Positions 1 through 64,000 of a stretch of DNA of 64,000 bases are shown here, piece after piece. Both the position numbers and the translations under genes were made by a program. The stretch covers positions 62,001 through 126,000 of the forward strand of contig NZ_BMNC01000014.1 of assembly GCF_014646255.1 (NCBI RefSeq), read 5' to 3'. Numbering within the stretch: position 1 is the first letter of the stretch; each line of letters opens with the position of its first letter. This DNA comes from Lentzea pudingi. Lineage in GTDB: Bacteria; Actinomycetota; Actinomycetes; Mycobacteriales; Pseudonocardiaceae. The notes under the pieces are model-generated. The model was not told the origin of the DNA. It made no database searches and was given only the letters and a program-made list of their open reading frames with translations.

Positions 1-515
1 GAGATGACCGAGACGTGGATCACCAGCCAGTACGACCGCAGCGCCGGCTGGACGGGCGCGGACTCGGCGTAGAGGACGGTGCCGCCGATGAACAGCAGGA
101 CCAGGATCGGCGTGAGCACGAACACGCCGAGGCGGCGGATCGGGAACTTGGCCATCAGCACGATCCACGTCACCACGGCCGCGAGGCACAGCAACGACAT
201 GTACTCGTACATGTTGCCCCAGGGCGCGCGCCCGGCCGACAGACCGCGCATGACCAACGAGCCGAGGTGCAGCACCGCACCGAGGACCGTCATCGCGGCA
301 CCCATGCGCCCGATGCGCTCGGCACGCGTCAGCTCGGACTTGGGCGCATCCGCGAGGATGTCCGGCCCGCCGGCTCCGACCAGCGCTTCCGCCTTGCGCG
401 GCGCACGGGAGAAGGCCTGCTCCACGCCGTAGAGCAGGATCGCGAAGAAGTAGACGCCCAGCGCACTGCGGTACAACCAGTCGCTGTAGGTCGCAAAGGT
501 CTCGTTGACCGGCAT
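1..515 (-). CDS. ccsB: Cytochrome c biogenesis protein CcsB/ResC (partial, 3' end outside window)
   Basis: Only the first ~171 codons are present. The ATG overlaps the resB stop by one base (TGATG). The product is a multi-pass membrane protein with the haem-handling motif WGNMYEY near residue 98, and helices around residues 20-32, 72-90, 105-122 and 128-148. CcsB works with ResB to deliver haem to apocytochrome c outside the membrane (system II). It is the last gene of the ccdA-resB-ccsB operon. The conserved tryptophan-rich motif and the gene order make the assignment secure despite the truncation at the window edge. Confidence 0.93.
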   Translation of the reverse strand, partial: MPVNETFATYSDWLYRSALGVYFFAILLYGVEQAFSRAPRKAEALVGAGGPDILADAPKSELTRAERIGRMGAAMTVLGAVLHLGSLVMRGLSAGRAPWGNMYEYMSLLCLAAVVTWIVLMAKFPIRRLGVFVLTPILVLLFIGGTVLYAESAPVQPALRSYWLVIHVSVI

Positions 516-2032
516 CAGGACTTCTCCTCGTTCAGCACCGCGCGGGCCAGCCGCGTGAACTCCTCGCCGTATCCTGCCTGGTCAGTACGGGCGAGCCCGC
601 CGACCTCGACCAACGTACGCCCGTCTTCCAGACGGGTCGCACGCACCCACACCCTGCGGCGCTTGACGGTCAGCGAGACCCCCAGGCCGAGGATGATCAG
701 GATGGCGAACGCCAGCACGTAACCCTGGGTCGGGTCGTGCGAAACCTGTAGGGACACCCAGTCGTTCACGGCGTCGAACCGCACCTTGGTGCCGTCGTCG
801 AGCGCGATCTCCTCGCCCAGCGCGAGGTTCTTGCGCGCGACCTTCTGCAACCGGCCCTGGTCGACCATCTTCTGGTCGATCGAGAAGATCGACTGGCCAC
901 GCCCGTCGTCCACCCCGAGGTCGCCGCGGTACACGTCGACGGCGACCATCGGGTCGTTGAGCGCCGGGAACTTCGAGTTCAGGATGTTGCCGTGCAGCAA
1001 CGGCGTCGGCGCCAGCAGACCCGTCACCGCGATCTGGTTCTTGCGCCGCGTCTCGGAGTCCGTGATGCCGGGCGGGTCGAACTTCGTGGCGCCCTCCGAG
1101 GCCAGCGTGAGCTGGTCGGTCGGCAGCCACTGGATGCCCTGCGTGCGCTTCTCGCCGTTGGGGAACGTCACCGTGAACGTCGGCGTGTAGCCGTGGCCGA
1201 GCAGGTAGACGCGGTCGCCCTCGGTGCGCAACGGGTGGTTGACCTGCAGCGCGTACGGCCGCCACGTGTTCGACGCGAGGTCGTCGCCCGACTGGTACCG
1301 GATGTCGGCCTTGAAGCCGACGGGCTGGCCGTTGTCGAGGTACTCGGCGGAGAACTTGCCGATCTCGACGCAGAACGGCGTGAGGTCGGTGCCGTCGACC
1401 CGCAGGCCGGGCCGGAACTGGTCGTAGTTGAAGATGCCGCCGTTGCAGAACTGGCCGCCGTCGGCCTGGACGATGACCTGGCCCTCGTAGTTGAACATCT
1501 TGCCCAGCGCGAACGAGACCAGCAGCCCCAGCAGCGCGAAGTGGAAGACCAGGTTGCCGGTCTCGCGCAGGAACCCGCGCTCGGCGCTGACCGTGCCCTC
1601 GCCGGTCTCCATCCGCCAGCCGCGCATGGCCTTCTGAGCCTTGGCGACGGCCTCGTCCGGCGTGATGTCGAGCTCGGCCTGCGCGTGGTGCGGCATCCGC
1701 GAGAGATTGCGCGGCGTCAACACGGGCTTCGCGCGCATCTGCTTGAAGTACTCCCACGTGCGGGGCAGCAGACACCCGACGAGGGACGTGAACAGCAGCA
1801 GGTAGATCGCGGCGAACCAAGGCGTGGCGTACACCTCGAAGAACCCGAGCTTGAGCAGCAACTGCCCCCACCACCCGCGCTGGGCGACGTACTCGTCGAC
1901 CTTGGCCGCGTTCAGCGACAGCTGCGGCAGCAACGCACCGGGCATCGCCGCGAGCGCGAGCAGGAACAGCAGTGTCAGCGCGGTCCTCATCGAGGTGAGC
2001 CCGCGCCACGTGTTGCGGAGGAAGGCGATCAC
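515..2032 (-). CDS. resB: Cytochrome c biogenesis protein ResB
   Basis: About 505 residues with the ResB hallmark FLRNTWRGLTSMRTALTLLF at the N-terminus, paired N-terminal membrane helices, a helix near residue 160, a large extracytoplasmic domain and a C-terminal helix (VLAFAILIILGLGVSLTV). ResB partners CcsB in cytochrome c maturation. The chosen GTG overlaps the ccdA stop (TAGTG), a coupling arrangement used elsewhere in this window. An upstream GTG at 2077 would add 15 residues (MAALLVRRRREAAAL) but overlap ccdA by 46 bp; neither start has a strong ribosome binding site. Length and motifs are normal for the family. Confidence 0.93.
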   Translation of the reverse strand: MIAFLRNTWRGLTSMRTALTLLFLLALAAMPGALLPQLSLNAAKVDEYVAQRGWWGQLLLKLGFFEVYATPWFAAIYLLLFTSLVGCLLPRTWEYFKQMRAKPVLTPRNLSRMPHHAQAELDITPDEAVAKAQKAMRGWRMETGEGTVSAERGFLRETGNLVFHFALLGLLVSFALGKMFNYEGQVIVQADGGQFCNGGIFNYDQFRPGLRVDGTDLTPFCVEIGKFSAEYLDNGQPVGFKADIRYQSGDDLASNTWRPYALQVNHPLRTEGDRVYLLGHGYTPTFTVTFPNGEKRTQGIQWLPTDQLTLASEGATKFDPPGITDSETRRKNQIAVTGLLAPTPLLHGNILNSKFPALNDPMVAVDVYRGDLGVDDGRGQSIFSIDQKMVDQGRLQKVARKNLALGEEIALDDGTKVRFDAVNDWVSLQVSHDPTQGYVLAFAILIILGLGVSLTVKRRRVWVRATRLEDGRTLVEVGGLARTDQAGYGEEFTRLARAVLNEEKS

Positions 2033-2808
2033 TAGAGCGGCAGCCTCACGACGTCGACGAACGAGTAGCGCAGCCACCCGACGAACTCACCCCAGAGCCC
2101 GGTGACCAGCGCGATCCCGACCAGAATCAGCAGCACGCCACCGAAGACCTGCACCTGCCGAGCGTGCGTGCGCAGCCACTTCGTCACACCCAGCGCCCAC
2201 CGAGCCCCGAGCGCCAGCACCACGAACGGCAACCCGAGACCCAAGCAGTAGGCAAGCACCAACACGGCCCCACGAGCCGTGGACGACCCAACCTCAGTAC
2301 TACGCGCAACAGCAAGCACCCCGGCCAACGTCGGCCCAAGACAAGGCGTCCACCCCAACGCGAACACAGCCCCGAGCACGGGCGCCCCGAACAGCCCAGC
2401 GTTGGGCTTGGTGTGGAACCGCACGTCCTTCTGCAGCGCCGGAACAAGCCCGAGGAACACCAGCCCCATCAGGATCGTGACGACCCCACCGATGCGCTGG
2501 AACAGATCAGCGTTGAGGAACAACGCGTCCGACGCCCCAAGAATCGCCATGGACGCCAACGCAAAGACAACGGTGAACCCGAGCACGAACAGCAACGACG
2601 CACCGGCCACCCGCCACCGCCCACGCTTGGCGGGCTCGTTGGCCTCGACCCGAGGCGCCTCCGCCCCGACCAGCCCAGCGAGGTAGGCCAGGTACCCGGG
2701 CACCAGCGGCACCACGCAGGGCGACGCGAAGGAGATGAATCCCGCGAGCAAGGCAACCCCGGTGGCCAGCAGCAAGGGCCCGGAGATCGCCAGATCGGTG
2801 GGGTTCAC
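2032..2808 (-). CDS. ccdA: Cytochrome c biogenesis protein CcdA
   Basis: 258 residues, six predicted helices. It carries both redox cysteines of the CcdA family: SPCVVPLVPGYL near residue 30 and GWTPCLGPT near residue 153. CcdA passes electrons from cytoplasmic thioredoxin across the membrane to ResA-type thioredoxins. GTG start with GAAGG three bases upstream. Normally resA lies directly upstream in the same operon; here a peptidase gene and a palindromic element intervene, so ccdA must use a promoter in the 131-bp divergent gap 2809-2939. Synonymous positions are unusually T-rich on the coding strand from about 2100 onwards. Confidence 0.96.
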   Translation of the reverse strand: MNPTDLAISGPLLLATGVALLAGFISFASPCVVPLVPGYLAYLAGLVGAEAPRVEANEPAKRGRWRVAGASLLFVLGFTVVFALASMAILGASDALFLNADLFQRIGGVVTILMGLVFLGLVPALQKDVRFHTKPNAGLFGAPVLGAVFALGWTPCLGPTLAGVLAVARSTEVGSSTARGAVLVLAYCLGLGLPFVVLALGARWALGVTKWLRTHARQVQVFGGVLLILVGIALVTGLWGEFVGWLRYSFVDVVRLPL

Positions 2809-2904
2809 AGCCTTCAGAGTAGGTAGTTGCCCAGATCACGCCACGACCGGCATGGCCTTGGCATCCAACACAACGGTTGGGCCAAAAGTACCGACAATTG
2901 CCGC

Positions 2905-2933
2905 TTGTGGGTGACATCACGCTTGCTTAGCGT
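2905..2933 (+). promoter_or_regulatory. Promoter of the M64 peptidase gene, probably leaderless
   Basis: TTGTGG (2905-2910), a 17-bp spacer, then TAGCGT (2928-2933), which ends six bases before the ATG at 2940. No ribosome binding site fits between, so the transcript likely starts at or next to the start codon. The assignment rests on consensus matches only. Confidence 0.55.
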
Positions 2934-2939
2934 CAACAC

Positions 2940-3926
2940 ATGCACCGCACCCGGCTGGTCCTCCCAACGCTGACGATGGCAGCGCTGGCACTGTTCGCGC
3001 AGGTACCAGCCGGTGGCGCAGCCCCGGCGATGGAGTGGCGCGAGGTCTTCAACGAAGACGGCACCATCACCCAAACCCAAACGCCAAAGGCCCCGCGCGA
3101 GAAGTCCACGACCCTCCGCGCCCTCGCAGCAGCAGACGTGATCCCAGTCCAGGTGACCGGCGACTCGTCAGACCGCTTCGACCTGGTCTTCGTAGGCGAC
3201 GGCTACACCACAGAAGACCTGGAAACCTACACGGCGAACGTGAAGAGCAAGTGGGAAGAGCTCTCAGCGGTAGAGCCCTTCGCCAGCTACAAGGAGTACT
3301 TCAACGTCTGGCAGGTCAACGTCATCTCCACGGAGTCAGGCGTGGACCACGACCCGACCAAGGGCCTCCTCAAAAACACGGCCTTGGACATGGGCTTCTG
3401 GTGCCAGGGCAGAGACGCGAACACAGAACGCCTCCTCTGCGTGAACGAAACCAAGGCCAAGGAATTCGCAGCCCTGGCCCCGCAATACGACCAGGTGATC
3501 GCCCTAGGCAACACCACGAAGTACGGCGGCGCAGGCGGCTCAGTGGCCACCGCCTCCGGCTCGAACGCACAGGCGGGCCAGATCGCAATCCACGAGCTGG
3601 GCCACTCGATCGGCGGCCTGGCAGACGAATACGACTACCCGTACCTCAACTACACGGGCGCAGAACCACGAGAAATCAACGTGACCAAGGACCCCACAGG
3701 CGCGAAGTGGGGCGAATACCTCGGCCAGCCCTCCCCGGACGGCGGCGTGATCGCCCCAGTGGAGGGCGCCCGCTACTACAAGAGCGGCCTCTACCGCCCC
3801 ACGGGCAACTCGATCATGCGAACCCTGGGCAAGCAGTTCAACTCGATCGGCAGGGACGCCATGATCAAGGCCTTCAAGGCCAAGATCCCGTCCCTCAACA
3901 CGCCGGTGACCCCGCCAGCCGAGTAG
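2940..3926 (+). CDS. Secreted M64-family metallopeptidase
   Basis: 328 residues with a Sec signal peptide (MHRTRLVLPTLTMAALALFA, likely cleaved after GGAAPA). The M64 zinc motif HELGHSIGGLADEYDY begins at residue 218; H218, H222 and D229 are the expected ligands and E219 the catalytic base. The family opening VFVGDGYT is near residue 85. It is predicted to be an exported peptidase; the substrate is unknown, and the 'IgA peptidase' family label should not be taken literally. The gene is divergent from ccdA and interrupts the usual resA-ccdA linkage. Codon third positions are rich in A rather than G, as in the rest of 2100-5400. Confidence 0.92.
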   Translation: MHRTRLVLPTLTMAALALFAQVPAGGAAPAMEWREVFNEDGTITQTQTPKAPREKSTTLRALAAADVIPVQVTGDSSDRFDLVFVGDGYTTEDLETYTANVKSKWEELSAVEPFASYKEYFNVWQVNVISTESGVDHDPTKGLLKNTALDMGFWCQGRDANTERLLCVNETKAKEFAALAPQYDQVIALGNTTKYGGAGGSVATASGSNAQAGQIAIHELGHSIGGLADEYDYPYLNYTGAEPREINVTKDPTGAKWGEYLGQPSPDGGVIAPVEGARYYKSGLYRPTGNSIMRTLGKQFNSIGRDAMIKAFKAKIPSLNTPVTPPAE

Positions 3927-3941
3927 CAGCCGGTTGGGTTT

Positions 3942-4243
3942 CGCGATGCCGAAGGCGAGCCGTCTTTAGCAAGCGCACTGGGCGGTGGGGTCCCATCACG
4001 AGTCGCGCCATAGCTCTTGCTGCATGCAGGTAGGGGTGTCAACTCGACACGCTTTTCGTCGAGTTGACACCCCTACCTGCATGTGGCCCGCTCTTGGCTC
4101 GGCTCGTGATGGGACCCCACCGCCGACGCACCCAAACTACGAAACCGGCAGCCGCTCAAAGCAACAGGCGTGCCATCTACCTACGGGCAGCGCGGGCCCC
4201 CTGATCAGATTGCCGGGGGTCTGGGGGCAGAGCCCCCAGGGGA
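3942..4243. repeat. Palindromic double-hairpin element, copy A
   Basis: About 302 bp between two convergent genes, filling most of the 3927-4295 gap. An outer stem of 22 perfect base pairs (3981-4002 with 4103-4124) encloses an inner perfect 25-bp stem (4024-4048 with 4058-4082) capped by the nonamer ACGCTTTTC (4049-4057). A unique 3' part ends in a short GC hairpin (4221-4239). Copy B at 23358-23673 matches it in the outer stem, loop and 3' part but has a different inner stem sequence that is still fully paired. No protein is encoded. It could be a structured RNA, a recombination or cruciform site, or a bidirectional terminator; the function is unknown. Confidence 0.9.
4221..4239. terminator. 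Short GC hairpin at the 3' end of element A
   Basis: CTGGGGGCAGAGCCCCCAG forms an 8-bp stem with an AGA-type loop. It is followed by GGGGAA rather than a T-tract, so termination is only one possibility. The identical sequence is in copy B (23648-23666). Confidence 0.5.
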
Positions 4244-4295
4244 AGCACGCAAGGTGACCGCGCCGCCCGCAACAGCCACCCGCCAAGAGCCGCGA

Positions 4296-4853
4296 CTATT
4301 CCCGCCCCAACTCATCCAAAACAGCCTGCAAATCCGCAGCCAACACCGGCACCAAGAACACAGCAGCAACCTTGTGCTCCTTGTCCACCACAAAAGTGGA
4401 AGGCACAGCATTGGCCGGCAACCCCCTGAACACGTTGATAAAACTACGCGAAGAGGCATCATAAATAGAAGGATAAGTCAACGACCGATCCTTCATAAAA
4501 TCCCGAGGATGATCCTTCGACGTCTCCTTGACATCAACCCCAAGCACCTGAGTCCCACCATCAAACAATTTCTGCATCTCAGGAGCTTCAGTCCGACAGG
4601 GCCCACACCAGGCCCCCCAAATGTTGACGACAACAGGCTTGCCGGCGTAATCGGACAGCCGGACAACAGCACCCTCTTCAAGCAGGGACTCCCCCTCGAG
4701 CCCCTTCAACAACTTCCGCTCACCAGCCGCATACCGGATCTCGACCTGCCCCCCAGGAGCAACGAGATAAAAATCCCCAGCCCCAACCGAAGCAGCATCC
4801 TTCCCAGTGGTACACCCAGCCAACAACAACACCAAAACCAGGAACCGCTTCAT
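4296..4853 (-). CDS. resA: Thioredoxin-fold lipoprotein ResA
   Basis: 185 residues. The lipobox LLAGC places the lipidated cysteine at residue 14. The thioredoxin active site WCGPC (C83, C86) sits in VVVNIWGAWCGPCRTEAPEM, followed by FDGGTQVLGVDVKE and VPSTFVVD. It acts outside the membrane to reduce the haem-binding cysteines of apocytochrome c, using electrons from CcdA. The ATG overlaps the stop of the upstream phosphatase gene (ATGA). Its third codon positions are strongly G/T (minus strand), far from the G/C norm of nearby hemL. The gene ends about 50 bp from element A. Confidence 0.93.
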   Translation of the reverse strand: MKRFLVLVLLLAGCTTGKDAASVGAGDFYLVAPGGQVEIRYAAGERKLLKGLEGESLLEEGAVVRLSDYAGKPVVVNIWGAWCGPCRTEAPEMQKLFDGGTQVLGVDVKETSKDHPRDFMKDRSLTYPSIYDASSRSFINVFRGLPANAVPSTFVVDKEHKVAAVFLVPVLAADLQAVLDELGRE

Positions 4854-5479
4854 GCCCCAGTCACCCGAGGATCAGTAGCCCCAACCGGCTCGGAGTAAGC
4901 AATCCGAACAAGCTGCTCCCCCTCGAAAATCAACGACGTCAAAGACGCCAAAGAACACTCCCGACGGCGAGGGTCGTGCCACATCCGCTTCCCCTCGAGA
5001 AACCGCCGCACAGTCCAAATAGGCAACTGATGCGAAACGCACACAGCCTCGTGCCCCTCAGCAGCAGCCCGAGCCTTCTGCACCGCCCCGAACATCCGAT
5101 GAGCGATCTCGAGGTACGGCTCCCCCCAAGACGGCCGGAACGGGTTCACGAGCTTCGGCCAGTGCTGCGGCGACCGCAGAGCCCCATCCCCCACAGCGAC
5201 CTTCAACCCCTCGAACTGGTTGTCGGCCTCGATCAACCGCTCATCGGTAGCCAACTCCAACCGATGCGAGTCGGCTATAGGAGCAGCAGTCTGCTGAGCC
5301 CGATCCAACGGCGAGGCGACAACATGCACGATGTCGTGATCAGCGAGGTGCTCAGCCACGGTCAAAGCCTGCTTCTGCCCCCGCTCCGACAGCTTGAAAC
5401 CAGGCAGCCGCCCGTACAGGATCCCGGTCGGGTTGTGCACCTCACCGTGGCGGAGCAGGTGGACGACGGTGCGGCTCAC
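4850..5479 (-). CDS. Histidine phosphatase family protein (Rv0525-like)
   Basis: 209 residues with the phosphohistidine motif LLRHGE (H11) at the N-terminus and the second conserved histidine in CVSHQLP near residue 150. It overlaps hemL (GTGA) and resA (ATGA), so the three are one operon, matching Rv0524-Rv0526 in M. tuberculosis. The substrate is unknown. The placement suggests a link to haem or cytochrome maturation, but nothing in the sequence shows this. The GTG start is fixed by the 4-bp overlap. Confidence 0.9.
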
Positions 5480-6771
5480 TTGCGGGCCTCCTTGGCAGCA
5501 CGGGCCGCATGCGGCAACGCGTCGGCGATCACGGCGAACTCCTCTTCACCCATGGCGGCGTTCACGAACCAGGCTTCGAACGCCGAAGGCGGCGCGTACA
5601 CGCCTCGCTCCAGCAGTGCGTGGAAGAACGGCGGGAAGCGCCACGTCTCGCACGCCTGCGCACCCGCGTAGTCCTTCACCTCGGAAGAACCGAAGAACAC
5701 GCTCACCAGGTTCCCGGCGAACTGCACGCGGTGCTCGACACCGGCCTCGGTCAGCGCGGCCGTGAACAGCGCACCCAGACGAGTCGCGTTGCGGTCCAGC
5801 GCCCGGTAGACGTCCTCGTCAGCGGCACGCAACGACGCAAGGCCGGCGGCCACCGCGACGGGGTTACCCGACAACGTCCCGGCCTGGTAGACGGGGCCGG
5901 ACGGCGCCAACCGGGCCATCACGTCCGCACGGCCGCCGAACGCAGCCGCCGGCAGACCGCCGGACATGACCTTGCCGAACGTGTAGAGGTCGCCGCGCAC
6001 GCGCTCCAGGCCGTACCAACCGCCGCGCGAGACGCGGAAGCCGGTCATGACCTCGTCCATGATCAGCAACGCGCCGTCGGCGTCGCAGATCTCGCGCAGG
6101 GCCTCGTTGAAGCCGGCTGACGGCGCGATGGCGCCCATGTTGCCCGCCGCGGCCTCGGTGATGATGCAGGCGATCGTGCCGGGGTTCTCCGCGAACGCCG
6201 CGCGCACGGCCTCGACGTCGTTGTACGGCAGGACGATCGTGTCCTCGGCCTGCGCGCCCGTGACACCGGGGGACGAGGGCAGGCCCAGGGTCGCGACGCC
6301 GGAGCCCGCTTGAGCGAGCAACGCGTCGACGTGACCGTGGTAGCAGCCGGCGAACTTGATGATCTTGCGGCGCTCGGTGAAGCCGCGGGCGAGGCGGATC
6401 GCGCTCATCGTGGCCTCGGTGCCCGAGTTGACCAGGCGGACCTGCCGGACCGGCTCGACGCGGTCGACGAGCTCGGCCGCGAGTTCGATCTCACCCTCGG
6501 TCGGCGTGCCGAACGACAGGCCGGACGAGGCGGCCTTCTGCACGGCCTCGACCACGGCGGGGTGGGCGTGCCCGAGGATCATCGGGCCCCACGACGCCAC
6601 CAGGTCGACGTACCGGTTGCCGTCCGCGTCCCACAGGTGCGGGCCCTCGCCGCGAACCATGAAACGCGGGGTGCCGCCGACGGAGTGGAACGCCCGCACC
6701 GGAGAGTTGACCCCGCCGGGGGTCAGCGTCGACGCGCGCTCGAACAGGGCCTGGGATCGACTCGCAGTCAC
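5476..6771 (-). CDS. hemL: Glutamate-1-semialdehyde 2,1-aminomutase
   Basis: 432 residues. PLP enzyme converting glutamate-1-semialdehyde to 5-aminolevulinate in the C5 haem pathway. Visible motifs: [14 protein letters not shown] at the N-terminus, [16 protein letters not shown] (PLP phosphate loop), MDEVMTGFR near residue 238 and the Schiff-base lysine K267 in [10 protein letters not shown]. The open frame extends ~90 codons further upstream, but family alignment and a GGGG stretch 5 bp upstream support the GTG at 6771. Base composition is normal here, so the skewed domain around element A ends near this gene's 3' end. Confidence 0.96.
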
Positions 6772-6782
6772 GTACCCCAGTC

Positions 6783-7142
6783 TCACATGTCGGAGTCGGC
6801 GGCTTCCTGCGGCCGGGCGCGCAGGGCCAGCATGATCTGCCTCACCGCGTCCAGCGCGAGGACCACGGCGAGCGTGGCGGCACCGGCGGCGGTGCCCAGC
6901 CAGTTGCCGTGCAGGCGGGTGGAGATCAGCGGCTCGCGGCCCTCGACCGGGTACTCGAGGTGCACGACGCCGCGGTTCCAGCACCACACGGCGACGATCA
7001 CCAGCAGGACGATCGCGACGACCTCGCCCGCGGCGACGAGCCACCGCTTGGGCTGGTGCAGGCCAGGACCGGCAGGCGGGACCTCTTCAGGCTCTTCCAC
7101 CGCGGTCTCCGGCTCGGTCACGGCCTCGGTCACGCCGCTCAC
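6783..7142 (-). CDS. Small membrane protein, unknown function
   Basis: 119 residues: an acidic N-terminus ([16 protein letters not shown]), then hydrophobic helices at about residues 38-56 and 84-105. GTG start overlaps the preceding stop (GTGA) with AAGG just upstream. It ends 11 bp before hemL begins and lies in the same run of overlapping genes. By position it may correspond to the small membrane genes next to hemB in mycobacteria (Rv0513/Rv0514), but I recognise no domain. Confidence 0.75.
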
Positions 7143-7558
7143 CTTCTCACGACCCGCCGCAACGCCGCGAGGAAGGCTTCCGGATCGCGCGCCCACGCCA
7201 GCACCACCGTGCCGTCGACGAGCCGCAACGGCACCGCGGTCGTCCCCTTGGGCACCGACCAGCCGCCACCGAGCACCTTCGCCCCGGTGGGCGCGCCGAC
7301 GTCCTGGCAGGCCTCGATCATCGCGACCGGGATCTTCTCGCGCCCGAACTGGGCTTCCTCGGCCGTGAGCTCCATGCTGCCGGTCTTGACCCGCAGGTGC
7401 ACCCACACCACCGCGCAGACCGTCAGCAGAAGTCCGACGATGGCCCACAGCGCCACGGACGCGGGTCCGGTGATGAGCTCGACCAGGTACCCGGCCACCG
7501 CGAACGCCGGACCCCACAGCAACGGCCACCAGCTGCTGCCGGACTCGCGGTAGAGCAC
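7139..7558 (-). CDS. DUF3093-like membrane protein
   Basis: 139 residues. An N-terminal LYRESGSSWWPLLWGPAF leads into two helices (about residues 12-30 and 38-55). A soluble C-terminal domain follows with LGGGWSVPKGTTAVPLRLVDG and VLAWARDPEAFLAALRR, the pattern I associate with DUF3093. The GTG start overlaps the previous stop (TAGTG). The biochemical role is unknown. Confidence 0.75.
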   Translation of the reverse strand: MLYRESGSSWWPLLWGPAFAVAGYLVELITGPASVALWAIVGLLLTVCAVVWVHLRVKTGSMELTAEEAQFGREKIPVAMIEACQDVGAPTGAKVLGGGWSVPKGTTAVPLRLVDGTVVLAWARDPEAFLAALRRVVRR

Positions 7559-8292
7559 TAGCGGACGAATCTGTTCGAGGCGGGCAGGAACTGCAGCACG
7601 ACGGCCGCGACGGTCAGCCCGATCACGACGATGCTGATCGCCACGCTCGGCTGCCAGACCTCCGCGCCGATCGAGACGAAGATGATCGCGAGCATCGTCA
7701 GCAGCCCGAGCACGGCGAGGATCGTGAGCAGGATGCGCGCCCAGTTCTGGCCGTTGCGCAGCACGACCGCGAACGCGACGTACGGCGCGGCCGCGACCAG
7801 CATCACGAACCCGAAGATCACCGCCATCGCCCGCACACCGAGATCGGCGGCCTGCCGGTCCTCCTCGGTGACGATGCTGTCCTGGGTGACGAAGAAGTCG
7901 GCGTTGGCGAGCAACATCACCGGCAGCACGGCGACGGAGAGCACGGCCGCCGCGATCCAGATCCACATCGCGGCGGTGATCGTGGCCGGCCGCGGTGGCG
8001 CCAGCTCGTGCGACAACACCGGCGGCAGCGGCTGCACGTAGCCGGCGTTCGCGACCTGGCTGACCTGGTAATGCCCACCGGGCGCCGGAGCCCCTGGGTA
8101 GACGCTCGCCGGGTTCTGCCACTGCGCGTGGTCCAGGGGCGGCGCCATCTCCGGCGCGGGCGGCATCGGCAGCCCCATGTTGTTCACGGCGGTCACCTCG
8201 TACGTCCCGGCCGTCGAACCTTGGTTGCCCGGAGGCCTCTGCGGGGTCTCGGGGTTCGGCTGCCAGGGGTTCGGGTCCTGCGGGTTGCTCAC
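7558..8292 (-). CDS. Proline-rich N-terminal, four-helix membrane protein with NWARI motif
   Basis: 244 residues. Residues 1-105 are low-complexity, rich in Pro, Asn and Gln, and probably cytoplasmic. Four hydrophobic helices follow, with NGQNWARILLTIL between the second and third. The NWARI motif recurs in two genes immediately upstream (8289-8693 and 9144-9650), so these are diverged duplicates. GTGA overlap with the upstream gene. Function unknown. Confidence 0.8.
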   Translation of the reverse strand: MSNPQDPNPWQPNPETPQRPPGNQGSTAGTYEVTAVNNMGLPMPPAPEMAPPLDHAQWQNPASVYPGAPAPGGHYQVSQVANAGYVQPLPPVLSHELAPPRPATITAAMWIWIAAAVLSVAVLPVMLLANADFFVTQDSIVTEEDRQAADLGVRAMAVIFGFVMLVAAAPYVAFAVVLRNGQNWARILLTILAVLGLLTMLAIIFVSIGAEVWQPSVAISIVVIGLTVAAVVLQFLPASNRFVR

Positions 8293-8693
8293 TGCTCACG
8301 CACCTCCGCCAGCCACTGTGCCGTACGCGCCTGCCACGTGAAGACGATTGCGAGGCAGATGAGCAGCAACGTGACCAAACTCGACGCGCTGACGCCCACG
8401 AACAGGATCCAGATCATGTGCACGACCGCGATGAACGACAACGCGATCCGCGCCCAGTTCCGGCGCTTCAGGAACAGCCGCGTCAGCCACGCGTAGGCCG
8501 CCACGAAGATCACCGCGACCGCCGTCAGCGTGCCCAGGAAGCTCGTGACCTGCCCGGACGTCCACCCGGTCAACCGCTGCACCTCACCGCGCTGGAACCA
8601 CAGCCCGGCGGTGGTGAAGAGGACGAAGACCGCGGTCGCGAGCCACAGGCCGACCGCGATGCGCACGGTCCGGGGAGTGTCGTCGGTCTTCAC
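8289..8693 (-). CDS. Four-helix membrane protein with NWARI motif
   Basis: 134 residues, nearly all membrane: helices near residues 10-30, 48-68, 77-95 and 100-122, with KRRNWARIALSFI in the cytoplasmic loop after helix 2. GTG start overlaps the preceding stop (GTGA). The hydropathy and motif match the core of the neighbouring 7558-8292 product without its proline-rich tail. Function unknown. Confidence 0.78.
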   Translation of the reverse strand: MKTDDTPRTVRIAVGLWLATAVFVLFTTAGLWFQRGEVQRLTGWTSGQVTSFLGTLTAVAVIFVAAYAWLTRLFLKRRNWARIALSFIAVVHMIWILFVGVSASSLVTLLLICLAIVFTWQARTAQWLAEVREQ

Positions 8694-9133
8694 GCCGGCT
8701 GCTCGCTCTCGGTCAGGTACTCGGTCGACTCCCGGAGGTAGAAGAACGCGAGGCCGACCATCCCCACCAGTGCGCCGACGACGCCCAGCGGGCTGAACGT
8801 GAGCTGGTAGAACAGCCCGAGCAGCACGGTGATCATGAGCGAGGTGCGGCTCTTCTTCGCCCCTGCCCTGGCCTTGCGGGCGAACCACACCGCGAGACCA
8901 CCGATCAGCAGCGAGCCGGCCAGCGCCGAGATCCACGTGAGGTCGACGTCCCTCGTGATCGTGTCCACCGTCCTCGCCGGATCGGTGTTCGCCTGGACGT
9001 TGGCGTCGATCACGGCCTGCCTGATCACCAGCACGAACAGCGCGGCCAGGACGGTGAGCACCGAGCCGGCGACGACGAGCCAGTAGCCCGCCGTGATCTT
9101 GCCGGGAGGGCCCGATTCCTTCGGAGACGTCAC
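8690..9133 (-). CDS. Membrane protein, diverged member of the local paralogue cluster
   Basis: 147 residues with hydrophobic segments near residues 14-36, 66-86, 96-112 and 112-130. In place of NWARI it has KKSRTSLMITVLLGL, the same layout (basic loop followed by xLMITVLLGL), suggesting a diverged member of the family. GTG start 10 bp after the upstream stop; no good ribosome binding site is visible. Function unknown. Confidence 0.72.
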   Translation of the reverse strand: MTSPKESGPPGKITAGYWLVVAGSVLTVLAALFVLVIRQAVIDANVQANTDPARTVDTITRDVDLTWISALAGSLLIGGLAVWFARKARAGAKKSRTSLMITVLLGLFYQLTFSPLGVVGALVGMVGLAFFYLRESTEYLTESEQPA

Positions 9134-9143
9134 GATCGCGAAC

Positions 9144-9650
9144 TTAGGACGGCACGGACGCGGTGTCCACCGCGCCCCTCTTCCTGAAGTGCGCGGACAC
9201 CCGGTACATCAGCACGATCGCGGCCGCGTCCAGCACGGTGGTGACCGCCGTGACGGCCAGGTCGACCGGACGCATCTCGACTCCGAGCGAGGCCGCGGCC
9301 CCGCTGGCCCAGGCGACCAACCGGAACAGTCCGAACGCGACGGAGGCGCCGCCCAGCACGGTCAACATGATCCGGGCCCAGTTCCGGCCGCGCGCCATCG
9401 CGTTCGCCAGCCGCGTGTACGCGACCACCAGCGCCAGGGCGATCAGCAGTCCGAAGAGGACACCACTGTTGACGCTGGCGTCGATCTGATCTTGGCCCAT
9501 CGAAGGGTTCTGCCGCCGCACCTCGGTGACGAGCATCTCGCGGTCGAGGAGCTGTTCGAGGAACCGCAGCATGCCGACGCACGCGCTGGCGATCCACAGC
9601 CAGCGCGCGACGTCGATCAGCTTCGGGGGCGGAGTTACCGGTCCAGCCAC
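9144..9650 (-). CDS. Four-helix membrane protein with NWARI motif
   Basis: 168 residues with four helices, [15 protein letters not shown] after the second, and a longer loop ([21 protein letters not shown]) between the first two. First gene of the six-gene membrane cluster, starting inside the last 16 bp of hemB, so it is likely cotranscribed with the haem genes. Function unknown; no catalytic residues are recognisable. Confidence 0.78.
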
Positions 9651-10609
9651 CGGGCGGCTTCCACTGCCCAGTACGTGAGCACGATGTCCGCGCCGGCGCG
9701 GCGGATGGACGTGAGCGACTCGAGGATCGAGCGCTCGCGGTCGATCCAGCCGTTGCGGGCGGCGGCCTCGATCATCGCGTACTCGCCGGAGATCTGGTAC
9801 GCCGCAACGGGAACGTCCGAGATCTCGGCGACCGCGCGCAGCACGTCCAGGTACAGCAGGGCGGGCTTGACCATGACCATGTCCGCGCCCTCGGCGAGGT
9901 CCAGCTGCACCTCGCGCAACGCCTCGCGGGCGTTCGCCGGGTCCTGCTGGTAGGTCTTGCGGTCGCCCGCGAGCTGCGACTCGACGGCGTCGCGGAACGG
10001 GCCGTAGAACGCCGAGGCGTACTTGGCCGCGTACGCGAGGATGCCGGTGTCCTGCAGACCGGCGGCGTCCAGAGCGTTGCGGATGAACGCGATCTGGCCG
10101 TCCATCATGCCGCTCGGGCCGACGACGTGGGCACCGGCGCGCGCCTGCGCGACGGCCATCTCGCCGTAGACCTCGAGGGTCGCGTCGTTGTCCACGCTGC
10201 CGTCGGCGGCGAGCACGCCGCAGTGGCCGTGGTCGGTGAACTCGTCGAGGCAGCAGTCCGACATGAGAACGGTGCTGTCGCCCAGTTCGGCGCGCAGGTC
10301 GGCCAGGGCGGCGTTGAGGATGCCGTCCGGGTCGGTGCCGCCGGAGCCGACGGCGTCGCGCACGGCCGGGACGCCGAACAGCATGATGCCGCCGACCCCT
10401 GCCTGCACGGCCTCGACCGCGGCTTTGCGCAGCGAGTCACGGGTGTGCTGGTAGACACCCGGCATGCTGCTGATCTCGGCGGCCTCGGAGGCGCCTTCCT
10501 TGACGAACATCGGCAGCACGAGCTGGCGGGGGCGCACCTCGGTCTCGGAGACCAGGCGGCGCATGGCGGGCGTCGTGCGCAGACGCCTCGGCCGGTGAAG
10601 TGGGTACAT
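9635..10609 (-). CDS. hemB: Delta-aminolevulinic acid dehydratase (porphobilinogen synthase)
   Basis: 324 residues. Condenses two 5-aminolevulinate molecules to porphobilinogen. Both Schiff-base lysines are present: K196 ([13 protein letters not shown]) and K248 ([12 protein letters not shown]). The metal segment reads [14 protein letters not shown] (118-131): the central zinc cysteine of classical enzymes is replaced by aspartate (D122) while C120 and C130 remain, suggesting an altered or absent active-site zinc. The ATG has GGAG 7 bp upstream and is separated from the hemD stop by a hairpin. Confidence 0.96.
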
Positions 10610-10639
10610 CTTCTGACTCCCTGACGGAAGAGAGTCGAA

Positions 10640-10669
10640 GGGGCCACCCAAAGGATCTTGAGTGGCCCC
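10640..10669 (-). terminator. Hairpin between hemD and hemB
   Basis: GGGGCCAC (10640-10647) pairs with GTGGCCCC (10662-10669) across a 14-nt loop. There is no T-run after the stem on the minus strand. It sits 30 bp before the hemB start, so it may be a weak terminator, an mRNA-stability stem or an attenuator within the haem operon. Confidence 0.5.
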
Positions 10670-10686
10670 GACGGCTTCAGTGTGTT

Positions 10687-12219
10687 CTAGCTCCTGCGCA
10701 GGCGCTTGGTCTTGCGCGGAGGAGGCAGCGCTCCCTCGGCGCGCAACCGGGCGGCGTGGGCGGCCAGCGCGTCGACCAGCGCGGGCACGTTCGCCTCCTC
10801 GGGCTGCACGTCGACCCGGAGGCCGAACTCCCGCGCCGTCTCGGCGGTCTGCGGGCCGATGCACGCGACGAGCGTGCGGGCGTGCGGCTTGCCCGCGATG
10901 CCGACCAGGTTCCGCACGGTCGACGACGAGGTGAAGCACACCGCGTCGAAGCCACCGGACTTGATCATCTCGCGGGTGTCGGCGGGCGGCGGGGCCGCAC
11001 GCACGGTGCGGTACGCCGTCACGTCGTCGATCTCCCAGCCACGTTCGCGCAGGCCGGCGGCCAGCGTCTCGGTGGCGATGTCGGCCCGCGGCAGCAGGAC
11101 GCGGTCGACCGGGTCGAGGATGTCGTCGTAGGGCGGGAAGTCGTTGAGGAGACCCTCGGACGACTGCTCACCGGACGGCACGAGCTCCGGGATGATGCCG
11201 AACGAGCGCACCTTCGCGGCCGTGGCCTCACCGACGCAGGCGATCTTCACGCCGGAGAACGCACGGGCGTCCAGGCCGAACTCGCGGAACTTCTCCCACA
11301 CCGCGCGGACGGCGTTGGTCGAGGTGAAGACGACCCACTGGTAGCGGCCGTCGACGAGACCCTTGACCGAACGTTCCATCTGCGCGGGGCTGCGGGGCGG
11401 CTCGACCGAGATCGTCGGCACCTCGACGGCGATCGCGCCGTGCGAGTGCAGGCGCTCGGACATCGCGCCGGCCTGTTCCTTGGTCCGCGGGACCAGCACT
11501 CGCCAGCCGTACAGCGCCCGCGACTCCCACCAGGAGAGCTTCAGGCGGTTGGCGGCGGCGGCACCGACGGTGACGACCAGCGGGCCGCCCATCTCACCGG
11601 CGTCGGCCGCGACCGCGGCCAGCGTGGTGTCGATGGTGCGCTGCTGGAAGCCGGTTCCCTCGGCGGTCACGGCGACCGGGGTCTGCGGCGCGAGGCCGTT
11701 CTCGACCAGGTTCGACGCGGCCTCGGCCAGGTGCGAACCGGTCGCGTGCAGCACCAGCGTGCCGGGCGAGGCCGCGAGGCCCGCCCAGTCCGACACGGCG
11801 CGCACGTCGACCTCGGTGTGCACGCCACCGAGAGCGACACCCGCGTACGCCGGAACCGCGGTGCCCGAGGGCACACCGGGAACGACGTCGAACGGGATCG
11901 TCGACTTCGCGACGGCCTGCGCCTCCTTCACGACCGAGTCGAGGGTCAGCGGGTCCCCCGCGACCAGGCGGACAACGGTCGCACCGTTCTTCGCCTCGGT
12001 CACCAGGTCCTTCGCCACGTCGGCGGCCTCGCCGACAGCGGGGCGGACCTCGACTCCCTCGGGCACGGTCGCGAGGACGTCCGCGGGGACGTCCGGGTCG
12101 GTGACCACGAGTTCAGCCCTGGTGAGCAAGTCGTGGGCCCGGACCGTGAGCAGCCCGGTGTCGCCAGGGCCGGAGCCCACGAAGGCGACGCGTCCGGGGG
12201 TCTTGCGTGCGCGGGTCAT
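10687..12219 (-). CDS. hemD: Bifunctional uroporphyrinogen-III C-methyltransferase-like / uroporphyrinogen-III synthase
   Basis: 510 residues. The N-terminal half is a CobA/SUMT fold ([36 protein letters not shown]). Its SAM-loop glycine motif is degenerate: [10 protein letters not shown] where active enzymes have a GGDPFVFGRG-type sequence. The C-terminal half (from about residue 235, [16 protein letters not shown]) is uroporphyrinogen-III synthase. Methylation activity is therefore doubtful; ring closure to uroporphyrinogen III is likely the real job. The ATG at 12219 (MTRARK) has GGGGAG 7 bp upstream and matches the mycobacterial start; an ATG at 12234 is the alternative. Confidence 0.93.
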
Positions 12220-12237
12220 CAGGGCACTCCCCATCGA

Positions 12238-13173
12238 TTACGCCTCTGGACCGCTGAGAACGGCGGCCCCGAGGTCGAGCAACTCGGCGGCCAGCGCACG
12301 GCCGAGTCCCTCAGCTTCGGTCAAGTCACCGGTGGCGGACGCACGGAGGAGATCGTTCTCCGGCGTCGCTGCGACCCCGCGCAGGGAAAGTCGGTACACG
12401 ACCTTCCCGTCGTCATCGAGGTCTTCCACCACATCGGCCAGCGCGCCGACCGGCGCGCTGCAGCCCGCCTCGAGCGCGGCCAGCATGGCGCGCTCAGCGG
12501 TCACAGCGGCCCGGCTGGCCGAATCGTCCAAAGTGGACTGGATCAGGTGCTCGGCGTCGACGTCGTCGACCCGGCACTCGACTGCCAACGCACCCTGCGC
12601 GGGTGCGGGAAGCATCTGGATGGGCTCCAGGTTCTCGGTGATCTCCGCTGTGCGGCCGAGACGCGAGATGCCGGCGCGAGCCAGCACCACCGCGTCGAGC
12701 TCGCCGTTGCGGACCTTGCCGATGCGCGTGTCCACGTTGCCGCGCAACGGAACGATGTTCAGCCCGAGGCCGAGGGCCTCCAGCTGGGCCGCCCGCCGCG
12801 GCGAACCGGTGCCCACGGTGGAGCCCGGCGGCAGCTCGCCGAGCGTGAGACCGTCGCGCGCCACCAGGGCGTCGCGCGGGTCTTCGCGCTGGGGCACGGC
12901 CGCGAGCGTCAGACGGGGGTCCGGCGCGGTCGGGAGGTCCTTGTACGAGTGGACGGCGACGTCGATCTCGTCGTTCGCGAGCGCGTCACGAAGAGCCGAC
13001 GTGAAGACGCCGATGCCGATCTGCGCGATGGGCGCGTCGGAGAGGTCGCCCGGCGTCTTGATGACGACGATCTCGACCTGGGCTCCGGCAGCCTTCAGCG
13101 ACTCGGCCACGGTCCCCGTCTGCGCGAGCGCCAGTGCGCTGCCTCGGGTACCGATCCGTAGGGTGCGGGTCAC
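12238..13173 (-). CDS. hemC: Hydroxymethylbilane synthase (porphobilinogen deaminase)
   Basis: 311 residues. Polymerises four porphobilinogens on a dipyrromethane cofactor attached to C238 ([11 protein letters not shown]). Other family motifs: [14 protein letters not shown] at the N-terminus, HSYKDLPT near residue 75 and [10 protein letters not shown] near residue 144. The GTG start overlaps the hemA stop (GTGA), fixing the start and indicating translational coupling. Length is typical. Confidence 0.97.
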
Positions 13174-14483
13174 CGCGTTTCACCATCCACAGAAGACTTG
13201 GTCTGACTGACAACCCCAGGCGACTGGGGGTCGAGCCCGAACAGTTCGCGGAGAGCCTCCGCGTAGCCGGTACCACCAGGGGCGGAGGCGAGCTCCTTCA
13301 CCCTGACGGTCGGCGTGTGCAGGAGCTTGTCTACAACGCGGCGCACCGTCTTGGCCAATTCACCGCGTGTCGCGGGGTCCAGTTCGGGAAGTCGCGAATC
13401 AAGACGGAGCAGTTCGGCGTCGACCACCTCGGCCGCCCGCTTGCGCAGGGCCGTGACGGTCGGCGTGACCTCGGCGGACCGCTGGCCCGCGAGGTAGGCC
13501 TTCACCTCGCCGGCGACGAGCTGGACGGCCAGGCGCGTGTCCTGGCCCGCGGGCGCGTCGGAGAGGCGGCGCTGCAGCGTTTCCAGGTCCACCACACGAA
13601 CGTTCGGCAGAGCGGCGGCAGCCGGGTCGACGTCCTTGGGCAGGCCCAGGTCGCACACGACCAGCGGCCGCGAGCGCTTGCTGATCATGTCGGCGCGGAC
13701 GACCGTGTCGACCGACCCGGTGCACGCGAAGACGATGTCCGCGAGGTCGATCTCGACGGCCAGCGCGCTCAGGTCGACGGCCGTCGCGGGGACGCCCTCG
13801 GCCTTCAGCGACGTGGCGAGACGCACACCGTTGGCCTGCGTCCGGTTCGCGATGACGACCTCTCCGACGCCCGCCCGGCGCAGGTGGGCGGCGGCCAGGC
13901 CACCCATGGCACCGGCGCCGACGATCAGCGCGCGCCTGCCGACCAGCGTGCCGAGGTGGGCCTCCGCGTCGCCGAGGGCCTCGGACACGACCGACGCACC
14001 CGCGTGGTCGATGCCCGTCTCGGCGTGCACACGCTTGCCGACGCGCAGGGCGTTCTGGGTGAGTTCGTGGACGGTCCTGCCGACGGTGCCCGCCTCGTCC
14101 GCCGCCGCGTACGCACCGCGCAGCTGGCCGAGGATCTGGGACTCGCCGACGACCATCGAGTCGAGGCCGGCCGCGACGGAGAACAGGTGCTCGACGGCAG
14201 CGGCGGCGTAGTGCACGTAGAAGTGCTCGTAGAGCGACTGGGGCTCGATCTGCGCGTGCTGCGCGAGAACCTCGACGACCTCGGACATACCGCCGTGGAA
14301 CGACTCGACGACGGCGTAGACCTCGACCCTGTTGCAGGTCGACAGGACCATCGCCTCGGAGACGCTGGGGGCGGCGAGCAGCTGGCCGAGGACCTTGGGC
14401 AGGTCCGGCTCGGCCACGGTGACGCGTTCCAGGACCGGGACGGGGGCGGTGCGGTGCGACAGACCGACTACGAGCACGCTCAT
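13170..14483 (-). CDS. hemA: Glutamyl-tRNA reductase
   Basis: 437 residues. First enzyme of the C5 haem pathway, reducing glutamyl-tRNA to glutamate-1-semialdehyde with NADPH. The catalytic cysteine is C50 in [20 protein letters not shown] and the NADPH-binding [10 protein letters not shown] are also present. Works with HemL, encoded in the other half of this region. It follows rex by 37 bp and is very likely cotranscribed with it, so the Rex operator upstream of rex should control haem synthesis by the NADH/NAD+ ratio. Confidence 0.97.
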
Positions 14484-14520
14484 GCACTCACCACGTCTGC
14501 CGGAGCCGCCTGGCTCACGT

Positions 14521-15276
14521 TCACGGGCGAATCACCATCCCGTCCACACCGAGTCCGTTGTTGCCGACCGAGACGCTGGCAGCCTCGTCCGCACGTCGAG
14601 CGACGTGGAACGACAGGATCTGCATCTCGACCGCCAAGTCAACCTTGCGCACCTCGACGTTGTCTGGAACCTGAAGGACAACTGGTGCAAAGTTCAGAAT
14701 GCACTGGACGCCCGCAGATACCAAACGGTCGCAAACCGACTGAGCGGCGGGCGGCGGCGTCGCGATGACACCGATCGACACCTCGCGCTCGCGGCAGATC
14801 GCGGTGATCTCGTCGATGTGGTTGACGGGGATGCCCCCAACAGGGATTCCGACGAGATCGGCGTCCACGTCGAAGAGGGCGGTGACCGGGAAACCACGGC
14901 CGGGGAACCCGCCGTAGTTCGCGAGAGCGTGACCAAGGTTACCGATGCCGACGACGGCCACCGAGTGGTTCCGGGTGAGGCCGAGGATGCGCTCGATGTG
15001 GCTGACGAGGACCTCGACGTCGTAGCCGACGCCCCTCGTGCCGTAGCTGCCGATGTAGCTCAGGTCCTTGCGGAGCTTCGCCGCGTTGACGCCGGCGGCC
15101 TGGCTCAGCTCCTCGCTGGAGACGGCCGTGACGCCGCTCTCGGACATGCCCGACAGCACGCGGAGGTACACGGCGAGCCGGGCCACGGCGGCCTCGGGGA
15201 TCGCGCGGGCGCGCTCCTTGTCGGCAGCCTCCGCAGGGGTCGTGGTCGTCTCACCTTCGCCCCGCTGTGATGCCAC
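14521..15276 (-). CDS. rex: Redox-sensing transcriptional repressor Rex
   Basis: 251 residues. N-terminal winged helix ([33 protein letters not shown]) and C-terminal Rossmann domain with NADH-binding [13 protein letters not shown]. Rex leaves DNA when NADH rises. I chose the GTG at 15276 (VASQRGEGE) because GGAG lies 3 bp upstream within GGAGGTCGGAG; a GTG 9 codons earlier (VKHTRR) is possible. The rex-hemA-hemC-hemD order is the one known from Streptomyces coelicolor, where Rex autoregulates. Confidence 0.95.
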
Positions 15277-15336
15277 GCTCTCCGACCTCCGGGTGTGCTT
15301 CACCGCAGGGACCCCGCGGCGCTGGTGATTACCCAC

Positions 15337-15364
15337 ACCGTACCGCTTGTGAACGCATGCACAA
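15337..15364 (-). promoter_or_regulatory. rex promoter with overlapping Rex operator
   Basis: TTGTGAACGCATGCACAA at 15347-15364 closely matches the Streptomyces Rex operator (TGTGAAC-N-TTCACA type). Read on the minus strand, the -35 box TTGTGC (15359-15364) lies at one end of the operator and the -10 box TACGGT (15337-15342) follows after 16 bp. Bound Rex would block RNA polymerase, giving autorepression of the rex-hem operon when NAD+ is high. Confidence 0.85.
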
Positions 15365-15445
15365 AGTCGGTGATCAGGTGTCACAGCGCTGGTGACAGGG
15401 CGTGACCAGCGCTTCCTCGGTTCATGATCACTACGGGGTGAGCGC

Positions 15446-16924
15446 CTACTCGACGGTGAAGGTGACCGAGTGCCATCCCGTCGCACCGTCGGGAACCGGG
15501 TCCAGGCGTGCCTGGTCCTGGGTGAACCCGGATTTGTCGGTGGCCCGGCACTCGACCGTGTGACTGCCCTGCGACAGCTCCAGCTCGATCTTCCACATGC
15601 GCCACGTGGTGTCGCTGACGTCGGCGGCGAGCTCCGTCTCCCGCCACGGTCCGCCGTCGATGCGGACCTCGACCTTCGCCACGCCCTTCGGCTGCGCCCA
15701 CGCCGTGCCCGCGATGACGGCCTTGCCCTGGACCTTGCCCATCCGCTGGGGCCGGTCGATCCGCGAGGACGTCTTGATCGGCGCGCGCGTCGCCCAGCCG
15801 CGCGGGATCCAGTAGCCCTGGTCCTTGGCGAACGTGGTGACGTTGAGGTCGGTGACCCACTTGGTCGCGGAGACGTAGCCGTAGAGGCCGGGCACCACGA
15901 GTCGTGCCGGGAACCCGTGCTCGGCGGGCAGCGGCTCGCCGTTCATGCCGATCGCGATCAGCCCGCGTTCCAGCACGTAGTCGAGCGGGCTGCCGGCCGT
16001 GAACCCGTCGTCGCTGGTGCTGAACAGCTGGTCCGCGCCGGCCTTAACGCCGGCTTCCCGCAGCACGTCACCGATCCTCACGCCGATGAAATTGGCCGTG
16101 GAGATGTAAGGCCCGCCCACCTCGTTGGAGACGCAGGTCAGCGTGACGGTCTCCTCGACCAGGTCCCTGCTGCGGATCTCCTCGAACGTGAGCACGCTCG
16201 GCCGCTCGACCATGCCGTGCACCCGCAACGCCCATTCCTCCGCCCGGATCCGCGGCACGCTCAGCGCCGTGTCGATCCGGTAGAAGTCCTTGCCGCTGGT
16301 GATGAAGCTCGGACTGCCGTCCTTGACGAAGTCGGCGTTGAACGGGATCTCCGGCGCCTTGACCTTCGGCGTGAGGTCGCCGACGGCCTGCCTGCTGCCC
16401 TCGACGTCCGTCCGAGCGCCGAACAGCTGCCCCGCGACCCCGGCGAAGACCGACAGCCCGGCGGTGATCAGGAAACCGCGCCGGCTCTCGCTCTCCTCGG
16501 CCTCCTTGTGCAGGTAGCGGAACACGTAGACGCCCGCGGCGGTGCTGGCCACGGGCGCGAGGACGGCGAGCTGGCCGACGTCCGGCCTGGTCACGACGGC
16601 CGCGACCCCCACGAACCCGAGCAGCACGGCGACCAGCGTTCCCGGCGCGGGACTGTTCCTGCTGGCGAGCCCGGCTCCGACCCCGATGGCCGCGAGCACG
16701 ATCCCCATGCCGATCAGCAGCACGAGCTTGTCGTAGGTGCCGAACGTGGTGACCGCGAAGTCCTTCAGCCACGACGGCGTGAGGTCGATCGCGGCGTTGC
16801 CCACGGCGAGGTACGGCGAGGCGCTCAGGCCCACGAAGGCGGCCACCAGGTGCCCGGCCGCGAGGGCGGCGACGAGCGCGAGCAGTCCGGCGAGGGCGGC
16901 CTTGGCGGGCTTCATGCTTCCCAT
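15446..16924 (-). CDS. Membrane-anchored molybdopterin-dependent oxidoreductase (sulfite oxidase family)
   Basis: 492 residues. Four N-terminal helices (residues 8-30, 66-86, 95-112, 118-136) and a further hydrophobic/Tat-like stretch (ESRRGFLITAGLSVFAG, 147-163) precede a sulfite-oxidase fold. The molybdenum-coordinating cysteine is C264 in TLTCVSNEVGG; GYVSATKWVTDL and a C-terminal Mo-co dimerisation domain (AWAQPKGVAKVEVRIDGGPW) follow. The catalytic domain is probably extracytoplasmic. Substrate unknown. The internal SRRGF could be a Tat signal after the membrane bundle. Transcription starts separately from rex, with a 169-bp gap. Confidence 0.92.
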   Translation of the reverse strand: MGSMKPAKAALAGLLALVAALAAGHLVAAFVGLSASPYLAVGNAAIDLTPSWLKDFAVTTFGTYDKLVLLIGMGIVLAAIGVGAGLASRNSPAPGTLVAVLLGFVGVAAVVTRPDVGQLAVLAPVASTAAGVYVFRYLHKEAEESESRRGFLITAGLSVFAGVAGQLFGARTDVEGSRQAVGDLTPKVKAPEIPFNADFVKDGSPSFITSGKDFYRIDTALSVPRIRAEEWALRVHGMVERPSVLTFEEIRSRDLVEETVTLTCVSNEVGGPYISTANFIGVRIGDVLREAGVKAGADQLFSTSDDGFTAGSPLDYVLERGLIAIGMNGEPLPAEHGFPARLVVPGLYGYVSATKWVTDLNVTTFAKDQGYWIPRGWATRAPIKTSSRIDRPQRMGKVQGKAVIAGTAWAQPKGVAKVEVRIDGGPWRETELAADVSDTTWRMWKIELELSQGSHTVECRATDKSGFTQDQARLDPVPDGATGWHSVTFTVE

Positions 16925-17003
16925 TCGACACCCGCCGGGCCCTGGTTCGCTCAGGTCGTAAGCCCCCGGTAATCACCTTCCCGGCAGGAACTCGGCCGCG
17001 GGG

Positions 17004-17243
17004 TCACCCGGCGAGGGCCGCCCGCAGGCGGTCCTCCTCCACCTTCCAGTACCCGTGCTCGGCCCCGTCGACCAGGAACACCGGCACCCGGTCCCCGTAC
17101 TCGGCCCGCAGCTCCGGATCGCTGTCCACGTCCTCGACGGACCAGGTCGCGCCCAGGTCCGCGCAGATCCGTTCGATCTCCACGGCCGCCTCCTCGCAGG
17201 AGTGGCAGGAGACCCGGCTCATCAACGTCACGTGGTGGGACAT
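17004..17243 (-). CDS. Glutaredoxin-like thiol-disulfide protein
   Basis: 79 residues with the redox pair C13-H-S-C16 in LMSRVSCHSCEEA and a thioredoxin-fold end VPVFLVDGAEHGYWKVEEDRL. Counterpart of Rv0508, which also sits next to hemA. It starts 4 bp after the stop of the acyl-CoA synthetase gene and is translationally coupled to it. Probable cytoplasmic disulfide reductase; partner unknown. Confidence 0.88.
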   Translation of the reverse strand: MSHHVTLMSRVSCHSCEEAAVEIERICADLGATWSVEDVDSDPELRAEYGDRVPVFLVDGAEHGYWKVEEDRLRAALAG

Positions 17244-17247
17244 GCGT

Positions 17248-18723
17248 TCATGCTCCCAAAGGCCTGCGCAGCACGGCGCGGGCCAGCTTGCCGGTGGCCG
17301 AGTGCGGCAGGGTCTGGGCGAACTCCACCACCGTCGGCACCTTGAACTTGGCCAGGCGGGCGGCGCAGTGGGCCACGACCTGGTCGCTCGACAGCTCCTG
17401 GCCGTCGCTCAGGACCACGACGACCTTCACCGACTCGCCGGTCCTCTCGTCGGGCACGCCGACGGCCGCGGCCTCCAGGACCTCGGACATCTCGCCGACG
17501 ACCTGCTCGACCTCGTGCGGGTAGACGTTGAAGCCGTTGACGATGATCAGGTCGCCGGCGCGGTCGACCAGGTGCAGGTCGCCGTCGGCGTCGATGAACC
17601 CGACGTCGCCCGTGCGGAACCAGCCGGACGAGTCCGGGCCGTGCGCGCCGTCGGGCCAGTAGCCGCTGAAGAGGTTGTCGCCCTTCGCGGACACCAGGCC
17701 GGTGCCGGGTTCGTCCTCGTCGATGTCGAGCACCGAGCCGTCCGTGTCGACCAGGCGGATCTCGACGCCGGGCAGCGCCTGACCGACCGAGCCGGGCTTC
17801 GGCGTGCCGCCGACCAGCGTGGACGTGAGCACCGGGCCCGTCTCGGTCAGGCCGTAGCCCTCGAAGATCGGGATGCCGATCGCGCCGCGCATCTCCGCGA
17901 TGACGCCCGCGGGCAGCGGGGCCGCGCCGGACGTGAACAACCTGACCGTCGCCAGCTTCTCGCGCAGCACCTCGACGGGGTGGGCGAGCAGCGCCCGGTA
18001 CATGGGCGGCACGCCGACCATGGTGGTGACGCGGTGCTCCTCGATGACGTCCAGGACGTTGGAGGGCTCGAAGCGCTCCAGCAGGACCGCCGTGGCACCG
18101 GCGCCCGCGACCTGCAGCAGGCCGGGGCCGAGGCCGTAGACGTGGAACAACGGCAGCGCGAGCAGCACCCGGTCGCCCGCCGTCACGGGGGCGGGGCGCA
18201 GCGAGGCGCACTGCGAGACGTTCGCGAGCAGCGCGCGGTGGGACAGCATCGCTCCGCGCGGCACCCCGGACGTGCCCGAGGTGTAGCCGAGCACCGCCAG
18301 GTCCTCACCGCCCCGGACGGCCTCGAAGGGCTCGGCCGTCGCGGTGACGTCCGGCACCTCGACCACCTGGGCGTCGGAACCCTCGCCGTCGCCCACGAGC
18401 AACGCGGCCCCGGAGTCGGCCAGGATCCGCTGGAGCTCGCGCGGCGGGTTGCCGGGGCCGGTGGGCACCACGACGCCGCCCGCGCGGAGAATTCCGAACA
18501 CGGCCACCGCGAACTCGGGGCTCGTGGGCAGCCGTACCGCCACTCGGTCGCCCGGTTCGAGTCCGGAATCGGCCAAACGGCGGGCGAAAGCATCGGTCGC
18601 ACGGTCGATGGTTTCCCACGTGAGGCTCTTACCGCTCGCTACGTCGACCAGGGCGACGTGGCTGGGTCCCCGCTGTGCCGAAGCACGGACCAGATCTGAC
18701 ACATTGCGAGCGGAAGTCAACAT
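17248..18723 (-). CDS. AMP-dependent acyl-CoA synthetase/ligase
   Basis: 491 residues of the ANL superfamily. The ATP loop YTSGTSGVPRGAMLSHR (near residue 150), FEGYGLTETGPV (A5 motif), WFRTGDVGFIDADGDLHLVDRAGDLI (A7/A8) and the C-terminal lysine in SATGKLARAVLRR are visible. It should activate a carboxylic acid as its adenylate and transfer it to CoA; chain length cannot be read. The ATG at 18723 has a strong AGGAGG two bases upstream; an in-frame ATG at 18765 lacks one. Confidence 0.92.
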   Translation of the reverse strand: MLTSARNVSDLVRASAQRGPSHVALVDVASGKSLTWETIDRATDAFARRLADSGLEPGDRVAVRLPTSPEFAVAVFGILRAGGVVVPTGPGNPPRELQRILADSGAALLVGDGEGSDAQVVEVPDVTATAEPFEAVRGGEDLAVLGYTSGTSGVPRGAMLSHRALLANVSQCASLRPAPVTAGDRVLLALPLFHVYGLGPGLLQVAGAGATAVLLERFEPSNVLDVIEEHRVTTMVGVPPMYRALLAHPVEVLREKLATVRLFTSGAAPLPAGVIAEMRGAIGIPIFEGYGLTETGPVLTSTLVGGTPKPGSVGQALPGVEIRLVDTDGSVLDIDEDEPGTGLVSAKGDNLFSGYWPDGAHGPDSSGWFRTGDVGFIDADGDLHLVDRAGDLIIVNGFNVYPHEVEQVVGEMSEVLEAAAVGVPDERTGESVKVVVVLSDGQELSSDQVVAHCAARLAKFKVPTVVEFAQTLPHSATGKLARAVLRRPLGA

Positions 18724-18768
18724 GGCCTCCTCATGAACAACTGGGCGCTGCGAGCAGTCTTCCACGCG

Positions 18769-18780
18769 TGACGAGCGTCA
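18769..18780. promoter_or_regulatory. Palindrome in the acyl-CoA synthetase/sigma divergent region
   Basis: TGACGAGCGTCA is a near-perfect 12-bp dyad in the 165-bp gap between two divergent genes. Its TNAC/GTNA half sites resemble a BldD operator but with a shorter spacer. Control of the sigma gene through it is a guess. Confidence 0.3.
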
Positions 18781-18888
18781 TGAAGTCGCGGTTGGCACGT
18801 CTTCACATCAGGACCCGTCCGCTACCTACTACGGAGTAACCACACGTATGCTGCCGCCACGGCGACTCTGTGGAGGTGCCGCGAGCCG

Positions 18889-19509
18889 ATGACCGCGCGG
18901 GCACGACCGAACACGATCAGGACCACCCGAACCATGACGGGGGGTCAGCACGACAACGCCGCAGACGAGCCGTGGCAGCTCGTCAAGGCCGCCCAAGAGG
19001 GTGACACCGAGGCGTTCGGAGTGCTCTACGACCAGTACGTCGACATGGTCTTCCGCTATGTCCTCTTCCGGGTGGGCGGCGATCGCGCGTTCGCCGAGGA
19101 CGTGACCAGCGAGACGTTCCTGCGCGCGCTGCGCAGCATCGGTTCGGTCAGCTACCAGGGCCGCGACGTGGGGGCGTGGTTCGTCACGATCGCCCGCAAC
19201 ATCGTGTACGACCACGTGAAGTCGAGCCGCTACCGGCTCGAGGTCACGACCGCCGAACTGCAGGACAACCGCGAGGAGACGAGCGGACCCGAGCAGGAGG
19301 TCATGACCGAGGCGACCAACGCGGAGCTGCTCCGGTGCGTCTCACAGTTGGGTGACGACCAGCGCGACTGCATCGTGCTGAGGTTCATCGAAGGCAAGTC
19401 GGTGTCCGAGGTCGCACAGATCATGGACCGCAACGAGGGCGCCGTGAAGGCACTCCAACACCGGGCCGTGAGGCGGCTCGCACAGATCCTCCCGTCCTGG
19501 TTGCGGTGA
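18889..19509 (+). CDS. ECF RNA polymerase sigma factor, BldN-like
   Basis: 206 residues. Region 2 spans about residues 25-100 (AFGVLYDQYVDMVFRYVLFRVG, AEDVTSETFLRALRSI, VGAWFVTIARNIVYDHVKSS); region 4 contains LGDDQRDCIVLRFIEGKSVSEVAQIMDRNEGAVKALQHRAVRRL. Location a few genes from rex-hemA and the adjacent DUF5667 membrane protein match the Streptomyces bldN-rsbN locus (sporulation sigma and its membrane anti-sigma). The target regulon here is unknown. The start could be the ATG at 18934 (MTGGQHDNA); neither start has a strong ribosome binding site. Confidence 0.9.
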   Translation: MTARARPNTIRTTRTMTGGQHDNAADEPWQLVKAAQEGDTEAFGVLYDQYVDMVFRYVLFRVGGDRAFAEDVTSETFLRALRSIGSVSYQGRDVGAWFVTIARNIVYDHVKSSRYRLEVTTAELQDNREETSGPEQEVMTEATNAELLRCVSQLGDDQRDCIVLRFIEGKSVSEVAQIMDRNEGAVKALQHRAVRRLAQILPSWLR

Positions 19510-19563
19510 TCGCGATCGCAGGGGCGTAACCCAAAGCAGATCAACTTCGTTACTCGGGCTGAG

Positions 19564-20640
19564 ATGGACGGCAAGGGAAGAACACCGCGGTGGCGGCAGA
19601 CGGAGCACGAGCGATTCGCCCGTGCCGTTGAAGGCGGCCCACAGCCGGTGGGGAACGACGACCTCGCTGAGGACCTCGCGATCGTCGAACTCCTCCGGCG
19701 GGTGGACGTCGGCCCGGACGCGGAGACGCGCGAACGGATGAAACAGCGCGTGCTCACGGCGCCCCCACCCGAGAAGCCGCTGGTGCTCCCGTCGGTAAGA
19801 CGGGTGGGAGCGCGCGCACGAGTGGCAGTCGCAGCGGCCGCGGTCCTCTGCTTGCTGCTGTCCCTCGCCGGTATGAGCGTGCTGCTCAGCCGTGACGCGC
19901 TCCCGGGAGACCCGCTCTACGGCATCAAGCGCACCACCGAAAGCGCCTCGCTCGGCCTGACGTTCGACGACGAGGACCGAGCCCTCAAGCACCTCGAGTT
20001 CGCCGCGTCCAGGGTCACCGAGATGGAGACCCTGGCCGACCGCGAGTCGGACTCGGCGGCCCAGCTCACGGCACTGACCGACCTCGACGCCGACGCGGTC
20101 GAGGGCGCCCGCCAGCTCACCGAGTACGCCACGTCGTCGGACCGGACGGCGCTGCCGGCCCTCAACGAGTGGGCGCTGGCCCAGTACGTGAAGCTCGGCA
20201 CCCTGCGCACCCGCCTGCCCGACGACGCACGAGCCCACGCCGACACCACGATGTGGCTGCTCGCGAGCATCGCCCAGCGGGCCCACGACCTGGCCGCCAG
20301 GGTGGACTGCGACGCCGTGACCAGCGGTTCCTCCGACCCGCTCGGCCCGCTGCCCGCCAGGGACGAGTGCGCCGCGGTGGTCACCGACCCGAGCACGCCA
20401 CCGGGCAGCAGGCCGTCCGCGGTGCAGCCGAGCACCTCGAACCCGCCCGCACCGACCGGTTCGGCGAACCCGTCCGTGCAGCCCACCCAGTCGGTGGCAC
20501 CGGGCACGTCGACCGCGCCGTCGGCGAAGCCGGGCACCTCGACCCCGCCCACGTCCGGCAAGCCGGGAATCACGATCCCCCTGCCCCTGCCGCTGCCGAG
20601 CATCTCGCTGCCGCTGCTGCCCGGCATCAGCTTCGGCTGA
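19564..20640 (+). CDS. DUF5667 membrane protein, probable RsbN-like anti-sigma factor
   Basis: 358 residues: cytoplasmic N-terminus (about 1-80), one membrane helix (VAVAAAAVLCLLLSLAGMSV, ~82-102), an extracytoplasmic DUF5667 domain (GDPLYGIKRTTESASLGL, then long helices) and a Pro/Ser/Thr-rich C-terminus ending in alternating Pro-Leu (PLPLPLPSISLPLLP). It lies 54 bp after the sigma gene. In Streptomyces the equivalent RsbN inhibits BldN through its cytoplasmic N-terminus. I infer the same role; direct binding is not shown by sequence. Its 3' end overlaps the convergent acetyltransferase gene by 14 bp. Confidence 0.82.
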   Translation: MDGKGRTPRWRQTEHERFARAVEGGPQPVGNDDLAEDLAIVELLRRVDVGPDAETRERMKQRVLTAPPPEKPLVLPSVRRVGARARVAVAAAAVLCLLLSLAGMSVLLSRDALPGDPLYGIKRTTESASLGLTFDDEDRALKHLEFAASRVTEMETLADRESDSAAQLTALTDLDADAVEGARQLTEYATSSDRTALPALNEWALAQYVKLGTLRTRLPDDARAHADTTMWLLASIAQRAHDLAARVDCDAVTSGSSDPLGPLPARDECAAVVTDPSTPPGSRPSAVQPSTSNPPAPTGSANPSVQPTQSVAPGTSTAPSAKPGTSTPPTSGKPGITIPLPLPLPSISLPLLPGISFG

Positions 20641-21199
20641 GCACGGCTCCGCGCATGATCGCGAGCTCCTCCGGTGACGCCTGCTCGCGCCACCGGTGCT
20701 CGACGGCCGCGTAGGTCGTGACGTCGTGCCACCGGCCCTGCGTGTGGAACAACTCGCGCAGGGTCGCCTCGGGCTCGAGTCCCGCACCTGTCATGACACC
20801 GCTCATCAGCCCGTGGTCGGACCGATGACCGGCCCACACGCGGTGGATGCCGAGCTGCCCGAACGCGTGCGCGAACAGCAGCCGCCCCGCCTCCGACCCG
20901 CACCCCTTCAGCGGCGAACCGGGCAGGATCACCAGCCCCGTGCACATGGCGTTGCTGCCGTACTCCTCCAGCAACAGCCCGATCATCCCGGCCATCGTGT
21001 CGTCGTCGTGCGACGTGATCGCAAAAACGAGCTTGCGCGGCGAGGGCGTGTAGAACGCGGCGGTGGCCTTCTCCGCCGTCATCCGGTCAACGCCGAGGTA
21101 CCGCGTGAGCACCGGACTGCCGTAAATCCGCTGGTAAACGGGCAAATCACCCTCTTCGAGGGGACGCAACCGAACGTTCCGCCCGATGAGCACCGTCAT
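20627..21199 (-). CDS. GNAT-family N-acetyltransferase
   Basis: 190 residues. Begins MTVLIGRNVRLRPLEEGDLPVYQRIYGSPVLTRYLG, the usual opening of RimJ/RimL-like GNATs. The acetyl-CoA loop is weak (LPGSPLKGCGSEAGRLLFAHAFGQLGIHRVWAG). The ATG overlaps the ThiF gene stop (ATGA), so the two are a translationally coupled pair, a pairing I associate with natural-product or uncharacterised modification loci. The substrate cannot be inferred. Confidence 0.85.
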   Translation of the reverse strand: MTVLIGRNVRLRPLEEGDLPVYQRIYGSPVLTRYLGVDRMTAEKATAAFYTPSPRKLVFAITSHDDDTMAGMIGLLLEEYGSNAMCTGLVILPGSPLKGCGSEAGRLLFAHAFGQLGIHRVWAGHRSDHGLMSGVMTGAGLEPEATLRELFHTQGRWHDVTTYAAVEHRWREQASPEELAIMRGAVLSRS

Positions 21200-22287
21200 G
21201 GAGCACCGCCGACAAGACGCTCGAGGTCGACATAAAAGCGCCCGGACGCCTGCGGCTTGCCCAGCAGGATCCGACGCGCAGCATCGGTGACGATCGCCCC
21301 GCCAAGCATCGTTCCGGAGGCCAGCTGCGGCCAACTGCTCAACGTCCGCCCGATCTCGGTCATGGCCTGCGTCAACGCAGGGCTGATCTGCGACCCGTCC
21401 ACCATCCGCACCATCAACCGCACCATCTCGGCCCGGTCGAGCCCGGCAACGTCAGCAGCCGTGATGTCACCAACCCGCCCGTGCAACAACGGCCGGTCAG
21501 GCTCCAGGTCAAACCGCTCGACGTCGAGCAGCCCCCGGTCGTTGGTGTCCATCAGCACAGGAATCCCCAGCTCACGCGCCTGCTCCCGCACAGCGACCTT
21601 GACCCACGCCGTATCGCACTCCTCCACGACGAGGTCCGCACCATCCAGGAAGCCCGCAAGGTTCTCGCCGGTCAGCCCGTCCCGCCAGATCTCGACGTCC
21701 AGGTACGGATCGAGCTCGAACAGCTGCCGAGCACACAACACGGTCTTCTCAACACCGAGCTCGTGCACCCCAGTGCGCAACCGGTTGAGGTTCGAAAGCC
21801 CGAGCCGATCAAAATCAGCAAGCCGAAAACTCCCCCCGACCCCCTCCATCGCAGCGGTGAGCGCAGCACTGTTGCCCACCGACAACCCGACCACCGCAAC
21901 CCGCTTGCCGAGCAGTACCTGCTGCTCCTCACGCGTGATCTTGTTCCGGTTGCGGTCAGTCCGAACAACCCGGAACTCATCACGCGGCAGCACGTGCACC
22001 AGCCGCCCACTCCAGGGATAGAACGCCCACGTTCCGTAATCAACAGGATCCCGCCCACCGAGCACCTGGGCCTTGGCGGCAGCCCACTCACCAGGAGTCC
22101 GAACGAGACCAGGCTCCCGAGCGGAGACCAACTCCTCGATCTGGGCATCAATCCCGTCGTGCACAGCACCAACCCGCCCACTCACGAGCAGATCGGCGAG
22201 CTGCCCCCCGTCCAGGAGCTCAGGCCGCCAGGACTCGCTGTCGAACCGCTCGGCAGGTGCGGATAACGCAGAAACGATCATGTTCAC
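21196..22287 (-). CDS. ThiF/E1-like adenylyltransferase-fold protein
   Basis: 363 residues. The nucleotide-binding fold begins near residue 130 (RVAVVGLSVGNSAALTAAMEGVGGSFRLADFDRLGLSNLNRLRTG), matching the E1/ThiF pattern, with DLVVEECD near residue 215. The zinc-binding CxxC pairs and an obvious catalytic cysteine of classical E1 enzymes are not visible, and the glycine loop is GLSVGN rather than GxGGxG. It resembles the E1 part of Rv1355c-like proteins. GTG start. Minus-strand codons are T-enriched at the third position, as in the whole 21190-25690 domain. Confidence 0.85.
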   Translation of the reverse strand: MNMIVSALSAPAERFDSESWRPELLDGGQLADLLVSGRVGAVHDGIDAQIEELVSAREPGLVRTPGEWAAAKAQVLGGRDPVDYGTWAFYPWSGRLVHVLPRDEFRVVRTDRNRNKITREEQQVLLGKRVAVVGLSVGNSAALTAAMEGVGGSFRLADFDRLGLSNLNRLRTGVHELGVEKTVLCARQLFELDPYLDVEIWRDGLTGENLAGFLDGADLVVEECDTAWVKVAVREQARELGIPVLMDTNDRGLLDVERFDLEPDRPLLHGRVGDITAADVAGLDRAEMVRLMVRMVDGSQISPALTQAMTEIGRTLSSWPQLASGTMLGGAIVTDAARRILLGKPQASGRFYVDLERLVGGAP

Positions 22288-22430
22288 GGCCGGAGTAGAT
22301 CATCACCGATGGGCCGAACGGAGTACATCAGCCCGTGTCGGACCGAACACACGGAGTGAATGTGGTTGCGGCGCCAAATGGGCACCGCGCGTTCTCCCCC
22401 AGCTCTGAGCGGGTTTGGCAGGCTGATCGC

Positions 22431-22436
22431 TACGCT
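22431..22436 (+). promoter_or_regulatory. -10 box TACGCT, leaderless start for the HAD gene
   Basis: TACGCT ends exactly seven bases before the ATG at 22443, with no purine-rich ribosome binding site between them. No clear -35 box. The same spacing recurs at many genes in this window. Confidence 0.55.
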
Positions 22437-22442
22437 TGGGAC

Positions 22443-23339
22443 ATGGCAGGCAAGCGTGACGTGGAGAGCGACCGGCTGGCCGTACTAGCCGGCGAGGCAT
22501 CGGCAGAGGCGGCGATCCAGGCCGCCGCCATGGCGCCGGAGTTCGAACAGTCGCTGAACGTCCCGCCGGACCTGACCGCAGCAGCCTTCTTCGACGTGGA
22601 CAACACGATGATGATGGGCGCGTCGATCTTCCACTTCGCCCGAGGCCTGGCAGCCCGCAAGTACTTCTCGTCCTCAGACCTCGCAGGCTTCGTCTGGCAA
22701 CAGCTGAAGTTCCGAGTAGGCGGCCGAGAAGACCCGGAGTCGGTAAAGGCCTCCCGCGAACAGGCCCTGTCCTTCGTCTCGGGCCGCAGCGTCGCAGAAC
22801 TCGTCTCGCTGGGCGAGGAAATCTACGACGAACTGATGGCCGACCGAATCTGGAAGGGCACCCAGGCCCTGGCCCAAATGCACCTGGACGCAGGCCAACG
22901 AGTCTGGCTAGTCACCGCCACCCCAGTAGAACTCGCCCAGATCATCGCCCGCCGCCTGGGCCTGACCGGCGCACTGGGCACAGTCTCAGAATCAGAAAAC
23001 GGCGTGTACACCGGCCGCCTGGTAGGCGACCTCCTGCACGGCAAGGCAAAGGCCCAAGCAGTCCGCTCACTGGCAGCAAAAGAAGGCCTCAACCTACGCC
23101 GCTGCACCGCCTACTCGGACTCCTCGAACGACGTCCCCATGCTCTCCGTAGTAGGCACAGCAGTAGCCGTGAACCCGGACTCACAACTACGCGAGGTCTC
23201 CCGCCGCAAGGGCTGGGAAATCCGCGACTTCCGAACAGGCCGCAAAGCAGCAAAGATCGGCGTCCCCTCAGTACTGGGCGTAGGCGCCCTGGCAGGAGCA
23301 GTAGCAGCCACCATGGCCTACCGCCGCCGAGTGAAGTAA
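22443..23339 (+). CDS. HAD-IB family phosphatase (SerB1/Rv0505c-like)
   Basis: 298 residues. The nucleophile motif [11 protein letters not shown] places D51 and D53; motif II is LVTATPVEL, and motif III/IV are HGKAKAQAV and [14 protein letters not shown]-terminal helix ([20 protein letters not shown]) suggests membrane attachment. Family members dephosphorylate small metabolites such as phosphoserine; the exact substrate is not evident. Orthologous by position to Rv0505c. Third codon positions become progressively A-rich toward the 3' end, that is, toward element B. The start is fixed by the leaderless promoter rather than the upstream ATG at 22335. Confidence 0.9.
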
Positions 23340-23357
23340 CGGCGCCCACCACCCACC

Positions 23358-23673
23358 CGCGATGCCGAAGGCGAGCCGTCCGTCTTTCGTCCTTAGCAAG
23401 CGCACTGGGCGGTGGGGTCCCATCACGAGTCGCGCCATAGCACTTGCTGCACCTGAGGGGTGAGGTCAAGTCGACACGCTTTTCGTCGACTTGACCTCAC
23501 CCCTCAGGTGTGGCCCGCTCTTGGCTCGGCTCGTGATGGGACCCCACCGCCAACGCAACCCTCGTACGCAACCGGCAGCCGCCCAACCCAACAGGCGTGC
23601 CATCTACCTGCGAGTGGCGCTGGCCCCCTGATCAGATTGCCGGGGGTCTGGGGGCAGAGCCCCCAGGGGAACC
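23358..23673. repeat. Palindromic double-hairpin element, copy B
   Basis: About 316 bp between convergent genes, overlapping the end of the ArsR gene. The outer 22-bp stem (23408-23429 with 23530-23551) is identical to copy A. The inner stem is 26 perfect base pairs (23450-23475 with 23485-23510) around the same ACGCTTTTC loop (23476-23484), but its sequence differs from copy A at several positions, always with the matching change on the opposite arm. It carries a 12-bp insertion (CGTCTTTCGTCC-like) upstream of the outer stem relative to A. The 3' GC hairpin is at 23648-23666. Confidence 0.9.
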
Positions 23674-24369
23674 AAGCAAGGCGACCTGGCCGCCCGCCAG
23701 GTGACCACCCGCATCAAGCAGCCCAAGCCCTCGCCACCCCTGCTCCCCCTCAGCAGTGAGCAAAACAGCCCGAGAAGACCCCACCCGACGCACCCACTCG
23801 CGTTCCAAAAACGTCCTGCACAAAAACGCCCCAGCCGCCCCACCCAGGTGCGGCACACGCTCGGTCCAATCCAGGCAAGCCCGGCTGACCTGGCGTTTCG
23901 AAGGCTCGAACCCAAGCTCCTTCAACCAGACCATCCCCGGTTCGGTAATAGCGAGTTCTGCGCTGAGAACCCCAAGCTCCACCAGCCCACCCCGAAGCGT
24001 GACCCCAAGCCGCCCAGCCAAATGGTCATAACAGGTACGCCCCCGAACCAGAGCCTCAGAAACCACAGCCGCCCGCAACGACCGAGGACGCTCAGGCCCA
24101 CCAAACGCAACCATCGCCTCCAACAACTCGGCAACATGCGGCCCAGCCAACGCGACATACCGATGCCGCCCCTGCCGATGCTCAACCAGCACCCCACCCT
24201 CGACCAACCGGGTCAGGTGCTCACTGACGGTGGACGCGGCCACTCCAGCGTGCACGCCCAGCTCCCGAGCAGTCCAAGCCCGCCCATCAAGCAGCGCACC
24301 ACAAATAGCAGCACGGGTCTTGTCCGCGAGCAGCCCAGCAACCTGGGCAAGTGCTTCCACAGACACCAT
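23632..24369 (-). CDS. ArsR-family winged-helix regulator with long C-terminal region
   Basis: 245 residues. Residues 1-85 form the ArsR winged helix (VAGLLADKTRAAICGALLDGRAWTARELGVHAGVAASTVSEHL, VEHRQGRHRYVAL). The rest is an extension with no metal site visible (single cysteines only). It is divergent from the PEP-mutase-like gene with a 57-bp gap and probably regulates it. The last 12 or so codons (SPGGSAPRPPAI) and the stop lie inside element B, so the element has replaced or extended the original C-terminus. The ATG at 24369 is chosen on domain fit; the frame is open further upstream. Confidence 0.87.
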   Translation of the reverse strand: MVSVEALAQVAGLLADKTRAAICGALLDGRAWTARELGVHAGVAASTVSEHLTRLVEGGVLVEHRQGRHRYVALAGPHVAELLEAMVAFGGPERPRSLRAAVVSEALVRGRTCYDHLAGRLGVTLRGGLVELGVLSAELAITEPGMVWLKELGFEPSKRQVSRACLDWTERVPHLGGAAGAFLCRTFLEREWVRRVGSSRAVLLTAEGEQGWRGLGLLDAGGHLAGGQVALLGSPGGSAPRPPAI

Positions 24370-24413
24370 TCTGCGACCAGAACACTTCGGCCGACACCGA
24401 ACCGTCCACCCCC

Positions 24414-24419
24414 TACCGT
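24414..24419 (+). promoter_or_regulatory. -10 box TACCGT, leaderless start for the PEP-mutase-like gene
   Basis: TACCGT ends seven bases before the ATG at 24427, within the 57-bp gap shared with the divergent ArsR gene. An ArsR operator would have to lie here, but no clear dyad is visible. Confidence 0.5.
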
Positions 24420-24426
24420 CGGCGAC

Positions 24427-25698
24427 ATGACCGAAGACCTGAACCTCCCAGTCCCCACACCCCCGCCAGGAGAATCCGGCGTCGCCTGGCTCAGGTCGAC
24501 CGTGGTCAGGTTCAGCAACGGCCCAACCCACACCCGCAGACGCGCCCTGACCACCACCCTCCTGAACGGCGTACAAGCCACCACCCTGGAAGAACTCGCA
24601 ACAGCCCTGAACCTGCCAGGCTCACTACAAGACATCGCCGAAATCGCCAAGAGCTACCAGCCCCACGAACCGATAACCGCAGCAGCCGACGCAGCGGTAG
24701 AACGCCTGGCCAAAACCCACAACGAGGAAACAGCGGCACGAATAGGCCTGCTGGTCCAAGCCTGGTCAGCCACGAACGCCCTAGCGGAGAACCTGCGGAC
24801 CGGCAACCAGGCCCCACCGGTCCCTGTAACCCGCAGGCAGACCCCGCAGGGCGTCGTAGAGGTGAGCCTCGAACACCACCCGTTCGGCCACGGCCCCCAC
24901 TCCTGCCCAGGCGGCACCCTCGCCACCCAGATCGCCAAGAACATGGCGTTCAAAGCCATGCACCACCAACCCGACCCGCTGCTCCTCCCCAACGCCTGGG
25001 ACTACGCCTCAGCCGCAGCCCTGCACCAGGCAGGCTTCACAGCGATCGGCACAACAAGCCTCGGAGTGGCAGCCGCGCACAACATCCCGGACGGCACGGG
25101 CCAGGCAGGCGACCAGGCCATCGCCCTGGCAAGGCTCCTGATCACCCTCCCCTGCCCGGTCACCGCCGACCTGGAGTCGGGCTTCGGCAAGTCACCACAA
25201 GAAACCGCCGACCTGATCGCCGAACTGGGCGTAGCAGGCGTGAACCTGGAAGACGGCCGCCCGAACGGCCTGGCCACCCCGCAAGAGCAGGCAGACCTGA
25301 TCACCACGGTCAAACAACGAGCCCCAGGCGTCTTCCTCAACGCCAGGATCGACACCCACTGGCTGGGCATGGCGCACGAAGAAACCGAGTCCCGAGCCCG
25401 CCGCTACATCGACGCCGGCGCGGACGGGATCTTCGTAGCAGGCTTGACCGACCCTTACGAGATCGAGAAACTCGCGACCCTGGCTCCGCTCAACGTCCTC
25501 GCCCAGCAACGCACGCCAAGAGAACTCGGCAACCTGGGCGTCAAACGCATCAGCACCGGCTCATTGCTGTTCAGAGCAGCCCTGCACCACACCGTCGAAA
25601 CCGCCAAGGCCGCACGCGACGGCGGAACCGCAGCCGCGTTCACCTACGACGAGGTGCAGCAGATGATCAGCCGAGGAACACGTTCCGACGCTGGGTGA
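24427..25698 (+). CDS. P450-like N-terminal region fused to PEP mutase/isocitrate lyase-family domain
   Basis: 423 residues. Residues 1-175 resemble a shortened cytochrome P450: WLRSTVVRFSNGPTHTRRRAL near the start and FGHGPHSCPGGTLATQIA (C160), like the haem-ligand loop, but the usual I-helix and ExxR region are not recognisable, so a monooxygenase is unlikely. Residues ~183-423 are a PEP mutase-family TIM barrel: LLLPNAWDYASAAAL, TADLESGFG (metal/substrate acids) and GVNLEDG. The barrel likely cleaves or rearranges a C-C or C-P bond in a 2-hydroxyacid. Leaderless ATG start. The 3' end overlaps the convergent acyltransferase gene by 32 bp. Strong A-ending codon bias. Confidence 0.85.
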   Translation: MTEDLNLPVPTPPPGESGVAWLRSTVVRFSNGPTHTRRRALTTTLLNGVQATTLEELATALNLPGSLQDIAEIAKSYQPHEPITAAADAAVERLAKTHNEETAARIGLLVQAWSATNALAENLRTGNQAPPVPVTRRQTPQGVVEVSLEHHPFGHGPHSCPGGTLATQIAKNMAFKAMHHQPDPLLLPNAWDYASAAALHQAGFTAIGTTSLGVAAAHNIPDGTGQAGDQAIALARLLITLPCPVTADLESGFGKSPQETADLIAELGVAGVNLEDGRPNGLATPQEQADLITTVKQRAPGVFLNARIDTHWLGMAHEETESRARRYIDAGADGIFVAGLTDPYEIEKLATLAPLNVLAQQRTPRELGNLGVKRISTGSLLFRAALHHTVETAKAARDGGTAAAFTYDEVQQMISRGTRSDAG

Positions 25699-26626
25699 GC
25701 AGCCGGTACAGCGTCTGCTGGATCGTCTCCCGCACCTGGTCGGTCAGGTTGAACACGAGCATCGGGTCGTCGGCCGCGTTCTCCCCGAACACGTCGGTGC
25801 GGATCGGCTCGCCGAACTCGATGTACCACTTCGAGGGCAGCGGGATGGCGCCCAGCGGCCCGAGCAGCGGGAAGAACGGCGTCACCGGGAAGTACGGGAA
25901 GCCCAGCAACCGGGCGAGCGTCTTGATGTCGCCGATCATCGGGTAGATCTCCTCGGCCCCGACGATCGAGACGGGGATGATCGGCACGCCGGTCTTCAGC
26001 GCCGCCGACACGAAACCGCCGCGGCCGAAGCGCTGCAGCTTGTAGCGGTCCTTGAACGGCTTGCCGATGCCCTTGAAGCCCTCCGGCCACACGCCGACGA
26101 GCTCACCGGACGACAGCAGCCGCTCGGCGTCCGCGTTGCAGGCGAGCGTCTGGCCGCCCTTGCGCGCGAGTGCGCCCAGCACGGGCGTGCGGAACACCAG
26201 GTCGGCCCCGAGCCCGCGCAACGGCCGGTGCGCGGGGTGCTCGGACGCGATGCCGTACGCCGTCATCAGGGCGTCGAGCGGCACCGTGCCGGAGTGGTTC
26301 GCCACGATCAGCGCGCCGCCGGCCGTCGGGATGTTGTTCAGGCCGATGGTCTCGACCCGGAACCACTTCTCGTACAACGGCTTCAGCGGCGGCATCAGCA
26401 CGTTCTCGGTGAGGTCGCGGTCGAAGCCGAACTCGTCGATCTGGTAGTCGCCCGCGATCCGCCTGCGCGCGAACGACAGGAGGTCGGTCAGCCTGCGTTC
26501 CCAGTCCGGTGTCGCGGACTGCTGCTGCTCGGGTTCGGGAACGACCTCGACGTGGCGCGCTCTGCGCGCGGCGTCGCGTTCCGGGTCGTGCAGCGGGATA
26601 ACGCGTGCTCCTGCCACTGCGTTCAT
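25667..26626 (-). CDS. Lysophospholipid acyltransferase family protein (PlsC-like, Rv0502-like)
   Basis: 319 residues. The acyltransferase motif I appears as NHSGTVPLD (H111, D118), an HX6D spacing rather than the usual HX4D, as in the mycobacterial Rv0502 subfamily. Motif III is GVWPEGFKG, and VPIIPVSIVGAEE follows. It likely acylates a membrane lipid or precursor. GAGGAG precedes the ATG. It is the second gene of a unit with the epimerase upstream (15-bp gap). Base composition returns to normal right at its 3' end. Confidence 0.9.
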   Translation of the reverse strand: MNAVAGARVIPLHDPERDAARRARHVEVVPEPEQQQSATPDWERRLTDLLSFARRRIAGDYQIDEFGFDRDLTENVLMPPLKPLYEKWFRVETIGLNNIPTAGGALIVANHSGTVPLDALMTAYGIASEHPAHRPLRGLGADLVFRTPVLGALARKGGQTLACNADAERLLSSGELVGVWPEGFKGIGKPFKDRYKLQRFGRGGFVSAALKTGVPIIPVSIVGAEEIYPMIGDIKTLARLLGFPYFPVTPFFPLLGPLGAIPLPSKWYIEFGEPIRTDVFGENAADDPMLVFNLTDQVRETIQQTLYRLLTQRRNVFLG

Positions 26627-26641
26627 CTCCTCAAGACAAGA

Positions 26642-27679
26642 TCAGCGGAAACGAGCGGCCGCGTCGAGGATTCCCCGTTCCGCGGCGTCGATCGTCTCCG
26701 GGTCGATGAGCGGCTTGAGACCTCGGCCGTTCACGTAGTCGTCGAACGCCTGCTGGGTGGTCCACCGCGGCGTGAACCCGAACTCCTTGCGCAGCAGGGT
26801 GGTGTCGATCACGCGCCCCCAGTTGAGGAACCTCATCTGGTCGGGCGAGAAGTCGACGAGCCGGGCGCTCCGGAAGAAGCCTCCGACGGTGGGCACGGCG
26901 GCGCTGGGCACCGGCAGGTTCAGCCTGCCTGCCCGCCGGATCGCCTGCGACAGCAGCAGCACGCCATCGCCGCCCACGTTGTAGACACCAGGCAGGTCGT
27001 GCAGCGTCGCGCGTTCCAGGACCGCCAGGGCGTCCTCGGAGTGCAGCAGCTGCACACGAGCGTCGTAGCCCAGGACGGTGGGCACGACCGGTAGGGCGAA
27101 GTAGCGCGTCAGCACCGTGTCGATGCGCGGGCCGATGAAGTTCGTGAAGCGCAACGTCGTGACGTCCACGTCCGGCCGGCGGCGGCTGAACCCGCGCACG
27201 TACCCCTCGACCTCGACCGCGTCCTTGGCGTAGCCGGACGACGGCAGGTCCTTGGGACCCATGTCCTCGGTGAACACCGCCGGGTCGCGGCTGCTGGACC
27301 CGTAGACGGCGCTGGTGGACTTCACGACGAGCTTGGTCACCCTGGGCGACTTCTGGCACGCGGCCAGCAGCTGCATGGTGCCGATGACGTTCATCTCCTT
27401 CATCACCGTGCGGCCGGTGGGCCCGGCCGGGCTCGCGGTGACGGAGGCGTGCACGACCGTGTCGACGTTCGCGGTGGAGATGACCTTGCTGATCAGCGGG
27501 TTGCGGATGTCGGCCCGCACGAACTCGGCCCGGCCCATGCGGCGCAGCAGATCGCGTGGCGGCGGCTCGGTGTCCACACCGAGCACGCGCTCGATGTCCG
27601 GGTTCGCGGCGAAGCGCGCGGCGAGGTGGCCGCCGAGGAAGCGGCTGACTCCGGTGACGAGGACGACCTTGGGCGTCAT
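26642..27679 (-). CDS. NAD-dependent epimerase/dehydratase family protein (GalE2-like)
   Basis: 345 residues of the extended SDR fold. The nucleotide loop is TGVSRFLGGHLA (GxxxxxGG type), the active-site serine is in VKSTSAVYGSSS, and the expected YxxxK is modified to GYAKDAVEVEGYVRG. This variant is seen in the Rv0501 subfamily, suggesting that activity differs from true UDP-glucose epimerases. GGAG upstream of the ATG. Forms a conserved block with bS22, the HTH protein and proC as in mycobacteria. Confidence 0.87.
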   Translation of the reverse strand: MTPKVVLVTGVSRFLGGHLAARFAANPDIERVLGVDTEPPPRDLLRRMGRAEFVRADIRNPLISKVISTANVDTVVHASVTASPAGPTGRTVMKEMNVIGTMQLLAACQKSPRVTKLVVKSTSAVYGSSSRDPAVFTEDMGPKDLPSSGYAKDAVEVEGYVRGFSRRRPDVDVTTLRFTNFIGPRIDTVLTRYFALPVVPTVLGYDARVQLLHSEDALAVLERATLHDLPGVYNVGGDGVLLLSQAIRRAGRLNLPVPSAAVPTVGGFFRSARLVDFSPDQMRFLNWGRVIDTTLLRKEFGFTPRWTTQQAFDDYVNGRGLKPLIDPETIDAAERGILDAAARFR

Positions 27680-27900
27680 GCGACTCCAAGCACGAAGGGC
27701 GTGGCGATTGGTCGATGCTACAGACCGATTCGAGAACCGGAGGGGGCCGGAACGCCGTCTTGACGCAGGTCACGCAGGCTTTACGGGCTAATCACCCGAA
27801 CGGCGGCCCCCGTTCCCGTGGTTGTGTCGCGCCGTCTCACGCAGTGATATTCCATGTCGGCGCAAGCACCCGAACAGGGCAGAGACCTCGACAAACGCAA

Positions 27901-27937
27901 CCGCCGCCGGCCCCCTGCGAGAGGGGACCGGCGGCGG
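27901..27937 (-). terminator. Strong hairpin downstream of the bS22 gene
   Basis: CCGCCGCCGG (27901-27910) pairs with CCGGCGGCGG (27928-27937), with further CCCC/GGGG pairing inside. On the minus strand it is followed by a T-containing stretch. It lies 17 bp after the bS22 stop and is a likely intrinsic terminator. Confidence 0.75.
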
Positions 27938-27953
27938 CAGAGCGCATGCGGGC

Positions 27954-28055
27954 TTACTTGCCGCGCTTCCTGCGCTGGACCCTGGTCTTGCGCAGCAGCT
28001 TGCGGTGCTTCTTCTTCGACATGCGCTTGCGGCGCTTCTTGATGACCGAGCCCAT
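27954..28055 (-). CDS. 30S ribosomal protein bS22 (AURKAIP1/COX24 type)
   Basis: 33 residues, extremely basic: it begins [20 protein letters not shown] and ends RVQRRKRGK. This is the very small ribosomal protein known in Actinobacteria (Rv0500B in M. tuberculosis) that sits in the 30S subunit. AAGGA lies upstream of the ATG with 6-nt spacing. Its position between galE2 and the small HTH gene is the conserved one, and a strong hairpin follows. Confidence 0.93.
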
Positions 28056-28175
28056 GCGGGTTCCTTAGCTCTAGACGTTGCTTTGACTGGCGCGCCCCAG
28101 CCTTGGCCGTGTCAAGCACGGCGCGCCGGTAAGCACGATCGGCCTACCAGTCTACCCGGCGGGGTTCGCCAGCTT

Positions 28176-28388
28176 TCAGCCAGCGTCGAAGTAGGCGTTC
28201 TCCAGGTAGGCGTGCACCGCTTTTTCCGGCACCCGGAACGACTTGCCGACCCGCACAGCGGGCAGCTCACCGGAGTGCACCAGGCGATACACGGTCATCT
28301 TGGAGACCCGCATCATCGACGCCACTTCGGCCACCGTCAGGAACTGCACCTGAGCGAGGCCTGTTCGTTCGTTCTCCTTCGCAGGCAT
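28176..28388 (-). CDS. Small excisionase-type helix-turn-helix DNA-binding protein (Rv0500A-like)
   Basis: 70 residues, almost entirely a MerR-like/excisionase winged HTH: LTVAEVASMMRVSKMTVYRLVHSGELPAVRVGKSFRVPEKAVHAYL. No recombinase is nearby, so despite the family name it is a chromosomal regulator, conserved next to proC and bS22 in Actinobacteria. Targets unknown. Confidence 0.92.
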   Translation of the reverse strand: MPAKENERTGLAQVQFLTVAEVASMMRVSKMTVYRLVHSGELPAVRVGKSFRVPEKAVHAYLENAYFDAG

Positions 28389-28410
28389 GAATCACCGCAT
28401 CCTTAGACAC

Positions 28411-28449
28411 GTGTCGTGCCGTCGGTCTTCCCCACCGACGGTTCGACAC
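28411..28449 (-). terminator. Nested hairpin after proC
   Basis: GTGTCG (28411-28416) pairs with CGACAC (28444-28449) and inside it CCGTCGGT pairs with ACCGACGG around a CTTCCCC loop. It lies between the proC stop and the HTH gene start. Likely terminates proC transcription; it could also affect the HTH gene leader. Confidence 0.6.
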
Positions 28450-28525
28450 GCACGTGCTGCCCTGAGAGTAGCGGGACTGGTGTGACTCCTGCGACGTCCA
28501 AAGTGGGGATGCCCCCTCACTTGGC

Positions 28526-29335
28526 TCAGTCCTCGTGCTGGCGGCCCAGTTCGACGGAGCGGTCGCGGGCGCTCTCGATGGCCGCGAGCAGGGCCGCGCG
28601 AACGCCGTGCCTCTCCAGCTCGCGGATCGCCATGATCGTCGTGCCGGCGGGCGAGGTGACCGCCTCGCGCAGGATCACGGGGTGGCTCGAGCCCTCGTTG
28701 AGCATCGTCGCCGCGCCCACCGCGGACTGGATGATGAGCTGCGAGGCCAGGTCGCGCGGGATGCCGAGCAGGATGCCCGCGTCGATCATCGCCTCGACCA
28801 GGAAGAAGAAGTACGCGGGCCCGGAGCCCGACAGCGCCGTCACCGCGTCCTGCTGCGACTCCGGCACCACCGCGACCTTGCCGACGGTGGACAACAGCTC
28901 CTCGACGACCTTCAGGTGCTCCGGCGTGGCGTTGGAACCGCCGGAGACGGCGCTCATGGCCTCACCGACGACCATCGGCGTGTTCGGCATGACCCGCACC
29001 ACGGGGGTGCCCGCGGGCAGCCTGCGTTCGTACAGGGCCGTCGGCAGGCCCGCGCAGAGCGAGACGATCAGCGTGCCGTCCCGCAGGACCGGCGCGAGCT
29101 CGGTGAGCAACGGCTCGATGTCCTGCGGCTTGACCGCCACGATCAGCACGCCGGCCTTCGCCGCCGCGCCCGCGACCGTGACGGCCTCGAACCCGTACTG
29201 CTCGGTCAGTGCCTTGGCGCGGGACTCGTGCTTCTCCGTGAACATCAGATCCGCAGCCGGGCGACCGCCCTGCAGCAGCCCGGACAGCAGCGCCTCACCG
29301 ATCTTGCCCGCGCCGAGCACCGCGATCTTCGTCAT
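28526..29335 (-). CDS. proC: Pyrroline-5-carboxylate reductase
   Basis: 269 residues. Last step of proline synthesis: reduces pyrroline-5-carboxylate with NAD(P)H. Rossmann motif VLGAGKIGEALLSGLL at the N-terminus, RVMPNTPMVVGEAMSAV mid-protein, and the C-terminal signature ALSGSGPAYFFFLVEAMIDAG with TSPAGTT. Proline dehydrogenase, the opposing pathway, is encoded two genes upstream on the same strand, so synthesis and breakdown of proline are adjacent here. Confidence 0.96.
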   Translation of the reverse strand: MTKIAVLGAGKIGEALLSGLLQGGRPAADLMFTEKHESRAKALTEQYGFEAVTVAGAAAKAGVLIVAVKPQDIEPLLTELAPVLRDGTLIVSLCAGLPTALYERRLPAGTPVVRVMPNTPMVVGEAMSAVSGGSNATPEHLKVVEELLSTVGKVAVVPESQQDAVTALSGSGPAYFFFLVEAMIDAGILLGIPRDLASQLIIQSAVGAATMLNEGSSHPVILREAVTSPAGTTIMAIRELERHGVRAALLAAIESARDRSVELGRQHED

Positions 29336-29345
29336 CGGTCAAGTC

Positions 29346-30128
29346 TCACACAGCAGGCGTCAACGCCAGCTGCCGTGCCTGGCACACCAGCCGCCCGGCC
29401 GAGTCGATCACCGTGGCGTCCTCGTCGAACCACTGGCCGTGCACCGCCTGGCAGCTGACGTGGATGCGCAGCCAGCCGGGCGCCGGCCGGGCCCGCAGCA
29501 ACGCCGTCAGCTGGACCGTCGGCGACCAGCCGAACCGGCCGAGGTTGAACGTCACGGGCATCGACAGGTCCCCCGCGAGCAACGCGAAGTACGGGTCGGG
29601 CTGCTCGTCGGTGGGCCGGGCCCAGAGCTTGAGCGTCAGAGGCCCGTCCGTGCGCCGGTCGAGGAATGACGCCGACTCGCGGTCCACCCGCAGGTCGCAC
29701 AGGGCGCCCACCCGGTAGATCCCGCCGGTCGGGAACGTCGCCATCTCCACCGAGCCGGGCGGAGGCGCCGCGGGCATCGACGGCAGGTTCACGTAGTCGG
29801 CCCGCTGCTCGGGGATCCGCCCCGTGGTCACCGACGCCTCGACGCACACCTGGCCGCGCTGCTCCAGCGTCACCGCGATCACCGTGGCCGTCCGCCCCGC
29901 CTTGCGCACGTCGGTGCGGACCAGCACGGGCCCGACCTCCGGCGCGCGCAGGAACTGCGCGGACACGGCCAACGGATCACCGTCGGCGACCTGGGCGGCC
30001 GCACGGGTCATCACCGCGAGAAGAAAACCACCGTGGGGCTTGGGCCCGACGGTCCACTCGGCGGGCAGGGACGCGGTGAAGGTTCCGTCACCGAGCGACC
30101 GCACCGCACTGGACTTCGAGAAGGTCAT
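29346..30128 (-). CDS. Thioesterase family protein (TesB-like double hotdog)
   Basis: 260 residues. The N-terminal hotdog reads WTVGPKPHGGFLLAVMTRAA, DPLAVSAQFLRAPEVGPV and RTATVIAVTLEQRGQVCVEAS; a second hotdog includes DGPLTLKLWARP and SWDEDATVIDSAGRLVCQARQL-like elements (actual: FDEDATVIDSAGRLV). It probably hydrolyses an acyl-CoA. The ATG overlaps the proline dehydrogenase stop (ATGA). Upstream in-frame codons are ignored on that basis. Confidence 0.85.
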   Translation of the reverse strand: MTFSKSSAVRSLGDGTFTASLPAEWTVGPKPHGGFLLAVMTRAAAQVADGDPLAVSAQFLRAPEVGPVLVRTDVRKAGRTATVIAVTLEQRGQVCVEASVTTGRIPEQRADYVNLPSMPAAPPPGSVEMATFPTGGIYRVGALCDLRVDRESASFLDRRTDGPLTLKLWARPTDEQPDPYFALLAGDLSMPVTFNLGRFGWSPTVQLTALLRARPAPGWLRIHVSCQAVHGQWFDEDATVIDSAGRLVCQARQLALTPAV

Positions 30129-31021
30129 GAGCGGCTGGCCAGCGACCGCAGGAAAAAGGTCACGTTGGCAGGCCGTTCTGCAAGTCGCCGCATGAGATAT
30201 CCGTACCACTGCTCGCCGTAGGGGACATAAACGCGAGTGCCGAGACGCCGCTGCTCCTCGGGCCGGATGCCGTACAGCATCTGGTACTCGAAGTCAGTTT
30301 TGTCATACCAGCGGGCTCGTTCGCCAATGATTTCGATCAGCCTGGGGTCGTGGGTCGCGAACATGGGGTAGCCCTCTCCAGCGAGGAGAACGTTCAGGCA
30401 CCGCACGTAGTTCACATCAACCTCGGATGGATCCTGAATCGCAACCTCGGGAGGCTCCGCATAAGCCCCCTTGACCAGCCGAACCCTGCTCCCGGGCCCC
30501 GCCAGCCGCTTGCAGTCGTCCAACGTCCGGTGCAGGTACGACTGCAGCACGGCCCCCACCCAGGGCCAGCTCCGCCGCAGCTCGTCCAGGACCCGCAACG
30601 TGGAATCCGTGGTGGTGTGGTCCTCCATGTCGAGCGTGACCGTCGTCCCGCACTGCTCGGCGGCGGCACAGATGCGGGAGGCATTCGTCAGGGCGAGCGA
30701 CTCGTCGAGCGACTGCCCGACCGCGGACAACTTGACGCTCACTTCCGCATTTTCAGCCAGCCCCGCGGCATGCAACGCGTCGAGCAACTCCAGGTAGGCC
30801 TGCACGGTCTTCTCGGCCTGGGCCTTGTCCTTCGTGTCCTCGCCGAGGTAGTCCAGCGTCACCGGCAGACCAAGGCCGCGCACGACCTCGACGGCGTCGG
30901 CCGTGGTCTCGCCCGCGACGAACCTCTTGACGACATCGCGGCTGATGGGCGCGTTGGCGACCAGATGGCGGACCGTCTCGTTGCGAGACGCGGCCATGAT
31001 CAACGCTCGCAGCGGGTTCAC
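30125..31021 (-). CDS. Proline dehydrogenase
   Basis: 298 residues, the monofunctional PutA/PRODH barrel. FAD and substrate motifs: VSVKLSAVG, TLDMEDHTTTD, VLQSYLHRTLDD, RLVKGAYAEP and the C-terminal FEYQMLYGIR plus YVPYGEQWYGYLMRRLAERP. It oxidises proline to pyrroline-5-carboxylate, passing electrons to the respiratory chain. GTG start with a -10 box seven bases upstream. The partner P5C dehydrogenase is not in this window. Confidence 0.95.
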   Translation of the reverse strand: MNPLRALIMAASRNETVRHLVANAPISRDVVKRFVAGETTADAVEVVRGLGLPVTLDYLGEDTKDKAQAEKTVQAYLELLDALHAAGLAENAEVSVKLSAVGQSLDESLALTNASRICAAAEQCGTTVTLDMEDHTTTDSTLRVLDELRRSWPWVGAVLQSYLHRTLDDCKRLAGPGSRVRLVKGAYAEPPEVAIQDPSEVDVNYVRCLNVLLAGEGYPMFATHDPRLIEIIGERARWYDKTDFEYQMLYGIRPEEQRRLGTRVYVPYGEQWYGYLMRRLAERPANVTFFLRSLASRS

Positions 31022-31028
31022 ACCCGGA

Positions 31029-31034
31029 ACCCTA
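31029..31034 (-). promoter_or_regulatory. -10 box TAGGGT, leaderless start for proline dehydrogenase
   Basis: On the minus strand TAGGGT is followed by TCCGGGT (7 nt) and then the GTG start codon at 31021. No ribosome binding site fits. Confidence 0.55.
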
Positions 31035-31069
31035 ACCCGGAGTCATCGAGCCGGACGCCTCGCAGGCCT

Positions 31070-31353
31070 GGTGCGCGGTGCCAACCGCACTCGCCAACGC
31101 AGGCCGACCTCGGACAGGGTCCGGCGCGCGCCACCACCCGCACCCGCCAACGCAAGCCAACCTCGGACGAGGCCTGGCGCGCGCCACCACCCGCACTCGC
31201 CAACGCAAGCCAACCTCGGACAGGGTCCGGCGCGCGGCGCCAACCGGAAGCCGCCAACACAAGCCAACCTCGGACGAGGTCTGGCGCGCGGTGCCAACCG
31301 GAAGCTGCAACCGCAGGCCAGCCACCTACGGGGCCTGGCGTGGCGATGCGAAG
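31070..31353. repeat. Tandem repeat, 53-54 bp units
   Basis: Four full units start at 31094, 31147, 31200 and 31254 (53, 53, 54, 54 bp), with a partial unit before and a decayed one after. Each has CCAACGCAAGCCAACCTCGG near its start and a GGCGCGCG core. Units 1 and 3 share GGACAGGGTCCGG while units 2 and 4 share GGACGAGG, so the array may have grown by duplication of a ~107-bp dimer. No convincing coding frame. It lies between the proline dehydrogenase promoter and hairpin C, within the gene-free stretch 31022-31660. Confidence 0.88.
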
Positions 31354-31402
31354 CGAGCCGTGTGAACCTCGTGCACCTTGGTTGCGGTGGGCCCAGTGAA
31401 TG

Positions 31403-31528
31403 GCGATTGGGGCTTTACCTTGAGGGGGCGGGATGCCACCCTCACGGGCACGGCCGGGCGCTTTTCAGCCCGGCCTTTTCCGGCCGTCTACGCATCCCGC
31501 CAGAGGCTCAAGGTCAAGCCCCAATCGC
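31403..31528. repeat. Large interrupted hairpin, element C
   Basis: A long stem closes 31403-31435 with 31492-31528: 13 bp (31403-31415 with 31516-31528), 7 bp (CCTTGAG/CTCAAGG) and 10 bp (GGCGGGATGC/GCATCCCGCC), separated by small internal loops. Inside is GGCCGGGC-GCTTTTCA-GCCCGGCC followed by TTTT, which looks like a plus-strand terminator. The CGCTTTTC octamer in its loop also occurs in the loops of elements A and B, although the rest is unrelated. The remaining 31529-31660 shows no gene; it is C- and A-rich. Confidence 0.82.
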
Positions 31529-31660
31529 GGCCCCTTGATCCGTCATGACCCGCCGGACCACCCTCGCAAGGCAACCGTGCCCCAGGGACGCGACCAACCC
31601 CGCTGGAACGCGACCATCCGCCCGCACCAGCACCCGCCCGCACCAGCGACCAGCGATGCG

Positions 31661-32506
31661 TCAGCGAGTCACCCCAGGCCGAGCCTTCCCCGCCCCACCC
31701 TCAACAGCCCAATCCAAGTGCAACCGGGCGAACAGCAACGACTCCGCGAGCATCTCCCGCCGAGCCGCCGCAGACCCGGCCCGCCGCGTGTTGACCTCCA
31801 ACACGACCTGCCCGTCGAACCCGCCCCGAGCCAGCATCTCGCACAGCTCCGCACAGGGCTGAGTCCCCCGCCCCGGCACCATGTGCTCGTCCTTGGGCGC
31901 CCCGGACCCGTCAGCGAGATGGATGTGCCGCAGCCCATCCCCCATCCGCTTGGCCAACTCCAACGCATCCATGTGCGCAGCAGCCGAGTGCGACAGGTCC
32001 AACGTGTAGTTGGCATGCCCGACATCGGTCGGGTCCACAGAAGGCTTGAACGCGTTCATCTCGACCGACCGCCCACGCCCAAGAGGACGCTTGACCGGGA
32101 ACATGTTCTCCACGGCGATGGCGATCCCGCTCGACTCCTCCAGCGAGGCCACCAGCTCGGCGAACCCGTCCGCGTACTTGCGCTGCCACCGGAACGGCGG
32201 GTGCAGCACGACGGTCGACGCTCCCAGGTCCCCGGCGGCCTCGACGGCGCGCCGCAGTCGTTCGGACGGGTCCGGTGACCACACGCGCTGCGAGATCAGC
32301 AGGCAGGGCGCGTGCACGGCCAGCACCGGCATGCCCCAGCGCGACGACAGGCGGTCGACGGCCCGGATGTCCTGCGACACCGGGTCGGCCCAGACCATCA
32401 GCTCGACGCCGTCGTAGCCCAACTCGGAGGCGATCTCGAACGCCGCTCCGGCGGGCTGCGGGTAGACCGACGCCGTGGAAAGCCCGACCGGGATGCGGGA
32501 GGTCAA
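31661..32506 (-). CDS. Sugar phosphate isomerase/epimerase-type TIM barrel (Rv0498-like)
   Basis: 281 residues of the AP-endonuclease-2/xylose isomerase-like fold: [89 protein letters not shown] and VVLEVNTR supply the expected His/Asp/Glu metal ligands. Substrate unknown. The start is read as a TTG overlapping the upstream stop (TTGA), since no ATG/GTG fits the domain edge. The final third, near element C, has G/T-ending codons, unlike its 5' part. Confidence 0.85.
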
Positions 32507-33780
32507 CTCTTCACCAGCAGCATCGCCGCTGGTGAGACTGTCACGATGAGGCCCACGAGCACGGCCAGGACGGTGGTCTGCAGATCGTCCGCGCGGCGGA
32601 TCTTTCGCACCAGCAACACCAGACCCACGGTAACCGCCAGGGCCACCACGAGTGCGGCGGCGGGTACCGAGCGCCACAGGTAGTTGAACGCGAGCCACAG
32701 GCCCGCGCCGCCGAGCACGCCCACGGCGAGCTGGCCGATCATGATCAGCCATTCCTTGCCGGCGGAGCGCGGTTCGGCGTCCGCTTCCTCGTCGACCTCG
32801 GCGGCGTCGTCGAGGCCCGCGGGGCCGTCGTCCTCGTCGTCCTCCTCGTCGTCCGCGAGGTAGTCGTCCTCGGCGCGGTAGACGGCGTACTCCTGCGAGT
32901 CGTCGTCGTCCACGTACGGGCCGGCGTGCGCCGCGGTCGACTCCATCGGTGGCATCGACAGGTCGGTCTTGGCCTGCGGGTCGTCGTCGCCGAACCAGGC
33001 GTCGGGGACGTTGCCCGGCAGCGGTTCCGGCAGCCTCGGCGGCGCGGGCGGCACGATCAGCACGGACTCGGTCTCGAGCGCGGCGATCTTGTCGACCGGC
33101 GCCTTCGCCGGGATGCGCGGCAGTTGCTCGGTCATCGCCTCGCGCGGCGGGCCCGGGACCGGCATCTGCACCGACGGGGGCACCGGCTTCGGCGGCCGGG
33201 TGATGTTCGTGCGCGACGGCGTGGCGGCCGGCGGGTCGAGCCTCGACTCCAGGCGGCCGGGCACGTCGGGGCGCGGCATGCCGGAGTTCGACGGCTGGTC
33301 GCGGACCTGCGGCACCTGCCGGGTCTGCTCGGCGGCCGCGGGAGGCGGCGGCACGGGAGCGACCGGCTTGGCGGCGGGCGGCGGTGCGGGCTTCGGCGGC
33401 GCGGGTCTGCGGACCTGCGGCGGCTGGGCCGGCGGCACCGGCATCTGCTGCGACGTCTGCGGCTTCGGGGGCGCGACCTGCGGCTTCGGCTGGTACGCCG
33501 TGCGCTCGGCGGCAGGCGGCGGTGGGGCCTGCGGTTCCGGGGCGGCGCGACGGCCCGGCTGCGGCGCGTCGTCGTCGCGGATCGCCATCAGGCGACCGCT
33601 GTCGGACAGCACCCGCTCGATGATCGTCTGGGGCGCGGTCTCCGGCTGCTGGACCTCGTCCTCTTCGTCGGCAGCCCGGCGGCGTCGCCGACGTGGCGCA
33701 CTCTCTGCGCTGCCGCCGTACTGGGCGAGCAGCTCAGCGACAGTGCGCTGCGTCTGGTCCGATCCGCTCTCTCGACTCAT
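32503..33780 (-). CDS. Proline-rich, acidic, C-terminally membrane-anchored protein (Rv0497-like)
   Basis: 425 residues. N-terminal basic patch ([16 protein letters not shown]), a Pro/Ala/Gln-rich region (about 80-230), an acidic stretch ([13 protein letters not shown], ~310-340), then three membrane helices near the C-terminus (about 348-368, 372-395, 403-420). Overlaps both neighbours by one to four bases, so it is in one operon with the Ppx/GppA and TIM-barrel genes as in mycobacteria. Function unknown. The ATG at 33780 has GGAG 5 bp upstream. Confidence 0.85.
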
Positions 33781-34760
33781 CAACTCCACCGTGCCCCGGT
33801 CTGGCCAGTCCGTCCAGTATCGCTCTGGTCCGTCCCGTCAGTGTGGTCCAGCCGTCGGAGGATGACACCCTCCCGGAGCGCCCAGGGGCAAATCTCCAGC
33901 TGGGTGAGTGACAGGGCTCGCATTGTGGCCTCCGCGACCAGTGCGCCCGCGACGAGCTGGTGGGCGCGCGAGGTGCTCACGCCTTCCAGTTCGGCGAGGT
34001 CACTGGCCGACATCCGGGAAATGAACGCGATCAGCTGCCGCAGGCCCGCGTCGGTGAGGACGCGTCGTGCCCTGGGCCCGGCAGACGATGGCGCGGCCCC
34101 GGTGAGCCGCGCCAGCGTTCGGAAAGTTTTTGAGGTCGCAACCACTCGATCGGGTTCACCCGCGCGTTTCAGCTTCCGCGCCACGGGCGCGAGCTGCTCG
34201 GCGAGCCAGTCGGTGGTCTCGCGGACCTCCGAGCGCCGGGGCGGGTCCTTGTGGAACCGGGTCCTGGTGAGCCTTCCCGCGCCGAGCGGCACGGAGAAGG
34301 CCAGGTCCGGGTTCTCGTCCCGGCCGATGGCGAGCTCGAGCGAGCCGCCGCCGATGTCGAGGCTGAGCAACTTGCCCGCGGACCAGCCGTACCAGCGGCG
34401 GACCGCGAGGAAGGTGAACTTCGCCTCGTCCTCACCGGACAGGACCTTCAGCTCGACCCCGGTCTCGGTGCGCACCCGGTCGAGCACCTCGGCCGAGTTG
34501 CCCGCCTCGCGCACCGCCGAGGTCGCGAACGCCATCAGGTCCTCGCAGCCGGACCGCTTGGCCGACGCCTTGGCGGCGGCGACGGCACGAACGAGCTGGT
34601 CAGCGCCTACTTTTCGGAGCTGACCCTTGTCGTCGAGCTGCTCGGCGAGACGAAGGATCGTCTTCTCGGACGTCATCGGGATGGGGTGGGCACCACGATG
34701 CGCGTCCACCACGAGTAGGTGGACGGTGTTGGAACCCACGTCGAGAACGCCCAGGCGCAC
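33780..34760 (-). CDS. Ppx/GppA phosphatase family protein (Rv0496-like)
   Basis: 326 residues of the ASKHA fold: VLDVGSNTVHLLVVD (phosphate 1), ATSAVREAGNS, VLSGEDEAKF, LLSLDIGGGSLELA (phosphate 2) and the C-terminal GVSTSRAHQLVAGAL. Family enzymes hydrolyse polyphosphate or pppGpp. This short form lacks the C-terminal HD domain of E. coli Ppx. The tail after residue ~305 (DGTDQSDTGRTGQTG) is low-complexity. GTG start with a leaderless -10 box. Confidence 0.92.
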   Translation of the reverse strand: MRLGVLDVGSNTVHLLVVDAHRGAHPIPMTSEKTILRLAEQLDDKGQLRKVGADQLVRAVAAAKASAKRSGCEDLMAFATSAVREAGNSAEVLDRVRTETGVELKVLSGEDEAKFTFLAVRRWYGWSAGKLLSLDIGGGSLELAIGRDENPDLAFSVPLGAGRLTRTRFHKDPPRRSEVRETTDWLAEQLAPVARKLKRAGEPDRVVATSKTFRTLARLTGAAPSSAGPRARRVLTDAGLRQLIAFISRMSASDLAELEGVSTSRAHQLVAGALVAEATMRALSLTQLEICPWALREGVILRRLDHTDGTDQSDTGRTGQTGARWS

Positions 34761-34767
34761 GCCGGAA

Positions 34768-34773
34768 ACGGTA
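34768..34773 (-). promoter_or_regulatory. -10 box TACCGT, leaderless start for the Ppx/GppA gene
   Basis: TACCGT on the minus strand, then seven bases (TTCCGGC) and the GTG start at 34760. It lies in the 27-bp gap after regX3, so the ppx operon has its own promoter inside the regX3 3' region. Confidence 0.55.
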
Positions 34774-34787
34774 CCTGGTCGTGTCCG

Positions 34788-35468
34788 TCAGGACTCGAAC
34801 TTGTAACCCAGACCCCTGACGGTCACCAGGTGCCGCGGGGCGGACGGGTCGGGTTCGATCTTGGAACGCAGCCGCTTGACGTGCACGTCCAGCGTCTTCG
34901 TGTCGCCCACGTAGTCCGCTCCCCACACGCGGTCGATCAGCTGGCCCCTGGTGAGGACCCGGCCGACGTTGCGCAGCAGGTATTCGAGCAGGTCGAACTC
35001 CTTGAGCGGCAGGCTGATGTCCTGGCCCGCGACGGTCACGACGTGGCGTTCCACGTCCATCCGCACCGGCCCGGCCTCGAGGATCTGCGGGAGCAGGTCC
35101 TCGGACTCGCCGCCGCGGCGCAGCACCGCGCGGATGCGGGCGATGAGCTCGCGCGCCGAGTACGGCTTTGTGACGTAGTCGTCAGCACCGAGCTCGAGGC
35201 CGACGACCTTGTCGATCTCGCTGTCCCGGGCCGTCACCATGATCACGGGGACGGCCGAGCGCTGGCGGAGCTGCTTGCACACGTCCGTGCCGCTCATGCC
35301 CGGCAGCATCAGGTCGAGCAGCACGATGTCGGCACCGTTGCGGTCGAACTCCTCGAGCGCCTCCTGGCCGGTGGCCGCGAGCGCCGCGGTGAACCCTTCC
35401 TTGCGCAGCAGGAAGGCGAGCGGATCGGCGAAGGACTCCTCGTCCTCCACGATGAGCACCCTGGTCAC
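34788..35468 (-). CDS. regX3: Response regulator RegX3 (OmpR family)
   Basis: 226 residues. Receiver domain with acidic pocket VEDEE (8-12), phosphorylated aspartate D52 in VLLDLMLPG and the conserved lysine in VTKPYSARE. C-terminal OmpR winged helix: LPLKEFDLLEYLLRNVGRVLTRGQLIDRVWG and TLDVHVKRLRSKIE. In mycobacteria and Streptomyces (PhoP) this regulator responds to phosphate limitation. The start overlaps the senX3 stop. Its kinase is the next gene upstream. Confidence 0.95.
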   Translation of the reverse strand: MTRVLIVEDEESFADPLAFLLRKEGFTAALAATGQEALEEFDRNGADIVLLDLMLPGMSGTDVCKQLRQRSAVPVIMVTARDSEIDKVVGLELGADDYVTKPYSARELIARIRAVLRRGGESEDLLPQILEAGPVRMDVERHVVTVAGQDISLPLKEFDLLEYLLRNVGRVLTRGQLIDRVWGADYVGDTKTLDVHVKRLRSKIEPDPSAPRHLVTVRGLGYKFES

Positions 35469-36637
35469 AGCTCTCCTCCTGGCTCACCCGTGCCGACCGG
35501 CACGAGAGTCGGATTCGGTTCGGTCGCCGCGGCCGGGAGCCGCAGCGTGAAGGTGGAACCCGTTCCTGGCAGGCTCCAGAGCTTCACCTCACCGCCGTGG
35601 TTGGCGGCGACGTGCTTGACGATCGCGAGCCCGAGGCCGGTGCCCCCGGTGGCGCGCGAGCGGGCCTTGTCGACGCGGTAGAACCGCTCGAAGACGCGGA
35701 TCTGCTGGTCCTCGGCGATGCCGATGCCGCGGTCGGTCACGGCGATCTCGACGTGCCCGTCGACCAGCCTCCGGCTCACGCTGACCGGACTGCCGGGCGG
35801 CGAGTACGCGACCGCGTTGTCCAGGAGGTTCGTCAGGGCCGTGACCAGCAACGATCGGTCGCCCGGCACGACGAACCCGCTCGGTTCGTCGACGTTGATC
35901 GAGATGTTGACCGACTCGGCGGCGAGCTTGGACCGCGAGAGCGCCTCGTTGATCACGACGTCGATCTCGGTGTCGGCCAGCTCCGGCAGCTTCTCGGCGC
36001 CCTGCAGGCGGGACAGCGCGATCAGCTCGGTGACGAGCGCACCGAGGCGGGTGGCCTCCTGCATGATCTTCGCGCTGAACCGTCGGACCTCGTCCTGGTC
36101 GTCACTCGCGTCCAGCACGGCCTCCGCGAGCAGCGCCAACGCGCCGACGGGGGTTTTCAGCTCGTGGCTGACGTTCGCCACGAAGTCACGCCGCGTCTTC
36201 TCCAGCCGCACGGACTCGGACTCGTCCGTGGCGTCGACCACGATGAAGTCCTCGACGAGCTGCCGGACCTCCGCGTGCACGGCCTCCGGCTGCCGGCCGC
36301 CGCGCTGCCCGTCCAGCGGCGAGAGGTCGACGTAGACGACCTCGTTGCTGTTGCGGACCCCTTCGGCGGCCTTGCGGGCCCGGTCGTCGACGCGGTTGTT
36401 GCGGACGATCCCGAGCTCTTCGGCGCGGGGGTTGTGCAGCACGACGTCACCGAAGTGGTTGAGCACCACGATGCCGTCGTGGGAGTCGTGGACGATCTGC
36501 TGGATCAGGTCACCGACCGTGAGGCCCTCTGGCTTCCGAGGGTGTCTCGGAGCGGTGAAGCGGCCGACGAAGAATGCGGCTATCGCGCCGATGAGCACGA
36601 GGCCGATCGACACAGCGAGGTAACCCGTTGTGGTCAC
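35465..36637 (-). CDS. senX3: Sensor histidine kinase SenX3
   Basis: 390 residues. One N-terminal helix region (LAVSIGLVLIGAIAAFFVGRF), a PAS-like domain (~45-135), the H-box DFVANVSHELKTPVGALALLAEAV with the phosphorylated histidine, then N-box TNLLDNAVAYSPPG, G1 VTDRGIGIAED, F-box and G2 GTGLGLAIVKH. Phosphate-responsive kinase paired with RegX3 in Actinobacteria. GTG start with a -10 box seven bases upstream. Confidence 0.95.
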   Translation of the reverse strand: MTTTGYLAVSIGLVLIGAIAAFFVGRFTAPRHPRKPEGLTVGDLIQQIVHDSHDGIVVLNHFGDVVLHNPRAEELGIVRNNRVDDRARKAAEGVRNSNEVVYVDLSPLDGQRGGRQPEAVHAEVRQLVEDFIVVDATDESESVRLEKTRRDFVANVSHELKTPVGALALLAEAVLDASDDQDEVRRFSAKIMQEATRLGALVTELIALSRLQGAEKLPELADTEIDVVINEALSRSKLAAESVNISINVDEPSGFVVPGDRSLLVTALTNLLDNAVAYSPPGSPVSVSRRLVDGHVEIAVTDRGIGIAEDQQIRVFERFYRVDKARSRATGGTGLGLAIVKHVAANHGGEVKLWSLPGTGSTFTLRLPAAATEPNPTLVPVGTGEPGGEL

Positions 36638-36644
36638 GAGGCGA

Positions 36645-36650
36645 ATGGTA
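36645..36650 (-). promoter_or_regulatory. -10 box TACCAT, leaderless start for senX3
   Basis: TACCAT (minus strand) is followed by TCGCCTC (7 nt) and the GTG start at 36637. No matching -35 box. Confidence 0.5.
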
Positions 36651-36691
36651 AGCAGCTCAGAGGTGTCTTGGCCTAGTGCGGAAGCGTGAAC

Positions 36692-36709
36692 CGTGACACC
36701 CGTGACACC
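36692..36709. promoter_or_regulatory. Tandem 9-bp direct repeat upstream of senX3
   Basis: CGTGACACC occurs twice back to back, 55-72 bp upstream of the senX3 start. OmpR-family regulators often bind tandem direct repeats, and a GTTCACC-like sequence (Pho-box half) lies near 36744. Autoregulation by RegX3 through these is plausible but unproven. Confidence 0.35.
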
Positions 36710-36772
36710 TCAGTGGACGGTTGTTCCGTCCCTGGTCAGCCTGTGTTCACCCAACCGTGTCCTAACGCGCGG

Positions 36773-36803
36773 AAAGGCGCACCCGAACGCCGGGTGCGCC
36801 TTT
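36773..36803 (-). terminator. Intrinsic terminator after gpm
   Basis: AAAGGCGCACCC (36773-36784) pairs perfectly with GGGTGCGCCTTT (36792-36803) around a 7-nt loop. A/T-rich ends on both sides allow function in either direction. It lies 12 bp after the gpm stop. Confidence 0.85.
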
Positions 36804-36815
36804 CTCACAACGCTC

Positions 36816-37562
36816 TCAACGACCCTGGTTCGCGACCGCCGCGATGGCGTCCTTCGCAGCGTCGGGGTCGAGGTACTCGCCACCCGGCTTGATCGGCTTC
36901 AGGTCCTCGTCGAGGTCGTAGCGCAGCGGGATGCCGGTCGGGATGTTGAGCCCGGCGATGGCCTCGTCCGAGACGCCGTCGAGGTGCTTCACGAGGGCGC
37001 GCAGCGAGTTGCCGTGCGCGGCCACCAGGACCGTCTTGCCGGCGCGCAGGTCCGGCACGATCGCGGAGTCCCAGTACGGGATCATCCGCTTCACCACGTC
37101 GAGCAGGCACTCGGTCAGCGGCAGGTCGGGGCCGAGACCCGCGTAGCGCGGGTCGGTGTCCTGGCTGAACTCGCTGCCGGGCTCGATGGGTGGCGGCGGG
37201 GTGTCGTAGGACCGGCGCCAGAGCATGAACTGCTCCTCGCCGAACTCCTCCAGCGTCTGCTTCTTGTTCTTGCCCTGCAGCGCGCCGTAGTGGCGCTCGT
37301 TGAGGCGCCAGTCGCGCTTGACCGGGATCCAGTGCCGGTCGGCGGCGTCGAGCGCCAGGTTGGCGGTCATGATCGCCCGGCGCATGAGGCTGGTGTGGAG
37401 GACCTCCGGCAGGACACCGGCGTCCTTGAGGAGCACACCGCCGCGGCGGGCCTCCTTCTCGCCCTTCTCCGACAGGGGAACGTCCACCCAGCCGGTGAAC
37501 AGGTTCTCCGCGTTCCACGTGCTCTCGCCGTGGCGGAGCAGGACCAAGGTTCCGACAGACAT
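36816..37562 (-). CDS. gpmA: 2,3-bisphosphoglycerate-dependent phosphoglycerate mutase
   Basis: 248 residues. Glycolytic interconversion of 3- and 2-phosphoglycerate. The phosphohistidine is in [12 protein letters not shown] (H11); [30 protein letters not shown] and the second histidine in [13 protein letters not shown] are all present. Single-gene unit between senX3 and the fadD region, as in mycobacteria (gpm1). Confidence 0.96.
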
Positions 37563-37664
37563 GGCAGCTAGCCTGCCATGCCGACCCGCCTGCCGTACCC
37601 CTGCCGGTCACCGTGATCCACGCCATGGGACTCGTCGGCCGCAGGTTCCGGCGGCACTGACGCG

Positions 37665-37775
37665 CTACCGGCCCCCGGTCAGCACGTCCGCCGCGTCGTT
37701 GCTGCCCGCTTCGGCGAGGCGGCGCAGCTCGTCCAGCTCGCGGCCCCGCTGAACGCCGGAAGGCCCCGGCAGCAT
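37665..37775 (-). pseudogene. Short remnant of a helical-repeat protein
   Basis: A 36-codon frame whose translation contains RELDELRRLAEAGSNDAADV followed by LTGGR and a stop. This resembles one unit of the LRxLAxAGxxDAAxxL repeat found in long actinobacterial repeat proteins. The N-terminal codons run through the fadD terminator hairpin, so it is probably a decayed 3' end rather than a working gene. The rest of the 37563-37803 gap shows nothing recognisable. Confidence 0.4.
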
Positions 37776-37791
37776 CCCGCCGGGGCCTTCC
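37758..37791 (-). terminator. Intrinsic terminator after the acyl-CoA ligase gene
   Basis: GGAAGGCCCCGGC (37758-37770) pairs perfectly with GCCGGGGCCTTCC (37779-37791) around AGCATCCC, 13 bp after the stop of the upstream minus-strand gene. Confidence 0.8.
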
Positions 37792-37803
37792 GGGCATCGC
37801 GAC

Positions 37804-39369
37804 TCAGGCCTGTTCGCGAGCCCTGAGGTCCTTGCGCAGGATCTTGCCCGCCGCCGACTTCGGGATCGCCTCGATGAACTCCACCACGCGCACCTTCTTG
37901 TGCGGCGCCACGTGCGAGGCCACGAACGCCATCACGGCGTCACCGTCCACAGAGGACCCGGGCTGGCGCACGACGAACGCCTTCGGGACCTCCTCGCCGT
38001 CCGCGTCGCGCACGCCGATGACCGCCGCGTCGGCGATCTCCTCGTGCGTGAGCAGCACGGCCTCGAGCTCGGCCGGCGGGACCTGGTAGCCCTTGTACTT
38101 GATCAGTTCCTTGACGCGGTCGACGATCGAGACGATGCCGTCGGCGTCGATCACGGCCACGTCGCCGGTGTGCAGCCAGCCGTCGTCGTCGATGGTGGCG
38201 GCGGTGGCCTCGGGGTTGTTCAGGTAGCCCTTCATGATGTTCGGGCCCTTGCACCAAAGTTCGCCGCGCTCGCCCACGCCGACGTCCTCGCCGGTGGCCG
38301 GGTCGACCAGGCGGCACTCGAGGTTCGGGATGATCACGCCGACGGTGCCGACCGAGATGTCGTCGCGGCTGTCCGGGATGGCGTGGCTGACGGGCGACAT
38401 CTCCGTCATGCCGTAGCCCTGCGAGACGCGGCAGCCCAGGCGCTTGCGGACCGCGGCGGCCAGTTCCACGTCGAGCGGGGCGGCGCCGGAGAACAGCGTC
38501 GCCATCGCGGACAGGTCGTAGTTGTCGACGATCGGGTGCTTCGCCAACGCCACCGCGACCGGCGGCGCGATGTAGACGCGGTCGGTCTTGTGCTCGGCGA
38601 TGACCCTCAGGAATTCCGGCAGTTCGAACTTCGGCAGCGTCACGACGACGCCGCCGATGTACAGGCCGTTGTTCATCAGGACCTGCATGCCGTAGATGTG
38701 GAAGAACGGCAGCACCGCAAGAATTCTCGTGTGCGCGCCGACATCCGAAAGAATCGGCTCGCACTGCACGAGATTCGCGACCAAGTTGCGGTGCGTCAGC
38801 ATCACGCCCTTGGGCAGCGCGGTCGTGCCGGACGAGTACGGCAGCACCGCGACGTCCTCGGCCGGGTTGATCTCCACCTCCGGCACCGGGTGCGTGTTCG
38901 CCAGCAGCTCCGGCAGCGACGGGTAGCCCTCGGCGCCGTCGAGCACGACGACGTCGGTCACCCCGGCCTTCGCGGCGCCGGGAGCGGCGTTCGGGAGCAG
39001 CACCGAGACCGTGAACAGCATCTTCGCGCCGGCGTCGTGCAGCTGGTGCGCGACCTCGTCGGGCGTGTAGAGCGCGTTGATCGTGGTCGCCGTGGCGCCC
39101 GCCCGCAGGATGCCGTGGAACACGACGGCGTAGTACGGCGTGTTCGGGCTCAGGATGCCCACGACATCACCTTTGCCAATACCGCGTGCTGCCAGCGCGG
39201 CGGCCATTCGGTCGATGGCCCCGACCAGCTGGCCGTAGGTGAGCGTCGCGCCGGACATGCCGTCGATCAGCGCAACCCGGTCCGCCCGGTCGGCGATGTC
39301 GCCGAACAACAGCTGGTGCAGCGACACGTCAGGGATCTCGACATCGGGGAACGGACTGCGAAAGACCAT
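37804..39369 (-). CDS. Acyl-CoA ligase, 4-coumarate-CoA ligase-like (FadD type)
   Basis: 521 residues, ANL superfamily. ATP loop LPYSSGTTALPKGVMLTHRN, A5 SQGYGMTEMSPVSHAI, A7/A8 GWLHTGDVAVIDADGIVSIVDRVKELIKYKGYQVPPAELE and the terminal lysine in PKSAAGKILRKDLR. The GYQVPPAELE sequence and overall similarity are typical of 4-coumarate-CoA ligase/FadD proteins, so an aromatic or medium-chain acid is likely activated. ATG with GAGG upstream. Stands alone on its transcript. Confidence 0.92.
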   Translation of the reverse strand: MVFRSPFPDVEIPDVSLHQLLFGDIADRADRVALIDGMSGATLTYGQLVGAIDRMAAALAARGIGKGDVVGILSPNTPYYAVVFHGILRAGATATTINALYTPDEVAHQLHDAGAKMLFTVSVLLPNAAPGAAKAGVTDVVVLDGAEGYPSLPELLANTHPVPEVEINPAEDVAVLPYSSGTTALPKGVMLTHRNLVANLVQCEPILSDVGAHTRILAVLPFFHIYGMQVLMNNGLYIGGVVVTLPKFELPEFLRVIAEHKTDRVYIAPPVAVALAKHPIVDNYDLSAMATLFSGAAPLDVELAAAVRKRLGCRVSQGYGMTEMSPVSHAIPDSRDDISVGTVGVIIPNLECRLVDPATGEDVGVGERGELWCKGPNIMKGYLNNPEATAATIDDDGWLHTGDVAVIDADGIVSIVDRVKELIKYKGYQVPPAELEAVLLTHEEIADAAVIGVRDADGEEVPKAFVVRQPGSSVDGDAVMAFVASHVAPHKKVRVVEFIEAIPKSAAGKILRKDLRAREQA

Positions 39370-39770
39370 GCGGCGACCTCATTCACTCGCTGTACACCCA
39401 GCCTGTGGGGCTCATCGTGAGCCAGCCCACTGGGCAGGTCAAGGACGACTCAATCGCTACAGATGCGTTACTTTGCGCCGCTAAATACACTCGAATGGAG
39501 TAATACAAGCACTTGTGATCGCAAGGATGTATCTGAGAAGTTGATACCGCCTCCGCGAGTCGGCTCCCACGCTTACTCGACGAGCGCGAGGCACCTTGCG
39601 CGATTCGTCATCCCCCGTCGAATCGCGTGGCCCGCTTGGGATCCGCAGGCACCCCCCGTCCACGGATCCACTGCAGCGGGGACCTTTGACGCGGGACGGC
39701 TCGATGCGACTCCCCCTCTCTCCCGAGCCGTTCCGCGCATCATCAAAGGCGCACTCTCAGTAGGACTTGA
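39370..39770. other. Gene-free stretch, 401 bp
   Basis: No convincing coding frame on either strand. The part near 39450-39545 is much richer in A/T than the surroundings and probably contains the promoter of the minus-strand acyl-CoA ligase gene, although no clear -35/-10 pair stands out. The end nearest the DUF4349 gene holds a long hairpin listed separately. No known RNA family is recognised. Confidence 0.6.
39683..39749 (-). terminator. Long imperfect hairpin after the DUF4349 gene
   Basis: CCTTTGACGCGGGACGGCTCG-type arm (39683-39703) pairs with 39724-39749 (CGAGCCGT, CCGCG, TCAAAGG) with a few mismatches and a ~20-nt loop. On the minus strand it follows the DUF4349 stop by 22 bp and ends in TTTG-like bases; a likely terminator. 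Confidence 0.6.
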
Positions 39771-40634
39771 TCACCCTGCTTCGTTCATTCGGGTGACGCG
39801 CCTGCGTCGGCGCAGCAGGTAGATCACCACCGCCGCGGGCACTCCGAGCGCCACCAGGAACGGCAGCAGGGCGCCGAAGGCGATCAGGATCCCGTTCAGC
39901 ACCGCGAGCAACGCGCTCCAGCCGCCCGAGAGTGCGCTCAGGAACCCGGCCTCCTCCGGCTTCGGCGGTGCGATCGGCACGGTCGCGACCTGCACGGTCA
40001 GCGTCGCCATCGCCACCTTGCCCTTGAGCGACTCGCCGCGCCGCTGCTGGGACTCGAGCTCGGCCTGCCGCTTGGTCAGCTCCGCCTCTATCTGCGCGAT
40101 CTCGGCCGTCGTCCCGGCCCGCTCGAACAGCACTCGCAGGCGCTCGACGCTGGCCTTCTGCGTCGCGATGCGCGCCTCGACGTCGACGAGCTGGTCGGTG
40201 ACGTCCTCACTGCGCACCTCGCTGCGGGTGACCTCCCCGACGCTCGCGAGGTCCTTCACGACCCGGTCCAGCTCGGACGACGGCACCCGCACGGTCACGG
40301 AGCCGGACTTCGCGGTCGAGTTCTCCTGCCCCGCGAACCCTCCGACCGCCGTCGCCCGGTCCTTGACCTGCCCGATCGCCTTCAGCACGTCGTCGCTGCG
40401 CAGGTCGACGGTCGCCGTGCGCACCAACTGCCGTTCCTGCTGCTGCACCGGCTGCACGGCCTGCCCGGCGTTGTTCTCCTGCTTCTCCTGCTGCGGCGCC
40501 TTCTGCTGCGCCGCCTGCGGGGGCGCGGCATCCTGCGCCGCCGTGCCACCGCCGCTCATGTTGCTGCTGCACCCGGCCGTCGCAACGGCCAGCATGGCGA
40601 TTCCCACCCACACCCCTGGTCTGCGCATGCTCAT
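39771..40634 (-). CDS. DUF4349 domain lipoprotein
   Basis: 287 residues. Lipoprotein signal with lipobox VATAGC (C22), a Gln/Pro/Ala-rich linker (~25-68), the DUF4349 domain from RQLVRTATVDLRSDDVLKAIG through a coiled coil (VDVEARIATQKASVERLRVLFERAGTTAEIAQIEAELTKRQAELES), then a C-terminal membrane helix (LLAVLNGILIAFGALLPFLVALGVPAAVVIYLL) and basic tail. It is anchored at both ends on the outer face. Function unknown. ~54 bp after YbjN. Confidence 0.88.
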   Translation of the reverse strand: MSMRRPGVWVGIAMLAVATAGCSSNMSGGGTAAQDAAPPQAAQQKAPQQEKQENNAGQAVQPVQQQERQLVRTATVDLRSDDVLKAIGQVKDRATAVGGFAGQENSTAKSGSVTVRVPSSELDRVVKDLASVGEVTRSEVRSEDVTDQLVDVEARIATQKASVERLRVLFERAGTTAEIAQIEAELTKRQAELESQQRRGESLKGKVAMATLTVQVATVPIAPPKPEEAGFLSALSGGWSALLAVLNGILIAFGALLPFLVALGVPAAVVIYLLRRRRRVTRMNEAG

Positions 40635-40688
40635 CGGACGGGCCGGGCCCGACCAGGGGTTGCCGCCTAGGCCGAAACGAGTCGGCGG

Positions 40689-41177
40689 CTAATCCGAAAC
40701 GAGATGTTGGAACGCCGCCAGGTTCGCGAGCGACTCCCCGCGCGACACCCGCCACGCCCACTCGCGCCGGATCGCGTCGGCGAACCCGATCTCAAGCAAC
40801 GGGTTGAAGTCGCCGTCCGCCGCCTCCAGCACCTGCCCGAGCACGCGGTCCAGCTCATCAGGCGTCACGGCGTGCTTGCCGACCCTGCCGACCAGGTAGA
40901 TGTCACCCTCGGCGTCGATCGTGTAGTGCACGCCGTACAGCCGTGCGTTGCGCCGCAGCAGGAACCGGTACACGTCCTCGAACGACTGGTCCGGCCGCCT
41001 GCACACGAAGGCCTCGACGACCAGCGCGTGCGTGGTCTCGACGAGCCACACGTTGGTCTGCAGCTTCTTGGTGCCCGGCAGCGTCACGAAGAACTTGCCC
41101 GGCTCGCGCCGGTCGTACTTCAGCTCGCGCTCGTCCAGAAACGCTTTGATCACTGCATCTACTGACAGGTCGCTCAA
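40689..41177 (-). CDS. YbjN domain-containing protein (Rv0487-like)
   Basis: 162 residues with the YbjN core: [65 protein letters not shown]. The fold resembles type III secretion chaperones. The TTG start overlaps the mshA stop (TTGA), so it is translated with mshA, an arrangement kept in mycobacteria. Role in mycothiol metabolism is possible by context only. Confidence 0.9.
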
Positions 41178-42421
41178 GCGAAAACCTCCCGGCGGAACAC
41201 TTCTCCCGCCTCTTGATACCCCGCCAGCAGGGCGTCAGTCGTGCGGTCCCAGGAGAAGCGTCGCGCATGCCCCACGGCGTTGCTCGCCAGGTGCTCCCGC
41301 TGCGGCAGGGCCGTCCCGCTGATCGCCGAGGCCCACTCGCCGGGCTCGTGCCCGTGCACCAGCACCCCGGACACGCCGTCGTTGACCGCCACCGGCAGCC
41401 CGCCGACGGCCGCCGCGACCACGGGCGTCCCGCAGGCCTGGGCCTCCAGCGCCACCAGCCCGAACGACTCGTTGTAGCTCGGCACGGCGACCAGGTCCGC
41501 GGCCCGGTAGACCTCGGCCAGCCTCGGGCCCGGCTGCGGCGGCAGGAAGCGCACCACGTCCGTGATCTGCAGCTGCGCGGCGAGCTCCTCCAGCGCCTTC
41601 GGCCGTTCGGTGCCGCTGCCCGACGGCCCGCCGACGATCAGCACGACCAGCCTCGACCGGAGTCCGGGATCCCGCACGAGCATCTCGGCGGCCGCGCGAA
41701 GCAGCACGTCAGGGGCCTTCAACGGCTGGATCCGGCCGACGAACGCCAGCACGATCGCGTCCTGCGGGAGGCCGAACGACTTCCGGGCCGCGCACTGGTC
41801 ACCCGGTGTGAAGCGGTCGAGGTCGACACCGGGCGGCACGACAGCGACCTTGGACGGCTCCGCGTCGTAGAGCTTGATCAGTTCGCTGGCCTCGATGTCG
41901 GTGTTCGCCACCAGCCGGTCCGACTCGGCGACGACCTGCTCCTCGCCGATGACCCGCATCCTGGGCTCCGGCGTGTCCCCCTCGGCCAGCGCCAGGTTCT
42001 TCACCTTGGCGAGCGTGTGCGCGGTGTAGACGAGAGGCACGCCCCACCGTTCGCGAGCGAGCCAGCCGACCTGACCGGACAGCCAGTAGTGCGAGTGGAT
42101 CGCGTCGTAGTACCCGGGCTCGTGGCGGGCCTCGGCGCGTAAGACGCCCGCGGTGAACGCGCAGAGCTGGCCGGGCAGCTCCTCCTTGCCCAAGCCCTCG
42201 AACGGGCCCGCGGCGACGTGCCGGACCCGCACGCCGGGAGCCAGTTCCGCCACCGGTGGCAGCTCCGACGACGTGGCGCGCGTGAATATCTCCACCTCGA
42301 CGCCGCGCTGGGCCATCCGCGTGGCCGTCTGCACGATGTAGACGTTCATCCCGCCCGCATCACCCGTGCCCGGCTGCTCGAGCGGCGAGGTGTGCACCGA
42401 GAGCACCGCTACGCGCTTCAT
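41174..42421 (-). CDS. mshA: D-inositol-3-phosphate glycosyltransferase MshA
   Basis: 415 residues, GT-B fold (GT4). First committed step of mycothiol synthesis: transfers GlcNAc from UDP-GlcNAc to inositol-3-phosphate. N-terminal [60 protein letters not shown] and the donor-binding [23 protein letters not shown] are all present. The ATG overlaps the upstream hydrolase stop (ATGA). Confidence 0.97.
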
Positions 42422-43182
42422 CGGGCGACTCGCAGGAGATCGGCGGTGAACCGCTCGGGCCGCTCCAGGAAGGGCGCGTGCGCGGTGTCGGGGTACAGGC
42501 TCAACTCGGCTCCGGGGATCAGGGCGGCGGAGTACTCGGCGGCGGCAGGGGCGACCACCTCGTCTTGAGTTCCGTGCACGACCAGGGCCGGCACGTCTAC
42601 GGCCTTCAGCACGTCAGCGCTGCCCACGTCCCTGCGGAACAGCTCACCCCGCACTTTATGGCTCACGGAGGTCGCCGCGGCAGTGAGCTTCGCGACCGTC
42701 CCAGCAGGTAGTACGGGTGCCATGGCGCGGCAGAACTCGCTCATCACGGCGTCGTCGGTGATCGCGCCGGGCAGTGCGGCGCGCATCACGGGGCCCGTGG
42801 AGCCTCCGGGGCGGCCGCGGCCGATCTCGGTGATCGCGCTCACGAACACCAGCGCATCGATCAGCGCGGTGCCGTGGAAGCGGAGGTAGTCGGTGACGAC
42901 GAGGCCGCCGTAGGACCACCCGACGACGGTCGCGGGCCCCGTGTGGTCGAGCACGGCCTTCAGGTCCGCGGCCCACCGGGCAGAATCGCGGTAGTCGCCG
43001 AAGTCCTCTGACTCGCCGTGTCCTCGCAGGTCGACGGCGTAGGTGTGGAAATCGGGGAGGTCCCAGACCTCACCCGTCTGCGCCCAGCCGTGGATCAGCA
43101 CCACCGGTGGCGCGCCGTCCGGACCTGATTCACGAACGGCCAGTCGTCCCCCGCCTGCCGCCGTCACGTGTGTCAGATGCAC
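42418..43182 (-). CDS. Alpha/beta hydrolase
   Basis: 254 residues. [14 protein letters not shown] (oxyanion hole), nucleophile elbow GWSYGG (Ser near residue 90), acid in HGTQDEVV and histidine in [14 protein letters not shown] form a complete triad. Substrate unknown. Overlaps mshA by 4 bp, suggesting cotranscription with mycothiol synthesis. GTG start. Confidence 0.9.
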
Positions 43183-43225
43183 ACAAGTACGAACGACCAG
43201 GTCGGGGGACGCATTCCCGCCGGCC

Positions 43226-44365
43226 CTACTTGATGGCCGACTTCTCCTTCCACTGCGCCCACGAGAGCTGCCAGTCGTACCAGTCGAACTGGGCGGGCAG
43301 CGTGGTGATGGAGCCGGTGACCTCGACCGGGTCGCCGACCAGGGCCGAGTCGAAGTACGCCTTCGCGTCGGCTTCCAGGAGGTTCGCGCAGCCGTGCGAG
43401 GTGTTGTTGGTGCCGATGTTGCCGGCGTTGTCGTTGTTCTCGTGGATGAACTCGCCGTGGTTCGAGAACCGGACGGCCCACTTCTTCACGACGTTGGTGT
43501 AGCCGTAGCGCGGGTTGTCGAACGACCACGTGTCGTGCTTCGACATGACCACGAACGTGCCGTTCGGCGTCGTGAGCTCCGGGTCCGCGTCCTTGCCGAG
43601 CGACGCCGGGTAGTCCGCGACCTGCGCGCCGTCCCGGAACACCTTGAGCCGGTGCGTCGGGTTGTCGATCTTCACGACCTGGTTGCGACCGATGGTGAAG
43701 TCGCTGGTCACGTCGGCCTTGCCGAACGCGCCGCCGCCGTAGTTGACGCCGTAGAGCTTGGCCTCGACCTTGACCGTGGTGTTGGCGGGCCAGTACTTCT
43801 CCGGCCGGAAGTGGACCTCCTGGGCGGTGAGCCAGGCCCACGAGCCCTGCACGTTCGCCGAGTTGGTGACCTTGAGGGCCTTCTCGACGGTCGCCTTGTC
43901 CTGGACCGGCGCCTCGAACTTGACCATGATCGGCGCCGCGACGCCGACGGTCTGGTTGTCCGACGGCCAGAGGGTCGCGCGGGTCTGCGAGCCCGGCGCG
44001 ACGGTGGTGAACGAGCCCTTGAGCTCGACGGGCTTGCCGTCGGAGCCGACGGCCTTGCCGGTGTAGCTGTACGTCTTGCCGTAGCCCAGTGGCTCGGCCG
44101 TGGTCCAGCCGGACTTGTCCTCGGTGAGGGTGCCCTTGACGTCGGCGCCCTCGGGGGACTTCAGCGAGACGGACTCGATCTTGCCGTCCACCACGGTGAC
44201 CTGGACCGGGGTCGTGACCTGCACGTCCTTGGTTCCGTCGACCGGGGACAGGGTCACCTTGGCGGACGGCAACGAGCTGTCCGAGCCGGGCGAACCTGCC
44301 ACGACACTCGAGCAGCCGGTCAGCAGCGTCAGTCCAGCGACCAGCGCGACAAGTGTTCTCTTCAC
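43226..44365 (-). CDS. L,D-transpeptidase lipoprotein (LprQ/Rv0483-like)
   Basis: 379 residues. Lipobox LLTGC (C18), two immunoglobulin-like domains (~45-240) and a C-terminal YkuD catalytic domain (~245-365) with the signature HGEFIHENNDNAGNIG and SHGCANLLEADAKAYF containing the catalytic cysteine. It makes 3-3 crosslinks in peptidoglycan at the outer membrane face. GTG start with GGAGG 8 bp upstream. Same location as Rv0483 between mshA and murB. Confidence 0.94.
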   Translation of the reverse strand: MKRTLVALVAGLTLLTGCSSVVAGSPGSDSSLPSAKVTLSPVDGTKDVQVTTPVQVTVVDGKIESVSLKSPEGADVKGTLTEDKSGWTTAEPLGYGKTYSYTGKAVGSDGKPVELKGSFTTVAPGSQTRATLWPSDNQTVGVAAPIMVKFEAPVQDKATVEKALKVTNSANVQGSWAWLTAQEVHFRPEKYWPANTTVKVEAKLYGVNYGGGAFGKADVTSDFTIGRNQVVKIDNPTHRLKVFRDGAQVADYPASLGKDADPELTTPNGTFVVMSKHDTWSFDNPRYGYTNVVKKWAVRFSNHGEFIHENNDNAGNIGTNNTSHGCANLLEADAKAYFDSALVGDPVEVTGSITTLPAQFDWYDWQLSWAQWKEKSAIK

Positions 44366-44377
44366 GGTTTCGACCTC

Positions 44378-44451
44378 CCACCATGGTGGACGTCCAGAAC
44401 CCCAGGAGGGTGTGAGTGACGTCGGTCACATCCAGGGCGGCGGCCTACGAT
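44378..44451 (+). promoter_or_regulatory. Divergent control region with palindromes and leaderless -10 for the SDR gene
   Basis: CCACCATGGTGG (44378-44389) is a perfect 12-bp palindrome and GTGACGTCGGTCAC (44416-44429) an inverted repeat with a 4-bp centre. TACGAT (44446-44451) ends seven bases before the GTG start at 44459, so the SDR mRNA is probably leaderless. The dyads may be operators; no regulator is assigned. Confidence 0.45.
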
Positions 44452-44458
44452 CGAAGTC

Positions 44459-45190
44459 GTGAATCGACCTGTCGCAGTTGTGACCGGAGCCAGCGCGGGC
44501 ATCGGCGAAGCCACCGCCCGGCGGCTCGCCGCCGAGGGCTTCCACGTCGTGCTCGGCGCACGTCGCCTGGACCTCCTCCACGTTATCGCGAAGGAGATCG
44601 ACGGGACGGCCATCGAGCTGGACGTCACCGACGAAGCCTCCGTCGCCGCCTTCGCGGACCGGGTACCCCAGGCGAACGTGCTCGTGAACAACGCGGGCGG
44701 CGCTCGCGGGCTCTCGACCGTGGCCGAGGGGTCCGCGGACGAGTGGCGCTGGATGTGGGAGGCGAACGTCCTCGGCACCCTGCTGGTGACCAAGGCGTTC
44801 GTCCCGAAGCTGATCGAGTCCGGGGACGGGCACATCGTGTCCGTGACGTCCATCGCGGCGTACGAGGCCTACGACAACGGTTCGGGCTACACGAGCGCCA
44901 AGCACGCCCAGTCGGCGCTGCACCGGACGCTGAGGGGCGAGCTGCTCGGCCAGCCGGTGCGGATCACCGAGATCCAGCCGGGCATGGTCGAGACGGACTT
45001 CTCGGCGAACCGGTTCGGCGGCGACACCGAGCGCGCGGCCAAGGTCTACCAGGGCATCACGCCGCTGGTCGCGGACGACGTGGCGGACGTGATCGCGTTC
45101 GCCGTCACCCGGCCCTCGCACGTGAACCTCGACACGATCGTGCTCAAGCCGCGGGCCCAGGCCTCCGCGACTCGGGCACACCGGGAGTGA
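44459..45190 (+). CDS. Short-chain dehydrogenase/reductase (Rv0484c-like)
   Basis: 243 residues, classical SDR. Cofactor loop VVTGASAGIGEATARRLA, VNNAGGARG, catalytic serine in VSVTSIAA and YTSAK (Tyr/Lys pair) near residue 144. Uses NAD(P)H; substrate unknown. The last ~16 codons overlap the end of the convergent trypsin-like gene by 47 bp. Confidence 0.93.
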   Translation: MNRPVAVVTGASAGIGEATARRLAAEGFHVVLGARRLDLLHVIAKEIDGTAIELDVTDEASVAAFADRVPQANVLVNNAGGARGLSTVAEGSADEWRWMWEANVLGTLLVTKAFVPKLIESGDGHIVSVTSIAAYEAYDNGSGYTSAKHAQSALHRTLRGELLGQPVRITEIQPGMVETDFSANRFGGDTERAAKVYQGITPLVADDVADVIAFAVTRPSHVNLDTIVLKPRAQASATRAHRE

Positions 45191-46157
45191 GCAACTCCAC
45201 GTCGAGCTGACGCAGGACGGGCTCGACGGGGTTCGCGAACCCTGTCGAGCCCGACCCGGCGACGTACAGCCCCACGACGAAGTTGTCGGCGTCGACGAGC
45301 ACGGCACCGCTGTCCCCGTGGTCGCCGAAGCGTTCGGCCGAGTGGACGCGGATCTGGTCGCGCAACGTCCGCACACCGATGCCGTCGCCGAAGTCGACCC
45401 GGATCGTCGCGTCCGCCGACTCGATCACGCCGTAGGTGAGTTCGGTGGTGCGGCCGCGTTTGCGCACGGTCGAGCCGATCGTCGCCCGCGCGCTGCCCCT
45501 GACCGCGCCGATGCCGACCACCTCCGCGCGGAACGGCCGGGCGCCCATCCTCAGCGCCGCAGCGGACACCGCGCCCGCGAGCGCCGCCCGGTCCAGCACG
45601 CCGATCCCGTCGGCACCGGGCACGCCACCGTCCACTCTGGACGGATGCACGAACTCGTCGCCCACCGCCCACGAGTCGTCGACGCAGCCGACGTGGAACG
45701 TGGTGAGCCCCAGCACCTTCCGAGGCTCGTCGCGCGTCACGACGAACGCGCCGAGCGTGCCGGCGATCACGAACTCGCCGGCCCGCTCGACCTCCGGCGG
45801 CACCACCCGGAACGACCGGGCGGGGCCGATGCCGATGCCGCCGCGCAGGACCGGATGCCGTTCCACCACACCGGGTCGAGCGTCACTGACGCGCGTCATC
45901 CCCGCGCGGTGCAGCACGATCGACTCGGCCACGACGTCGGTCGGCACGCCACGCACCTCGGCCGGGATCTGGTGCGGCTGGCCGGGTCCCTTGGCGCACA
46001 CGTAGACCACGATCGCGGCCTTGCCCGTCGGGCGTCCGGCGGTGACCTTCTCGCCGATGTCGACGCCGATCACGCCCGGACGGGACAGGAACTCGTCTTC
46101 GACCATGCGCTTGACCGGGCGGATGACCGCCCGCACGTTCTCGTCGAGGTAGCTCAC
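45144..46157 (-). CDS. Trypsin-like serine protease-fold protein (Nal1-like)
   Basis: 337 residues without a signal peptide. The C-terminal part has RFGDHGDSGAVLVDADNFVVGLYVAGS, containing the GDSG serine motif of chymotrypsin-fold proteases; LGLTTFHVGCVDDSWAVGDEFVHP supplies a candidate catalytic histidine in place of TAAHC. The N-terminal ~90 residues (VIGVDIGEKVTAGRPTGKAAIVVYV) are typical of the cytoplasmic Nal1-like group. It may be a cytosolic protease or an inactive relative. GTG start with GGAGG 5 bp upstream. Overlaps the convergent SDR gene. Confidence 0.75.
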   Translation of the reverse strand: MSYLDENVRAVIRPVKRMVEDEFLSRPGVIGVDIGEKVTAGRPTGKAAIVVYVCAKGPGQPHQIPAEVRGVPTDVVAESIVLHRAGMTRVSDARPGVVERHPVLRGGIGIGPARSFRVVPPEVERAGEFVIAGTLGAFVVTRDEPRKVLGLTTFHVGCVDDSWAVGDEFVHPSRVDGGVPGADGIGVLDRAALAGAVSAAALRMGARPFRAEVVGIGAVRGSARATIGSTVRKRGRTTELTYGVIESADATIRVDFGDGIGVRTLRDQIRVHSAERFGDHGDSGAVLVDADNFVVGLYVAGSGSTGFANPVEPVLRQLDVELLTPGVPESRRPGPAA

Positions 46158-46260
46158 AGCGACCTCCGTTCCACACGCGAAGCCCTACCTCAATGAAACA
46201 CGCGAGGTAGCGGTTCGTCACACGGAGTCACCCGAACAGCGCTAGTCGTGCGGCTCAGAG

Positions 46261-47334
46261 CTAGAGTTGAACGCCTACGAACACCGGCTCCGGGTGCAGT
46301 TCCACGCCGAACGCCGAACGCACGCCGTCCCGCACCTCACGCGCGAGGTCCAGCAGGTCCTCGGTCGACGCGCCACCGCGGTTCGTCAGGGCCAGCGTGT
46401 GCTTGCCGGACAACGACACCCGGCCGCCCGGCCCCTGGTGCCCCTTGCGGAAGCCCGCCCGTTCGATCAGCCACGCGGCCGAGAGCTTCTTCTGGCCCGG
46501 CCCCGCGGGGTAGCTCGGCACGTCGACGTCCGAACCGAGGCGTTCGGCGATGCGGATCAGCACACCGTTGAACGTCGAGTCGTCGATGATCGGGTTGGTG
46601 AAGAACGAGCCGGCGCTCCACGTGTCGTGGTCGGCGGCGTCGAGCACCATGCCCTTGCCGCGGCGCAGTTCCAGCACGGCCTTGCGGGCCTCGTCGGCCG
46701 GCACGCGATCACCTTGCGCCACACCGAGAACGCGCGCGAGCTCGCCGTAGCGGATCGGTGCGGACATGCCCCCGGAGGTCAGTGTGAACCTGGTGCGCAG
46801 CACGACCGCGTTGTCCGTGCCCTTGAGCGTGCTGGTGCGGTAGCCGAGGCCCAGCTTGGCGGCGGGCACCTGGTGCACCTTGCCGCTGCGGCGGTCCAGC
46901 AGGTCCACCGACTGCAGCGCCTGGGAGATCTCGACGCCGTACGCGCCGACGTTCTGCACGGGCGTGGCGCCGTTGAGGCCGGGGATGCCCGAGAGGCACT
47001 CGAGGCCGCCGAGGCCCTGCGCGACCGCCTCGGCGACGACCGCGTCCCACTCCTCGCCCGCCTCGACGGTGAACTGGACGATGCCGCCGCCCAGCGGGTC
47101 GAGCCGGAAGCCCCTGGTGGCGACGTGCACGACGGTGCCGTCGAAGCCGCCGTCGGAGATCACGAGGTTGGACCCGCCGCCGAGCACGAGGACCTTCTCG
47201 TCGGCTGCGGCGTCGGCTGTTCGCACGGCTTCGACCAGCTCAGCGGCGGTCGTGGCGTGGACGAACCGCGCGGCCGGGCCACCGAGTCGGAGCGTGGTGC
47301 GCTCGGCCAGAGGTACGGACTGCGTGGTGGTCAC
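46261..47334 (-). CDS. murB: UDP-N-acetylenolpyruvoylglucosamine reductase
   Basis: 357 residues. FAD enzyme making UDP-MurNAc for peptidoglycan. FAD-binding VLGGGSNLVISDGGFDG, GLECLSGIPGLNGATPVQNVGAYG, the catalytic serine in SAGSFFTNPI and the C-terminal glutamate in HPEPVFVGVQL are present. The start is the GTG at 47334 (VTTTQSVPL), 8 bp after a TACCGT box; the open frame runs further upstream through the divergent gene. Confidence 0.96.
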   Translation of the reverse strand: MTTTQSVPLAERTTLRLGGPAARFVHATTAAELVEAVRTADAAADEKVLVLGGGSNLVISDGGFDGTVVHVATRGFRLDPLGGGIVQFTVEAGEEWDAVVAEAVAQGLGGLECLSGIPGLNGATPVQNVGAYGVEISQALQSVDLLDRRSGKVHQVPAAKLGLGYRTSTLKGTDNAVVLRTRFTLTSGGMSAPIRYGELARVLGVAQGDRVPADEARKAVLELRRGKGMVLDAADHDTWSAGSFFTNPIIDDSTFNGVLIRIAERLGSDVDVPSYPAGPGQKKLSAAWLIERAGFRKGHQGPGGRVSLSGKHTLALTNRGGASTEDLLDLAREVRDGVRSAFGVELHPEPVFVGVQL

Positions 47335-47342
47335 AGACGTCA

Positions 47343-47352
47343 ACGGTAGCCT
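47343..47352. promoter_or_regulatory. Overlapping divergent -10 boxes of murB and the DUF2505 gene
   Basis: The minus-strand box TACCGT (47343-47348) for murB and the plus-strand box TAGCCT (47347-47352) for the DUF2505 gene share two base pairs. The two start codons are only 25 bp apart and each promoter's -35 region lies inside the other gene. The two promoters should not be occupied at once. Confidence 0.55.
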
Positions 47353-47359
47353 CCGCGAC

Positions 47360-47848
47360 ATGGCACGCCGCATCGAGCACCACACCACGTCACCCCATTC
47401 GGCGGAGAAGGTCTTCGGCGCGATGGTCGACGAGACCCATCTGCGGGACAGGCTGGCCGCGATCGGCGGCAAGGACGCCGCGCTCGTGTCGTTCGACAAG
47501 ACCGAAGAGCGCACGTCGTACCAGCTCAAGCAGGGTGTCCCCGCCGAGCACCTGCCGTCGGCGGTCAAGGCCGCGCTCGGCGGCGACCTGGTGATCCAGC
47601 GCACGGAGACGTGGGCCGCGGGCGCCGGCACGGTCGAGGTGCTGATCAACGGTGTGCCCGGCCGCCTGGAGGGCTCGTTCACCGTCCTTCCCAACGGCTC
47701 CGGCTCCAAGACCACCCTCGCGGGTGAGGTCAAGGTCGGCATCCCGCTCCTGGGCGGCAAGCTCGAGAAGCTGATCGCCGAGCAGGTCGTCGTGCTGCTC
47801 GACAAGGAGAGCGAGTTCACGTCCGGATGGCTCGCAAACCGCGGCTAG
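47360..47848 (+). CDS. DUF2505 (SRPBCC-like) protein
   Basis: 162 residues: MARRIEHHTTSPHSAEKVFGAMVDETHLRDRLAAIGG, then beta-strand-rich sequence and a long C-terminal helix (GGKLEKLIAEQVVVLLDKESEFTSGWL), the usual START/SRPBCC-like layout of DUF2505. Equivalent to Rv0481c next to murB. Ligand unknown. Leaderless ATG. Confidence 0.9.
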   Translation: MARRIEHHTTSPHSAEKVFGAMVDETHLRDRLAAIGGKDAALVSFDKTEERTSYQLKQGVPAEHLPSAVKAALGGDLVIQRTETWAAGAGTVEVLINGVPGRLEGSFTVLPNGSGSKTTLAGEVKVGIPLLGGKLEKLIAEQVVVLLDKESEFTSGWLANRG

Positions 47849-48633
47849 CGGCCGGCCGGGCCCGTGCGCTCGGCCTGCCGACGCGCGGCACGACCAACCC
47901 GAACCGCCTGCGCCGGGTCGACCGGTGGACGACCGGGACGCTGTCCGGCTTCCTGCTGGACGCGGCCGACCCGCTCGTGGTCGACCTCGGGTACGGGGCC
48001 ACGCCGATCACCACCGTCGAGATGGCGTCTCGCCTGCGTGCGGTGCGGGCTGACGTGCGCGTGCTCGGGCTGGAGATCGACCAGGACCGGGTGGACGCGG
48101 GCAAGGCCGTGTCGGACCCGCCGTGGCTCGACTTCCGGCGCGGCGGCTTCGAACTGGCCGGTGCGCGGCCGGTGTTGTTGCGCGCCTTCAACGTGCTGCG
48201 CCAGTACACCGAGGAGCAGTCGTTCGAGGCGTGGGACACGATGCTGTCCCGGATGGCGCCCGGCGGACTGGTCGTCGAGGGCACCTGCGACGAGATCGGC
48301 CGCCGGTGCACGTGGGTGACGTTGAGCTCGGACGGCCCTCGGACGTTCACGCTGGCCCTGAAGCCGTCCGCGATCGAGGTGCCCTCGGACGTCGCCGAAC
48401 GGCTGCCCAAGGCGTTGATCCACAAGAACGTGCCGGGCGAGCGCGTGCACGCGTTGCTGGCCGAGCTGGACGCCTGCTGGGCGACCGCGGCCCCGTTCGC
48501 CCCGTTCGGTCCTCGGGCGCGCTGGGTGGAGTCGGCGCGGCTGCTGGTGGAACGCGGCTGGCCGGTGCTGGACGACCGGAAGCGGTGGCGGCTCGGCGAA
48601 ATCACGCTCGATTGGGCCGCCGTCGCCCCCTAG
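47827..48633 (+). CDS. SAM-dependent methyltransferase-like protein
   Basis: 268 residues. A class I-like nucleotide loop LVVDLGYGATPITTVEMASRLR, LGLEIDQDRV (acidic ribose-binding residue) and MLSRMAPGGLVVEGTCDEIGRR. The N-terminus is basic. It overlaps the DUF2505 gene by 22 bp. Substrate unknown; conserved in Actinobacteria. Confidence 0.82.
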   Translation: MARKPRLAAGRARALGLPTRGTTNPNRLRRVDRWTTGTLSGFLLDAADPLVVDLGYGATPITTVEMASRLRAVRADVRVLGLEIDQDRVDAGKAVSDPPWLDFRRGGFELAGARPVLLRAFNVLRQYTEEQSFEAWDTMLSRMAPGGLVVEGTCDEIGRRCTWVTLSSDGPRTFTLALKPSAIEVPSDVAERLPKALIHKNVPGERVHALLAELDACWATAAPFAPFGPRARWVESARLLVERGWPVLDDRKRWRLGEITLDWAAVAP

Positions 48634-48636
48634 GGT
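48631..48636 (+). promoter_or_regulatory. -10 box TAGGGT, leaderless start
   Basis: TAGGGT ends seven bases before the GTG at 48644. Its first three bases are also the stop codon of the upstream methyltransferase gene. This spacing decides the start over the in-frame GTG at 48635. Confidence 0.5.
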
Positions 48637-48643
48637 GAGGTGC

Positions 48644-49369
48644 GTGGACTTCGTCGCGCAGGTCGAGACCCAGGCTTCGCTGATGCGTTCGGCCGCTGTG
48701 AAAGCCGGGCCGGACGCTCCCGTTCCCTCATGTCCTGAATGGACAGTGCTCGACCTCGTGCGGCACCAGGCCGAGGTGCACACGTGGGCGGCGGAGGCCG
48801 TCGTCACCGCTCCCGAGGCGGGCCGGCCGGCGTGGCCCAAGGCTCCCCGGGACTGGGACGAGGCGCTTGCCTGGTGGGAGAACGGCACTTCCCTGCTCCT
48901 CGACCGGCTGCGCTCCACGCCGCCGGACCGTCCGGCGTGGACGTTCCAGGGTCCCTCGCACGCGGGCTTCTGGGCGCGCAGGCAGGCACACGAGACGTCG
49001 ATCCACCGCTTGGACGCGGAGCTCGCGACCGGCCACGAGCTGCCGTCGCTGGTGTTCGACCCGGAGTTCGCCGCGGACGGCATCGACGAGATGCTCACGA
49101 TCATGATGCCCCGCCAGCTGGTGCTGGGCCGGGTGATCGAGGTGACCGGCCAGGTCCTCGTGCACGCCGCCGACGCGGGCCGGACGTGGGAGGTCTGGCT
49201 CGCGCCCGGTGAGCCGCTGGTCGTGACCGGGGTGCTGGACTCGGCCGTCGACGCCGACGTCAACCTCGCGGGCACCGCCGACGCGGTCTACCGAGCTCTG
49301 TGGGGCCGGCCTGGTCACGCGATCGTGACGGGAGACGAGTCGCTGTTGGCGGGTCTGCCCAGGCCGTGA
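48644..49369 (+). CDS. Maleylpyruvate isomerase-family mycothiol-dependent enzyme
   Basis: 241 residues. N-terminal DinB/MDMPI domain with VPSCPEWTVLDLVRHQAEVHTWAAEAV; the metal histidines are in RHQAEVH and RQAHETSIHRLDAE. C-terminal MDMPI/SCP-like domain from ~160 (TWEVWLAPGEPLVV, AVYRALWGR). Such enzymes use mycothiol as thiol cofactor, and mshA is encoded nearby. Substrate unknown. Confidence 0.88.
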   Translation: MDFVAQVETQASLMRSAAVKAGPDAPVPSCPEWTVLDLVRHQAEVHTWAAEAVVTAPEAGRPAWPKAPRDWDEALAWWENGTSLLLDRLRSTPPDRPAWTFQGPSHAGFWARRQAHETSIHRLDAELATGHELPSLVFDPEFAADGIDEMLTIMMPRQLVLGRVIEVTGQVLVHAADAGRTWEVWLAPGEPLVVTGVLDSAVDADVNLAGTADAVYRALWGRPGHAIVTGDESLLAGLPRP

Positions 49370-49382
49370 ATACTTCTGCGGC

Positions 49383-50258
49383 GTGTCATCGCCTGAACGT
49401 CGCTATGTGATCACCTTCGGCTGCCCGGACCGCACCGGCATCATCGCGAGGATCTCGTCGTTCCTCGCGGACAACGGCGGCTGGATCGTCGAGGCCGCGT
49501 ACCACACCGACCCGGAGACGGGCTGGTTCTTCACGCGCCAGGAGGTCCGCGCGGACTCCCTGCCGTTCGGCGTGGGCGAACTGCGCGAGCGCTTCGCCGG
49601 CGTGGCCACCTCGCTGGGCGCGCAGTCGACGTGGACGGTGACCGACACGGGCTCCCGCAAGCGGGTGGTCATCCTCGTCTCGAAGGAGGGCCACTGCCTC
49701 TACGACCTGCTCGCCCGCGTGGCGACCGGCGAGCTGGACGTCGAGGTGTCCGCCGTCATCGGCAACCACCCGGAACTGGGCGACATCACGCGCGCGCACG
49801 GCATCCCGTTCCACCACATCCCGTTCCCGGTCAACGACCCCGAGGGCAAGCAGGCGGCGTTCGCGCAGCTGCGCCAGCTGGTCGAGAAGCACGACCCGCA
49901 CGCCGTGGTGCTGGCCCGCTTCATGCAGATCCTGCCGCCGGAGCTGTGCGCGGCGTGGACCGGTCGCACGATCAACATCCACCACAGCTTCCTGCCGTCG
50001 TTCATCGGCGCGCGCCCGTACCACCAGGCGCACCGCCGCGGCGTGAAGCTCGTGGGCGCGACCTGCCACTACGTCACGGCCGACCTGGACGCGGGGCCGA
50101 TCATCGAGCAGGACGTGATGCGCGTGCACCACGGCGACTCGGTGGCGGACATGGTGCGCAAGGGACGTGACATCGAGAAGGTGGTGCTGGCGCGCGGGTT
50201 GCGGTGGCACCTGGAGGACCGCGTGCTGGTGCACGGCAACCAGACGGTGATCTTCTAG
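49383..50258 (+). CDS. purU: Formyltetrahydrofolate deformylase
   Basis: 291 residues. N-terminal ACT domain (VITFGCPDRTGIIARISSFLADNGG) and C-terminal formyltransferase-like domain (RVVILVSKEGHCLYDLL, INIHHSFLPSFIGARPYHQAHRRGVKLVGATCHYVTADLDAGPII) with the catalytic Asn/His/Asp set. Hydrolyses 10-formyl-THF to formate and THF, balancing one-carbon units. GTG start 13 bp after the previous stop. Confidence 0.96.
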   Translation: MSSPERRYVITFGCPDRTGIIARISSFLADNGGWIVEAAYHTDPETGWFFTRQEVRADSLPFGVGELRERFAGVATSLGAQSTWTVTDTGSRKRVVILVSKEGHCLYDLLARVATGELDVEVSAVIGNHPELGDITRAHGIPFHHIPFPVNDPEGKQAAFAQLRQLVEKHDPHAVVLARFMQILPPELCAAWTGRTINIHHSFLPSFIGARPYHQAHRRGVKLVGATCHYVTADLDAGPIIEQDVMRVHHGDSVADMVRKGRDIEKVVLARGLRWHLEDRVLVHGNQTVIF

Positions 50259-50267
50259 CGGAGAACG

Positions 50268-50299
50268 TGCCTTCTGCCGTGTTCGCGGCAGAAGGCACG
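50268..50299. terminator. Bidirectional terminator between purU and the aminotransferase-like gene
   Basis: GTGCCTTCTGCCG (50268-50280) and CGGCAGAAGGCAC (50287-50299) form a perfect 13-bp stem with a 6-nt loop, placed between two convergent stops. Confidence 0.8.
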
Positions 50300-50303
50300 G
50301 TCG

Positions 50304-51278
50304 TCAGATCTTGTTGGCGGCCATCCCCACGGCCTCCACGAGCCACCCCGCGTCCGCCGCCGACATCACCGCGGGCGGCGTGAACACGACCTTCCGGCCG
50401 CGGAAATCCGCCAGCACCCGCCGTCGCAGCAGCTCACCGGTGAACACGTCGGCGGCCTTCTGGTCCGGCAACTCCACACCGAGCAACAACCCACGCCCGG
50501 TCGCGTGCGCCTTGCCCGACACGACGGCACGCAGGCCGTACAGCAGCTCGTCGCCCAGCAGCTTGGCGCGTTCGACCAAGCCCTCGGACGCGGTGACGCG
50601 CAGGGTGGCGTTCACAGCCGCGGAGGCCAGCGGCGACACGGCTTCCGAGCCGCGCCACAACGGCACCTCGACGGCGGCCGTGGCCACCACGGCGGCGATG
50701 GGGAGCACTCCGCCGGACAGGCCCTCGCCGACCAGCATGATGTCCGGCGTCACGCCGTCGAGGTCGACGCCCCACCACACGCCGAGACGCCCCAGCCCGG
50801 ACCGCGTCTCGTCCACGACGAGCAGTGCGCCGGACTCGCGGCACACCTCCGCCACGGCGCTCAGGTAGCCCGTGGGCGGGAGCGCGGCGCCGCGGACCGG
50901 TTCGACGAGCACGCACGCCGGTGGTCCTGAGGCCAGGGTGGAGCGCAACGAGTCGATGCCGCCGTACGGGACGTCGCCGGTGGTCAACACACGTGGGCGG
51001 CCGTTCGCCTGTGCGAGGGCCACGGCGAACTGGGCGGCCTCGGAGGCCGAGGCGAAGGTGTGGATGTGGTCGAGGCCGTTCGGGGTGACCAGGTCGAGCA
51101 TCAGGCGGTCCAGCAGCGACGGCCTGCGCACCTGGTCGACGACGGCCTGCACGACGGCCGGGTGGGCGTGGCCGAGCAGGGGGACTCCGTACCCACCGCA
51201 GTCCAGGTACTCGACGCGGTGGGGATCTACCACTCGTGCGCCTCTGGCAGCGCATCCGGTCAGCAGTTCGGTGGCCAT
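50304..51278 (-). CDS. Class III aminotransferase-fold protein lacking the PLP lysine
   Basis: 325 residues, shorter than typical class III transaminases (~400-450). Fold markers: [23 protein letters not shown] at the N-terminus, LVVDETRSGLGRLGVWWG (acidic residue contacting the pyridine ring) and PDIMLVGEGLSGGVLPIAAVV. In ornithine aminotransferase-type enzymes the latter reads LGKALSGG with the Schiff-base lysine; here that lysine is glutamate. Transaminase activity is therefore unlikely. ATG at 51278 supported by AAAGG upstream and homology edge. Confidence 0.82.
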   Translation of the reverse strand: MATELLTGCAARGARVVDPHRVEYLDCGGYGVPLLGHAHPAVVQAVVDQVRRPSLLDRLMLDLVTPNGLDHIHTFASASEAAQFAVALAQANGRPRVLTTGDVPYGGIDSLRSTLASGPPACVLVEPVRGAALPPTGYLSAVAEVCRESGALLVVDETRSGLGRLGVWWGVDLDGVTPDIMLVGEGLSGGVLPIAAVVATAAVEVPLWRGSEAVSPLASAAVNATLRVTASEGLVERAKLLGDELLYGLRAVVSGKAHATGRGLLLGVELPDQKAADVFTGELLRRRVLADFRGRKVVFTPPAVMSAADAGWLVEAVGMAANKI

Positions 51279-51392
51279 GGCGGGGAACCTTTCCTGGGCA
51301 GCGCGGCCCGAGGCCGCTCGTCGGGAGGGCGAGCGGACCTGTGTTCCCACCAACTCATTCGGATTCCGGGCCCCGTCGGTTCGCCCGAGGCA

Positions 51393-51398
51393 TAGGCT
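51393..51398 (+). promoter_or_regulatory. -10 box TAGGCT, leaderless start for the LOG-like gene
   Basis: TAGGCT, then TTTTCCC (7 nt), then the GTG at 51406. It sits in the 127-bp gap between divergent genes. Confidence 0.5.
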
Positions 51399-51405
51399 TT
51401 TTCCC

Positions 51406-52473
51406 GTGCGGATCGAAATCACCGACCTCGACCAGCTGCGGGCAGCTCCTGACCTGCGCAAAGCCGTCATCATCGGGCTGGACCTCACTCGCGAGGACGT
51501 GCGGGTGCCGCTGGACGGCGCGCTGCTGCTCGGCTGCGCCCTCAGCGAGACCATGCAGCGCCGGGCGGAGGCTGCGGGAGCGTTGATCTTCCCGGTCATC
51601 CCGGACCTGCCCTACGACGTCTACCGGTCGGCGCTCTACACACCCGCGGAGCTGTTCGCGGGCTTCGACCCGGACGACCCCAAGTCGTACGCCGACACCC
51701 CGGACGCGGAGATCTACCGGCACAGCAGGCAGCAGGGCCACCACCCGGACCCGTTGCACGCGCTGACCGAACGCCTGCACGACCACTCGATCACCGAGGC
51801 CCTCGACGACGCGCTGACGGGCTCACCGGTCGCGGTCATGGGCGGCCACGCGCTCGCCCGCGGCTCCGACGGCTACCGCAACGCCGTCGCACTCGGTGCC
51901 GCGCTGGGCGGCGCGGGCTTCACCGTGCTGACCGGCGGCGGGCCGGGCGCGATGGAGGCCGTCCCGCTGGGCGTGCGGCTCGGCGAGGTGAACGCCGACG
52001 TCCTCGGCACCATCGCGCAGGCCCCGTCCTTCGGCCACGACGACGAGTCGATCGGCCGGTGGCTGGCGGCGTTCCCGGAGCTCCCGAGCTTCGAGACCCC
52101 GCGCACGATCGGCATCCCGACCTGGTTCTACGGCCACGAGCCGCCCAACCCGGCCTGCGAGCTGCACGCGAAGTACTTCGCGAACTCGGTGCGCGAGGAG
52201 GGCCTGCTGACCGTCGCGACCGGCGGCATCGTCTATACGCCAGGCAAGGCGGGCACGGTCCAGGAGGTCTTCCAGGACTTCACGCAGAACTACTACGGCA
52301 GCGTCGGCCCGGCCGCGCCCATGATCTTCCTGGGCAAGGCGTTCTGGACGGACGAGATCCCGGCCGCGCCGCTGGTGATGAAACTCGCGGCGGGCCGGGA
52401 GGCCGAGCAGTGGATCCTCGTCACCGACGACGTGGACGAGGCGATCGCACTACTGCAGAAGTACCAGTCCTAG
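51406..52473 (+). CDS. LOG/Rossmann-fold nucleotide-binding family protein
   Basis: 355 residues. The N-terminal ~120 residues are unassigned; the C-terminal Rossmann domain has VAVMGGHALARGSDGYRNAVALG, TVLTGGGPGAMEAVPLG and FTPGKAGTVQEVFQDF-like sequence (actual YTPGKAGTVQEVFQD). These correspond to the PGGxGT and GGGxGxM motifs of lysine-decarboxylase-like LOG proteins, with PGKAGT replacing PGGxGT. Might be a nucleotide phosphoribohydrolase; substrate not inferable. Confidence 0.83.
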   Translation: MRIEITDLDQLRAAPDLRKAVIIGLDLTREDVRVPLDGALLLGCALSETMQRRAEAAGALIFPVIPDLPYDVYRSALYTPAELFAGFDPDDPKSYADTPDAEIYRHSRQQGHHPDPLHALTERLHDHSITEALDDALTGSPVAVMGGHALARGSDGYRNAVALGAALGGAGFTVLTGGGPGAMEAVPLGVRLGEVNADVLGTIAQAPSFGHDDESIGRWLAAFPELPSFETPRTIGIPTWFYGHEPPNPACELHAKYFANSVREEGLLTVATGGIVYTPGKAGTVQEVFQDFTQNYYGSVGPAAPMIFLGKAFWTDEIPAAPLVMKLAAGREAEQWILVTDDVDEAIALLQKYQS

Positions 52474-52502
52474 CTCACTGGAACTGCCACTCCGTGGTGT
52501 AG

Positions 52503-52778
52503 AACAAGCGCACGCTCGTCACGGGACGAGGCGCCGTCGGAGCGGTAGCCGCCACCAGGGACGGCACCACCGTGGCGGCGGCCGCGAACGACAGCCTGAT
52601 CACGTTGTGGCGGGTCACCGACGGCGAACAGGTCGCGACGCTCACCGGGCACACCGGCCCGGTCAAGGCCGTGCTGTTCGACGCGGGCGGCGACCTCACG
52701 TCGTCCGGCCCCGACCCGCGGGTGATCAGGTGGGACCTCGACCCGGACCAGGTGATCGCCCGGCTGTCAGCGCGCTAG
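52503..52778 (+). pseudogene. C-terminal remnant of a WD40-repeat protein
   Basis: An open frame beginning right after a stop reads RTLVTGRGAVGAVAATRDGT, then NDSLITLWRVTDGEQVATLTGH and VKAVLFDAGGDLTSSGPDPRVIRWDLDPDQVIARL. These are about two WD40 blades with LW and RWD ends. No start region or upstream domain exists between it and the LOG gene, so it is a decayed tail of a longer protein. It overlaps the convergent YbaK gene end by 12 bp. Confidence 0.65.
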
Positions 52779-53315
52779 GTCAGGCAGGACCTCGGCCCCG
52801 GTGAGCTTCATCAGCACGTCACCGGGGATGAGGATCTTGCTGCCCCGGATGCCGCTGCCCACGATGAGCTCGGGGGCGGCGGCCACCTCGGGCGACACGA
52901 GGATCGGCCAGTCCGCGGGCACACCGACGGGCGTGATCCCGCCGTACTCCATGCCGGTCAACGCCACGGCCTCGTCCATCGGCGCGAACGACGCCTTGCG
53001 CGCGTCGAGCCGCTTGCGGATGACACCGTTCACGTCCGCACGCATGGTTGCGAGCACCATGCAGGCTGCATAACGGACGACGTCGCCGCGCTTGCCCGCG
53101 ACGACCACGCAGTTCGCGGAGGCTTCGAGCGGCGAGCCGTAGTGCGCGCAGAACTCGGCGGTGTCCGCCAACGAAGCGTCAATCGGCGCCACGGCGACGC
53201 GGTCCGCTCCGTCCAGGTTCTTCAGCGCGGCCGCAACGGATGGGGGCACGAGGTCGAGGCGGGAAAGCACAGGTACGGGTTCGAGAGACCCGGCGATGGT
53301 CCACACGGTGTTCAT
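52767..53315 (-). CDS. YbaK/EbsC-type aminoacyl-tRNA editing domain protein
   Basis: 182 residues starting MNTVWTIAGSLEPVPVLSRLDLVPPSVAAAL. The YbaK core includes CVVVAGKRGDVVRYAACMVLATMRADVNGVIRKRL and GMEYGGITPVGVPADWPILVSPEV. Such proteins deacylate mischarged tRNA (for example Cys- or Ala-tRNA). ATG at 53315 chosen by homology; the frame extends upstream without similarity. Confidence 0.85.
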   Translation of the reverse strand: MNTVWTIAGSLEPVPVLSRLDLVPPSVAAALKNLDGADRVAVAPIDASLADTAEFCAHYGSPLEASANCVVVAGKRGDVVRYAACMVLATMRADVNGVIRKRLDARKASFAPMDEAVALTGMEYGGITPVGVPADWPILVSPEVAAAPELIVGSGIRGSKILIPGDVLMKLTGAEVLPDLAR

Positions 53316-53460
53316 TGTCGCTGCTCCGCAGACTCCGGCGAATTCGCCTGGCAGCTGGTCATCCGGCCACCGCTTCGCCGCGATTGGGCTCCGCCGAATC
53401 ACGACGAAGGGGCACCCGGACGACCAGCGCGAATTCGCGGACATCCTGCCAAACCCGCGT

Positions 53461-53491
53461 TTGACCTTTACGTTGCGTCAACCCCTACCTT
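53461..53491 (+). promoter_or_regulatory. MerR-type promoter with 19-bp spacer
   Basis: TTGACC (53461-53466) and TACCTT (53486-53491) are 19 bp apart, the long spacing typical of promoters activated by MerR-family proteins through DNA untwisting. TTGAC (53461-53465) and GTCAA (53477-53481) form an 11-bp-spaced dyad in the spacer. The MerR gene starts 29 bp downstream, so autoregulation is likely. Confidence 0.7.
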
Positions 53492-53519
53492 CGATTCCAG
53501 AGCGCGAGGGGAGAACCGA

Positions 53520-54275
53520 ATGGCCTGGTCGATCGCCCAGGTGGCCCGGATGTCGAAGGTGACGTCCAGGACGCTGCGGCACTACGACTCGATCGGGCTG
53601 CTGCCGCCGGCCTGGATCGGCGACAACGGTTACCGCTACTACGAGAAGGAACAGGTGCACCGCCTGCAGCAGATCCTGCTGCTGCGCGACCTGGGGCTGG
53701 GCCTCGACGTGGTGGCGGAGATGTTGAACGGGACGGACCAGCTCACGGTCCTGCGCGACCACCACCGGTGGCTGCAGGGCGAGCAGCAACGGCTGGACCG
53801 GCTCGCCAACACCGTCGCGCGCACCATCCGAGAACTGGAAGGAGGGGACGAAGTGAAGATGGAAGAGCTGTTCGACGGCTTCGACGCGAAGAAGCAGGAG
53901 CGGCACGAGGCCGAGCTCGTCGAGCGCTACGGCGAGGGTGCGCGGGAGCACATCGCCGAGAGCCGCAAGAAGATGAAGGGCTGGACGCGGGCCGACGCGG
54001 ACCAGTTCATGGCCGAGTGGCGGGAGATCGCCGAGGCACTCGGCGCGCTGTTCACGGCGGGTACGGCGATCGACGCTCCGCAGACGCAGGAGCTGGTCGA
54101 CCGCCACTACCGCTGGATCTGCCTGAGCTGGACGCCCAACCGGGAGTCCTACAAGGGCCTCGGCGACCTCTACGTCGACTCGGACGAGTTCCGGGGCAAC
54201 TTCGAGGTCGGCGGCGACAACATGGCCGAGTGGCTGCGTGACGCCATGGCGCACTACGCCGAGACGCGCCTTTAA
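53520..54275 (+). CDS. MerR-family regulator with TipAS ligand-binding domain
   Basis: 251 residues. N-terminal MerR HTH (MAWSIAQVARMSKVTSRTLRHYDSIGLLPPAWIGDNGYRYY), coiled-coil dimer helix (~75-112) and a C-terminal TipAS domain (LVDRHYRWICLSWTPNRESYKGLGDLYVDSDEFRGNFEVGG...MAEWLRDAMAHYAE). TipAS domains in Streptomyces bind thiopeptides and switch on multidrug resistance. An internal start near codon 113 (MEELFDGF) could give a separate TipAS-like product, as in tipA; GGAGG precedes it, which supports this. Confidence 0.93.
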   Translation: MAWSIAQVARMSKVTSRTLRHYDSIGLLPPAWIGDNGYRYYEKEQVHRLQQILLLRDLGLGLDVVAEMLNGTDQLTVLRDHHRWLQGEQQRLDRLANTVARTIRELEGGDEVKMEELFDGFDAKKQERHEAELVERYGEGAREHIAESRKKMKGWTRADADQFMAEWREIAEALGALFTAGTAIDAPQTQELVDRHYRWICLSWTPNRESYKGLGDLYVDSDEFRGNFEVGGDNMAEWLRDAMAHYAETRL

Positions 54276-54282
54276 GACGATC

Positions 54283-54304
54283 ACCGGGAGCTGCAGATCC
54301 CGGT
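54283..54304. terminator. Hairpin between convergent MerR and DJ-1 genes
   Basis: ACCGGGA (54283-54289) pairs with TCCCGGT (54298-54304) around GCTGCAGA in a 31-bp convergent gap. Confidence 0.6.
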
Positions 54305-54306
54305 AA

Positions 54307-54855
54307 TCAGCCCAGGTCGAAGGCCTTCAGGGCCTCCCGGTTGAACGCCGGCAGGTCGTCGGGGTTGCGGGACGTCACGAGCGTCCACCCGTTCATGTCG
54401 CACACCCGGACCTCTTCGTCGGCCCAGTCGCCGCCCGCGTTGCGGATGTCGGTCTGCAGGCTCGGGAACGAGGTCAGCATCTTGCCGCGCACCACGTTCG
54501 CCTCGACGAGCAGCCACGGTCCGTGGCAGATCGAGGCGATCGGCTTGCCGGCCGCGACCAGGGCGTGCACGAGTTCGACGGCCTCGTCCTCCATGCGCAG
54601 GAAGTCGGCGTTGGCGACACCGCCGGGGATGACCGCACCGGCGTAGTCGTCGGCGTTGGCGTCGGCGAACGTCGTGTCGACCGGGAACGCGTCGGCGGGC
54701 GTGAGGTGGTTGAAGCCACGCACCTCACCGAGCTTCGGCGCGAGCAGGCGCGGCACTCCGCCGGCCTTCTCGACGTGCGCCCACGGATCCGTGAGCTCGA
54801 TCTGCTCGATGCCTTCCGACGCGACGAGGAACGCGATCTTCTTCTGTTCAGCCAT
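54307..54855 (-). CDS. DJ-1/PfpI-family type 1 glutamine amidotransferase-like protein
   Basis: 182 residues. Conserved glutamate in VASEGIEQIEL, GAVIPGGVANADFLR and the nucleophile cysteine in ASICHGPWLLVEA (about residue 109) with the adjacent histidine. Family members act as proteases, chaperones or deglycases; activity cannot be decided here. Conserved single-domain length. Confidence 0.9.
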   Translation of the reverse strand: MAEQKKIAFLVASEGIEQIELTDPWAHVEKAGGVPRLLAPKLGEVRGFNHLTPADAFPVDTTFADANADDYAGAVIPGGVANADFLRMEDEAVELVHALVAAGKPIASICHGPWLLVEANVVRGKMLTSFPSLQTDIRNAGGDWADEEVRVCDMNGWTLVTSRNPDDLPAFNREALKAFDLG

Positions 54856-54864
54856 GCACTTCGG

Positions 54865-55524
54865 CTACCCGGCGAAGAAGGAGACCAACCGGTGCCGGAT
54901 CTCGGTGCGGTGGGTGATCATCGGCGCGGCCGAGTCGATCAGCCACAGCTCCCCCTCGGGGAACGCCGCCGCCGTCGCCTTCGCCACGTCCTCGGGGTGC
55001 AGCGGGTCGCCGACAGCCCCGATGACCAGCACCGGAGCAGTGACCGAAGCCAGCGAGGACGCATCCGCGACCGCGACCTGGCCGGGCAACTGCGCGGCGG
55101 CGGCCTCGAGCCTGGTCAGCGCGGCGCGACGTTCGGCCACGTAGGCGGGCGGGCCCGTGGTCAGGTCCGCGAGCTGCTGCAACGTGAACGGCTGCCGGGG
55201 CTGGTCCAGCACCGCGGGCAACAGCAGGGCCACGCGCGCGAAACGATCGGGTTCGACCGACAACAGCCGCACCAGCGCACCGGCGCCGAGCGACACGCCG
55301 ATGGCGTGGTCAGCGGGAACGGTGCCCAGGTCGGCCGCGATCCGGCCGTAGTCCCAGTAGCCCTCCGGCGCGTCCGGGGCGTCGCCGTGCGACGGCAACG
55401 TCACCACGACGCGGGTGCCGGGCAGCCCGGAGGCGGGGATCCTCGCCTCGCCGGGCGTGGCGCCGAGCCCGTGGGCGACCAGGGTCACCGGCGAGCCGGA
55501 GCCGTACGGCTGGGTGATCACCAA
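54865..55524 (-). CDS. Alpha/beta hydrolase
   Basis: 219 residues. Nucleophile elbow GVSLGAG (Ser near residue 78), LVAHGLGATPGEAR at the N-terminus, acid in VIGAVGDPLHPED and histidine in MITHRTEIRHR. Substrate unknown. It overlaps the DUF2516 gene by 7 bp and follows HbhA and its regulator on the same strand. Confidence 0.87.
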   Translation of the reverse strand: MVITQPYGSGSPVTLVAHGLGATPGEARIPASGLPGTRVVVTLPSHGDAPDAPEGYWDYGRIAADLGTVPADHAIGVSLGAGALVRLLSVEPDRFARVALLLPAVLDQPRQPFTLQQLADLTTGPPAYVAERRAALTRLEAAAAQLPGQVAVADASSLASVTAPVLVIGAVGDPLHPEDVAKATAAAFPEGELWLIDSAAPMITHRTEIRHRLVSFFAG

Positions 55525-55835
55525 CGCGGGCCGCGCTGGACCTCGATCAGCTTGGGGCGCACGTCCACCATGTAGACGAGCACCGCGATGAGGCCGGCGA
55601 GCCAGAAGATCGACCCGACGCCACCAGGGCTGAACAGCAGCAACGCCGCCGTCCCACCACCGGTGATGCCCAGCCAGGCGGGCTTGGTCATGCGCTCGAT
55701 GGCGGTGTACGCGTCGACGCGCTGGCTCAGCGCGTGGAAGAACGCGAACAGGCCGAAGACGCTGAACCCCAGGTCGGCGAGGAAGTACACGATGCCGTCG
55801 AGGTTCGTGATGCTGAAGTCCGGCACGTAGAACAC
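55518..55835 (-). CDS. DUF2516 membrane protein
   Basis: 105 residues with three helices (about 13-36, 52-70, 75-92): DGIVYFLADLGFSVFGLFAFFHALSQRVDAYTAIERMTKPAWL is the family pattern. Position next to hbhA and its XRE regulator matches Rv0476 in M. tuberculosis. Function unknown. Confidence 0.9.
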   Translation of the reverse strand: MFYVPDFSITNLDGIVYFLADLGFSVFGLFAFFHALSQRVDAYTAIERMTKPAWLGITGGGTAALLLFSPGGVGSIFWLAGLIAVLVYMVDVRPKLIEVQRGPRW

Positions 55836-55863
55836 AGGGCCAGCCTACGTGCCGTTACGTGAA

Positions 55864-55896
55864 GAGGGGAGCGGCCCCGGTCGGGCCACTCCCCTC
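55864..55896 (-). terminator. Terminator after hbhA
   Basis: GAGGGGAG (55864-55871) and CTCCCCTC (55889-55896) enclose a second pairing GGCCC/GGGCC. It lies 19 bp after the hbhA stop on the minus strand. Confidence 0.75.
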
Positions 55897-55914
55897 TCAA
55901 GAGACCTCAGCGAC

Positions 55915-56586
55915 TCACTTGGTGGTGTTCGGCGTGGTCTTCTTCACCGCGGTGGTGGTGGGGGTGGCGGTGGTGCGGGTCGTCGTCGCGGGCTTGCGCG
56001 GCGCCGTGCGGGCGGCCGTCTTGCGGGCGGTGCTGCGGACCTCGTGCGCGGCCTCACCACCGACCTCGACGATCTCCTCCGCCAGCTTCTCGGCGGCGTC
56101 CTCGACCTCGAGGGCGACCTTCTCGCCGACCGAACGGGTGCGGCGGGTCACCTTGCCGAGGACGTCGTCCGCGAGCACCTTGGCGTCGGCGGCGGCGGAC
56201 CCGGCGCGCTTCTGCGCGGCCTCGACGGCCTGCTCGACCTGCTCCACGGCCTGCTTGACCTGCGGCTGGGCCTTGATCTGCTCCAGCGTCTGCTCGCCCT
56301 GGTCGGCGAGGTAGGTGTACAGGTTCACCGCGGAGGCGGTGTAGGCGTCGACCAGCTTCTTGAGCTCGGCCGGCTGCAGCTTCTCGCGCAGGTCCTTGAG
56401 CTCGTTCGGGATGTCGACGGCCTGGGTCCGGGCCTCGTCGGCACGGTCCTTGGCCTTGCCGAGGGCCTCGACCACGGCCTTGGCGGCGAGGTCACCGGCA
56501 CCGAGCGCGGCGAGCAGCGCCTGGCGTGCGGCGTGGGCGCCCTGCTCGGCGGCCTTGCGAACGTCGTCCTGGGTGAGCTTCGGCAT
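55915..56586 (-). CDS. hbhA: Heparin-binding hemagglutinin-like protein (HbhA)
   Basis: 223 residues, almost wholly alpha-helical: N-terminal hydrophobic helix (AARQALLAALGAGDLAAKAVVEAL), a long coiled coil (~45-150) and an Ala/Thr/Lys/Arg-rich disordered tail (TARKTAARTAPRKPATTTRT...KKTT). In mycobacteria HbhA is a surface adhesin with a lysine-rich tail, also linked to lipid bodies; here the tail is Thr/Arg-richer. AGGAGG precedes the ATG. It lies 5 bp after the XRE regulator gene. Confidence 0.88.
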   Translation of the reverse strand: MPKLTQDDVRKAAEQGAHAARQALLAALGAGDLAAKAVVEALGKAKDRADEARTQAVDIPNELKDLREKLQPAELKKLVDAYTASAVNLYTYLADQGEQTLEQIKAQPQVKQAVEQVEQAVEAAQKRAGSAAADAKVLADDVLGKVTRRTRSVGEKVALEVEDAAEKLAEEIVEVGGEAAHEVRSTARKTAARTAPRKPATTTRTTATPTTTAVKKTTPNTTK

Positions 56587-56591
56587 GGAGA

Positions 56592-56996
56592 TCAGTCCTC
56601 CTTGTCAGTGGCGGTGTTCTCCCGCCGGAAAGATTCGTAGACGTCGAGCAGCACCTGCTTCTGCCGCTCGGTCAGATCGGTCGCGGCGACGATGGCGTCC
56701 GCCAACGCACCGCCTTCGCGCTGCTGGAGGATCCCGGCCTCGACGTAGAGCACCTCGGCCGAGATGCGCAGCCCCTTGGCGATCTGTTGAAGGATCTCCG
56801 CGCTGGGCTTGCGCAGTCCTCGCTCGATCTGGCTGAGGTATGGGTTGGAGACACCCGCCTGCTTCGCCAACTCCCGCAAGGAGATCTTGGCGGTGTTGCG
56901 CTGCTCGCGGATGTACTCACCGATGTTGCGGCCGAGGTCCGCGACTGCTTTGTCGATGGACTTGTCCACTGTTCCCGCTCCCGTTCCTCGTGCCAC
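56592..56996 (-). CDS. XRE-family transcriptional regulator (Rv0474-like)
   Basis: 134 residues. HTH_3 domain at ~23-80: NIGEYIREQRNTAKISLRELAKQAGVSNPYLSQIERGLRKPSAEILQQIAKGL, then a helical C-terminus (LTERQKQVLLDVYESFRREN). First gene of the hbhA operon, as in mycobacteria. Two TGCTAGCA palindromes upstream are candidate operators. Confidence 0.93.
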   Translation of the reverse strand: MARGTGAGTVDKSIDKAVADLGRNIGEYIREQRNTAKISLRELAKQAGVSNPYLSQIERGLRKPSAEILQQIAKGLRISAEVLYVEAGILQQREGGALADAIVAATDLTERQKQVLLDVYESFRRENTATDKED

Positions 56997-57001
56997 CGAC
57001 C

Positions 57002-57044
57002 ACGTTAGCGACGAGTGCTAGCAGTTGCAAGCACCCTGCTAGCA
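57002..57044 (-). promoter_or_regulatory. XRE gene promoter and two identical palindromic operators
   Basis: TGCTAGCA occurs at 57016-57023 and 57037-57044, 21 bp apart centre to centre (two helical turns), just upstream of the -10 box TAACGT (minus strand, 57002-57007). This suits cooperative binding of XRE dimers on one DNA face and repression of the regulator/hbhA operon; the divergent methyltransferase gene at 57087 could also be controlled. Confidence 0.6.
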
Positions 57045-57086
57045 ATCGCTGCGTGGTCTCCGCCACAGGGTTACCGTGGGGGTGAC

Positions 57087-58154
57087 ATGGACGACGCCGT
57101 GGCCTTGCGCGCCGAGCTGGCGGACCACCTGCTCGGCGCTGGCGTGCTGCGCGATTCCCAGTGGCACAAGGCTTTCAGCACCGTCCCGCGGCACGAGTTC
57201 CTGCCGCGCTTCTACCGCCAGCTGCACGACGGCGACTGGGAGCGGATCAATGCGAGCGACCCCGGTTGGCTCGAACTGGTCTACGCCGACCGGGTTTGGG
57301 TTACCCAGTTCGACGGCGACGACACGGTGACCGGCGGCACACCGACCTGCTCGTCGAGCATGCCCACGATCATGGCGATCATGCTGGAGGCACTGGACGT
57401 CCACAACGGACAGACGGTGCTGGAGGTCGGCACCGGTACGGGCTACAACGCGGCTTTGCTGTGCCACGCCGTGGGTGCGGGCAACGTGACGACGATCGAC
57501 GTGGACCCGAACCTCTCCGAACGAGCACGCGAACGCCTGCACCGCAACGGTTTCCACCCCACCTGCGTGACGGGTGACGGCGCGCTGGGCCACCGGGAGC
57601 GCGCACCGTACGACCGCTTGCTGGCCACCTGCTCCGTCGCGACCGTCCCACCCGCCTGGCTGGAGCAGACGAGGCCCGGCGGTCTGGTGGTCACGACGCT
57701 GCACCGTCCTATCGGTGCCGGGCTGGTGCGGATCGTGTCCAACGGCGACGGCACCGGCGAAGGCCGCGTACTTCCCGAGGACGGGCGCTTCATGCCGTTG
57801 CGCGCGCACGCCCGTCCAGCGGCGGCGAAGGGGACCGGCGAGTTCGACCGTCGCACCACGACTGTCCCGTTCGCGACGGTGCTCGACCCCGCCAGCCCGT
57901 TCGAGTTCTTCGCGGGCATCTCGCTGCCGGGCGTCGTCGCCGGGCCCAACTGGTTGGCCCATTCGGACGGGTCCTGGGTGCACCACCGCGGCACGCACGT
58001 CCACCAGGGCGGCCCGCGCCGGCTGTGGGACATCGCGGAGGACGCCCTGGTCGCATGGCACGACCTGGGCAAACCCCGCCGCAACCAGTTCGGCGTCACG
58101 ATCGGGCCCGACGGCCAGCACCTCACCCTGGGGGAGCTGAGCTGGCATCTGTGA
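57087..58154 (+). CDS. Protein-L-isoaspartate methyltransferase-like (PCMT) protein
   Basis: 355 residues. N-terminal FSTVPRHEFLPRFY and the SAM motif I TVLEVGTGTGYNAALLCHAVG (~114-135), TIDVDPNLSERARERL, then YDRLLATCSVATVPPAWLEQTRPGG. The C-terminal ~130 residues (EFFAGISLPGVVAGPN...GGPRRLWDIAEDALVAWHDLGKPRRNQFGVTI) match actinobacterial PCMT-like enzymes often paired with RiPP or unknown systems. No precursor peptide or grasp ligase is adjacent, so the substrate is open. ATG chosen because upstream codons lack similarity. Confidence 0.88.
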   Translation: MDDAVALRAELADHLLGAGVLRDSQWHKAFSTVPRHEFLPRFYRQLHDGDWERINASDPGWLELVYADRVWVTQFDGDDTVTGGTPTCSSSMPTIMAIMLEALDVHNGQTVLEVGTGTGYNAALLCHAVGAGNVTTIDVDPNLSERARERLHRNGFHPTCVTGDGALGHRERAPYDRLLATCSVATVPPAWLEQTRPGGLVVTTLHRPIGAGLVRIVSNGDGTGEGRVLPEDGRFMPLRAHARPAAAKGTGEFDRRTTTVPFATVLDPASPFEFFAGISLPGVVAGPNWLAHSDGSWVHHRGTHVHQGGPRRLWDIAEDALVAWHDLGKPRRNQFGVTIGPDGQHLTLGELSWHL

Positions 58155-58213
58155 TCCGCAAACGAACGTCACGACACGGGTCACTGAATCGACCCCGGGC
58201 GGATGCGGTGCGT

Positions 58214-58219
58214 CATGAT
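58214..58219 (+). promoter_or_regulatory. -10 box CATGAT, probable leaderless start for the NACHT gene
   Basis: CATGAT ends seven bases before the ATG at 58227. The match to TANNNT is partial; the spacing is the main support. Confidence 0.4.
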
Positions 58220-58226
58220 GCGACGC

Positions 58227-60245
58227 ATGTCGAGATTCCGTCAGCAGGCGTTGCTGACCGGGTGCGTGCTGACCGCGTTGCTCACCGCGGCCGGGCTGTT
58301 CGTGACCGACCACGGCATCAACCCGCGCCTGTGGCTGATCGTGCTCGCGGTGGCGTTCCTGGGCTTCCTCGCGCTGCTGGACCCGTGGGTCAGGCGCAGG
58401 CACAACGCCGAGCTGAGCACTGACGAGCACCTCGACGCGGCGTGCCGGGCGCTCGCCGTCGGCCTGCAGGCGCAGTGGAACGAGGAGGTCCGCTCGCGCG
58501 GCCTCACCGACCCGGACGTGCTCGACCTGCACTGGATCGCGCCCGAGCTGGACGTGAGCGACGAACCCGCCGCCCCGCCGGGACGCAGCGACGCGGTCGT
58601 GGGCGCGTTCGAACGGCAGATCAACCGGCGGATGGTGGTCATCGGCGAGGCCGGCACCGGCAAGTCGACGGTCGCGATGCTGCTGACGTGCGGCCTGCTG
58701 GACCGCTACGACGGCGGCATGGTGCCGGTCCTGCTGCCCCTCTCGACGTGGAACCCGGCGGTCGAGGACATCCGCACGTGGCTCACGCGCAGGCTGTACG
58801 AGGACCATCCGGCGTTGCGCAACACCGAGCTGTACGGCAGCTACGCCGGTGATCTGCTGATCGAGCAGCACCTGGTGCTGCCCGTGCTCGACGGCCTCGA
58901 CGACATCCCCGCCCACCAGCGCGCGGACGCCCTCTCGCGGATCGCCAAGGCGTTCCCCTCGAAGCGGCCGATGGTGCTGACGTGCCGCACGGACGAGTTC
59001 GCGTCGGCCGTCCGCCTCGCCGGGCCGCTGCCGGGCGCGGACGTCGTCGAACTGGCCCCGCTCGACCTCGACGAGGTCGCGACCTACCTGCGGGCGAGCG
59101 CCGACAGCTGGGGTGCGGCGCGCTGGGAGCCGGTGTTCATCCAGCTGCGCGAGGAGCCGGACGGCAGGCTCGCGGACGCGTTGTCGACGCCGCTCACGAT
59201 GTGGCTCGCCAGCATGGTCTACGCGGACAGCGAGGCCGAACCGACCGAACTGCTCGACCGCGGCCGTTTCCCGGACGCGCGGGCGATCTCCGACCACCTC
59301 TGCGACGAATTGGTGTCACGGGCGTTCGGCAACAGGGCGTTCGCGCACCACGCCGGGGCCACGCAGGTCTGGCCCCGTGACCGCGCCCGCAAGTGGCTCG
59401 AGTTCCTCGCCCACGAGATGCGGGACCGGGGCATCCGCGAACTGGCCTGGTGGGAGCTGCGCCGGTCGGTCGGCAGCACGTGGCTCGCGGTGCTCGGCGC
59501 GCTGGTGCTGGGTGCGATCGGCGGGTTCGGCGTCGGCTGGCTGATGGCGTACTCGATCACGCCGTCGCTCGCTCCCATCACCGGCCTGGTCGCGGGCATC
59601 GGCGTCGGCGCGGCGGCACTGACCGCCTCGCACGAGCGCAAAGCCAAGCCACGCCTGGGGATCGCGCGCAGCCTGCTGCTCGTGCCCGGTGTGCTCGGGC
59701 TCGCCGCGGGACTCGTCTTCGGTGCCCTGTACGGACTTTCCGCCGGACTCGTGGTCGGCCTCGGCATGGCCGTGGCGATCGCGCTGCGGTTCGCGTTGTC
59801 GAGCGCCGCCGAGCTCTCGCAGGCTTCCAGTCCTCTGTGGACGATGGCTCGCGACCGGATCGCGGTGTGGACCGGATCTCTCGTGCTGGCCGTGGTCTTC
59901 GGGTCGGCGGCGGCACTGGTGTTCGGCCCCGGCCAGACCGGCATGGTCGGGCTGGGACTCGCGTCCGGGCTGATGCTCGGGTTCGCGCTCGCCGTCCTGC
60001 ACCTGCGCTGGTGGTGGTTCACCGTCGCGCGGATCTGGCTGGCGCTGCGCGGAAAGCTGCCCTGGGAGCTGATGGTCTTCCTGGAGGACTCGCGCAAGCT
60101 CGGCGTGCTCTGCCGGGCGGGAGCCTGCTACCAGTTCCGCCACGGACTGGTGCAGGACCGCCTGGCAGAGCACGAGGTGATCACTCGGTCCGCAGGCCAA
60201 GTGCTCCGGTCGCCCTTCTCAGCGAAGGCAACGTCAGAGCAGTGA
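58227..60245 (+). CDS. Membrane NACHT-family NTPase
   Basis: 672 residues. Two N-terminal helices (8-25, 34-52), a NACHT domain with Walker A GEAGTGKST (140-148), LPLSTWNPAVEDIRTWL, Walker B VLPVLDGLDDIP and sensor TCRTDEFASAV, then a C-terminal bundle of about six helices (~420-600) and FRHGLVQDRLAEH near the end. Bacterial NACHT proteins include antiphage STAND ATPases, but this membrane type with no repeat sensor or effector nuclease has no assigned role. The 3' end overlaps the convergent ABC permease gene by 65 bp. Confidence 0.88.
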   Translation: MSRFRQQALLTGCVLTALLTAAGLFVTDHGINPRLWLIVLAVAFLGFLALLDPWVRRRHNAELSTDEHLDAACRALAVGLQAQWNEEVRSRGLTDPDVLDLHWIAPELDVSDEPAAPPGRSDAVVGAFERQINRRMVVIGEAGTGKSTVAMLLTCGLLDRYDGGMVPVLLPLSTWNPAVEDIRTWLTRRLYEDHPALRNTELYGSYAGDLLIEQHLVLPVLDGLDDIPAHQRADALSRIAKAFPSKRPMVLTCRTDEFASAVRLAGPLPGADVVELAPLDLDEVATYLRASADSWGAARWEPVFIQLREEPDGRLADALSTPLTMWLASMVYADSEAEPTELLDRGRFPDARAISDHLCDELVSRAFGNRAFAHHAGATQVWPRDRARKWLEFLAHEMRDRGIRELAWWELRRSVGSTWLAVLGALVLGAIGGFGVGWLMAYSITPSLAPITGLVAGIGVGAAALTASHERKAKPRLGIARSLLLVPGVLGLAAGLVFGALYGLSAGLVVGLGMAVAIALRFALSSAAELSQASSPLWTMARDRIAVWTGSLVLAVVFGSAAALVFGPGQTGMVGLGLASGLMLGFALAVLHLRWWWFTVARIWLALRGKLPWELMVFLEDSRKLGVLCRAGACYQFRHGLVQDRLAEHEVITRSAGQVLRSPFSAKATSEQ

Positions 60246-62415
60246 CCGCGAGCACCAGCACCACCGAGGCGCCGGCGAGCGTGGCAGTGCCCTGCCAGTC
60301 GTAGGCCACCTCGGCGTTGAACACCCGCGTGACCATCACGCCGAGCAGGACACCGGTGCCCACCGCGATCGCCGTGGACAGCACCAGCGGCACGCCGTTC
60401 TGCCACAGCAACGACCGCGCGAGTATGCCGCGCGGCACCCCGCTCGCCGCCATGACGGCGAGCGAACGCCGACGCTCCCGCACCTGCTCCAACGCCATGA
60501 CCAGCAACGACGCGCCCGCGAGCAGCAGGGTGAGCATCGAACCCGCGATCAGCACCTGCCGGACCGCGCCGAAGACCAGCTCGACCTCGGCCGTGTCGTC
60601 CTGGCCGTAGAAGTACGCGTGCACCCGCCAGCTGTACGGGGCGATGGCGTTGCGCATGTGCTCGGCGGCGTCCGGCACCGCGAGGTCCAGCTCGGCCTGG
60701 AACTGGGGCATGCCTTCGGAGAGGTCGAGGCCCTCGGCCGCCGCCGGGGTGAGGAAGAGGCCGGGCGAGATGCCGGGCACCTCCTCGAGCCGGGGCACGG
60801 TCCACGCGCTCCTGCCGCCGACCATCAGCACCTCGCCGGACTCCGCGCCGGCCGCGCCCCGCGAGAACCGCACCAGGTAGGCCTTGCCGTCCGTGCAGCC
60901 TTTGACGTCGGCCTGCGCCTTCAACGCCGAGCACGTGCCGACGGAGACCCTGGTCGTGCTGCCGTCCGGCAGCTTCGCGGAGGTGCGGTCGAGAACGTGC
61001 ACGGCCCGCACGCCGTTGCCGGCCGCCACCGCGTCCTTCATCGCGGCCATGTCGAACTCGCCCTTGGGCGTCAACGCGACGAAGTTGTGGACCAGGTCCC
61101 GCTTCTCCTCGTCGATCACGTCCTTCTCCACGCTCGCGATGAGGACCTGCAACGTCACCGTGCCCGCGAGCACCACGGCCACCCCGCCGACGACCCGCGC
61201 CGCCGTGCCCGCGTCGAGCTGCAGCCTGCGCACCGCGAGTTGCAACGCGGGCGTCGCGCCGCGCATCCAGTTCACGACCCACTCCACGAGCCACGGCAGC
61301 AGCACCGGAATGCTCAGCATCAGCAGCACCACACCGGCGATCACGTAGAACTGGAACCGCGAGTCCTTCTCGCCGATGGCGCCGGCCTGGCTGACCAGCA
61401 GGGCGATTCCGGCGACCGGCGGCACGAGGCGCCACCACAGCCTGCGCCGCACCGGCTTCTGGTGCCGGACCACGCCGAGCGGTTCGATGATCGTGCGGCG
61501 CATGGCGAACAGCGACGTGAGGACCGCGAGCGCCGGCACGGCCACCAGCACCAGCGCCGCGAGTTCCGGCGTGGGCAGGAGGTCGGCGGGGTAGATCGCG
61601 ACCTCGGCGATGGAGATGTCGTCGGCCAGCGGCCGGGCCGCGAAGAAGAACCCGATGCCGAACACGAGCCCGGCGAGCGCGCCGACCAGCGTCTCACCGG
61701 ACGCGATCAGCCGCACCCGGCTCGCGGCCGCGCCGACCAGCCGCAACGCCGCGAGCCTGCGATCGCGCTGGGCCGCCGCGAGCCGGGTCGCCACGCCGAC
61801 GAACACCAGCACGGGGAACAGCAGTACGACGATGCCGACGAGGCTGAGCATCCACAGCACCGGGTCGAGGCCACGACGTTCGTAGGTCTGCCCGAACGCG
61901 TAGACCCGGTTGCCCTCCCGCTCGGCGATCGTGGTGTCACCCGCGTAGAACAGGAGGTCGCGCGGCCCGACCAGGCCCGCCTGGCTGATCGTGCCGATCA
62001 CCCTCTGCGGGAACCGCGGCCCGAGCAGTCCGGCGTCCGGCGAGGCGAGCAACTCCGCGAGAGCCGGCGACACGACGATCTCGCCGTCCCCCGGCAACCG
62101 CTCGAGGCCCGGCGGCACCGGCGCGTTCTCCGCGCGCACGTTGACGTAGTTGCCGGGGATGTCCAGCGAACGGAAGTGAACGTACATCTCCTCCATCAGC
62201 AACGGCGCCGGTCCAGTGCCCTCGGCCACCTCGTTGAGGGAGTCCGTCCGGTCGTCGCGCACCTTCAGCGCGTTCGGGATCGCGGCGGCGAGCAGCAGCA
62301 CAGCCACGCACAGCCCGATGCCGACGCCCTGCAGCACGAGCCTGCCCCACGACTTCCGGCTGCCCCCGACAGCCAGCCGGACGCCGAGGAGCAGATCGCT
62401 GATCACCTGTGTCAT
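60181..62415 (-). CDS. FtsX-like ABC transporter permease
   Basis: 744 residues. An N-terminal helix (LVLQGVGIGLCVAVLLLAAAIPN) is followed by an extracytoplasmic region, FtsX core 1 (~190-340), further helices, a second extracytoplasmic domain (~430-640) and a C-terminal FtsX core (MLTLLLAGASLLVMALEQVRERRRSLAVMAASGVPRGILARSLLWQN). A MacB/LolC-type mechanotransmission permease for export or extraction of a lipid, peptide or antibiotic. It overlaps its ATPase gene by 4 bp. Confidence 0.92.
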   Translation of the reverse strand: MTQVISDLLLGVRLAVGGSRKSWGRLVLQGVGIGLCVAVLLLAAAIPNALKVRDDRTDSLNEVAEGTGPAPLLMEEMYVHFRSLDIPGNYVNVRAENAPVPPGLERLPGDGEIVVSPALAELLASPDAGLLGPRFPQRVIGTISQAGLVGPRDLLFYAGDTTIAEREGNRVYAFGQTYERRGLDPVLWMLSLVGIVVLLFPVLVFVGVATRLAAAQRDRRLAALRLVGAAASRVRLIASGETLVGALAGLVFGIGFFFAARPLADDISIAEVAIYPADLLPTPELAALVLVAVPALAVLTSLFAMRRTIIEPLGVVRHQKPVRRRLWWRLVPPVAGIALLVSQAGAIGEKDSRFQFYVIAGVVLLMLSIPVLLPWLVEWVVNWMRGATPALQLAVRRLQLDAGTAARVVGGVAVVLAGTVTLQVLIASVEKDVIDEEKRDLVHNFVALTPKGEFDMAAMKDAVAAGNGVRAVHVLDRTSAKLPDGSTTRVSVGTCSALKAQADVKGCTDGKAYLVRFSRGAAGAESGEVLMVGGRSAWTVPRLEEVPGISPGLFLTPAAAEGLDLSEGMPQFQAELDLAVPDAAEHMRNAIAPYSWRVHAYFYGQDDTAEVELVFGAVRQVLIAGSMLTLLLAGASLLVMALEQVRERRRSLAVMAASGVPRGILARSLLWQNGVPLVLSTAIAVGTGVLLGVMVTRVFNAEVAYDWQGTATLAGASVVLVLAVTALTLPSLRRATGALGLRTE

Positions 62416-63086
62416 CGAACGAACTCCACGTCCCTGGCCTTGCCGTCGCGCACCACGACCTCGCGGTCGGAGTAGGCGGCGACGCGGGCCTCGTGCGTGA
62501 CCAGCACGACGGCGGCACCGGTCTCCCGTGCGGCCGACGTGAGCAGGTGCATCACCCTCTCGCCGTTGAGCGAGTCGAGCGCGCCCGTCGGTTCGTCAGC
62601 GAAGACCACCTTCGGTTCGGTGACCAGCGCACGGGCGATCGCCACGCGTTGCCCCTGGCCGCCGGACGTCTCGCCGGGCCGCTGGTCCGCGACGCCGTCG
62701 ACCTCCAGCTTGGCCATCCAGTCCCTCGCGGCGCGTTCGGCCGCCCTGCGCTTCATGCCACTGAGCCGCAACGGCAGCGCCACGTTCTCCAGACAGGTCA
62801 GTTCCGGCACGAGCTGGCCGAACTGGAAGACGAACCCGAAGTCGGTGCGCCGCAGCTCACTGCGCTCGCGGTCGGACATCGAGGTGAGCTCGCGGTCGCC
62901 GTAGCGGACGACGCCGGAGTCCGGCGGCAGGATGCCCGCGATGCAGTGCAGCAGCGTGGACTTGCCGGAACCGGAGGGACCCATCACCGCGACGATCTCG
63001 CCGGCGCGGATGGTCAGACCGGCTCCTTCGAGCGCGTGCGTCTTCCCGAACGACTTGTGCAGGTCCTGCGCGACCAACAGGCTCAT
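62412..63086 (-). CDS. ABC transporter ATP-binding protein
   Basis: 224 residues. Walker A GPSGSGKST, Q-loop FVFQFGQLVPELT, signature ETSGGQGQRVAIARAL (SGGQ), Walker B VVFADEPTGALDS and H-loop LVTHEARVA: the LolD/MacB subgroup. Energises the adjacent FtsX permease. The ATG (MSLLVAQDLHKSFGK) overlaps the PadR stop (ATGA). Confidence 0.95.
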   Translation of the reverse strand: MSLLVAQDLHKSFGKTHALEGAGLTIRAGEIVAVMGPSGSGKSTLLHCIAGILPPDSGVVRYGDRELTSMSDRERSELRRTDFGFVFQFGQLVPELTCLENVALPLRLSGMKRRAAERAARDWMAKLEVDGVADQRPGETSGGQGQRVAIARALVTEPKVVFADEPTGALDSLNGERVMHLLTSAARETGAAVVLVTHEARVAAYSDREVVVRDGKARDVEFVR

Positions 63087-63607
63087 TTCCCGACCTCCGC
63101 GGCCAGCTTGTCGAGGCGGGCCGCGGTCAGTTCGAGCCACCGCAGGTCGGCTTCGAGGTGGAACAGGGCGAAGTCGCAGATCAGCTGGTCGGCGAGGTCA
63201 CCGTCCGCCTTGCGCCTGGTGAGCTCGCGCATGGTCCCCAGGTGTGCCGAGCGCTGGACGTCGAGCACGTCGGTCGCGCTGCGGCCGGACAGCAGGGCCA
63301 GCACGACCTTCGAGTAGAGGGTGTTCTGCAGGTACGGCTCCGGCTTCTCCGGCGTGCCGAGCCAGCGCTCCACGTCGGTGACCCCGGCGTCCGTGATCGC
63401 GTACCGCCTGCGCTCCGGGCCGTCACCCGCCTCGACGCCCGCCTCGGCCACGAGGCCGTTCTTCAGCAGTCTCGACAGGGTCGAGTACACCTGGCCGTAC
63501 GCCAGCGGCCGGTGCTGGCCGAAACGCTCGTCGTAGGCGCGCTTCAGGTCGTAACCGTGCCTTGGACCGCCTTCCAGCAGGCCCAGCAGTGCGTGTCCGA
63601 TCGCCAT
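63083..63607 (-). CDS. PadR-family transcriptional regulator
   Basis: 174 residues. Winged helix MAIGHALLGLLEGGPRHGYDLKRAYDERFG...LAYGQVYSTLSRLLKNGLVAEAG and GPERRRYAITDAG; C-terminal dimerisation helices. First gene of an operon with the ABC exporter, the usual arrangement for a drug- or peptide-inducible pump repressed by PadR. ATG with a leaderless -10 box overlapping a perfect palindrome. Confidence 0.94.
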   Translation of the reverse strand: MAIGHALLGLLEGGPRHGYDLKRAYDERFGQHRPLAYGQVYSTLSRLLKNGLVAEAGVEAGDGPERRRYAITDAGVTDVERWLGTPEKPEPYLQNTLYSKVVLALLSGRSATDVLDVQRSAHLGTMRELTRRKADGDLADQLICDFALFHLEADLRWLELTAARLDKLAAEVGK

Positions 63608-63614
63608 GCGGAGC

Positions 63615-63633
63615 ACTATACACACCGTGTATA
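63615..63633 (-). promoter_or_regulatory. PadR operator overlapping the padR-ABC promoter
   Basis: TATACACACCGTGTATA (63617-63633) is a perfect 7-bp inverted repeat with a 3-bp centre, of the ATAC/GTAT type bound by PadR proteins. The minus-strand -10 box TATAGT (63615-63620) overlaps its end and lies seven bases before the ATG. Autorepression is likely. Confidence 0.8.
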
Positions 63634-63681
63634 CACCCGATGTAGTCAGCGGATGCCCTGACGAGCGACCGCCGTGGCGCC

Positions 63682-63687
63682 TACAGT
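63682..63687 (+). promoter_or_regulatory. -10 box TACAGT upstream of the ABATE gene
   Basis: TACAGT ends six bases before the GTG at 63694, consistent with a leaderless or very short leader transcript. Confidence 0.45.
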
Positions 63688-63693
63688 GGTGGG

Positions 63694-64000
63694 GTGACTG
63701 GTCTGACTGTCGGCTGGGATCACGACGTCGAGCTGCTGCTCGACTTCCTGAACACTCGACACGTACTGGACAGTGAAGCCTCCTGGCGCGCATGGGTGAC
63801 CGAGCGCGGCCTCGGGCGGAGCAGCGAAATCGCGCAGGCGCGCGCCGCACGGGCGGCGCTGCGGTCGTCCATCGAGGGGTCCTCAGGGCCTCAGACGGCA
63901 GCGGGCGTCGTCCACATCGAGCTCACCGACGGCGTCCCGGTGCTGTCGAGCTCGGACGCGCTCGGCGCGGTGCTCGCCGCCTCCGCCCGCCTCGCGGTGC
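63694..64000 (+). CDS. ABATE/CGNR-type putative regulator (partial, 5' end only)
   Basis: The first 102 codons: VTGLTVGWDHDVELLLDFLN, then TRHVLDSEASWRAWV and an Ala/Arg-rich helix. The LLLDFLNTR opening is characteristic of the ABATE domain that precedes a CGNR zinc finger in stress-induced actinobacterial regulators. The zinc-finger half would lie beyond 64000. GTG start judged from the upstream -10 box. Confidence 0.75.
   Translation, partial: MTGLTVGWDHDVELLLDFLNTRHVLDSEASWRAWVTERGLGRSSEIAQARAARAALRSSIEGSSGPQTAAGVVHIELTDGVPVLSSSDALGAVLAASARLAV

Follow-up and report, generated by a model that had tools for sequence, protein, structure and literature searches.

SPTLC1 is a member of fold type I. 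This subunit of serine palmitoyltransferase, also named hLCB1, is described in the cited part of its literature as a PLP-enzyme homologue without the PLP lysine (PMC3794620), and the sections drawn on from a review of pseudoenzymes (PMC10211241) describe proteins that lose catalytic residues and whose modes of action include allosteric regulation and scaffolding. The words 'pyridoxal', 'transaminase' and 'aminotransferase' are absent from that review's main text, and the listings and abstracts returned from an open-licence library for lysine-less class III or fold-type-I aminotransferases and for Lentzea contained no description of the protein reported here, which is not proof of absence. Both sequence comparison and Foldseek gave YgjG, the putrescine aminotransferase of E. 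coli (4uox), as the best solved-structure match to this protein, and in a VIA-align list YgjG entries were likewise on top, with class III-type PLP enzymes among the best 50 rows. In the part of the YgjG structure report cited here (PMC4244111), PLP is carried on Lys300 together with Asp271, its ring is sandwiched by Phe180 and Val273, its phosphate is contacted by Gly150, Thr151 and, from the other subunit, Thr332, and Glu243, Gln274 and Arg426 lie on the substrate side, the enzyme being a dimer whose active site draws residues from both subunits.

The gene and its locus

The window analysed is the whole 64,000-nucleotide stretch of a Lentzea pudingi contig, in which the gene of interest, P0001, runs from an ATG at 51278 to a stop codon ending at 50304 (Table 1). 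Judged from sequence comparison, P0001 is a real, selected class III pseudo-transaminase of the kind represented by pseudoenzymes of PLP folds, and it has lost catalytic residues in common with pseudoenzymes in general, as these are described in the cited sections of the review (PMC10211241). It scored 137.2 bits against Pfam Aminotran_3 (PF00202), for which the gathering cut-off is 30.5 bits, while none of the best 25 of the 68 matched NCBIfam families reached its curated cut-off; the highest score was to acetylornithine transaminase (153.1 against a cut-off of 457 bits), and the putrescine transaminase equivalog gave 139 against 612 bits. The upstream AGGAAAGG motif is retained in the orthologues with minor changes, L036 and L042 carrying one extra base between it and the common ATG. 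A longer upstream reading frame (a 431-aa ORF) was considered and rejected: in L032-L034 no more than 21 open codons precede the ATG in frame, and none of them is a start codon. The upstream in-frame stretch of L043 resembles the N-terminal arm of lysine-bearing (K-bearing) relatives.

Table 1. Positions of the pseudo-transaminase gene, its altered sites and its neighbours in the window
Feature	Coordinates	Strand	Remarks
purU-like gene	49383..50258	plus	Formyl_trans_N; ACT just under its cut-off; convergent neighbour of P0001
Hairpin, 15-bp stem	50266..50299	unstranded	Between convergent purU and P0001; z -4.64
P0001 pseudo-transaminase gene	50304..51278	minus	324 aa, ATG start; PF00202 E 7.8e-40
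Junction at residues 210-212	50643..50651	minus	Six residues of FLHTST loop missing
Glu185 codon GAG	50724..50726	minus	Aligned to YgjG Lys300 (Schiff-base lysine); Glu in 19/19 Lentzea orthologues
Arg159, new	50802..50804	minus	Invariant 19/19; YgjG Gln274
Asp156 codon GAC, pyridine-nitrogen aspartate retained	50811..50813	minus	Aligned to YgjG Asp271; Asp in 19/19
Arg129, new	50892..50894	minus	Invariant 19/19; Gln in at least 90% of 25 K-bearing rows
Junction at residues 100/101	50976..50981	minus	31 residues with YHGKT/FHGKT segment (YgjG Phe180) missing
AGGAAAGG, Shine-Dalgarno-like	51288..51295	minus	9 bases 5' of P0001 ATG
LOG/TIGR00730-like Rossmann protein gene	51406..52473	plus	Divergent neighbour of P0001

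P0001 stands alone between the purU and LOG-type genes, neither of which is co-directional with it, and the intervening hairpin is likely a bidirectional terminator shared with purU. The LOG gene directly adjoins purU, with no P0001 between them, in the Lentzea genomes G010 and G016 and at L123 and L124 of another genus. Outside Lentzea, no LOG match at 1e-60 was found in 24 of 30 genomes, and among the six non-Lentzea LOG loci purU lies beside LOG at those two loci of one genus, and the 1.5 kb flanks of the other four contain no purU. The purU/LOG gap seems to be an insertion spot in Lentzea. In genome G023 the gap holds an ORF showing no similarity, with Thr/Gly-rich repeats (L113:626-1500), and in G013 two ORFs that appear lipoprotein-like by eye lie beside a remnant of P0001 (L107:327-1500). 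The LOG-like protein itself, of 355 aa, is weakly matched by TIGR00730 and PF18306 and has relatives of 71-79% identity in 6 of 30 other family genomes. A 268-aa ORF at 47827-48633 had no Pfam or NCBIfam match at 0.001 and, for most of its length, shares 89-94% identity with sequences near purU at all five Lentzea loci compared.

Loss of the lysine and probable remodelling of the cofactor site

A sequence-only reading of this stretch had noted the motif VGEGLSGG and proposed that glutamate replaces the catalytic lysine in an aminotransferase-fold protein that keeps the pyridine-contact aspartate and is about 100 residues short. Each of these points held: the motif is present in the ORF at 50304-51278 with Glu185 in the lysine position, opposite YgjG Lys300, and the residue is Glu in all 19 intact Lentzea orthologues; Asp156 lies opposite YgjG Asp271 and is equally invariant; and the shortfall is true relative to the nearest K-bearing relatives, L049-L058, whose lengths (387-438 aa) depend on script-chosen start codons. 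In the column of Glu185, 69 of 71 other loci, a set that includes duplicates (e.g. L132 = L053), had a tblastn match, comprising 66 Lys, one Glu and two Ala. The single Glu is that of L025, a broken Lentzea copy from genome G011, and the Ala at L075 and L095 results from tblastn gap placement, MAFFT alignment giving Lys in both. The idea would have failed had another lysine taken over the structural position, and among the 19 orthologues no lysine column was common to all, K256 and K323 reaching 18 of 19 and the Lentzea indica orthologue having one lysine in the entire protein. Because no such common column exists, relocation of the Schiff-base lysine can be ruled out as a conserved trait.

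The changes extend well beyond the lysine. Of the ten PLP and substrate contacts published for YgjG in the cited part of the report, P0001 keeps one (Asp156) and has conservatively replaced another, Thr151 being represented by Ser79 (Thr in one orthologue). Phe180, which stacks on the ring, and Glu243 lie in segments deleted from P0001, so that the protein has no aromatic ring-stacking residue, its segment being missing, and the GEG that contains Glu243 is absent right after Arg129. Val273, Gly150 and Gln274 correspond to Thr158, Ala78 and Arg159, respectively. Thr332 of the opposite subunit is either deleted or, by other alignments, represented by residue 211, where the 19 orthologues vary between Ser, His, Pro and Glu; the gap in the FLHTST loop is itself alignment-dependent, falling after residue 210 in two alignments and after 211 in one. 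Arg426 falls in a gap in one alignment and opposite residue 298 in another, the latter being Val, Gly, Cys or Ser among the orthologues. Relative to the K-bearing rows, P0001 further lacks the N-terminal arm, 11 residues after position 62, 5 after 257, 3 after 293 and a short C-terminal tail. Still present are Asp156, the phosphate-loop Ser/Thr and many structural glycines, and because these persist, weak binding of PLP or of a phosphate ligand is a possibility. The Lentzea proteins and 25 K-bearing rows, which include duplicates, share 77 positions; 14 positions are fixed in 19/19 Lentzea proteins to a residue differing from at least 90% of those rows, among them K185E, Q159R, Q129R and G78A. 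Of the 68 other loci that carry a residue at the Arg159 position, 43 have Gln and none has Arg.

The nearest relatives in the tree are actinobacterial K-bearing class III aminotransferases (L049-L057, L128-L139), which are up to 50% identical over residues 85-322 and have the WWG, LSGG and DE motifs in common with P0001; unlike it, they possess the Lys, the YHGKT/FHGKT segment, GEG and an HTSTF-like loop; their length exceeds that of P0001 by approximately 100 aa. They belong to an unnamed subfamily, probably from secondary-metabolism operons. The neighbours of the K-bearing genes at L051, L053 and L057 include genes for NAD_binding_4 reductase, acyl-CoA dehydrogenase-like and AMP-binding proteins, along with polyketide cyclase, GMC oxidoreductase or methyltransferase genes, and these neighbourhoods at three loci suggest that the ancestor of P0001 came from secondary metabolism. 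A nitric oxide synthase oxygenase-domain gene (L051:6550-7965, E 3.8e-155) lies near a K-bearing aminotransferase gene of Streptomyces sp. PKU-EA00015.

A structural model built from an alignment that included K-bearing relatives (17 relatives, with 14 of the 19 Lentzea orthologues) reached a pLDDT of 88.3 and aligned with YgjG 4uox_C over 318 residues (Z 39.2, rmsd 2.1), its lower-confidence blocks, at the N-terminus, ~51-70 and ~201-220, adjoining the missing segments. The modelled protein has the fold-type-I aminotransferase fold. As the model from Lentzea sequences alone was poor (pLDDT 46.5), the fold is backed by homology and not independently.

Distribution, origin and selective constraint

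A full-length match of 75-100% identity to P0001 was present in 19 of 24 Lentzea genomes, including the source genome, and the gene was absent or broken in the other five: the G011 copy has suffered an internal deletion and frame changes, G013 retains a C-terminal remnant only, and G010, G016 and G023 have no copy at the purU/LOG locus. At E <= 1e-60, 19 of the family's 390 genomes carried the gene, and all 19 belong to a single one of its 46 genera; at E <= 1e-38 the number of genomes with a match rose to 50 of 390, with identities of up to 50% outside Lentzea, and in a phylum-wide sample 3 of 396 genomes passed 1e-40, the source genome being one of them. In a quick-method tree, which carried long-branch warnings for some relatives and was built without L064, L065, L066, L075, L084 and L095 as well as L022, L027 and L028, the 19 orthologues formed one clade (support 100) whose stem measures 1.2 changes per site and whose inner branches are far shorter. 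The long stem and short tips fit a release from catalysis followed by new constraint. The exact sister of the clade is uncertain because the stem is long.

In a purU tree rooted on L123 and L124, the earliest-branching Lentzea genome, G019, carries P0001, and the five absences require four changes (3-4 in bootstrap trees), two of which are forced when starred branches alone are considered. From this placement of G019 and of the absences, P0001 was probably acquired no later than the base of Lentzea and then lost several times. It is selected where present but dispensable, as its absence or breakage in 5/24 Lentzea genomes indicates.

All 19 intact orthologues are exactly 324 aa long, with no stop and no indel. 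Their dN/dS had a median of 0.145 (range 0.035-0.336; NG86, 171 pairs); the adjacent purU, used as a yardstick, gave 0.123 over 210 pairs (21 of 24 loci, L113, L116 and L121 being left out). Constraint peaks in the N-terminal third, with pN 0.026 and pS 0.271 for residues 1-110 compared with pN 0.084 and pS 0.336 for residues 111-324 across the 19 orthologues, and the strongest constraint among twelve 27-codon windows fell on residues 28-54 (pN/pS 0.031). As this stretch contains Tyr30, which aligns with Phe91 of the substrate cleft in the cited description of YgjG, a pocket or dimer role for it is plausible.

Competing explanations and significance of the pseudo-transaminase

With the lysine lost, PLP-contacting segments missing, purifying selection acting and a single clade holding the intact copies, as the aligned sequences establish, P0001 very probably performs a non-transaminase job. 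A decaying pseudogene or a sequencing or assembly error would account for the broken copy in G011, the C-terminal remnant in G013 and the empty loci in G010, G016 and G023, and is nevertheless extremely improbable: 19 intact orthologues of identical length with a median dN/dS of 0.145 rule out both error and decay of the gene. The sequence-only reading had left two prospects, non-covalent PLP binding or a non-transaminase role, and the latter is favoured, gaining from the fixed Lys-to-Glu change (19/19), the absence of a common lysine and the purifying selection, while the former is made unlikely, most PLP contact positions beyond the lysine being lost or altered. A PLP carrier, sensor or lysine-independent enzyme that used Asp156 and what is left of the phosphate loop to hold PLP or PMP without a covalent bond would agree with the invariance of Asp156, with Ser/Thr79 at the phosphate-loop Thr position and with the fold kept in the model; it is improbable given that the Phe180 (ring-stacking) and Glu243 positions are missing, that Thr332 of the other subunit is missing or replaced by a variable residue, and that Val273 has become Thr and Gly150 Ala.

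Similar odds attach to a role as the non-catalytic partner of an active aminotransferase in a heterodimer, on the model of SPTLC1 and SPTLC2, which would suit an active site built from both subunits, as the cited part of the YgjG report has it (PMC4244111), and the strong constraint on the N-terminal third. Both SPTLC1 and P0001 are PLP-enzyme homologues without the PLP lysine, as far as the cited part of the SPTLC1 literature goes (PMC3794620), but SPTLC1 is partnered by an active close homologue, whereas P0001 has no close K-bearing homologue among the source-genome matches listed; that genome gave 8 matches, and for five others among those listed identity is 33-40% across part of the protein. 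In only 2 of 24 Lentzea genomes does a closer K-bearing relative (42-44%) occur at E <= 1e-38, and one of the two, G010, is without the pseudo form. Neither neighbouring gene is co-directional, and the loop that would serve a partner's PLP is short of six residues and of its Thr. An SPTLC1-like partnership, which might involve a distant partner, is possible but disfavoured, because the partner-completing loop is shortened and close K-bearing homologues occur in only 2/24 Lentzea genomes at the 1e-38 threshold. Somewhat less probable again is a new lysine-free enzyme, in which a putative cluster of Glu185, Asp156, Arg129 and Arg159 would act on a new substrate by acid-base chemistry, with no need of PLP. 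Both Glu185 and Arg159 are invariant and found at 0/68 loci compared outside the P0001 family, and Arg129 is invariant where at least 90% of 25 relatives have Gln, but we know of no fold-type-I precedent for lysine-free, PLP-free chemistry, which counts against this explanation.

It is highly likely that P0001 is a PLP-free, selected, non-transaminase protein, and, by a slightly smaller measure, likely that it is a PLP-free pseudo-transaminase acting by binding and derived once in the Lentzea lineage. Under this account, a K-bearing class III transaminase would have given rise once, in that lineage, to a protein, probably still dimeric, that would retain the fold-type-I transaminase scaffold and no longer carry PLP. 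The old cofactor pocket would have been remodelled by the invariant Glu185, Arg159, Arg129 and Asp156, and may be either closed by salt bridges or able to bind a different small molecule. Function may then be exerted through binding of a metabolite or protein partner, as a sensor or regulator, and not through transamination, although a binding-regulator role taken alone is a tentative proposal. More tentative still is the suggestion that, once and in a single genus, a transaminase fold became a PLP-free protein whose new charged pocket (Glu185, Arg159, Arg129, Asp156) senses a new anionic metabolite or supports lysine- and PLP-independent chemistry.

Because P0001 scores far over the Pfam class III cut-off, it could pass for a transaminase, which is a warning for annotation. 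Selected, lysine-less relatives of PLP enzymes offer a way to learn what uses the transaminase scaffold has without its cofactor. The history of P0001 is readable, with one clade, a fast stem, later constraint and known K-bearing relatives, and its natural losses within Lentzea allow comparison in one genus.
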